Positions 1 through 35,286 of a DNA stretch of 35,286 bases are shown piece after piece. The translations under genes and the position numbers were made by a program. This DNA is from Bacillota bacterium (GTDB lineage: Bacteria > Bacillota > Sulfobacillia > Sulfobacillales > Sulfobacillaceae). The stretch spans positions 1-35,286 of the forward strand of contig JAKBWA010000084.1 in the NCBI GenBank assembly GCA_021841025.1. The letters run 5' to 3'. The stretch's first letter is position 1, and the number at the start of each line of letters is the position of its first letter. The notes beneath the pieces are model-generated. The model was not told the DNA's origin, searched no databases, and was given only the letters and a program-made list of their open reading frames with translations.

Positions 1-19
1 GCGGTGTAAGGATTTGTGG

Positions 20-95
<76 letters not shown>

Positions 96-122
96 TTATT
101 TTTGTCATGCGAAATATATAAC

Positions 123-216
123 TGGCGGAGGGAGTGGGATTCGAACCCACGCTAGGCTTGAGAGCCTACTAACGGTTTAGCAAACCGCCCTCTTCGGCCG
201 ACTTGAGTATCCCTCC
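123..216 (-). tRNA. tRNA-Ser (GCU)
   Basis: This is a class II tRNA on the minus strand. The acceptor stem GGAGGGA pairs with TCCCTCC, the anticodon loop TTGCTAA gives GCU, and a long variable arm and a T-loop (GGTTCGAATCC) are present. The CCA end is encoded at 125-123. It reads AGU/AGC serine codons. It lies between tRNA-Ser(UGA) and tRNA-Arg and is probably co-transcribed with them. Confidence 0.96.
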
Positions 217-294
217 ATGCGCGAAAGCAATAATACCATATCCGAAATCAATCAGACAACCCCTGATTTTTGGAATGGATTCCAAAAACAAAGG

Positions 295-378
295 TGGCGG
301 AGGGGACAGGACTCGAACCTGCAAGCCATAAGGCGGTGGTTTTCAAGACCACTGCGTTACCAATTACGCTACCCCTCC
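295..378 (-). tRNA. tRNA-Ser (UGA)
   Basis: This is a class II tRNA on the minus strand. The acceptor is GGAGGGG, the anticodon stem is GTGGT/ACCAC with loop CTTGAAA (anticodon UGA), and there is a short variable arm (GCC TTAT GGC). The T-loop is GGTTCGAGTCC and CCA is encoded at 297-295. It decodes UCN serine codons. It is the first gene of the tRNA trio and sits just below a good sigma-A-type promoter. Confidence 0.96.
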
Positions 379-386
379 AGGCACAT

Positions 387-415
387 ATTCTAGTCTACCC
401 TAAAAACACGGACAA
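387..415 (-). promoter_or_regulatory. Promoter of the Ser-Ser-Arg tRNA cluster
   Basis: Read on the minus strand, TTGTCC (415-410) and TAGAAT (392-387) are separated by exactly 17 bases. The predicted start is a few bases before the 5' end of tRNA-Ser(UGA) at 378. Both position and spacing fit a housekeeping sigma factor promoter. Inferred from sequence only. Confidence 0.6.
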
Positions 416-493
416 ATAAAGAGTCAATTGTGTCCACTTCTGCCCGACATAACGTTAAGGTTCATATTAGCATATGGTCGATGCTTAATACCT

Positions 494-1756
494 CTAAATC
501 TCTTCTTGTCCATTTAAATATGGTCTTAACGCGCTCGGGATCTGAACATGCCCGCTAGCACGTTGATAATTTTCTAATATGGCGGCTATGGTTCTTCCCA
601 CTGCTAAGGCACTCCCGTTTAAAGTGTGCACTAATTCCGTTTTTTTAATCCCCGAAGGACGATAGCGAATACTTGCTCGCCGGGCTTGAAAATCCGTCAT
701 ATTGCTAACCGATGAAATTTCTACATACTTACCATAACTAGGCATCCACACTTCAATATCATAAGTCAAGGCCTGGGTAAAGCCCATGTCCCCCCCACAC
801 AAGATAACCGTACGATAAGGCAGTTCCAATTCCTCTAAGATGCTCTCCGCATCGCGCAGTAATTCTTCTGCTGCTTGCTCGGAATTAGCGGGCTCTTCAA
901 AACGAACCAGTTCGACTTTATCAAATTGATGCTGCCGAATCAAACCCCGGGTATCTCGGCCAGCGGCACCCGCTTCGGCACGAAATGAGGCCGTATAGGC
1001 CGTAAACTTCAAGGGTAGCGGAGTGGAGATGATCTCATCGCGAAAAAGATTCGTCAGCGGCACTTCCGCAGTAGGGATAAGATAATAGTCATGAGGCACA
1101 ACATGAAAAGCATCATCGACAAATTTCGGAAACTGGCCAGTGCCGAACATTGACGTCTCGTTAACCAAATACGGCGGTGCCACTTCTTGATAACCGCGTT
1201 CTTTGGCATGATCAAGCATAAAATTAATCAACGCGCGACTTAAGCTGGCTCCCATGCCCCGCAATAGACTAAATCGCGACCCGCTGATTTTCCTTGCTCG
1301 TTCGAAGTCGATGATCTCCAGCATTTCCCCCAGCTCCCAATGGGGTTTAGCGGGAAAAGAAAATACGGGTATATCGCCAAAGCGGTGGATTTCCACATTA
1401 TCGTCAGCCGACTCTCCTTCGGGAACTTGGGGCAAAGGCGTATTGGGCACAGTGAGAAGAAAGTCGCGCAATTCCTGGTCTATTGGCTCTAAGGAGACTT
1501 CTAATTCCTTGATTTTTTCACCGACCGCTCGCGTTTCAGCAATCAGATCCGCAACGTCTTCGTGCCTTTTCTTGCGTCGGGACACTTCCTCGGATGCCTG
1601 ATTGCGTTGAGCCTTCAGGCGCTCAATGTTCAACGTAATTTCACGTTTTTTGGCATCCAAGCGCTGGACAACATCCAAATCCACATCCACGTGCTTTTTC
1701 GCCAGAAGTCTTGCCACTGTGTCAGGATCTTGCCGTATTCGCCGAATATCAAGCAT
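494..1756 (-). CDS. serS: Seryl-tRNA synthetase
   Basis: This 420-residue protein charges tRNA-Ser with serine in the cytoplasm. The N-terminus (MLDIRRIRQDPD) and the long coiled-coil arm (about residues 30-100, rich in Lys/Glu, ending near LRDFLLTVPNTPLP) are typical of bacterial SerRS. The class II catalytic core follows, with motif 2 around TASFRAEAGAAGRDTRGLIRQ and motif 3 near NGSALAVGRT. The length is normal for the family. The start is supported by AGGCAGGAG a few bases upstream. mtnA lies 74 bases upstream on the same strand behind a T-box leader, so serS is probably controlled by tRNA charging as the second gene of that operon. Its cognate tRNA genes follow directly downstream. Confidence 0.97.
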   Translation of the reverse strand: MLDIRRIRQDPDTVARLLAKKHVDVDLDVVQRLDAKKREITLNIERLKAQRNQASEEVSRRKKRHEDVADLIAETRAVGEKIKELEVSLEPIDQELRDFLLTVPNTPLPQVPEGESADDNVEIHRFGDIPVFSFPAKPHWELGEMLEIIDFERARKISGSRFSLLRGMGASLSRALINFMLDHAKERGYQEVAPPYLVNETSMFGTGQFPKFVDDAFHVVPHDYYLIPTAEVPLTNLFRDEIISTPLPLKFTAYTASFRAEAGAAGRDTRGLIRQHQFDKVELVRFEEPANSEQAAEELLRDAESILEELELPYRTVILCGGDMGFTQALTYDIEVWMPSYGKYVEISSVSNMTDFQARRASIRYRPSGIKKTELVHTLNGSALAVGRTIAAILENYQRASGHVQIPSALRPYLNGQEEI

Positions 1757-1830
1757 TATGTACTCCTGCCTTTCCGCTCCAAAATTTGTCTCTCTATACT
1801 GGTTGCGTGGAATAATATTTCATGATTCTT

Positions 1831-2877
1831 TTAAGTGCGTTGTTCTTTTAGATGCGCTAGCGCTATGTCATAAGGCGGCTTAATGATGCCTTGTTCTGTG
1901 ATGAAGGCAGAAATCATATCGCCTGGTGTCACATCAAAGGCCGGATTGTAGGCGGGAAAAGCTTCCGGGGATATCCTTCGACCTTTAATAACCCGAATTT
2001 CTTCGGGATTTCGCTCTTCGACCACAATGTCATTGCCAGTTAACGTCTCACTGTCAAAGGTGCTTAAAGGAGCCGCTACATAAAATGGAATATGGTGGTA
2101 CTGCGCTAAAATTGCCAAACTGTATGTGCCAATTTTATTAGCCGTGTCGCCGTTTAGTGCTATACGGTCCGCACCGACAATTACGGCATTCACCCAACCC
2201 TTGGCCATAATGGACGCCGCCATACTATCCGTGATAAGGCGGGCGGGAATACGCTCCTGGTGCAGTTCCCAAGCTGTGAGCCGAGCGCCTTGCAACAATG
2301 GACGCGTTTCGTCGACAAATACTTCCTGCAATTTATTTTCCCGAAACAACGACCGAATAACTCCCAATGCCGTGCCGTATCCTCCGGTTGCCAAAGATCC
2401 TGTATTGCAGTGTGTTAGGACCCTTATTGGTTCGGAGAAAAGAGAAAGACCCGAGTCACCTAAAGCACGGTTGGCTTTAATGTCAGACGTCAGCAAATTA
2501 TCGGCAAACGCCTTGAGTTCCATAATGGCCGCGTCTTGAGACAAGCCGTTAATAACTTTCAAGGCTTCATGAAGAGCCCATGAAAGATTTACGGCTGTTG
2601 GCCGGGAATCCTCTAAACGTTTAGCGCTCCGGAATAGTTGGTGTTCAAAATCACGAGTACCTCTCAACCGCACAGACTCCAGCCATAATCCATATGCTCC
2701 GGCAATTCCGATGGCTGGAGCGCCCCTTACCGCCAGGGCCTGAATCGCGTTAGCGACCTCTTCACCGCTTTGGCAAGTGAGATATTCAACGCGTTCGGGA
2801 AGATGTCTTTGATCCAATAAATATAAGACATCTTGGTCAGAGCGGATAGCTTGGATGACGTCTTTGGAAGAACTCAT
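1831..2877 (-). CDS. mtnA: Methylthioribose-1-phosphate isomerase
   Basis: MtnA converts 5-methylthioribose-1-phosphate to methylthioribulose-1-phosphate in the methionine salvage pathway. The 348-residue protein has the substrate-loop motif RGAPAIGIAGAYG (about 51-63), the catalytic cysteine at C157 in LTHCNTGSLATGGYGT and the catalytic aspartate at D237 in VGADRIALNGDTANKIGT. These features separate it from the related eIF2B subunits. GGGAGG lies 8-9 bases before the ATG. It is the first gene behind a T-box leader and is followed by serS, an unusual pairing. No other methionine salvage gene (mtnK, mtnP, mtnN) is in the window. A FucA-type aldolase at 33,071 could act later in a salvage or shunt route, but that link is only inferred. 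Confidence 0.94.
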   Translation of the reverse strand: MSSSKDVIQAIRSDQDVLYLLDQRHLPERVEYLTCQSGEEVANAIQALAVRGAPAIGIAGAYGLWLESVRLRGTRDFEHQLFRSAKRLEDSRPTAVNLSWALHEALKVINGLSQDAAIMELKAFADNLLTSDIKANRALGDSGLSLFSEPIRVLTHCNTGSLATGGYGTALGVIRSLFRENKLQEVFVDETRPLLQGARLTAWELHQERIPARLITDSMAASIMAKGWVNAVIVGADRIALNGDTANKIGTYSLAILAQYHHIPFYVAAPLSTFDSETLTGNDIVVEERNPEEIRVIKGRRISPEAFPAYNPAFDVTPGDMISAFITEQGIIKPPYDIALAHLKEQRT

Positions 2878-2908
2878 GTTCTTGCCTCCCTCGACAATTT
2901 ACGCACAC

Positions 2909-2940
2909 AAAAAAACTCCTCCCACGTTCGGGGACGAGTT
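2909..2940 (-). terminator. T-box regulated intrinsic terminator
   Basis: On the minus strand AACTCGTCCC pairs with GGGAGGAGTT (one internal mismatch) around a short loop, and a run of seven T follows. The 5' arm overlaps the end of the T-box sequence, as expected for mutually exclusive antiterminator and terminator folds. It lies 31 bases before the mtnA start. Confidence 0.85.
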
Positions 2941-3135
2941 GTTACCCGCGGTGCCACCCCACTTGACGCCTAAACGTCCTACTTTCGTTCTGTTAACGCC
3001 AGAAATACGCCGACTCCTCGCCGGAATTACCGAAAGCGGAAAACGACTCAGCTGCCTACCGATTTTCACCAAGATACGGCTCTCTGTCAGGTTTCATCTG
3101 TCGTATTTTCTTTCTTAAGTCTCCTAACTTATTCT
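2909..3135 (-). promoter_or_regulatory. T-box leader (tRNA-sensing, probably serine)
   Basis: The minus strand carries the T-box core (2964-2944, GGGTGGCACCGCGGG) followed at once by a terminator that can be traded for an antiterminator. Upstream, Stem I is closed by AAATACG (3108-3102) with CGTATTT (3009-3003). It has a GATGA K-turn-like motif (3098-3094), an AGAGAG distal motif (3085-3080) and GCTGAG on the return strand. The 3' strand of Stem I has no AUG, which argues against a methionine specifier. A UCC at 3025-3023 is the best serine specifier candidate and fits the downstream serS. The T-box identity is firm. The specifier assignment is an inference from inspection. Confidence 0.9.
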
Positions 3136-3141
3136 ATGACG

Positions 3142-3170
3142 ATTTTGCCCTACGCATCCACCCTTGTCAA
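3142..3170 (-). promoter_or_regulatory. Promoter of the T-box/mtnA/serS operon
   Basis: On the minus strand a perfect TTGACA (3170-3165) is followed after 17 bases by CAAAAT (3147-3142). It sits directly next to the pdxT terminator and places a transcript start near 3135, just before T-box Stem I. The -10 match is only moderate. Confidence 0.6.
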
Positions 3171-3171
3171 C

Positions 3172-3208
3172 AAAAAATCAGAGGCTTGTTACCGGCCTCT
3201 GATTTTTT
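3172..3208 (-). terminator. Intrinsic terminator after pdxT
   Basis: ATCAGAGGC and GCCTCTGAT form a 9-bp stem, with A-rich and T-rich flanks that extend it. The six-A and six-T tracts on either side mean it could work in both directions. It lies just beyond the pdxT stop on the minus strand and separates the B6 synthase genes from the T-box operon. Confidence 0.85.
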
Positions 3209-3218
3209 GGCTTAAGGC

Positions 3219-3812
3219 TCAAACTTTTAACGTTTTCCTCACTTTTTCCACAAAGTACTGATGAATTCGAATATCTCCGCTCATTTCAGGATGAAAGGCG
3301 GAAACCAATAATGCTCCTTGTTCCGCCATGACGACACTTCCGTCGTATGTGGCCAAAGGTGTTACCCCGGGTCCATAGCGTGTAATCCGGGGTGCACGAA
3401 TAAACACCGCCGGAAAGTCCGGTTGGTCATGAAAAACTGAGATCCGAAGTTTGGTTTCAAACGATGACACTTGCCTTCCATACGCATTTCGATCCGCCGT
3501 AATGTCCATGAGACCAACGCGAGCGGGAGACAATCCGACAACATCGCGGGCCAGAACAATCAATCCGGCACAAGTTCCATATACAGGAAACTGATCGTTT
3601 TGCACGCGTGAGGAAATTTCATCGATAAGTCCTTCTTCGGCCATTAACATGCCGATAGTAGTGCTTTCTCCGCCCGGAATAATTAAGGCTTGAACCCTGT
3701 TAAGATCCTTTAGTGTACGGACTTCAACCGGTGTGGCTCCCGCTAACGCCAAGTGATTTTTGTGCTCACGGACGTCCCCTTGTATTGCCAGTACTCCAAC
3801 TCGTACCTCCAT
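3219..3812 (-). CDS. pdxT: Pyridoxal 5'-phosphate synthase glutaminase subunit
   Basis: PdxT hydrolyses glutamine and passes ammonia to PdxS for de novo pyridoxal phosphate synthesis. The 197-residue protein is a class I glutaminase-like fold. It shows the GGESTT motif (47-52), the nucleophilic cysteine C81 in YGTCAGL and the His-Glu pair in SAFHPEMSGD near residue 172. Its length matches the family. The ATG follows the pdxS stop codon immediately (no gap), so the two subunits are translationally coupled. A strong terminator lies downstream. Confidence 0.97.
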   Translation of the reverse strand: MEVRVGVLAIQGDVREHKNHLALAGATPVEVRTLKDLNRVQALIIPGGESTTIGMLMAEEGLIDEISSRVQNDQFPVYGTCAGLIVLARDVVGLSPARVGLMDITADRNAYGRQVSSFETKLRISVFHDQPDFPAVFIRAPRITRYGPGVTPLATYDGSVVMAEQGALLVSAFHPEMSGDIRIHQYFVEKVRKTLKV

Positions 3813-4703
3813 TTAAATCCCCCGGTCCTGCATTCGGTCTGCCGGTGTTAACGTGGCCATTTCCACTCCCGGCATCGCTTCTCCAATGTTTTCAGACACT
3901 TCGGCAATAACCTTGGGATCATTGAAGTGCAAGGTTGCGCGCACAATGGCTCTCGCAAAGGCCTCCGGATTTTGCGATTTAAAGATTCCAGAACCCACGA
4001 AAATACCGTCGGCACCGAGCTGCATCATCAAGGCTGCGTCGGCTGGACTGGCAATACCTCCCGCACTAAAATTCACCACTGGCAGTCTTCCCGTTTCCTT
4101 GACCTTGCGCACGATTTCCAACGGTGAACGCAGTTCTTTAGCTAAATCAGCCAGTTCATCATCTGGTGTGTTAATCAACCGGCGAACTTGAGCATTGACA
4201 GCCCGCAAGTGACGTACGGCTTCTACAACGTTGCCCGTTCCTGGCTCTCCCTTCGTCCGCAGCATGGCGGCTCCTTCCGCGATGCGACGCAACGCCTCTC
4301 CCAAATCCCGGGCTCCACATACAAAAGGCACTTTAAATGCCCATTTGTCGATGTGATATTGTTCGTCCGCCGGCGTTAACACTTCGCTTTCATCAATGTA
4401 GTCAACTTCCAGGGCTTCGAGAACTTGCGCCTCCACAAAATGGCCAATGCGAACTTTGGCCATAACCGGAATAGACACCGCGTGTTGAATCTTCTTTACA
4501 ATCGAAGGATCAGCCATTCGAGCTACTCCGCCAGCAGCTCGGATGTCCGCAGGAACACGTTCTAGAGCCATGACTGCAACGGCCCCCGCCTTTTCAGCAA
4601 TAACCGCTTGTTCGGGAGTGGTCACATCCATGATCACCCCACCCTTGAGCATTTCCGCTAATCCCGCCTTAACGTTGAAAGTTCCGGTTTGTTTCTCTTC
4701 CAT
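3813..4703 (-). CDS. pdxS: Pyridoxal 5'-phosphate synthase lyase subunit
   Basis: PdxS assembles pyridoxal phosphate from a pentose phosphate, a triose phosphate and PdxT-derived ammonia. The sequence has the (beta/alpha)8 barrel signatures [13 protein letters not shown] and [10 protein letters not shown], the lysine in MAKVRIGHF, and the phosphate site [21 protein letters not shown] chose the ATG at 4703 (296 residues, starting [10 protein letters not shown]) because GGGAGG lies about ten bases upstream. An earlier ATG at 4727 overlaps that ribosome binding site and would add eight non-conserved residues. It forms a two-gene unit with pdxT and lies 73 bases downstream of gyrA. Confidence 0.97.
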
Positions 4704-4776
4704 TTGTCTCTGCCTCCCATAATCCAATCCGATCAGTCGATGATGGCCAGATCGTTACGATATTAGTTTAACGGCT

Positions 4777-7284
4777 TTATTCGGCCTCGTCATCAGCCGA
4801 CACACGCGTAAAGGCTGCAACAGTGTTATTCTCTTCAAGTCTCATCACCATGACGCCATGTGAATTTCTGCCCTGCTTGGACACACCGGACACGTCCATG
4901 CGAATAAGGGTTCCGTCGCTGGAAATAACCATAAATTGCTCATTTCCCGTGACCGGAACAATACCGACCAAAGGTCCCGTTTTTTTGGTTATGCGCAGGC
5001 CGAGAACACCCTGGCCCCCACGGCCAGTAATTCGAAACTGCGCCGCATCTGTTCTTTTGCCATAACCATTTTCGGTCAAAAGCAAAAGTTCAGCTTGATC
5101 ACTGACCACGGCCAACGACACCACGCGATCTTCTGATCGAAGACGGATGCCGCGAACGCCTCTCGCCGATCGACCCATGGTCCTCACAGCATCTTCTGTA
5201 AATCGGATGATTTGGCCCCGGCGAGTGGCCAGAAGAATATGTCCTTGGCCATTGGTTTGCTCGACCCCAATTAACTCGTCGCCGGAGTCCAAATTAATCG
5301 CAATAATGCCTCCACCGCGCCACGTATTATATTCGGACAGGGCTGTGCGTTTGACAATGCCCTGTTTGGTTGCAAACACCCAGTATCTGTTCTCATCTAC
5401 AGACTGCGGCAAGGTCTGTACCGCAGCAATCCGTTCGTCGGGTTCCATCGCAATCAAGTTGGCAACCGATATGCCTTTCGCTTGCCTGGTGGCCTCAGGC
5501 ACTTCATGCACTTTTACCCGGTAAATGCGGCCTTTGTTTGTAAAGAAACAAAGGTAGGCATGCGTTGAGGCAATGAACAAATCGTAAACGAAGTCGTCTT
5601 CGCGGATGTTCCCTCCGATGACCCCACGCCCGCCACGTTTTTGTGCGCGGTAAACCGAGGTGGGAGAACGCTTAATGTACCCACGGTGAGTCAGAGTGAC
5701 AACCATATCTTCTTCAGGAATCAGATCTTCATCACTCATGTCTTTGACCGAGGGACCGATCTTGGTGCGGCGATTGTCTCCATATTTATCGCGGATTTCG
5801 GCCAAATCGTCCTTGATGATTTGATAGATCAATTGTTCATTGCCCAAAATTTCACGAAGACGAGCAATCAACGCCTGGATTTCCTTATACTCCTCTTCGA
5901 TTTTAGCTTGCTCCAATTGAGTCAAACGCTGCAACCGCATTTCCAAGATGGCATTAGCTTGAATTTCACTAAGACCGAAGCGTTCAATGAGGCCGTTGCG
6001 AGCTTTTTCGACGCTCGAAGATCCACGAATCAGGGCAATGACTTCATCCAGAAATTGGAGGGCTATCCGCAATCCTTCAAGAATGTGAGCTCTAGCCTCC
6101 GCTTTTTTGAGATCATATTGTGTGCGGCGAATGATGATGTCTTTGCGGTGGCTGATGAAATATTGAAGAATTTCTTTGATTGACAGTACTTGCGGCCGAT
6201 TGTCCACCAAGGCAAGAAGAATTATGCCGAAGGTCTGTTGCAACGGGGTATATTTGAACAGTTTGTTCAGTATCACCTTAGGCACACCATCGCGCTTTAA
6301 ATCAATCACAATACGCACGCCATGTCGGTCTGACTCGTCACGCAAGTCCGCAATACCTTCAATTTTGTGCTCGTGAACAAGGTCTGCAATTTTTTCTAAC
6401 AGCCTAGCTTTATTGACCTGATAGGGGATTTCCGTGACGATGATGCGAGATCGTCCCGTGTCAGGTTCTTCAACTTGAGCAATGCCCCGCATCGTAATAA
6501 TGCCGCGCCCTGTTAAATATGCCTGGTTGATGCCGTCTCTGCCCATAATCATGCCGCCAGTTGGAAAATCCGGACCAGGAACATACTTCAAGATGTCTTC
6601 CAGGGACGACTCCGGATGGTCGATTAGATGAATAGCCACCTCGGCTATTTCCGTTAAGTTGTGCGGGGGTATGTTCGTGGCCATGCCTACTGCAATGCCT
6701 GAGGATCCGTTGATAAGCAAATTAGGAATTCTTGCAGGTAAAACGGTGGGCTCACTTGTCGTTTCGTCGAAGTTTGCCGTGAAATCGACCGTCTCTTTGT
6801 CAATATCAACGAGCATTTCCATCGCGATAGCTGATAGCCTGACCTCGGTGTAACGCATGGCTGCAGGAGAATCCCCATCCATGGATCCGAAATTGCCATG
6901 ACCGTCTACTAACGGATAGCGGATAGAGAAATCTTGCGCCATGCGCACCATGGCGTCATAAACAGCCACATCACCATGAGGATGGTAACGGCCCAAGACT
7001 TCTCCGACAATGCGAGCGGATTTCTTATAGGGATGGTTGGGCGTATTGCCCAACTCATTCATCGCATAGAGAATGCGGCGATGAACTGGTTTTAATCCGT
7101 CTCTGACATCGGGCAATGCACGGCTGACAATCACGCTCATAGCATAATCGATGTAGGACTTTTTCATCTCGTCTTGAATATCAATGGGCATTACGTGTCC
7201 AGCATTGTCCATCCTGATTGGCGACGAAATCCGGCCCTTTGGCCAGTCTGGGAAGTCGCCTTCCTCCTTTTCTTTCGTAAACAT
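4777..7284 (-). CDS. gyrA: DNA gyrase subunit A
   Basis: GyrA cuts and rejoins DNA in the A2B2 gyrase that introduces negative supercoils. The 835-residue protein contains the breakage-reunion domain ([19 protein letters not shown]), the catalytic tyrosine Y145 in [10 protein letters not shown], a coiled-coil region, and a C-terminal pinwheel with the GyrA-box QKRGGRG, which marks gyrase rather than topoisomerase IV. The position equal to E. coli Ser83 is Val (V106, GDVAVYD), a residue linked to quinolone resistance in other species. The start is uncertain. The first ATG has a weak ribosome binding site, and ATG codons at 7212 (M25) and M32 are alternatives. gyrB is 148 bases upstream on the same strand. 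Confidence 0.97.
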
Positions 7285-7358
7285 TTATAGAGCGCTCGGC
7301 TGTGCCTGGCCCGGTGTCTTATGCCACAGACATAGGATAAAAAGGTACCGAGTGCATA

Positions 7359-7415
7359 CAGATTAAAACCGGACAATCTGTTTGAACTTGAGAGAGGGGA
7401 GAAGCACAAGCTTCT
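7359..7415 (-). other. Hairpins in the gyrB-gyrA spacer
   Basis: Two inverted repeats sit in the 148-base gap between gyrB and gyrA. AGAAGC pairs with GCTTCT around a four-base loop (7400-7415), and CAGATT pairs with AATCTG (7359-7380). Neither is followed by a good T run on the minus strand, so they look like RNA-processing or attenuating hairpins rather than full terminators. No clear separate gyrA promoter was identified. Confidence 0.4.
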
Positions 7416-7432
7416 GCGGCCGCACTCTTTTA

Positions 7433-9674
<2,242 letters not shown>

Positions 9675-9702
9675 TGGACTCTCCTCTCTTGGCTGAAGGT
9701 TC

Positions 9703-10221
9703 TCACTTTCTGTTCTCACAAACACTACACAAACGATAGGACTTCAGGGTAGGGCTCCCGCACCTGGCACAAGGTTGGTACCCTTCTTTGAGCCATTTTC
9801 TCACAGCCTTATGGTAATTGACTTCGACCCGATCAATGAGGGTATTGAGGTTATCGGTTTTAGGTTTGATACGCCCTATTCTGACAGAAACTTCGCCTTT
9901 TCCCATGACGGGAGGTCTGAAAGCCGTCATCCAGACACGGGTTTGAATGTCGTTGACGAATGCCGTCCCCAAAAAGTTATTGATGTTATCCCTTAAGCCT
10001 GGCAGTGAGTACTGCAATTCTTGAGACCAGGATGATGATTTCACTGCCAGCGTTAAGATTTTTGGCCTATATCCAATGACCCGCGTATGCTTGGCAACGT
10101 ATTCACCGGCAATAGACTTCCAGTTAGTCTCGACCATCCATAGCAACTTAGCTGGGCGCCACGAATATTCTTCCAAGAGTCTGTCCAAAATATGCCGCAA
10201 ATCTTCGTTTTTGAACATCAT
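9703..10221 (-). CDS. DUF721/DciA-like protein with C-terminal zinc ribbon
   Basis: This 172-residue protein has the DUF721 pattern: W-x-x-I-A-G near residue 33-39, followed by a strand-rich stretch LTLAVKSSSWSQELQY. The family includes DciA, the ancestral loader of the replicative helicase in many bacteria. After the domain there is a CxxC...CxxC module (C151, C154, C165, C168) that looks like a zinc ribbon. The ATG overlaps the recF stop as ATGA, so translation is coupled. Placement between recF and gyrB is also seen in Actinobacteria. Fold-level assignment is good. Helicase loading is an inference. Confidence 0.82.
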   Translation of the reverse strand: MMFKNEDLRHILDRLLEEYSWRPAKLLWMVETNWKSIAGEYVAKHTRVIGYRPKILTLAVKSSSWSQELQYSLPGLRDNINNFLGTAFVNDIQTRVWMTAFRPPVMGKGEVSVRIGRIKPKTDNLNTLIDRVEVNYHKAVRKWLKEGYQPCARCGSPTLKSYRLCSVCENRK

Positions 10222-11297
10222 ATCTCTCGTTTCGTTAGGCTTCCAAGGCTTATGTCGTAGATAGTAGGTTCCAGATTTTCATAGTTTCTCGCTTCCGTGT
10301 CCGTGACAATTGTTTGAGGACGGCTTCTAGCGATAAGGTGAAGAAGCCTGGAACGTTTATCCGGGTCCAACTCTGATAGAACATCATCAAGCAAGACAAC
10401 TGGTGTTGTGCCAGTTTCTCGCTCTAGAACTTCGAAGGAGGCAAGTTTCATGGCTAATGCAATACTGCGGTGTTGTCCTTGTGAAGCGTACGCCAATGCT
10501 GGGAGGTCATTAATCATAAAGTTGAGCTCATCAAGGTGAGGTCCCATCAAAGTCGTTCCACGCATTTGTTCTTCACGTTGGCGCTTTACTAGCACTGCTT
10601 CGTAATCTTTAGGGTCATTAACCGGGTTTTGGGTCCCTCCAGCCGCCAAAAAAACGTGAAGATGAAGTCCTGTTAATTGCAGGAAAATTTCTTGAACAAT
10701 GGGAACAATTTCGTTCAAAATTCGAATTCTGCTTGTCCAAAGATAGCTGCCCGCTTCTGCCAAGAGCGGATTGAAACTGGCTATAGTGCCATACAGAGTC
10801 GGATCTTTTAAGGCCTTGTTTCGTTGCAATAACGCCCGGTGGTATTGTCGAAAGAGCCGGGAGTAGCGCGCATCTATGGGCGCAATCAGCCAGTTTAGGA
10901 ATCTTCTTCGGCCTTGGGGAGATCCTTTTGACAACCACACGTCTTCTGGAGAGAAGGTGACTACTGGCAAGATGGGTCCCTCGTGGCGCTTCTTTATCGG
11001 ATGGCGAGTCATGCGGTGGCTTAATTTGAGCACACCTTGACCGTTTCGTTGCACAATCCCTTCCAAACTCAAGATATCGTTTGAGTCATGAAGACTGTCG
11101 TGCGGAAATGTGATCATTTGTTCCTGATCTTTCGGAGAGCGAAAGGATGTTCCCGTTAAAAGAACATAGATAGCCTCCAATGTATTAGTTTTTCCTTGTC
11201 CATTATCTCCTACCAATAACGTTAAGTGCGGAGCAAGGTCCAGGCGTGCTTGGGTGATGTTTCGAAAAAGCTTTATCGTAACATAATCGATTTTCAT
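10218..11297 (-). CDS. recF: DNA replication and repair protein RecF
   Basis: RecF is an SMC-like ATPase that helps load RecA at single-stranded gaps. The 359-residue protein has Walker A GDNGQGKT (30-37), a signature region near ASQGQHRSIALAMKLA and Walker B VVLLDDVLSELD, all in family order. The ATG comes two bases after the dnaN stop, and no clear ribosome binding site is visible, so it is probably translated by reinitiation. The 3' end overlaps the next gene by four bases. Confidence 0.97.
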   Translation of the reverse strand: MKIDYVTIKLFRNITQARLDLAPHLTLLVGDNGQGKTNTLEAIYVLLTGTSFRSPKDQEQMITFPHDSLHDSNDILSLEGIVQRNGQGVLKLSHRMTRHPIKKRHEGPILPVVTFSPEDVWLSKGSPQGRRRFLNWLIAPIDARYSRLFRQYHRALLQRNKALKDPTLYGTIASFNPLLAEAGSYLWTSRIRILNEIVPIVQEIFLQLTGLHLHVFLAAGGTQNPVNDPKDYEAVLVKRQREEQMRGTTLMGPHLDELNFMINDLPALAYASQGQHRSIALAMKLASFEVLERETGTTPVVLLDDVLSELDPDKRSRLLHLIARSRPQTIVTDTEARNYENLEPTIYDISLGSLTKREI

Positions 11298-11299
11298 GG

Positions 11300-12412
11300 T
11301 CAGACTAATTGGCGCAATGGCAATAGGACGTGAAAATATGACGAGCGATCAGGGGTGCGAATCTTTGCGGGAGATTGCACGCCGGAAAATTCGAAAATGA
11401 TGTCTTCGCTGTCCATAGACTTGATAGCGTCGAGAATATAGGTGGGGTTGAACAGGATATCGAGATCTTGTCCTTCGGTCGGACAATCCATGACTTCCTG
11501 GGCTTGACCGATTTCTTGAGCTTCGGCTGAGAGTTCGAGAACTCCAGACTCAATACGAATACGCAAGGGTGTCGAGCGATCTTTAGCGGCAATTAAGCTG
11601 ACGCGTTCTACTGCGCCCCGTAAATCGGCGGTAGGTACCCGACATTGCGTAATGTAATCCTCAGGTATGACACGATCATAATCAGGGTATTGTCCATCCA
11701 AAAGTCGTCCTGTAAATGTTAGCTTCGGTGCGGACAATTCGATAAGTCCGGATCCGAATTTCAGAGAAATCGCCTCGCTGGTGTTGATGCGTGCCCCTTC
11801 GGCTAATACTTTTGGCGATATAACGACTGATGCTTCCACATCTAAGTACTCGGGAATGGGAAGCCAGGAATGAGAAAGTCGGCTGCCATCAGTTGCCACC
11901 ATAACCAGTCGGCCAGCTTCAAGTTTGACATAAACCCCTTTGAGAATGGGTCTGGCGTCGTCTTTGGAGCAAGCAAAGAGCAGTTCCCGGCTTAATGCGA
12001 CAAGGGTTCCGGAAGGTAGGATTATGCTCTGATTTTGACCTGCGGGAATGTGGGGAAATTCAGGCAGCATGTCCTGGCCAAAGCCATTGATTACTGCAGT
12101 GTTGCGGCCGTAGCGAATAGTCGCACGGCCAGTTTGGGGATTCGATGATAATTCGAAAGTTGCCGTAGGAAGACGGTGAATCAAGTCGTTAAAAGTTGAA
12201 GCAGGTAGTACAACATAGCCGGGATCGGACACTTCACACGGAATGTCCGCGACGATGTGATTCGACAAGTCCGTGGCGGATAGTTGGAGCCGTCCGTCTC
12301 GGGCCTCGAGTTGCACGCCCGTGGCAATGGCCATGGTATTTTGAGGCTGAATCACACGAATGACTTGCTGTAAAGCCGAAGCTGTTTCATCTTGGGTGGC
12401 ACTGAACTTCAT
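11300..12412 (-). CDS. dnaN: DNA polymerase III beta subunit (sliding clamp)
   Basis: DnaN forms the ring that tethers DNA polymerase III to the template. The 370-residue length fits three clamp domains, and recognisable segments include TGVQLEA near residue 29, GQYPDYDRVIP in the middle and the C-terminal SSYFHVLLPLR, where the partner-binding pocket is completed. GAGGAGG lies about ten bases upstream of the ATG. dnaA lies on the same strand beyond the 279-base origin spacer, and recF follows after two bases. Confidence 0.97.
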   Translation of the reverse strand: MKFSATQDETASALQQVIRVIQPQNTMAIATGVQLEARDGRLQLSATDLSNHIVADIPCEVSDPGYVVLPASTFNDLIHRLPTATFELSSNPQTGRATIRYGRNTAVINGFGQDMLPEFPHIPAGQNQSIILPSGTLVALSRELLFACSKDDARPILKGVYVKLEAGRLVMVATDGSRLSHSWLPIPEYLDVEASVVISPKVLAEGARINTSEAISLKFGSGLIELSAPKLTFTGRLLDGQYPDYDRVIPEDYITQCRVPTADLRGAVERVSLIAAKDRSTPLRIRIESGVLELSAEAQEIGQAQEVMDCPTEGQDLDILFNPTYILDAIKSMDSEDIIFEFSGVQSPAKIRTPDRSSYFHVLLPLRQLV

Positions 12413-12691
12413 GGGTTGGAAATCCTCCTCAATGTCGCTAAATTTGCCACAGTTATGATCATTAGTGTATTAAGTATTGATCAAATCCGTAGTAATAATA
12501 AGGGCTGGGGATAATATGGAAAACTCCCCAAACCCTTGTGGGTACTGGCTTCGAGGAGTTGTCTCCTCGTGAATAAGCGGTGGATAAAAAAGGGGACAAA
12601 TGGGGATAAAAATCGAGAAATTTTTTGGGCTGTGCATAACTTGACATTGTTCCACATAAAATCCCCCATTTCTCCCAAAGTTATACACAGG
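12413..12691. other. oriC: oriC, dnaA-dnaN spacer with DnaA boxes
   Basis: This gene-free spacer holds several DnaA-box-like sequences. On the plus strand TTATACACA is at 12681-12689. On the minus strand TTATGCACA is at 12639-12631, TTATCCCCA at 12609-12601, TTATCCACC at 12587-12579 and TTATCCCCA at 12514-12506, with a weaker one near 12543-12535. An AT-rich patch (AAATTTTTT) is near 12620. A 7-bp hairpin CGAGGAG/CTCCTCG lies at 12552-12569. The dnaA-dnaN spacer is the classic site of Firmicute oriC unwinding. The dnaN promoter should also be here, but I could not assign one clearly. Confidence 0.85.
12490..12514 (-). promoter_or_regulatory. Candidate DnaA-trio unwinding element
   Basis: Plus-strand triplets TAG-TAA-TAA-TAA (12490-12501) are followed by a GGGC spacer and then a DnaA-box-like TGGGGATAA (12506-12514). 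This order (box, GC-rich spacer, repeated 3'-(G/A)A(T/A)-5' triplets) is the arrangement described for the basal unwinding system of B. subtilis. Only one adjacent box is clear, so the match is suggestive. Confidence 0.6.
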
Positions 12692-14086
12692 CTATAAGCG
12701 TGATCTGATACGGTTTGTCAGCGATTCGACGAGTTGTGCCAGTTGGGGATCTTCCTGAAGTTCTTGGTGGATTTTTTCGCACGCATGGATGACTGTGGTG
12801 TGATCACGTCCGCCGAAGTCTTCTCCGATGCGGGGAAGGCTGGCGTCAGTTAATTGGCGGGCTAGGTACATGGCGACTTGTCTGGGAAATGCGACGTTTC
12901 TGGTCCGAGTTTTGGCCTTGAGATCAGTCACCTGGAGTTCGAAGTGTTTGACGACTTCTTCTTGAATGAGGCGGATAGTGATAGGTTTGGGCGTAGCATG
13001 GGGAAGCACGTCTTTTAACGCTTCCAGGGCTAGCTCTGTCGTCAAAGGTTGTCGGGTGATGGAACCATAGGCCATGACGCGAATCAGTGCTCCTTCCAGT
13101 TCGCGAATGTTTGTATCGACGCGTGTTGCAATGAACTGAAGAACAGTGTCGGGAACATAAAGGTTTTCCAGTTGTGCCTTTTTGGCCAGGATAGCAATTC
13201 GGGTCTCCAAGTCGGGAGGCTGAATGTCGGTGATCAATCCCCACTCGAATCGTGAACGCAGGCGTTCCTCCAGTGTGGGGATGTCTTTCGGGGGACGGTC
13301 GCTGGAGATGACGATTTGCTTGTGCGCACCGTGAAGAGCCTCGAACGTATGGAAAAACTCTTCCTGAGTGCGTTCTTTACCAGCTACAAATTGAATATCG
13401 TCAATTAAGAGTACATCAATGTTGCGGTAGCGCTGGCGAAAGCGGACCATTTTGTCGTCGCGAATGGCATTGATCATCTCGTTAGTGAAATTTTCTGAAG
13501 AGACATACAGTACTCGTGAATGAGGAGAACCACTTAGAACATGATGCCCAATAGCGTGCATCAAGTGCGTCTTACCCAGTCCGACACCGCCGTAGAGAAA
13601 AAGAGGATTATAAGCGCGTGCAGGCATTTCGGCTACGGCTTGACAGGCTGCGTGAGCAAAGCGGTTGGAGACCCCCACCACGAACGCTTCAAAAACGTAC
13701 TTGGGATTGAGACGGGTGTGAAATTCGGATTCTGATGTCTCTGATACTTCCTGGCTAGGAGAAGATGGTGTTGGTTCAGATGCGGAAACGGGCAACGGTA
13801 AGGTTTTGTCGTTGTCTGTAATATCCGGTGATTTTGGTGTCAGAATTAAATGAACATCGATGGGGCGACCGGCGGATTGAGCCAAGACGTCTCGGAGCAA
13901 ACCGGTATACCGGCTTGCTATTATTTGGCGTACGAAGTCGGAGGGTACGGCCAAATCCAGGACACCGTCATCTAAAGAGAGCGGAAATACTTGGCGTACC
14001 CAGGCTTCGAGGCTGGGTGTAGATAATTCGCTTTCGAGTCGTGCAACCGTGTCTGCCCACAGACTTTCCAAGCCGACCTCAAGCAT
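12692..14086 (-). CDS. dnaA: Chromosomal replication initiator DnaA
   Basis: DnaA binds oriC boxes and opens the duplex to start replication. From the ATG at 14086 the protein is 464 residues (start MLEVGLESLW). Domain I covers about 1-85 and a low-complexity Ser/Pro/Glu linker covers about 95-130. The AAA+ domain has Walker A GGVGLGKTH and Walker B LLIDDIQFVAGKERTQEEFFHTF, and the C-terminal DNA-binding domain carries GGRDHTTVIHACEKI. AGGGGG lies upstream of this ATG. The open frame extends to 14134, but that would run into the DnaA-box region and add residues without family similarity. Confidence 0.98.
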   Translation of the reverse strand: MLEVGLESLWADTVARLESELSTPSLEAWVRQVFPLSLDDGVLDLAVPSDFVRQIIASRYTGLLRDVLAQSAGRPIDVHLILTPKSPDITDNDKTLPLPVSASEPTPSSPSQEVSETSESEFHTRLNPKYVFEAFVVGVSNRFAHAACQAVAEMPARAYNPLFLYGGVGLGKTHLMHAIGHHVLSGSPHSRVLYVSSENFTNEMINAIRDDKMVRFRQRYRNIDVLLIDDIQFVAGKERTQEEFFHTFEALHGAHKQIVISSDRPPKDIPTLEERLRSRFEWGLITDIQPPDLETRIAILAKKAQLENLYVPDTVLQFIATRVDTNIRELEGALIRVMAYGSITRQPLTTELALEALKDVLPHATPKPITIRLIQEEVVKHFELQVTDLKAKTRTRNVAFPRQVAMYLARQLTDASLPRIGEDFGGRDHTTVIHACEKIHQELQEDPQLAQLVESLTNRIRSRL

Positions 14087-14126
14087 TAAATAATTCCCCC
14101 TAAATGTGAACAGGAAATCCACAACG

Positions 14127-14147
14127 TTATCCACAAACTGTGGATAA
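14127..14147. promoter_or_regulatory. Inverted pair of consensus DnaA boxes
   Basis: TTATCCACA (14127-14135, plus) and TGTGGATAA (14139-14147) are two perfect consensus boxes facing each other with a three-base spacer. A weaker AAATCCACA is at 14116-14124. They lie between the dnaA promoter and the dnaA start codon, a position suited both to origin function and to autorepression of dnaA. Confidence 0.85.
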
Positions 14148-14194
14148 CAGTCCTAAAAATAATGAACGTCTCCGACCCGCGGAGAAGTGGATTT

Positions 14195-14223
14195 ATGATA
14201 ACAAATTCGGACAAGGCTCTCAA
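14195..14223 (-). promoter_or_regulatory. dnaA promoter
   Basis: On the minus strand TTGAGA (14223-14218) and TATCAT (14200-14195) are 17 bases apart. The predicted transcript would start near 14188 and run through the inverted DnaA boxes into dnaA. It is back to back with the rpmH promoter. Confidence 0.6.
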
Positions 14224-14268
14224 TGAACTGGCGAAGAAAAAGGGTGCAGTAAATTCAGTGACGATTTC

Positions 14269-14297
14269 TTGACCAACCTATAAGAGGTCGATATAAT
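14269..14297 (+). promoter_or_regulatory. rpmH promoter
   Basis: TTGACC (14269-14274) and a perfect TATAAT (14292-14297) are separated by 17 bases, 38 bases before the rpmH start. This is a strong housekeeping promoter for the rpmH-rnpA-yidD-yidC transcript. Confidence 0.75.
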
Positions 14298-14334
14298 TAA
14301 AATACATTTGCGTCAAAGTCTGGAGGTGACTTCT

Positions 14335-14469
14335 GTGAAGCGAACCTATCAGCCAAATCGTCGCCACCGGGCAAAAGTTCACGGTTTTAGAAAACGCATG
14401 TCTACCAGAGCGGGGCGTATGGTACTCAAACGAAGGCGGCTTAAGGGACGTAAGCGTTTGGCGGGATAA
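14335..14469 (+). CDS. rpmH: Ribosomal protein L34
   Basis: This 44-residue, very basic protein starts with GTG and reads [18 protein letters not shown], then [11 protein letters not shown] and [11 protein letters not shown], the standard L34 sequence. It is a small component of the large ribosomal subunit. GGAGGT lies about eight bases upstream. It diverges from dnaA, as in most bacteria, and its stop codon overlaps the rnpA start by one base (TAATG). Confidence 0.97.
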
Positions 14470-14843
14470 TGGCTCAATTTCATCGGCTTAAAAGACATTC
14501 TGATTTTGGTCGTGTTTTCCGAATGGGACGTACCGTAGGGGACCGTAATATGGTCCTTTTCATTCTAACGAGTGAAAGTAAGACGCCCAAGATAGGATTT
14601 GCGACACAACGATCAGCAGGTTCAGCGGTGAAACGGAATCGCATTCGTCGGCGAATCCGGGCGCTGTTTTCTGTTTTTGCGGAGGAGATTACTCCATGCG
14701 GGGACCTGATTCTTTTGGGCAAAAAGCCGGTTTTGACGGCGGATTGGAATAGTCTGGTGCGGTCAATGCGGAAACTGTTATTAAAAGCAGGGTGTCTCAA
14801 GAAAGAAAGCTGCGGACGACAAAAAGGCAGGGAGAAAGAATGA
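14469..14843 (+). CDS. rnpA: Ribonuclease P protein component
   Basis: RnpA is the protein partner of the RNase P ribozyme that matures tRNA 5' ends. The 124-residue protein starts [17 protein letters not shown] after Met and carries the RNR-type signature [16 protein letters not shown] near residues 52-67. The ATG overlaps the rpmH stop by one base, and the stop overlaps yidD as ATGA. The C-terminal tail ([14 protein letters not shown]) is basic and non-conserved. Confidence 0.95.
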
Positions 14844-15049
14844 GAAGGGTTGTGATTGGGTTAATTCGCCTGTATCAGCGAGTTGTTTCTCCGATGACCC
14901 CTGCGAGTTGTCGTTATTTACCAACATGTTCTCAATATGCTGTTGAAGCTGTCGCAAAGTATGGAGTCCCCAAAGGAGGGTATTTGGCAGTGCGCCGAAT
15001 TTTGCGTTGTCACCCTTTACACGAGGGCGGGTATGACCCAGTTCCATAG
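14840..15049 (+). CDS. yidD: YidD-family membrane protein insertion factor
   Basis: This 69-residue protein has the YidD pattern with a short amphipathic N-terminus ([14 protein letters not shown]) and [15 protein letters not shown], then [24 protein letters not shown]. The three conserved cysteines are present. It is thought to assist YidC-dependent membrane insertion. The chosen ATG overlaps the rnpA stop (ATGA) with GGGAG upstream. A longer frame from 14792 would add 16 basic residues inside rnpA and is not supported. Confidence 0.95.
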
Positions 15050-15069
15050 AATGTTAAGGAGGCTATAAA

Positions 15070-15744
15070 TTGGGAATTTGGGGCGGGTTTTTAAGCCTAA
15101 TCCGCGGAACCTTTGTGGTATTTACGGGATGGACCCATAATTATGTGTTAGGGATTATCCTCTTGACGCTACTGGTTCGGCTGATCCTATTACCACTTGG
15201 TGTTTACCAGGCGCGTTCCATGCAGAAGATGGCTAAGGTGGGTCCAAAGCAACGCGAAATTCAGGCGCGTCATAAAGGCAATCCCCAGGCCATGCAAGCA
15301 GAGTTGGCCAAACTGTACAAAGAAGAAGGAGTTAATCCGGCTTCAGGGTGTTTACCATTACTCCTGCAAATTCCTGTAATGTATGGATTGTTTGATGTTT
15401 TGGAGCAATTTAAGTACGTTCATCATAATTATGGATTTTGGGTGTGGCAAAATTTGGCACATCCGGATCCGACTTACATTCTTCCAATTCTCGTTGCGGT
15501 CAGCACATTTTTCATGCAAAAGCAGACGATGATGATGACCCCTCAGCAACCAGAGATGCAACAGACCCAGAAGATGATGTTATGGATGATGCCGGTCGTG
15601 TTTGGTTTTGTGGCCTCCCGGTTTCCCGCTGGTCTGTCCGTATACTATGTCGTGTCTAACCTATTTCAATTGGGCCAAACGATGTGGTTATTGCGAAAAC
15701 CGTTGGATGGGGCTAAAGGTGGGGGCGCGCAGGCAACGCGCTGA
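15070..15744 (+). CDS. yidC: YidC/Oxa1 membrane protein insertase
   Basis: YidC inserts proteins into the cytoplasmic membrane. The 224-residue protein begins with TTG preceded by AAGGAGG. Hydrophobic segments appear near residues 10-50, 95-115, 130-150 and 170-205, and the hydrophilic groove region QARSMQKMAKVGPKQREIQ and the conserved NPASGCLPLLLQIPVMYGLF are clear. It is shorter than B. subtilis SpoIIIJ and has no lipobox cysteine at the N-terminus, so it is probably not a lipoprotein. No jag/khpB follows, which is unusual for this location. A strong terminator comes next. Confidence 0.94.
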   Translation: MGIWGGFLSLIRGTFVVFTGWTHNYVLGIILLTLLVRLILLPLGVYQARSMQKMAKVGPKQREIQARHKGNPQAMQAELAKLYKEEGVNPASGCLPLLLQIPVMYGLFDVLEQFKYVHHNYGFWVWQNLAHPDPTYILPILVAVSTFFMQKQTMMMTPQQPEMQQTQKMMLWMMPVVFGFVASRFPAGLSVYYVVSNLFQLGQTMWLLRKPLDGAKGGGAQATR

Positions 15745-15756
15745 GGAAAAATGTGG

Positions 15757-15788
15757 TGACCGCGCGAGAAAGCGCGGTCATTTTCTTT
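15757..15788 (+). terminator. Intrinsic terminator after yidC
   Basis: TGACCGCGC pairs perfectly with GCGCGGTCA (9 bp) around a GAGAAA loop and is followed by TTTTCTTT. It ends the rpmH-rnpA-yidD-yidC transcript and lies upstream of the chosen rsmG start, which argues against the longer rsmG frame from 15753. Confidence 0.9.
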
Positions 15789-15824
15789 GTAAGATGGTTT
15801 ATTCTATTGTCGACAGGAGGATTT

Positions 15825-16538
15825 ATGGTTAGAAGGCCGCAATGGCTCAGGGGCTCCTTAATGAATGTGTTAGAAGACAAGGCGATTGTTGGTCGACTGG
15901 ATACTTTGGTGCAATTGATAGTCGATGCGCCATTTAACATTAGTGGATTTCGAACGAAGGAAGCACTGTGGATCCACGGGATATATGATGCCATACAGAC
16001 GGTCGAGAGAATAAATATAGAGGAAATGTCGACTGCCGTGGACATCGGCAGCGGTGCAGGATTTCCAGGCTTAGTGCTTGCTATTCTGGTACCCAGCGTG
16101 AAGTGGGTTCTGATTGAGGCGCGTGAGAAAAGGGCGACTTATTTAAAACGTATGATTCAAGTACTGGATTTGGCAAATTCATCAGTGATAGGGGGACGTG
16201 CGGAGGAAGTGGCTGAGGTTGGCAATAATGGCATGCGAGAGGCTGCAGATTTAGTCACAGCGCGTGCCGTGGGATCCTTGCGGGTGACTTTGGAGTTGTC
16301 GCTCCCTTATTTGAAGATGGGGGGGAGAGGATGCTTTCCGAAGGGGAGAAATCAGGTGCAGGTGGAGATGGAGCAGGCGCAGGATTTATGCCGATTGTTA
16401 GGCGGTGAATACCAAGAGGTGTCGTCCCCCTACGGAGAGCAGGAGGATTCGCAGATCATTGTGATAACAAAGGTGAATAAGACGCCGTTAGAGTTTCCCC
16501 GACGATCGAAGCGATTAGGTTCACCCGTTCCGGGTTAG
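15825..16538 (+). CDS. rsmG: 16S rRNA (guanine-N7) methyltransferase
   Basis: RsmG adds the N7-methyl group to G527 (E. coli numbering) of 16S rRNA. The protein is 237 residues from the ATG at 15825, which has AGGAGG five bases upstream. The SAM-binding motif VDIGSGAGFPGLVLAI is followed by LIEAREKRATYLKRM, TARAVGSL and PKGRNQ. A longer frame from 15753 would run through a strong terminator and is rejected. It precedes parA, as in most Firmicutes, but is not preceded by mnmE and mnmG here. Confidence 0.95.
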   Translation: MVRRPQWLRGSLMNVLEDKAIVGRLDTLVQLIVDAPFNISGFRTKEALWIHGIYDAIQTVERINIEEMSTAVDIGSGAGFPGLVLAILVPSVKWVLIEAREKRATYLKRMIQVLDLANSSVIGGRAEEVAEVGNNGMREAADLVTARAVGSLRVTLELSLPYLKMGGRGCFPKGRNQVQVEMEQAQDLCRLLGGEYQEVSSPYGEQEDSQIIVITKVNKTPLEFPRRSKRLGSPVPG

Positions 16539-16578
16539 GTTCTTGGAAACTCTAAGGGTGATGGGGTGGTCGGTTTTT

Positions 16579-16653
16579 ATGGAATATCAGATTGTGAAGG
16601 CTTTGGGGATAAAGGGAGAGTCGCTACTGACTACGCGGGAGATGGCCCGATGA
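16579..16653 (+). CDS. Possible 24-residue leader ORF upstream of parA
   Basis: An ATG at 16579 opens a short frame (MEYQIVKALGIKG, then ESLLTTREMAR) that ends TGA at 16653, overlapping the parA ATG as ATGA. GGGGTGG lies about ten bases before the ATG. The peptide resembles the start of a helix-turn-helix but is too short to assign. It could couple parA translation to a leader, or be chance. Confidence 0.3.
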   Translation: MEYQIVKALGIKGESLLTTREMAR

Positions 16654-17411
16654 GCCGAATTATTGCTGTGGCGAACCAGAAGGGCGGGGTTGGGAAAACA
16701 ACCACTGTGATCAATTTGGCTTCTTATTTGGCTGATGCGGGAAAAAGGGTTTTGGCCGTAGATATTGATCCGCAAGGTAATACAACAACGGGTCTCGGTG
16801 TCGAGAAACAAGACATGGATGTGTCGATTTACGACGTGATACTGGGCTCAGAGCCAGTTATGGAAGCACTCATTGCGACGTCGATCGTTGGACTTCATCT
16901 TTTGCCTGCGACCCTGGATCTAGCGGGAGCGGAGGTGGAATTGTCTCAGACGGCGGACCGAGAAAACCGCTTAAAGAGGGCTATCACTCCGCTCAGAGAT
17001 CGTTATGATTATGTTTTTATTGACTGTCCTCCATCTTTAGGTTTGTTGACGATCAATGCATTATGTGCAGCAGATCGTGTTATGATTCCTATGCAGTGTG
17101 AATTTTTTGCTTTAGAGGGGTTATCCCAGCTTTTGTCAACGATTGATCTCGTCACAGCCAGACTTAATCCGCAGCTGGAGCTCGAAGGGATTGTGCTGAC
17201 CATGTATGATGTACGCACTAATTTGTCGAGTCAGGTCGCTCAAGAAGTCCGGCAGCATTTTGCTTCCAAGGTTTATGAAGCTGTGATTCCCCGAACAGTT
17301 CGGCTCAGTGAAGCGCCAAGCCACGGCATGCCCATATTGCGTTACGACCCAAAATCACGTGGCGCTGAAGGATACCGGGCGCTGGCAAGGGAGGTGATGG
17401 CTAATGGGTAA
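16650..17411 (+). CDS. parA: Chromosome partitioning ATPase ParA (Soj)
   Basis: ParA/Soj is a deviant Walker ATPase that binds DNA as an ATP dimer, helps segregate origins and modulates DnaA activity. From the ATG at 16650 it is 253 residues, the same as B. subtilis Soj. The deviant Walker A KGGVGKTT (11-18) starts right after the first strand. VDIDPQGNTT, the Walker B region FIDCPPSLGLLT and PRTVRLSEAPSHG are all present. A frame from 16566 adds 28 unconserved residues and is rejected because GGGAG precedes the later ATG. The 3' end overlaps parB by eight bases. Confidence 0.97.
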   Translation: MSRIIAVANQKGGVGKTTTVINLASYLADAGKRVLAVDIDPQGNTTTGLGVEKQDMDVSIYDVILGSEPVMEALIATSIVGLHLLPATLDLAGAEVELSQTADRENRLKRAITPLRDRYDYVFIDCPPSLGLLTINALCAADRVMIPMQCEFFALEGLSQLLSTIDLVTARLNPQLELEGIVLTMYDVRTNLSSQVAQEVRQHFASKVYEAVIPRTVRLSEAPSHGMPILRYDPKSRGAEGYRALAREVMANG

Positions 17412-18333
17412 AAACCGGGGTCTGGGACGGGGATTGTCGTCACTGATTCCAGAAATATCCCGAAAAGACGTGGGGGCGGTGGAGGGTTCTAAAAGAGCGC
17501 ATGCGGAAGAAGAAGGAGAAGTGGCAGAAGTCTGTGAAGTTCCTATTCACGCCATACGCTCAAGCTCTTTTCAACCACGGCGCCGATTTGGAGAAGATGA
17601 GCTAAATGAGTTAACGCATTCGGTCCGTATACACGGTATCATTCAACCTATTGTTCTTCGCCAGGCACCGTCGGGGGATGGTTACGAATTGATCGCCGGA
17701 GAAAGACGCTATCGCGCGGCGAAACGTGCTGAAATGCAAATGATTCCCGCGGTTATACGCAATATATCCGACCAAGAGGCCATGGAAATTGCTCTGATTG
17801 AAAATTTACAGAGGAGCGACTTGGATCCCGTGGAAGAGTCCTATGCTTATTTGAGGTTGACAGAGGAACTCGGCTGGACTCAAGAACAAATAGGTGAAAG
17901 AATCGGGAAATCTCGTTCCCACGTTGCGAACTATTTACGGTTACTCACGTTAGAGCAAGAAATTCAGGACTGGCTCGCCGAAGGCAAACTGAGTGTGGCT
18001 CATGCCAAGTTTTTGTTGTCGGTGGAAACATCACAGCGACTGTCGTTGGCCAGCCGCGCAGTTGAGGAACAGTGGACTTTGCGGCAACTTGAGGCGCACG
18101 CTGCAGCACAATCGGGAAAGTCCGCTGGAGAAAAGCCCATTCGTACAGCGGACGCTCATTTAGTGGTAACAGAGGAACAATTGCGTAGAAGGTTCGGAAC
18201 AAAGGTTCGTTTAAAAGGCGATTTAAACAAGGGCCGTATAGAGATTCCGTATCATACCGTCAACGAATTGGAGAGAATCTTAGAGATTCTCGATGATGAT
18301 TCTCAATCGAATGCGGGTGACTTTGTAGTGTAA
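17404..18333 (+). CDS. parB: Chromosome partitioning protein ParB (Spo0J)
   Basis: ParB is a CTP-dependent clamp that loads at parS and spreads along DNA to organise the origin. The 309-residue protein starts MGKNRGLGRGLSSLIP, the ParA-activating N-terminus. It has the CTPase motif AGERRYRAAKRA, then IALIENLQRSDLDPVEE and a helix-turn-helix region WTQEQIGERIGKSRSHVANYLRLL, followed by a C-terminal dimer region. AGGGAGGTGA lies before the ATG, which overlaps the parA stop. Three identical palindromes directly follow the stop codon and are probable binding sites. Confidence 0.97.
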   Translation: MGKNRGLGRGLSSLIPEISRKDVGAVEGSKRAHAEEEGEVAEVCEVPIHAIRSSSFQPRRRFGEDELNELTHSVRIHGIIQPIVLRQAPSGDGYELIAGERRYRAAKRAEMQMIPAVIRNISDQEAMEIALIENLQRSDLDPVEESYAYLRLTEELGWTQEQIGERIGKSRSHVANYLRLLTLEQEIQDWLAEGKLSVAHAKFLLSVETSQRLSLASRAVEEQWTLRQLEAHAAAQSGKSAGEKPIRTADAHLVVTEEQLRRRFGTKVRLKGDLNKGRIEIPYHTVNELERILEILDDDSQSNAGDFVV

Positions 18334-18452
18334 TGTTCCTTGAGGAACATTGATCGGCCAAATAATGTCAGAGGAAGAATGGTGTTCCTTGAGGAACATT
18401 GAGAAAGGGAATGGCGTGTCTAAGAAGTGAGAGGAGTGTTCCTTGAGGAACA
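18334..18452. repeat. Three identical parS-like palindromes
   Basis: The 16-mer TGTTCCTTGAGGAACA occurs exactly at 18334-18349, 18383-18398 and 18437-18452. Its arms (TGTTCCT/AGGAACA) match the parS pattern TGTTNCACGTGAAACA in the outer bases, but the centre differs (TTGA instead of ACGT). Spacing is 49 and 54 bases. They sit between parB and the DUF554 gene, and the third ends at the base before that gene's ATG. ParB binding is inferred. Confidence 0.75.
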
Positions 18453-19154
18453 ATGCAGCAAATTGCGGGTGCGTTAGTCAATGGTTTGGGGATTTTGGTA
18501 GGGTCATTAATTGGTTTAATAGGTGGCAGGCGGTTCAGTGTAGACTTTCGTCAACAGGCCTTACGTGTTATAGGGATCGTGGTGATTTTAATTGGATTCA
18601 AAATGGCGTGGCCTCTTCCGGACCCTATAAACACTCTTTTATCACTGGAACTTGGTCTTGGGCTGGGAACGTGGTTACATCTGGATGACAAGATACAGCG
18701 TTTTGGACATTGGGCTGAATCCCGTGTCGGCAGACCGGGATTTGCCAAGGGATTTATTTCCGGAACTCTTATCTTCAATATCGGTGCCATGTCCATTTTG
18801 GGGTCCTTGCAAAATGGGCTCACGGGCAGATTTCCCATTTTAGCTACCAAATCCGTGTTAGATGGCACCACCGCAACAATCCTGACCTCAGTTGCCGGAT
18901 GGGGAGTCATCGCCGCTTCACCCATTACTTTTCTATACGAAGGCAGCCTTTCGCTGTTAGCGTCAGATCTCGCGTCTGTTCTCCGCGGCGCCCTTCTGAC
19001 AGATATTAAAGTGGTCGGCGGATTGATGATAGCCGCCATCGGTATTAATTTTGTTTTCGACAATAACACCATCAAAATTGGAAACTTATTGCCCGCCCTA
19101 ATATTCCCGCTATTTCTCTTTTGGTTAAAAACCCATGGGCTATATTTTCTATGA
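18453..19154 (+). CDS. DUF554 membrane protein
   Basis: This 233-residue protein has six or seven hydrophobic segments. The family pattern GxLVNGLGILVGSLIGLIGG appears at the start, and FISGTLIFNIGAMSILGSLQNG and KSVLDGTTATILTSVAGWGV follow. This matches DUF554 (YdfK/YqgA-type) proteins of unknown transport or sensory role. The ATG follows the third parS-like site directly, so GAGGAG and the in-site GAGGAA are the only ribosome binding options. ParB bound there could affect its expression. Confidence 0.85.
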   Translation: MQQIAGALVNGLGILVGSLIGLIGGRRFSVDFRQQALRVIGIVVILIGFKMAWPLPDPINTLLSLELGLGLGTWLHLDDKIQRFGHWAESRVGRPGFAKGFISGTLIFNIGAMSILGSLQNGLTGRFPILATKSVLDGTTATILTSVAGWGVIAASPITFLYEGSLSLLASDLASVLRGALLTDIKVVGGLMIAAIGINFVFDNNTIKIGNLLPALIFPLFLFWLKTHGLYFL

Positions 19155-19168
19155 TTGGAGGACGCTTA

Positions 19169-19711
19169 ATGCTATCCGGTTTACCCCTAAACATAATCCT
19201 TCTTGCGAGCCTTATACTTACCATTATTTCTCTTATCGTAGCCTTACTCTCCTGGTCCTCTGCCGCGCGCGCTAAAAGACGTATAAACCGGACACTGCGA
19301 GGAGGAGGTGTTAACATCGAAGAATCTCTTGCCAAAACCTACGACGAATCCGTCCTAGCCAAAGAAGCTGCGTCAGCCTTCGATCAAAGGCTGACGTTGC
19401 TTGAGCGCAAACACGCTCAGACCCTAACGAAATTTGGTCTCGTACGCTTTAATCCTTTTGATGATACTGGCGCTGACCTCTCGTTTTCCTTGGCTCTTTT
19501 AAATGACTATGGTGACGGTATGGTTATGACGAGTCTTTGGGGGAGAAATGAAGTTCGGCTATACGCTAAGCCAGTAACCAAGCGGGATAGCCGATATGCT
19601 CTCAGTCAGGAAGAACGTCGGGCGATTGATATGGCGCTCACGGCTCGGCTCTCCACGGATGCTGTGCCCCCGGTGTCCTCAGATTCCGGCAATTCTTCGT
19701 CTCTAACCTAA
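19169..19711 (+). CDS. DUF4446 family protein
   Basis: This protein has 180 residues from the ATG at 19169 (GGAGG seven to twelve bases upstream). An N-terminal membrane anchor (residues 6-28, rich in Leu/Ile) is followed by a short helical region and the DUF4446 core, VRFNPFDDTGADLSFSLALL, then LRLYAKPVT-like and YALSQEERRAIDMAL segments. The family is common near parB in Clostridia and has no established function. Its 3' end overlaps convergent yyaC by nine bases. Confidence 0.85.
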   Translation: MLSGLPLNIILLASLILTIISLIVALLSWSSAARAKRRINRTLRGGGVNIEESLAKTYDESVLAKEAASAFDQRLTLLERKHAQTLTKFGLVRFNPFDDTGADLSFSLALLNDYGDGMVMTSLWGRNEVRLYAKPVTKRDSRYALSQEERRAIDMALTARLSTDAVPPVSSDSGNSSSLT

Positions 19712-20269
19712 ACCTAAACTCTGAATAAAGGCCTCCGATATACAGGAGGCCATTTTCATTACTACGTTAAGCCGCGTGTTTTGCAGCACAAAGAATTCCA
19801 TAAATCCCCCTACATTCACCGTTCCCGTTAAATGGTACCGCCCTAGAGCTGGCAATTGTTTATTGACGCCAGCGCCCGGCCTTAAAGGGCCGGGCGCTGC
19901 GCTGACCATGCCTACGTCCGGCAATCTGCCTAAGGAAGCATCAATGGCGAAGACACGAGTGGTTAACAAACCGGGAAAGGCCCGGATATGGTCTTCAAGG
20001 TTTGCTGCATGCACCGGCTCTTCCAAGGTTCCTAACACGCGAATAGGGCCCAGACGTTGTTGGGTCAGATTAGTTCCCACGATCGGTCCCAACGCGTCTC
20101 CTGTAGATCGGTCGGTCCCTATGCACAAAACGGTTTCCGGAAGACCCTCACGGCGCCACAGCCACTTAAGAGCCGCACTCAATTCGAGTACCGCATCAGG
20201 TGCGTCGTAGGCCACCCTCTTTTCTTGGTAACCTCCTGATGTTCGATTAACACCTACAATATCCGCCAC
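19703..20269 (-). CDS. yyaC: YyaC-family sporulation protein
   Basis: This 188-residue protein contains VLCIGTDRSTGDALGPIVG and GTLEEPVHAANLEDHI, the signature of the YyaC family (DUF1256), which is related to the spore protease GPR and found in endospore formers. The start is GTG with GGGGAG upstream. In B. subtilis yyaC is also close to parB. It runs convergent with the DUF4446 gene and shares nine bases with it. Its last codons contain a hairpin that would also end the opposing transcript. Confidence 0.9.
   Translation of the reverse strand: MADIVGVNRTSGGYQEKRVAYDAPDAVLELSAALKWLWRREGLPETVLCIGTDRSTGDALGPIVGTNLTQQRLGPIRVLGTLEEPVHAANLEDHIRAFPGLLTTRVFAIDASLGRLPDVGMVSAAPGPLRPGAGVNKQLPALGRYHLTGTVNVGGFMEFFVLQNTRLNVVMKMASCISEAFIQSLGLG
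19730..19757 (+). terminator. Terminator of the parAB-DUF4446 transcript, inside yyaC
   Basis: GGCCTCC (19730-19736) pairs perfectly with GGAGGCC (19745-19751) and is followed by ATTTTCATT on the plus strand. It lies 19 bases past the DUF4446 stop but inside the yyaC reading frame, so the same bases encode yyaC residues. On the minus strand TTTATT follows, so two-way function is possible. Confidence 0.7.
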
Positions 20270-20342
20270 GCCGTCTCCCCCCAGATCTCTAAGACTATTT
20301 TATCCAACTCCCGTCATAGATGTACTAGGAAGGAGGAAATCT

Positions 20343-21332
20343 ATGCGAATTCCTGTGGTGGTGGCGGTCGGCATAACCTATGTGGGCACGGTAGTCGGTG
20401 CAGGTTTTGCCAGTGGTCAGGAAGTGTGGCAGTTCTTCAGCCGCTTTGGTTCCATGGGAGCGTGGGGGATCATTCTTGCCGCAGTAATTTTTGCAGTGGT
20501 CGGCGGCATGGCTCTAGATAGAGGGCGCTCAGGCATCGACGATTTCGGGAAACTACTACTGCAGTCCTATCCTCCCGGTATAGCTAAAGTTCTTGACGGC
20601 ATGACTGCCGCCTTTCTCGTGTTGGGTCTAGTCGTTTGCACTGCTGGTGGAGCCAGTACTATGGCGGGATGGGGTTTACCCAGGTGGTTCGGATATGTTG
20701 CTACGTTAGTTTTAACCCTTCTTATTGGTTATGGGGGCAGACAGAGCCTTACCAAGGCTAACTTGGTCGTTGTGCCATATCTTGCGGCCATAACGTTGGT
20801 AACCAGTGTTCTGGCGCATCCGGCATCCCCTCGTTCTCTCCAGCCATCGCACTCATCGATTTGGTTTTTGGCAGCTATTCTCTATGTGTCGTATAATCTA
20901 TTCACCGCCACAATGGTGTTGCTAGGGATGGGCAACCAGATTCGCTCGCGGCGGGAGGGATGGGGTGCAGCCGTCCTTGGAGCTGTAGTTCTGGGCATCT
21001 TTTTGTTCCTAGAACACAGGGTACTCAATGGCCTGGCATCAGCCACGGATTTACCCATGGTGACAATGGCTGTGCAAGTTCATTCGCTTCTTGGGTGGTT
21101 ATATGCCCTCAGTCTCTGGCTTGCGTTATTAACGACCGGTGTGAGTATTGTGTTCGTATTTCGGCAGCGCTATGGCCCAGCCCTGGTGCCGGCGCTTATG
21201 TTAACATTATTATTTCCGCAGTGGAGTTTTGGCACACTTGTGAGCCGTCTTTACCCCGTCATGGGATCTTTAGCGGTCATGTTGTGGTTGCCGCTGTTTG
21301 TTTCGGCAAAGGGAGAGAAGAAAGCACCGTGA
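20343..21332 (+). CDS. YkvI-like membrane transporter
   Basis: This 329-residue protein has about ten hydrophobic segments. The N-terminus ITYVGTVVGAGFASGQEVWQFF is the hallmark of the YkvI family, which has a LeuT-type fold. The substrate is unknown. AAGGAGGA is just before the ATG. It is transcribed divergently from yyaC across a 73-base spacer and begins a tightly packed five-gene run of membrane-associated proteins. Its stop codon overlaps the next gene's start as GTGA. Confidence 0.85.
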   Translation: MRIPVVVAVGITYVGTVVGAGFASGQEVWQFFSRFGSMGAWGIILAAVIFAVVGGMALDRGRSGIDDFGKLLLQSYPPGIAKVLDGMTAAFLVLGLVVCTAGGASTMAGWGLPRWFGYVATLVLTLLIGYGGRQSLTKANLVVVPYLAAITLVTSVLAHPASPRSLQPSHSSIWFLAAILYVSYNLFTATMVLLGMGNQIRSRREGWGAAVLGAVVLGIFLFLEHRVLNGLASATDLPMVTMAVQVHSLLGWLYALSLWLALLTTGVSIVFVFRQRYGPALVPALMLTLLFPQWSFGTLVSRLYPVMGSLAVMLWLPLFVSAKGEKKAP

Positions 21333-21931
21333 ACAACTCGAACGGCGTGGACAAAAATAGTTGGGACCTTGAGGGTCAGTTGTGGTTAGCTAAAGGAACA
21401 CGAGCCTGGGAATCGGGAAACCGTGAAGAAGCACGGGAAATCTTCAATCGCATCACGGATGAGTATCCCGAACGACCGGAAGGGTATAACAAAATAGGAG
21501 TACTGTATGCAGAAACAGGTCAATTGGAGAAAGCCGAAAAATATTTTCTTTTTGCTTTGTCCAAAGAATCCTGTCACGTGCCATCCTTGACCAATCTAGG
21601 AAATATTTTTTTGGAACGAGGTCAATTAGATGACGCGGTAAAACATTATACCTTGGCGTTGCAAAATGACCCGGAGTATCCTCCGGCGCATCGCAATATT
21701 GCTATTGCCTACCGACGCATGGGCCGAATAGCTCCCTCAGTGTCTCACCTTAAACGATCCCAAAGGCTAGAAACGCGGAAACCGAGACCCCAGGATACGG
21801 TAGGATTATCACGTCACGAGCGGGATCTAAAACCATCATCAAGCCAACTGAGTCCGTGGATACGGCAATGGATTTGGATTATCATGGGGGTTATTCTGGC
21901 AATATGGCTGTTAGGGCGAGGCAAACTGTGA
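21329..21931 (+). CDS. TPR-repeat protein with C-terminal membrane anchor
   Basis: This protein has 200 residues from the GTG at 21329, which overlaps the upstream stop (GTGA). GGGAGAG lies upstream. Three tetratricopeptide-like units are seen between about residues 20 and 125 (KIGVLYAETGQLEKAEKYFLFAL, then NLGNIFLERGQLDDAVKHYTLAL and NIAIAYRRMGR). A basic linker and a final hydrophobic helix (WIWIIMGVILAIWLL) follow. It probably scaffolds proteins at the membrane, but the partners are unknown. A longer frame back to 20960 is antecedent noise inside ykvI. Confidence 0.82.
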   Translation: MNNSNGVDKNSWDLEGQLWLAKGTRAWESGNREEAREIFNRITDEYPERPEGYNKIGVLYAETGQLEKAEKYFLFALSKESCHVPSLTNLGNIFLERGQLDDAVKHYTLALQNDPEYPPAHRNIAIAYRRMGRIAPSVSHLKRSQRLETRKPRPQDTVGLSRHERDLKPSSSQLSPWIRQWIWIIMGVILAIWLLGRGKL

Positions 21932-22293
21932 AATATCGCAAGTCGCGACGGACAGGCCGTCGTTTGCTTGGTGTTCTTATTAGTATTTTTGTTCCGATCA
22001 TTGTATTACCAATGATGGCAAAGATTATGGCCTCAGAACCTGTCCTGCTGGATTTTCTCGGCGATTTCATTGTCGCCGATCTCGCGGCAGAGATAGGCAT
22101 CGTTATTTGGAAACCTCGTCCTTATACCATCATCATCGAGGATTTATTCATTGCCGGAGTGAGTGGCGTGGGAGCATGGATCGCGGCTCAATTGTCCTTG
22201 TTACAAGGAGGCGCCCCGGTCAACCCGGGATTGCTAGCATTACTTACAGCCTATATATTGTGGTTATGGCCGCATGCCCATCACCGGCTTTAA
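21928..22293 (+). CDS. Small membrane protein of unknown function
   Basis: This protein has 121 residues from a GTG at 21928 that overlaps the TPR gene stop (GTGA) and follows AGGGCGAGG. The basic N-terminus (KYRKSRRTGRR) leads into a hydrophobic segment (about 14-30), a middle hydrophobic stretch near 60-85 and a C-terminal one ending in WLWPHAHHRL. I do not recognise the family. Coupling to its neighbours suggests a shared envelope role. Confidence 0.65.
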   Translation: MKYRKSRRTGRRLLGVLISIFVPIIVLPMMAKIMASEPVLLDFLGDFIVADLAAEIGIVIWKPRPYTIIIEDLFIAGVSGVGAWIAAQLSLLQGGAPVNPGLLALLTAYILWLWPHAHHRL

Positions 22294-22319
22294 TCGGTAC
22301 TTCGAGGAGGAACAAACGG

Positions 22320-22886
22320 TTGCGCTGGATAGACATTGCTATCGTCCTGTATATTGCCTTCGGCGCTGTCAGCGGTCTTAAACGTGGCCTCGTGACGGTA
22401 TTATTTACTCTCTTCGGGTATATCATCGGCATTCTTCTCGCCATCCGATTTCAAGGTTACCTGACTCAAGCCCTGATGTCGGCATTGCCCATTTCCCGCT
22501 GGACCCGCCAGCTTCTTCCCGGACCGGCTTCGACGGTTCCCGGCTATACAATACAAGCAAACAATTTAGTGCATATGCTGTTGGCTCTTCTTGTGTTTTT
22601 GGCGATAGTGGGCGCGGTCGAATTTTTGGGCCGATTACTGGGAGAATTCCTGACTCGGGTCATAAAAACGTTGCGCATTACGGGATTACTCAATAATATA
22701 GGCGGGGCAATCGCAGGACTCGCCGAACATGGTATATTGGTGGGTCTCTTGGTGACTCTGATCATGGCTTTGCCGCTACTCAACCACAGTACTCTTAGTA
22801 CGGCCTTGCGCCACGATAGATTAGTGATGGCGCTGGCTGGAATATTTGGGCACATTGCCAAATTGCCAGGAGGAACTTTTCTCTAA
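22320..22886 (+). CDS. CvpA-family membrane protein
   Basis: This protein has 188 residues from a TTG at 22320, preceded by GAGGAGG. The first lines, WIDIAIVLYIAFGAVSGLKRGL, and the multiple hydrophobic helices match the CvpA family (four membrane segments). In E. coli CvpA was first linked to colicin V production and is now tied to envelope stress. Its stop overlaps the mscS start as TAATG. The open frame back to 22107 lies inside the previous gene and is not used. Confidence 0.8.
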   Translation: MRWIDIAIVLYIAFGAVSGLKRGLVTVLFTLFGYIIGILLAIRFQGYLTQALMSALPISRWTRQLLPGPASTVPGYTIQANNLVHMLLALLVFLAIVGAVEFLGRLLGEFLTRVIKTLRITGLLNNIGGAIAGLAEHGILVGLLVTLIMALPLLNHSTLSTALRHDRLVMALAGIFGHIAKLPGGTFL

Positions 22887-23647
22887 TGAACCTTACTCAA
22901 ATTACTACGGCCGCCATACGTTCTGTTGTGCTGTTAGTCTTGGCGGGTGTTATTGTTCGAGTCATAGCGCACCTTCTAAGAAAACTTGAACTGGGCCCAA
23001 AAGCCAACAATCAGCATCGGGTCACGCTTTACCGGTTGTTAAGCTCAGTCGTTCGCTATACAGCCGACTTTATTGTCGTTGTCATGATCCTTGCGCAGTT
23101 TCATGTCCAAACGGCGTCTTTGATTGCGGGAGCGGGCATCCTGGGTCTAGCCATTAGTTTTGGGGCACAAGGGCTTGTTCAGGATATTGTCACGGGTATT
23201 TTTCTTCTATACGAAGACCAGTTCGGTGTTGGTGATAATGTGACTTTTCCGGCATTGACCCTGTCTGGCCAAGTCCAAGAGGTGGGTATACGGATTACGC
23301 GCCTGATTGGACCGGCCGGGGACACCATCGTGATCCCCAACCGGCTGATTCTGGAAGTTGAAAATCAAAGTCGTCTTAACCGAGATTCTTTGACTGTCAG
23401 CGTCGTCGTTCCTGTTAGCGTTCAAGAAGATCCCCAACAAGTGCGCAGCGCCTTGGAAGACGCACTAAATGCGGCCCAAACCAAAGCTCCTCAAGCTTCG
23501 CTCGTGGGGATTACCGCTTTTGGCAATGCAGCCACGTCATGGACTATTACGGCACTGGCGACACCCGATTCCCAGGCCATAGTCGACCAGTGGATTCGGG
23601 AGTGCGTGGTCGACTCTTTTCATCGTCATGCGATACACTTAGCCTAA
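22886..23647 (+). CDS. MscS-family mechanosensitive channel
   Basis: This protein has 253 residues. Two N-terminal membrane helices (9-30 and about 55-75) precede the pore helix, with the Gly/Ala-rich AGAGILGLAISFGAQGLVQDI and LLYEDQFGVGDNV, typical of small MscS channels such as YkuT. The beta-domain and a mixed C-terminal domain follow. It releases solutes on hypo-osmotic shock. It is the last gene of the YkvI-TPR-CvpA run. Confidence 0.93.
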   Translation: MNLTQITTAAIRSVVLLVLAGVIVRVIAHLLRKLELGPKANNQHRVTLYRLLSSVVRYTADFIVVVMILAQFHVQTASLIAGAGILGLAISFGAQGLVQDIVTGIFLLYEDQFGVGDNVTFPALTLSGQVQEVGIRITRLIGPAGDTIVIPNRLILEVENQSRLNRDSLTVSVVVPVSVQEDPQQVRSALEDALNAAQTKAPQASLVGITAFGNAATSWTITALATPDSQAIVDQWIRECVVDSFHRHAIHLA

Positions 23648-23671
23648 AACCGGAAAGGGAATGGGTCAAAA

Positions 23672-23887
23672 GTGGCACCCATACAGTATCATTTAAACGA
23701 TGTGGTGGAATTGAAAAAGCCGCATCCATGTGGTAATAAACTGTGGATAATCACACGGACGGGGATCGATTTTGGCTTGAAATGCCAAAAATGCGGCCAC
23801 CGCATTATGATTCCCCGAAAAACGTTAGAGCGCGCCGTAAAGCGAGTCGTGAGCACTCTTGACAATGCGGCCGATCCCAAAATATAA
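23672..23887 (+). CDS. DUF951 zinc-binding protein (YyzM type)
   Basis: This 71-residue protein starts with GTG. Its core DVVELKKPHPCG...GLKCQKCGHRIMIPRKTLE fits DUF951, with three cysteines (HPCG, CQKC) suited to metal binding. The family is a conserved Firmicute protein of unknown function. In B. subtilis the homologue is near the origin too. It lies between the mscS and ddl genes. Confidence 0.88.
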   Translation: MAPIQYHLNDVVELKKPHPCGNKLWIITRTGIDFGLKCQKCGHRIMIPRKTLERAVKRVVSTLDNAADPKI

Positions 23888-23955
23888 CGGACACGAATCT
23901 CATCATGACGTATATATAGTGGTAACGAATGTCTTCGGACTGAGGAGGAGTGGTT

Positions 23956-24996
23956 GTGGCCAAAGTGCATGTCACGGTCCTCATGGGGGGGCCGTCGGCA
24001 GAATACAGCGTGTCGATGGCGAGTGGCCGTATGGTATTCTATGCTTTGACGAGTCTTGATGAGTTTGAGGTGGATGCTCTGATCATTCATGAAAATGGCG
24101 AATGGGAAAAGACACGAAGTTTGCCCGACGACGTCATGCATCCCGCGGCACTAGTCCATGCCGCTCCTCCACGCAGCTCGACTCTTGCAGGCCTTCATCT
24201 CTTAGAAGACGCTGATGTCGTTTTTCTCGCTTTGCACGGAACATTTGGAGAGGACGGAACGATTCAAGCCGTTTTAGATAGTTTGCATATCCCCTACACT
24301 GGCAGTGGTGCGCTAGCCTCGGCTTTAGCCATGAATAAACACCGTGCCAAGGAACTCTTCCAATTTTATGGGCTACCTACTGGTCATGAATTTTATATTG
24401 TGCCTAGCCAGGCGGAGTCAATTGCCCGGCTGATTCCTCAAATTGAAACCCGACTGGGATACCCCTTGGTTGTGAAGCCGAATGAGGGAGGTTCCAGTGT
24501 CGGTATCCACATGGCCGACAACCAAGAACAGTTACAACGGGCTCTAGAACAGGAATGGAGCTCAAATATTCCCTTGCTGGTGGAAAAGAAGCTGTTGGGG
24601 CGGGAACTCACTTGTGCAGTTTTAGAGGATGAGGACGGAAGCACTGTCCCCTTGCCTGTCATCGAAATTGTTCCCCATACAGGCCAATTCTTTGATTTTA
24701 CGGCCAAGTATGCCGATGGCGGGTCAGACGAAATTTGTCCTGCCGCTATTGACCAAAAAAATACTCGGCGCATTCAGGATTTGGCTGTTCGTGCTCATCA
24801 AATATTGGGATGCCGTGGATTTTCGCGAAGCGATTTCATTCTGACAGCAGGAGGCCCCGTCCTCTTGGAATTGAATACGATTCCTGGTATGACTCCGAAC
24901 TCTTTGTTACCCAAAGCCGCGAAAGCTTTTGGTTTGGATTTTGCTCAACTCATGAAAAGGCTGGTGAAGCTGGCACTCGGGAATTCTGTGGAATAA
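23956..24996 (+). CDS. ddl: D-alanine-D-alanine ligase
   Basis: Ddl joins two D-alanines for peptidoglycan precursors. The protein is 346 residues from the GTG at 23956, with GGAGGAG seven bases upstream. An in-frame GTG six bases earlier overlaps the binding site. The ATP-grasp features are GGPSAEYSVSMASG at the N-terminus, LHGTFGEDGTIQ, VVKPNEGGSSVGIH and ELNTIPGMTPNSL. The omega-loop AKYADGGSDEICPA keeps the tyrosine associated with D-Ala over D-lactate use, so a normal D-Ala-D-Ala ligase is expected. Confidence 0.95.
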   Translation: MAKVHVTVLMGGPSAEYSVSMASGRMVFYALTSLDEFEVDALIIHENGEWEKTRSLPDDVMHPAALVHAAPPRSSTLAGLHLLEDADVVFLALHGTFGEDGTIQAVLDSLHIPYTGSGALASALAMNKHRAKELFQFYGLPTGHEFYIVPSQAESIARLIPQIETRLGYPLVVKPNEGGSSVGIHMADNQEQLQRALEQEWSSNIPLLVEKKLLGRELTCAVLEDEDGSTVPLPVIEIVPHTGQFFDFTAKYADGGSDEICPAAIDQKNTRRIQDLAVRAHQILGCRGFSRSDFILTAGGPVLLELNTIPGMTPNSLLPKAAKAFGLDFAQLMKRLVKLALGNSVE

Positions 24997-25022
24997 GATC
25001 CGCTGCCCTGGAAGGGGAAGAA

Positions 25023-25237
25023 GACGGATCATGCTTGAAAGTTGAAAGGAACCTTTGAGCCGTCCCGGGACGACGTGTCAGCCAATCCGCCCAGTACCCA
25101 GTCCAATAACGGACTTCCGTCATTTCCGGGGAGGCACGCCACCGTCAGCCATCATTGCAAGTTCGTCAGGTTAGGCTTATTACTCACTAACCTCTGCTAA
25201 GGCGGGCGGTCCGTTTCTCCCCGCCAAAGGGGGGTTA
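25023..25237 (+). other. Foldable RNA segment in the ddl-rpsF gap
   Basis: No gene was found in this stretch. GACGG/CCGTC (25023-27 with 25060-64) encloses AAAGG/CCTTT (25045-49 with 25052-56). Further on, GGTTAG (25169-74) can pair with CTAACC (25187-92), while the overlapping TAACCTC (25188-94) can instead pair with GGGGTTA (25231-37) around GGCGGG/CCCGCC (25201-06 with 25220-25). The two pairings exclude each other, as in attenuators. No known riboswitch class fits. Only T-poor sequence follows. Confidence 0.4.
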
Positions 25238-25320
25238 TTGTGTATCTGCTAAGTTATTCAAGGGGATAATTTAGAAAATCTTAATAATCCATGGCTGCGC
25301 CATCGTACATATTCCCAAAG

Positions 25321-25332
25321 AGTGTATACACT
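25321..25332. promoter_or_regulatory. 12-bp palindrome upstream of the rpsF promoter
   Basis: AGTGTATACACT is a perfect palindrome, flanked by AAAG on the left and TTTT on the right. It lies 19 bases before the -35 element of the predicted rpsF promoter, a usual operator position. The binding protein is unknown. Confidence 0.4.
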
Positions 25333-25351
25333 TTTTACATAATGCCTGGCG

Positions 25352-25380
25352 TTGCCAAGTTGTTTGTTAGCTGTTAAACT
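25352..25380 (+). promoter_or_regulatory. rpsF-ssb-rpsR promoter
   Basis: TTGCCA (25352-25357) is followed after 17 bases by TAAACT (25375-25380). Transcription would begin near 25387 and leave an 87-base leader before rpsF. Confidence 0.6.
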
Positions 25381-25389
25381 ATGTCTGCT

Positions 25390-25449
25390 TGAGCTAACGC
25401 TCACACCACCCTGCTCCGGTGGAATACGGAGCCCCCGTATAAAACGGGT
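25390..25449 (+). promoter_or_regulatory. Structured rpsF leader, possible S6:S18 autoregulatory element
   Basis: Three short hairpins follow the promoter: TGAGC/GCTCA with a TAAC loop (25390-25403), GCTCCG/CGGAGC with an eight-base loop (25413-25432) and CCCGT/ACGGG (25434-25449). rpsF leaders in many bacteria bind the S6:S18 complex through a CCG-bearing stem. The CTCCGG segment here makes that plausible but is not proof. Confidence 0.4.
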
Positions 25450-25473
25450 GACCGTGGAGGAGGTGAAAAAATT

Positions 25474-25767
25474 TTGGCTCACTATGAGCTCATGTATATT
25501 TTGAAGCCTGATTTAGGCGAAGAACAGACACAGGCCGATATTGACCGCTTTAATGAACTATTGGCCCAGGAACATGCCACTGTTACCAAAGTGGACAAGT
25601 GGGGACGCCGCAAGCTAGCTTACGAGATTCAACGCCTCACCGAAGGATTCTACATGGTTATCAATTTCGATTATGATGGTTCCAACGATATTGCCAATGA
25701 AATAACACGTGTCTTAAAAATCCATGAGGACGTGATTAGGTCAATTGTTGTGCGTATTGACGATTAA
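25474..25767 (+). CDS. rpsF: Ribosomal protein S6
   Basis: S6 binds S18 in the platform of the small subunit. The 97-residue protein starts with TTG behind GGAGGAGGTG. It shows YELMYILKPDL at the N-terminus, KWGRRKLAYEI and LTEGFYMVINF. Its length is normal for S6. It is followed after 15 bases by ssb and then rpsR, the standard operon. Confidence 0.97.
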   Translation: MAHYELMYILKPDLGEEQTQADIDRFNELLAQEHATVTKVDKWGRRKLAYEIQRLTEGFYMVINFDYDGSNDIANEITRVLKIHEDVIRSIVVRIDD

Positions 25768-25782
25768 AGAGGGAGGAACCTC

Positions 25783-26181
25783 ATGCTAAATCGCATCATT
25801 CTTATTGGCCGCCTAACTCGAGACCCCGAACTGCGCTATACCCCCCAAGGGGTTCCCGTGGCCTCATTCACGTTGGCTGTCGATCGCCCCTTCTCTAATC
25901 AGCAAGGGCAACGGGAAACCGACTTCATCGATTGTGTTGCCTGGCGCAAATTAGGAGAGACGGTCGGGAACCATTTGGCCAAAGGGCGACTCGTGGCGCT
26001 AGAAGGGCGCCTTCAAATTCGTAGTTATGAGGCTCAGGACGGCACAAAACGCCGAGTGGCTGAAGTGATTGCAGATAGTGTGAGATTCCTCGATCGGCCT
26101 AAAGACGGGCCAACATCATCTGGACCGACGGACAATACCGAGACGGAGGATGTGGCTTTTCCGGACGACTTGCCTTTTTAG
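25783..26181 (+). CDS. ssb: Single-stranded DNA-binding protein
   Basis: SSB protects single-stranded DNA and recruits repair and replication proteins. The 132-residue protein has an OB fold (LNRIILIGRLTRDPELRYTPQG, then DFIDCVAWRKLGE) and the acidic tip DDLPF at the C-terminus that contacts partners. GGGAGGAACC is upstream of the ATG. The linker between fold and tip is short (about 20 residues). Confidence 0.97.
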   Translation: MLNRIILIGRLTRDPELRYTPQGVPVASFTLAVDRPFSNQQGQRETDFIDCVAWRKLGETVGNHLAKGRLVALEGRLQIRSYEAQDGTKRRVAEVIADSVRFLDRPKDGPTSSGPTDNTETEDVAFPDDLPF

Positions 26182-26240
26182 AGTAGTGTGTTTATAGATT
26201 CCAACTATAGACAAATATAGAATTGAAAGGAGTGAATTGT

Positions 26241-26471
26241 TTGCGGAAGGAAAGAGGGCGGCGACCCAAAAAGAAGGTCTGTGGATTTTGTATGGATAAA
26301 GTCAGCCACGTAGACTTCAAAGAAGCGTCTCGGCTAAAGCGACATGTGACTGACCGCGGAAAAATTCTTCCCAGAAGAATTTCCGGAAACTGCGCCAAGC
26401 ATCAAAGGCAAATGACAGTAGCTATTAAGCGTGCTCGCCAAATGGCACTCTTGCCCTTTACCATTGAATAA
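26241..26471 (+). CDS. rpsR: Ribosomal protein S18 (zinc-binding type)
   Basis: The protein is 76 residues from a TTG at 26241, with AAAGGAG eight bases upstream. A TTG at 26223 overlaps that binding site and is rejected. S18 motifs are [28 protein letters not shown] and [15 protein letters not shown]. The cysteines at VCGFC and GNCAKH point to the zinc-binding version of S18. A perfect terminator follows the stop. Confidence 0.95.
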
Positions 26472-26474
26472 GAA

Positions 26475-26503
26475 AAAAAGAGCACGCTCGGCGTGCTCTT
26501 TTT
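26475..26503 (+). terminator. Intrinsic terminator after rpsR
   Basis: AAAAAGAGCACGC pairs perfectly with GCGTGCTCTTTTT around a TCG loop. It is a 13-bp stem with T-rich tail on the plus strand and T-rich on the minus strand as well, so it could act both ways. Confidence 0.9.
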
Positions 26504-26558
26504 ACTCTACGGAACTTGCCGCGTGCGATAAGATTAGAGGATAAGAGATTTTTTTGAC

Positions 26559-26666
26559 ATGACGGATCGAGAAGAGCGGGCGTTTACACAGTCACGGCAG
26601 GAAAAGAGCCTCGAACTTTTGGACCGGGTACTAAATATCTGGGATTTTGCGAGCAATGACAATTAA
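26559..26666 (+). CDS. Possible small ORF (35 residues)
   Basis: An ATG at 26559 opens a frame coding for MTDREERAFTQSRQEKS then LELLDRVLNIWDFASNDN, a charged helix-like peptide. The nearest purine-rich site (AGAGG) is about 18 bases upstream, which is far. It sits in the 282-base gap between rpsR and the DUF2232 gene, where nothing else clear is seen. Treat as tentative. Confidence 0.25.
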   Translation: MTDREERAFTQSRQEKSLELLDRVLNIWDFASNDN

Positions 26667-26753
26667 AGGGACCTATGAATGTTGGTATGAGTAATGGTTT
26701 GGCTGGCACAAGGTAACAAGTCCCAACCCAACACAGAGGCAGGAGAATCAGGC

Positions 26754-27725
26754 ATGATCCGGAGTCCTGAATCGATGGATACGGCCCTTAAGACTGTAAA
26801 AGGTCAGCGTCGTATGACCGCCCATTTACGGCGACTCGAACTCATTACTGAGATAGGGTTCCTTACCAGTTACGCCGTAATGTTGTGCGGATGGCTAGTG
26901 GTTTCCCCAGGCTGGCAACCCTTGATTAGGGCTCTCATGCCCCTGGGACTCAGCACTACCGCGATGCGTAAACCATGGCCTTTTGTTGTTGTGATGGTAT
27001 TGATGGAAATGGCCGCTATTCCGTTGTTCCCTGGCGGTGTGCAATGGGATGTGTTGTTTGTTTTGTCCGTTTTGCCGGTGACCCTGGTAAGCAGTTGGGC
27101 TTACCGTACACGCCGCAAAGCCGCCATACGCTGGCTCGGCACCGTGATTGCTGTCGCGCTCAGCAGGTATCTTATAGCACGAGCCTACTATCCCTACCCT
27201 ATTCACACCTTAATGTTGGCGAGTATTCGGTCGTTGCTATGGGTTCAAGCTGCGTTACACCTAAATTTTGGGACGGCTTGGAGCATCCAATACTGGTGTT
27301 TAGGCTTTATGCTTAACCAAGTTTTTTGGGCAACAGGGATATTTTTAGTTCTGGCATTTTTTGCTGAGCTTGAAGACCTGTCGATCGCACAAGTTCCTTT
27401 TTTCGGTCGCTGGAAGTTACCGTCATGGTGCTTATGGATATTTTTCGCAGACCTCATAGCCTTGGTCGGGGGAAATTTTTGGCATCGCGGGAGTGTTCCG
27501 CTGGCGGAAGTGGCCATTGTGGGTATGGCGGCTTATGCGGTTGTCGGAGCAAATGTTCTTTGGCGCATCGCAGAATTATCGGGCGTGCCGAAAATTTACC
27601 GTGTGGCTCTATTGGGATTGTGGGCAGCCTCTTCATGGCTTGGACTGGTGCTGTTATCTCTGCTCGGCATATATGAAAGCATTTGGTACTTGCGCGATTA
27701 CGCATTGAGCTTAAGGAGGTTATAG
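26754..27725 (+). CDS. DUF2232-type membrane protein (YybS position)
   Basis: This protein has 323 residues from the ATG at 26754 (GGCAGGAG about eight bases upstream). It has about eight hydrophobic segments, spread from residue 30 to the end. In many Firmicutes a DUF2232 (YybS) protein lies just upstream of rplI. Position and topology support that identity, but no strong motif was read, so assignment is moderate. The first ATG of the open frame at 26694 lacks a good binding site. Confidence 0.55.
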   Translation: MIRSPESMDTALKTVKGQRRMTAHLRRLELITEIGFLTSYAVMLCGWLVVSPGWQPLIRALMPLGLSTTAMRKPWPFVVVMVLMEMAAIPLFPGGVQWDVLFVLSVLPVTLVSSWAYRTRRKAAIRWLGTVIAVALSRYLIARAYYPYPIHTLMLASIRSLLWVQAALHLNFGTAWSIQYWCLGFMLNQVFWATGIFLVLAFFAELEDLSIAQVPFFGRWKLPSWCLWIFFADLIALVGGNFWHRGSVPLAEVAIVGMAAYAVVGANVLWRIAELSGVPKIYRVALLGLWAASSWLGLVLLSLLGIYESIWYLRDYALSLRRL

Positions 27726-27727
27726 GA

Positions 27728-28168
27728 ATGCAGGTTATTTTGTTACAAGATGTGCGTGGAAGCGGTGTTAAAGGTGACATTATAGACGTGAAAGCCGGCT
27801 ATGCCCGCAATTATCTGATTCGCAAGGGGTTAGCGGTTGAAGCCACCAAATCCAAGATCGAACAAATAAAGCGGGAAAAGGCCAAGGAAGAGGCTAAACA
27901 TCAGAAGACCTTGGAGGAATATAAAAGACTTGCCCAGGAGTTAAAGGGACAAACCTTTATTATGCGGGCAAAAACTGGCGACCAGGGGCGGTTATTCGGT
28001 GCTGTCACCACACAGGATGTGGCTAAACTCTTGAATAGCCGGGGCTATTCGGTTGATAAGAAGAAGCTGGAAACCGAACCGATTCATCATGTGGGCACTT
28101 ATACGGTTCATTGCCACTTCTATCAAGATATCCACACCGAGTTTGCGTTGCAGGTTCTTCCCGAATAA
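27728..28168 (+). CDS. rplI: Ribosomal protein L9
   Basis: The protein is 146 residues from the ATG at 27728, with AAGGAGG eight bases upstream and only two bases after the previous stop. The N-terminal domain MQVILLQDVRGSGVKGDIIDVKAGYARNYL(I) is standard. A long helical linker (about 45-75) leads to the rRNA-binding C-terminal domain (GRLFGAVTTQDVAKLL). The longer frame from 27683 overlaps the upstream gene and is rejected. Confidence 0.97.
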   Translation: MQVILLQDVRGSGVKGDIIDVKAGYARNYLIRKGLAVEATKSKIEQIKREKAKEEAKHQKTLEEYKRLAQELKGQTFIMRAKTGDQGRLFGAVTTQDVAKLLNSRGYSVDKKKLETEPIHHVGTYTVHCHFYQDIHTEFALQVLPE

Positions 28169-28192
28169 ATGGCAAGGACTAGGAGGGCAATA

Positions 28193-30076
28193 ATGGCAGA
28201 TAACGTCAAAAAGACAGAACCGAAAACACGCAAGCAAGCCAACACTTTAGAACGCCGGGTCGCGGCGCTCCACGACATTCTCATGCAGATCTACGGTCCC
28301 GAACGCCTCATCTTGCGTGCGGGGAAACTCCAGGCCCTAAAATATCTGCGGTCCGAGGACTTGGGATTAAGGACACTAGCTTTGGCCAAGTTGGTCCGAG
28401 AGGACCCTTCATTGAATGACATTCCCACTAAAAAAGAGGTAGGACCGTTGTTAGATGAACTGGAGGACGAACTGGCGGATATTTTGGCGCGTCGTACACT
28501 CGAAGACGATCTAGAAAAGCGAATTGCAGAGAAAATGCAAGAGCGGCATGAGGACTATGTTCGCGATATTCGCAACCAAATTCTGAAAGAGGATAGTGGC
28601 CCGGAGACGCCCGAGACTCTAAAGAAATTTGCCCAACTAGTCAAACTGGACCAAGGGGGATTAACTCAATCCGCGTTGGAAGTGATGAGACCGGAGAAAT
28701 TGGATGACGTGATAGGTCAAGACGATGCAGTTGACAGTCTCTTGGCCAAACTGGCATCTCCTTACCCGCAGCACGTTTTATTATATGGTCCGCCTGGGGT
28801 AGGCAAGACTACTGTAGCCCGGCTCGTCTTACAGGTCGCCCGCACCATTGCCCAAAGCCCCTTTGCTGACGAGTCGCCCTTTGTAGAAGCTGACGGAACA
28901 ACACTCAGGTGGGATCCCCGGGAAATTACCAACCCCCTTTTGGGATCGGTTCATGACCCTATATACCAAGGCGCCCGAAGGGATTTGGCTGAAAGTGGCA
29001 TTCCCGAACCCAAGACGGGATTGGTTACTGATGCTCACGGGGGTGTGCTCTTTATAGACGAGATAGGAGAGATGGACCCGATCCTGCAGAACAAGCTTTT
29101 GAAAGTGCTTGAGGACAAACGGGTGTATTTTGATTCACCATATTATGATGCAACGGACATTAATGTGCCCAAGTATGTTCACAAGCTGTTCGCAGAAGGA
29201 GCTCCAGCGGATTTCATTCTTATTGGTGCCACAACAAGGAGTCCTGAAGACATATCGCCGGCGTTGCGTTCCCGTTGCGCGGAAATTTATTTTGATCCGC
29301 TGACACCCGATGACATTCGGAAAATCGTCAAGCAGGCTGCCGACCGCTTAAAAGTCCGCATTACGCTTGATGCGGCCAGACTCATTGGGGATTACACGCT
29401 TGAGGGACGCAAGGCCGTGGCCCTTTTGGCCGATGCCTTCTCAGTCGCCTATCTGCGCAATAATGCTCGGCCTGAAGTTATCGATGCCGACGTGATGAAA
29501 GATGTTATTAGCCGATCCCGTTTGGTGCCTGTACGTCCCTCCATTTCCCAAGAACCCGTGGTAGGGCGGGCATTAGGTTTGGCGGTTGCCGGCTTTCAAG
29601 GGCTTGTATTGGAAATTGAAGCAACCGTGTTTCCTCGGGAAAAAGGGGTTGAGGGGCGCTGGAGGTTTAATGATACCGCTGGTTCCATGGCCAAAGATTC
29701 GGTGTTCAATGCCGCCACTGTGCTAAGAAAATTGACGGGAAGAGATTTGAGCCAATATGATGTTCATGTCAACGTCATCGGAGGCGGCAATATCGATGGG
29801 CCTTCGGCCGGAGCGGCTATCTTTGCTGCGATTTACAGTGCTTTGACCGAGATGCCCTTGCGCCCGACGGTTGCGTTAACCGGAGAATTGTCGTTATCGG
29901 GGCGTGTGAAACCTGTTGGTGGTATCCCTGAGAAAATTTTTGGCGCGAGGCAGCAAGGACTTACCACGGTGTTGGTACCGAAGGACAACGCCGGGGATGT
30001 GCCTCCCGGCGTCGGGGACATGAAGATTATTTTTGTGAGTACGGTCGAAGAGATTTTACCCGAGGTGCTAGCGTGA
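28193..30076 (+). CDS. lonC: Lon-family ATP-dependent protease (spore LonC type)
   Basis: This protein has 627 residues from the ATG at 28193 (AGGAGGG upstream; an ATG at 28169 overlaps that site). After a helical N-terminal region it has an AAA+ domain with Walker A LYGPPGVGKTT and Walker B VLFIDEIGEMD. The Lon protease domain follows with the Ser in NIDGPSAGAAIF and the Lys in GRVKPVGGIPEK. It lacks the classical Lon N-domain, and the insert-containing ATPase resembles the LonB/LonC group of endospore formers. Substrates are unknown. Its stop overlaps the dnaB start (GTGA). Confidence 0.88.
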   Translation: MADNVKKTEPKTRKQANTLERRVAALHDILMQIYGPERLILRAGKLQALKYLRSEDLGLRTLALAKLVREDPSLNDIPTKKEVGPLLDELEDELADILARRTLEDDLEKRIAEKMQERHEDYVRDIRNQILKEDSGPETPETLKKFAQLVKLDQGGLTQSALEVMRPEKLDDVIGQDDAVDSLLAKLASPYPQHVLLYGPPGVGKTTVARLVLQVARTIAQSPFADESPFVEADGTTLRWDPREITNPLLGSVHDPIYQGARRDLAESGIPEPKTGLVTDAHGGVLFIDEIGEMDPILQNKLLKVLEDKRVYFDSPYYDATDINVPKYVHKLFAEGAPADFILIGATTRSPEDISPALRSRCAEIYFDPLTPDDIRKIVKQAADRLKVRITLDAARLIGDYTLEGRKAVALLADAFSVAYLRNNARPEVIDADVMKDVISRSRLVPVRPSISQEPVVGRALGLAVAGFQGLVLEIEATVFPREKGVEGRWRFNDTAGSMAKDSVFNAATVLRKLTGRDLSQYDVHVNVIGGGNIDGPSAGAAIFAAIYSALTEMPLRPTVALTGELSLSGRVKPVGGIPEKIFGARQQGLTTVLVPKDNAGDVPPGVGDMKIIFVSTVEEILPEVLA

Positions 30077-31401
30077 GTATCGATACAGTTCGCACACCAC
30101 CCCATAACTCCGATGCTGAAATTTCGGTATTAGGTTCGATGTTGATACATCCTGAGGCTGTAGCCAAAGGAGTGGAAATTTTACAGCCTGGTGATTTTTA
30201 TCACGAGACTCATCGACAAGTGTTTGAGGCGTGTGTGGCTCTCTTTAACCAGGCGAAGCCGTTGGACGTTGTCGTAGTCGGAGAACAGTTGCGCCAAAGC
30301 GGTCATTTGGAGGCCATAGGAGGTCTGCCGTATTTAATGGAACTGGCGTCAGCTGTTCCCACAGCCGCTCATGTGGAATATTACGCACGGATTGTCAAAG
30401 AGACGTCATTGATGCGCCGGATCATTTCGGTGTCTACCAAACTCGTTGCGGAGGCATATCAAAACGAACTTTCCGCACAGGACTTAGTGGATCGGGCACA
30501 AAGAGATCTTTTTTCGTTAACCCAGGGCGGGCAACGTGACTATGTCAGCTTGCACCAGGTTCTTTTGGAGACCTTTACTCATCTGGAATATCTATATGCC
30601 CACAAGGGCAAACTTGTTGGGTTGCCAACCGGTTTTCACGATTTAGATCGCATGACAGCAGGACTCCAGAAATCCGATCTCATCATAGTGGCAGCCCGTC
30701 CGTCTATGGGCAAGACCATGTTATGCTTAAATCTTGCCCGAAACGTTGCGTTGTATGATCAAGTTCCTGTGGCATTATTTAGTTTGGAAATGTCACGGGA
30801 ACAGTTAGCTTTACGATTGCTCAGCGCTGAAGCAGAGCTATCAGCGCAGCGTCTGAGAACGGGTGAAATGGATGACAATATGTGGGGGGTTGTGAGTCGG
30901 GCTTTGGGGCGTTTGGGAGAGGCACCAATCTATATTGATGACACTCCGGGTATTTCCGCCTTGGAATTACGGGCCAAAGCTCGACAATTGAAGGTTCAGC
31001 ACAATATCGGGTTGATCATCATAGACTACATGCAGCTCATGTCGGGGCGGCGTGCGGAAAACCGGCAGCAGGAGATTTCAGATATATCCCGTTCCCTAAA
31101 AGCATTGGCTCGAGAACTGGATGTACCAGTCATGGCGTTATCGCAACTTTCCCGGGCCGTAGAATCCCGTCAGGACAAACGGCCGATGCTCTCGGATCTG
31201 CGAGAGTCGGGCGCTATTGAACAGGATGCGGACGTTGTCGCTTTTCTCTACCGGGAAGATTATTATATGAAAGATGCTGCGAATCCGGATATTACGGAAC
31301 TCATCGTGGCAAAGCAGCGCAATGGGCCGACGGGTACCATTAATCTCTTGTTTAAGAAAGATATCGGGAAATTCTACAATACAGCATCTGTTGAGGTATA
31401 G
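30073..31401 (+). CDS. dnaB: Replicative DNA helicase
   Basis: This is the hexameric helicase that unwinds DNA ahead of the replication fork (named dnaC in Bacillus). The 442-residue protein begins with GTG overlapping the lonC stop. The N-terminal domain (PPHNSDAEISVLGSML) is followed by a linker and a RecA-like domain with Walker A ARPSMGKTM, Walker B LIIIDYMQLM and the LSQLSRAVESRQDKRP segment. No intein is seen. A DciA-like protein encoded beside recF may load it. Confidence 0.97.
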   Translation: MSIDTVRTPPHNSDAEISVLGSMLIHPEAVAKGVEILQPGDFYHETHRQVFEACVALFNQAKPLDVVVVGEQLRQSGHLEAIGGLPYLMELASAVPTAAHVEYYARIVKETSLMRRIISVSTKLVAEAYQNELSAQDLVDRAQRDLFSLTQGGQRDYVSLHQVLLETFTHLEYLYAHKGKLVGLPTGFHDLDRMTAGLQKSDLIIVAARPSMGKTMLCLNLARNVALYDQVPVALFSLEMSREQLALRLLSAEAELSAQRLRTGEMDDNMWGVVSRALGRLGEAPIYIDDTPGISALELRAKARQLKVQHNIGLIIIDYMQLMSGRRAENRQQEISDISRSLKALARELDVPVMALSQLSRAVESRQDKRPMLSDLRESGAIEQDADVVAFLYREDYYMKDAANPDITELIVAKQRNGPTGTINLLFKKDIGKFYNTASVEV

Positions 31402-31421
31402 TAGTCAGGTGGACTTTTTAG

Positions 31422-32723
<1,302 letters not shown>

Positions 32724-32751
32724 CTCATCTTGGATTCGTCGTTTTTCTGTG

Positions 32752-32775
32752 TGGCGCCTTCTGCAAAAGGCGCCA
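32752..32775 (+). terminator. Hairpin after purA
   Basis: TGGCGCCTT pairs with AAGGCGCCA (9 bp, loop CTGCAA). The T-rich run comes only some bases later (TCTTTTGATTT), so it is a weak or factor-assisted terminator. A second hairpin, GAGCTA/TAGCTC (32712-32726), overlaps the purA stop. The remainder to 32932 shows no gene. Confidence 0.6.
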
Positions 32776-32932
32776 ATGGTCTTTTGATTTGTTGCGTAAA
32801 GCGGGCATCAATTGCACCAAAGGCGTACGCGTGTTCTTTACGTTTACGCCCGTATGAGGATGGACCGAAGTTGTGCCATGTTGTGCCAAGTTATTGCATA
32901 ATGACGTAGAACATGATACGCTTTGACATGTT

Positions 32933-33008
32933 GCGGAAGTAGTTCAGTTGGTAGAACGTCGGCTTCCCAAGCCGAAAGTCGCGGGTTCGAGTCCCGTCTT
33001 CCGCTCCA
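32933..33008 (+). tRNA. tRNA-Gly (CCC)
   Basis: The acceptor stem GCGGAAG pairs with CTTCCGC. The D-arm has AGTTCAGTTGG, the anticodon loop TTCCCAA gives CCC, the T-arm is GGTTCGAGTCC and CCA is encoded. It reads GGG. An open frame from 32948 crosses it into the aldolase and is not a real gene start. Confidence 0.96.
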
Positions 33009-33070
33009 TTATCTCGCCTATCCGAGGCGAGCTATTTTTATTATGTCCCTGTAAGGAGGCATGCCCTCAG

Positions 33071-33706
33071 GTGATTGATGAACTGGTGAAGTATAGCCGG
33101 CGAATGACGTTGGACCACCTGGCTTTTGGCACCACGGGAAACTTAAGTGTGCGTGAAGGGGATATCTTGTGGATAACACCGTCTGGCGTGCTCTTTGATG
33201 AGGTGGCATCGCATAATGTAGTTGGTGTGGACTTAGATTCGGGAACAATTGTGTATCCTCACGCTCGGCCGTCATCCGAATTGCCCCTTCACTTGGCATT
33301 ATACCGAAATCGCCGTGACATAGGGGCCATTGTCCATGCGCACTCGGAGTATGCGACCATTTTTGCGGCGTTGGGAGAAAGTATTGTGCCTGTGCATTAT
33401 CAGATGGCGCTATCTGGCTATGAAGTACGGTGTGCTCCCTATGCAACTTATGGGACAGAGCAATTGGCCCAAAATGTCCTTCAGACGATGGGCACGAGCG
33501 AGCGCGCCATTCTTTTAGCAAATCACGGATTAGTGGCGGTGGGACCAGACTTAGCCACAGCCTATCAAAGTGCCTTGGATGTCGAGTGGATGGCGCGTTT
33601 ATTATATCGAGCCCGCAGTATTGGCAGGCCGCGCGTGTTGACACCAGACGAAATTGCGGCAGTGCGCGAGCAATTTCGTCAGTATGGGCAGCATACCGGC
33701 GGTTGA
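33071..33706 (+). CDS. Class II aldolase, L-fuculose-phosphate aldolase type
   Basis: This protein has 211 residues from the GTG at 33071 with AAGGAGG upstream. Features match FucA-type zinc aldolases: catalytic Glu E70 in ARPSSELPLHLAL, zinc ligands H89 and H91 in VHAHSEYAT and H152 in NHGLVAVG, and CAPYATYGTEQLA. The substrate could be fuculose-1-phosphate, or a 5-deoxy- or methylthio-ribulose-phosphate as in the DHAP shunt, because mtnA is in this window. The adducin-like dehydratase MtnB is less likely from the motif form. It is followed after 78 bases by the small membrane protein gene. Confidence 0.85.
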   Translation: MIDELVKYSRRMTLDHLAFGTTGNLSVREGDILWITPSGVLFDEVASHNVVGVDLDSGTIVYPHARPSSELPLHLALYRNRRDIGAIVHAHSEYATIFAALGESIVPVHYQMALSGYEVRCAPYATYGTEQLAQNVLQTMGTSERAILLANHGLVAVGPDLATAYQSALDVEWMARLLYRARSIGRPRVLTPDEIAAVREQFRQYGQHTGG

Positions 33707-33784
33707 AATTCCGCTGCTACTTTCTCTTCGTTCCCGGTCATAATCTGGACCAGCCACTCATAGGGTGCAGTGAGGTGGCTTGTC

Positions 33785-34180
33785 ATGGTTCGAAGAATTC
33801 TCATAATCGGGTCGTCTTTATTAATGATTTGGGGTCTGGTAATTCTCAGTTGGGGATTTCGCGACCTACCTATTGATCAGCGTCCTGAGTGGATGAACTG
33901 GCAGATGGTGTTATGGCCGGTTGTCGTGTTAGGCCTGGTTGAATCGGGACGGATAGCCCGGTACGTCAAAAAGGGATTTCGGGTGCGGATTGACCAATTC
34001 AAATTGGTCATGCATGGTATTCCTGCCTTGGTCATAGCCCTGGCTCCGGTGGGAATCTTTACAAACTTTTTTGGCGCACAAAGTCTTTGGTCGTTATTGG
34101 ATTTTCCCACCGCTAAGGTAATGGCAGCCTTATGGTTGGCCTTTGCGCTGTGGACTGCGTGGGAGGTTGATCTCCCATGA
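33785..34180 (+). CDS. Small membrane protein of unknown function
   Basis: This protein has 131 residues from the ATG at 33785 (GAGGTGG upstream; a GTG at 33770 overlaps it). Four hydrophobic segments are seen, near 8-24, 42-58, 78-95 and 110-125. No family is recognised. Its stop overlaps the L,D-transpeptidase start as ATGA, so the two are translationally coupled and may share an envelope role. Confidence 0.65.
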   Translation: MVRRILIIGSSLLMIWGLVILSWGFRDLPIDQRPEWMNWQMVLWPVVVLGLVESGRIARYVKKGFRVRIDQFKLVMHGIPALVIALAPVGIFTNFFGAQSLWSLLDFPTAKVMAALWLAFALWTAWEVDLP

Positions 34181-34911
34181 AATCGGAGGATCGCAGGCCT
34201 GGGTGGCCATGGCTACTGATAATGACGGGCGTGCTCCTAGTTCTTTTGTACGGAGGGTTAATTTGGAGTATGCCCCACCGTACGGGGGGAGCAAGTGCTC
34301 CAAAACCTTCCACAAAGATTGTTATCAGTATTCCGGAGCATAAACTTTATCTCTATCGAGATGGCAGGCTCTTTCATGTGTATCCCATTGCAGTAGGCAG
34401 ACCGGTAACGCCTAGCCCTCGCGGTGAGTTTGTGGTGACGCAGAAAGCCATTTGGGGAGATGGTTTTGGTACCCGATGGATCCGATTTTCAGCACCATGG
34501 GGGATTTATGGCATTCATGGGACAAACAAGCCGTGGACCGTCGGCACGGTTGCCTCGCATGGATGTTTCCGAATGTATAATCGTGATGTGGAACAAGTGT
34601 ATTCAGTCATCTCGTTGGGAACTCCCGTTATTATTGAGGGAATTACCCCCTATACCTCGATTCGCCGAGAATTGACGCCTGGGACTATTGGGCAAGATGT
34701 TGTGGAATTGCAACGGCTGTTGAAAGAAGCCCAAGTGTATCCGGGTCCACTCAATGGAATTTTCTCAGCCGAAGTGAAAAACGCGGTACAAACATTCCAG
34801 ATCATGATGCATCTCCCTGTTACGGGCACAGCATCCTCCGACACTGTGAAAAAACTGTTGGAATATACTCATCAGGCGGATAAGAAACCAGGATATTTAA
34901 GCCAGCCGTAA
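34177..34911 (+). CDS. L,D-transpeptidase with peptidoglycan-binding domain
   Basis: This enzyme forms 3-3 crosslinks in peptidoglycan or attaches proteins to it. The 244-residue protein has a single N-terminal membrane anchor (12-32). The YkuD domain runs from about 46 to 155, with H114 in YGIHGT and the catalytic triad region SHGCFRM (H128, C130). A C-terminal PG_binding_1 domain (about 165-232) includes GQDVVELQRLLKEAQVYPGPLNGIF. The active site faces outward. Related enzymes often remodel spore or stress-phase walls. Confidence 0.93.
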   Translation: MKSEDRRPGWPWLLIMTGVLLVLLYGGLIWSMPHRTGGASAPKPSTKIVISIPEHKLYLYRDGRLFHVYPIAVGRPVTPSPRGEFVVTQKAIWGDGFGTRWIRFSAPWGIYGIHGTNKPWTVGTVASHGCFRMYNRDVEQVYSVISLGTPVIIEGITPYTSIRRELTPGTIGQDVVELQRLLKEAQVYPGPLNGIFSAEVKNAVQTFQIMMHLPVTGTASSDTVKKLLEYTHQADKKPGYLSQP

Positions 34912-35169
34912 TGTGATGGGGGAACAAGCGATGACAGATTTACTCTAGCCCGTACGTGGCTTAAGAGCGGGGAACGGGCAATTGACCATAGAAGGGAACT
35001 TAGGATGAGCCGATGCGCTTGTTGTGTCTTAAGGATAAGGAGAACATTCTTTTGGAGAAGGGTCTATGGAACATCGTTCTAATGAACGGCATTCACTAAC
35101 GGGATAGGTAGCACAAGAGACGTCCACTCTTTGTGTCTTGCGGTTGTGAGAACTGCCATACACACTGGA
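34912..35169. other. Gene-free spacer after the L,D-transpeptidase gene
   Basis: No convincing gene, terminator or RNA was found. The pair GCCCGT/ACGGGC (34948-34953 and 34974-34979) could form a stem but has no T tail. Two frames shorter than 26 codons with possible purine-rich leaders are not supported. The spacer ends at the tRNA-Thr promoter. Confidence 0.5.
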
Positions 35170-35198
35170 TTGCCAAATTGAGCAGAAGTAAGTATAAT
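35170..35198 (+). promoter_or_regulatory. tRNA-Thr promoter
   Basis: TTGCCA (35170-35175) and TATAAT (35193-35198) are 17 bases apart, and the tRNA begins 12 bases later. It is a near-consensus housekeeping promoter. Confidence 0.8.
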
Positions 35199-35209
35199 AA
35201 TTAGGGTGC

Positions 35210-35285
<76 letters not shown>

Positions 35286-35286
35286 C

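Follow-up and report, generated by a model that had tools for sequence, protein, structure and literature searches.

The window, which is the whole stretch of 35,286 nucleotides of DNA that was analysed, carries rpmH and rnpA on its + strand and dnaA, dnaN, a RecF-like gene, and dciA on its – strand (Table 1). Two further – strand genes are presumably gyrB and gyrA, and a RemA-like protein (PF04025) is encoded at 9396–9725 (–), upstream of the gyrB-like gene. The cumulative GC skew of the window turns at about 10 kb, approximately 2.5 kb from the element described below. Two perfect, opposed DnaA boxes are found in the spacer between rpmH and dnaA, and the origin therefore looks bipartite, like those of B. 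subtilis and C. difficile.

Table 1. Features of the replication origin region, in window coordinates
Feature	Position	Strand	Remarks
dciA, DciA-family helicase operator (PF05258)	9703–10221	–	beside recF-like and gyrB-like genes
dnaN	11300–12412	–	
dnaA–dnaN spacer, oriC2-type region	12413–12691		279 bp; 11 box-like sites with at most two mismatches
Least stable 40-bp stretch, probable DNA unwinding element	12461–12501		overlaps and follows the trios; centre 12481
Fifth in-register trio	12487–12489	+	3′-GCC-5′, central C
DnaA-trios 1–4	12490–12501	+	5′-TAG TAA TAA TAA-3′, i.e., 3′-AAT AAT AAT GAT-5′ away from the box
GC-rich spacer	12502–12505		4 nt, GCCC on the dnaA strand
Trio-proximal DnaA box	12506–12514	–	TTATCCCCA, one mismatch, C at position 7
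Upstream DnaA box of the tandem pair	12515–12523	–	TTTTCCATA, two mismatches
dnaA	12692–14086	–	464 aa if started at ATG; the frame is open from a GTG at 14134 as well
Perfect DnaA box, rpmH–dnaA spacer (oriC1-type region)	14127–14135	+	TTATCCACA
Perfect DnaA box of opposite orientation, rpmH–dnaA spacer	14139–14147	–	

The element in the dnaA–dnaN spacer reads, on the dnaA strand from 12523 down to 12487, TTTTCCATA / TTATCCCCA / GCCC / TTA TTA TTA CTA CGG. A preliminary description had marked 12490–12514, with the sequence TAGTAATAATAAGGGCTGGGGATAA, as a DnaA-trio-like unwinding element; its coordinates and letters were exact to the base, and the element is wider, as it also includes the second box and the fifth triplet. 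The same description held that the TAG-TAA-TAA-TAA triplets, the GC-rich spacer, and the box follow the order of the basal unwinding system (BUS) of B. subtilis, and the order, strand, spacing, and second co-oriented box all fit this proposal. Reading the site as an unwinding element is further supported by the unstable DNA at the trios and by the trio-reading residues of DnaA. The run of six box-like sites noted earlier is a fair count that depends on the threshold, as five sites lie within one mismatch of TTATCCACA and 11 within two. Dinucleotide shuffles (2000) gave means of 0.13 and 1.3 sites, respectively, and none of them reached either real count.

Each feature of the BUS was compared with the element. 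At most two mismatches were allowed in one box and at most 4 in a second, co-oriented one, and here TTATCCCCA (one mismatch) and the co-oriented TTTTCCATA (two mismatches) are separated by a gap of 0. The spacer, which in a BUS has at most 16 nt and is often GC-rich, is the 4-nt GCCC. A BUS has at least three consecutive in-register 3′-NAN-5′ trios; the window has four, complementary to the TTATCCACA strand of the box and pointing away from it, and with centres of A, A, A, A, and C its own array is near textbook. Duplex stability, compared in 40-bp stretches over 2.8 kb (11801–14600), is lowest at this site. The window's DnaA has B. subtilis E183, N187, I190, I193, R202, K222, E228, and R264 at the aligned positions, and the equivalents of the arginine finger and trio-binding residues (all of these except E183) are thus present; the eight residues are identical in 30/30 family genomes. 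At position 196, the contact to the third base, the window has D in place of N, and this position varies in every group. Collectively, as far as sequence can tell, the element has all the testable features of a BUS.

The search for DnaA yielded loci in 30 of the 34 family genomes, the window included, while four gave no dnaA match. The 30 family spacers form a gap-free alignment over the triplets, and the first YTA triplet starts 4 nt past the proximal box in all 30 genomes, with a detection score that favoured a spacer of 4. When box pairs were detected blind to the triplets, YTA was the first triplet in 29/30 family loci. The element at 12487–12523 is the most conserved 37-nt block of the family dnaA–dnaN spacer (1.36 bits vs. 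a mean of 0.68 in 30 genomes). The second most conserved block of this spacer is 12652–12688 (0.92 bits), and box-like sites of opposite orientation occur beside it at 12631–12656. According to the preliminary description, triplets that are not conserved in close relatives would speak against an unwinding element. In this comparison, an array stands at the same place in 30/30 family genomes but the exact triplets are not kept, and the relatives share a looser rule of purine, A or C, and T on the trio strand. The rule stops after five units, as the centre of unit 6 is T or G (dnaA strand) in 14/30 loci, which is the background level. At least three in-register NAN trios are present in 9/30 family and 0/7 order genomes; if C is allowed at the centre, the counts become 28/30 and 7/7.

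Within the genus, TTATCCCCA is the identical proximal 9-mer in the seven genomes with a dnaA match, the eighth genome being incomplete and yielding no such match. The upstream box is TTATCCACA in two genus relatives (L083 and L084). These two also share with the window TGATCATAACT at 12451–12461, which follows the unstable stretch and precedes the dnaN ribosome-binding site.

In the class outside the order, dnaA was matched in 110 genomes, of which 72 were read, and in the phylum in a further 153, of which 105 were read. An anchored BUS, defined by tandem boxes, a 4-nt spacer, and YTA as the first triplet, is present in 30/30 family, 7/8 order, 34/72 class, and 72/105 phylum loci; the eighth order locus is cut by a contig end, and arrays of another design are not represented in the anchored set. 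In L157, L162, L164, and partly L145, from genomes with a DnaD domain, tandem boxes and a single YTA are followed, in the place of the trio array, by two palindrome-like units of the CAATGAYCATTG type. Before counting, L001, L112 (a region of L113), and L179, L181, and L185 (duplicates of L127, L129, and L130) were dropped. The 80 named loci were excluded from the tree and the DnaD tables, and the weights for box scoring were set by hand.

Compared to the B. subtilis BUS, the element has the same pair of co-oriented tandem boxes, short GC spacer, dnaA–dnaN location, and DnaA pocket residues, and its triplets are likewise of the 3′-GAT-5′ type on the opposite strand. It differs in several respects. 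The boxes stand end to end (gap 0) in the seven loci of the window's genus, whereas they overlap by one base in 23/27 detected loci among L003–L031 (mostly Bacillus and Clostridium relatives). Of the two boxes in the window, the proximal one is closer to the consensus and has C at position 7. Furthermore, C is the centre of trio 5 in the window and often of trios 3–5 in its relatives, and no DnaD domain was found. The C. difficile oriC2, as far as the source was covered (PMC7561715), is similar in spacer, strand, and order, with box clusters in both spacers of a bipartite origin; its CTA/TTA triplets are followed by an unstable region, and the six printed triplets all have central A. DnaA-dependent unwinding was measured there, whereas the window element is known from its sequence.

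In the literature, the trio centre is given as a conserved A, which the published search pattern also demands (PMC8287927); a 2026 review, in the part covered, still gives NAN (PMC13220808). In the 30 family loci, with detection blind to the trios, the centres of trios 2–5 on the trio strand are A in 56, C in 59, G in 4, and T in 1 of 120 cases, i.e., A or C in 115/120 (A, C, G, and T of the trio strand correspond to T, G, C, and A on the dnaA or top strand). Trio 1 has central A in 30/30 and trio 2 in 28/30. The DnaA tree of the family and order (37 genomes) has 21 changes at the centres of the five trios; 16 of them exchange A and C, and none exchanges A and G. At the four-fold dnaA sites of the same tree (91 columns), the same base pair (T and G) was exchanged in 134 of 1291 changes and T and C in 252, giving p = 2e-12 for the excess at the centres if changes are treated as independent. 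The first and third trio bases change mostly by transitions (30/36 and 8.5/11 on this tree), and the transversion is thus peculiar to the centre.

Similar results were obtained outside the order. The trio-strand centres of the 106 other anchored genomes (34 class and 72 phylum) are A in 346, C in 58, T in 11, and G in 9 cases. Along their tree, changes from central A led to C in 40, T in 6.4, and G in 5.6 of 52 cases, compared to 101, 182, and 222 of 505 for the same base changes at silent four-fold dnaA sites (p = 1.7e-18 for 40/52 vs. 101/505). Triplets lying between central-A trios in the class, phylum, and named loci have A in 317, C in 37, T in 9, and G in 2 cases. With trio-blind detection and no filter, C is in excess among the non-A centres of the class (C 41, G 22, T 20) and named loci (C 19, G 1, T 8), but the phylum sample without the first-triplet filter has no such excess (C 24, G 22, T 20). 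The excess appears there once loci with a first triplet other than YTA, probably mis-called sites that supply mixed centre bases, are set aside. These comparisons of relatives suggested that the centre of the trio code accepts C besides A in natural arrays, and among the groups sampled the A/C centre is, judging from these counts, most developed in the window's order.

Experiments in B. subtilis, cited here from the covered part of a 2023 structure paper (PMC10721633), point in the same direction. The central base faces Asn187 in the BUS structure, and cytosine shares its amino group with adenine. Replacement of central A by C allowed strand separation in vitro at a similar rate, and cells with central C grew faster than those with G or T. 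Its authors considered that homologues of DnaA may recognise a variety of sequences. The natural A/C counts agree with this published substitution; within the limited literature covered, and as far as its sources go, central C is treated only in that paper and natural central-C trios are undescribed. Altered DnaA contacts are not supported as the cause of central C, as E183, N187, R202, K222, E228, and R264 are unchanged in 38/38 loci of the family and order; in 4/8 order loci, V and L replace I190 and I193. The best explanation of the alternation of A and C is selection for a base with an exocyclic amino group, which would contact the asparagine that corresponds to N187 of B. subtilis.

The docking boxes of the family (12506–12523 in the window; L082–L111) have C at position 7 far more commonly than those of the other class and phylum genomes sampled. 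In the anchored set, this C is present in the proximal box of 22/30 family, 4/7 order, 3/34 class, and 5/72 phylum loci, and in the upstream box of 13/30, 7/7, 4/34, and 1/72, respectively. C at position 7 of the 9-mer, present at 12506–12514, marks the ATP-DnaA boxes of E. coli, C. crescentus, and H. pylori (PMC8235120, as covered in part). The remainder of TTATCCCCA is consensus, and on this likeness, a matter of sequence, docking at C7 boxes is possibly specific for ATP-DnaA.

The element is probably the basal unwinding system of the chromosome's oriC2, a reading to which we assign a probability of nearly nine in ten, and the stretch is very probably the site where the chromosome first opens for replication. 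If the element works as in B. subtilis, two DnaA molecules would dock on the tandem boxes, and a DnaA-ATP filament would grow from them across the 4-nt GC spacer onto the + strand of the window. In each triplet, the first two bases, a purine and then A or C, would be captured by adjacent protomers, and the captured strand would be pulled from the duplex, so that the unstable DNA around 12461–12501 opens. Some observations stand against this reading. The window has a weak upstream box (two mismatches), and it is this box of the pair that strand separation requires in B. subtilis, according to the covered part of PMC8287927. In addition, trios 1–3 have A as their first base, and in B. subtilis an origin whose six trios were all AA was defective (PMC10721633, in part).

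The triplets could be a by-product of base composition in a merely AT-rich, easily melted stretch beside DnaA boxes. The site is indeed the least stable 40 bp of the region, and a loose BUS pattern (our own rendering of the published one, with a box of at most two mismatches and three NAN) is met by 1590/5000 shuffles, on both strands of the real spacer, and at 37 box positions in the 35-kb window. This pattern alone would prove little, as it is so common, and it was rejected as a test of significance. A strict motif, consisting of a box with at most one mismatch and four [CT]TA triplets within the next 16 nt, was found in 0/5000 shuffles on either strand and in the 35-kb window at this site alone. 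Furthermore, the three-base rule and the 4-nt spacer are kept in 30/30 family genomes, the relatives carry C:G pairs inside the array, which melting alone does not favour, and A-to-G changes are rare despite the equal gain of a C:G pair. An explanation by composition is therefore very improbable. That the triplets belong to the dnaN promoter or to the site of another regulator is barely credible: they are AT-rich and upstream of dnaN, but their register relative to the two boxes is fixed and they repeat every 3 nt for five units. An additional, overlapping function of this kind is conceivable.

With regard to the centre base, mutation pressure towards G+C, rather than recognition by DnaA, is a quite unlikely source of the alternation. 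Central C does rise with the third-position G+C of dnaA (regression coefficient 2.7, class and phylum). However, at a third-position G+C of 0.50–0.65, central C amounts to 53% in the family and order vs. 18% in DnaD-positive and 9% in DnaD-negative others. Such pressure should also yield A-to-G changes, which number 5.6 vs. 40 A-to-C changes in the 106 genomes, and the preference is missing at silent dnaA sites. Thus, G+C content plays a part, but it does not account for the central C of the family. It is also unlikely, though less so, that reading of TnnT by DnaD holds central A in place and that loss of DnaD freed the position in the order. DnaD binds 5′-TnnT-3′ opposite the trios (PMC10201434, as covered in part), and central C should therefore break its site; this is the case in 21/30 family genomes, because their run of central A ends before the third trio. 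The DnaD domain PF07261 is over the cut-off in 0 family or order genomes (drafts, in which absence is not proof), in 17/154 class genomes, and in 112/159 genomes of the phylum sample, where the 112 listed positives are the full tally and all others were scored as lacking the domain. At a third-position G+C of dnaA below 0.35 in the class and phylum, 19 genomes with the domain have 0/76 central C and nine without it have 8/36. Outside the order, however, a regression that includes G+C leaves no effect of DnaD presence (coefficient –0.10), and loss of DnaD is unsupported as a general cause; central C is 2/40 without vs. 6/60 with the domain at G+C of 0.35–0.50, and 3/32 vs. 8/44 at 0.50–0.65. 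The family and order form one clade and hence a single event, and two weak matches lie below the cut-off (G025 of the family, E 8e-4; G117 of the order, E 0.001).

The window itself, with top-strand centres T, T, T, and T, has in its sequence the at least two 5′-TnnT-3′ motifs opposite the trios that are expected of a DnaD recognition element. No protein with a DnaD domain was found in its genome (97% complete, a draft in which absence is not proof), while the B. subtilis and L. lactis controls scored with PF07261. In this genome, the DciA-family protein may be the one that delivers the helicase.

The element is probably a further example of the known BUS type, and the comparison of centre bases is the added result. 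Our general view, held at slightly better than even odds, is that the natural code is 3′-purine, A or C, T-5′ rather than NAN, that DnaA reads the central amino group, and that A and C have been exchanged repeatedly among lineages. The window's order would have gone furthest, with distal trios often central-C and docking boxes shifted to C7. Such an origin would work without DnaD although its opening element is richer in G:C pairs and its docking sites are of low affinity and possibly specific for ATP-DnaA. An origin finder that allows A or C would yield more in-register arrays, as in the family (28/30 vs. 9/30). Natural arrays use C in the direction that the amino-group model predicts, and the comparison indicates origins in which the model can be tested.
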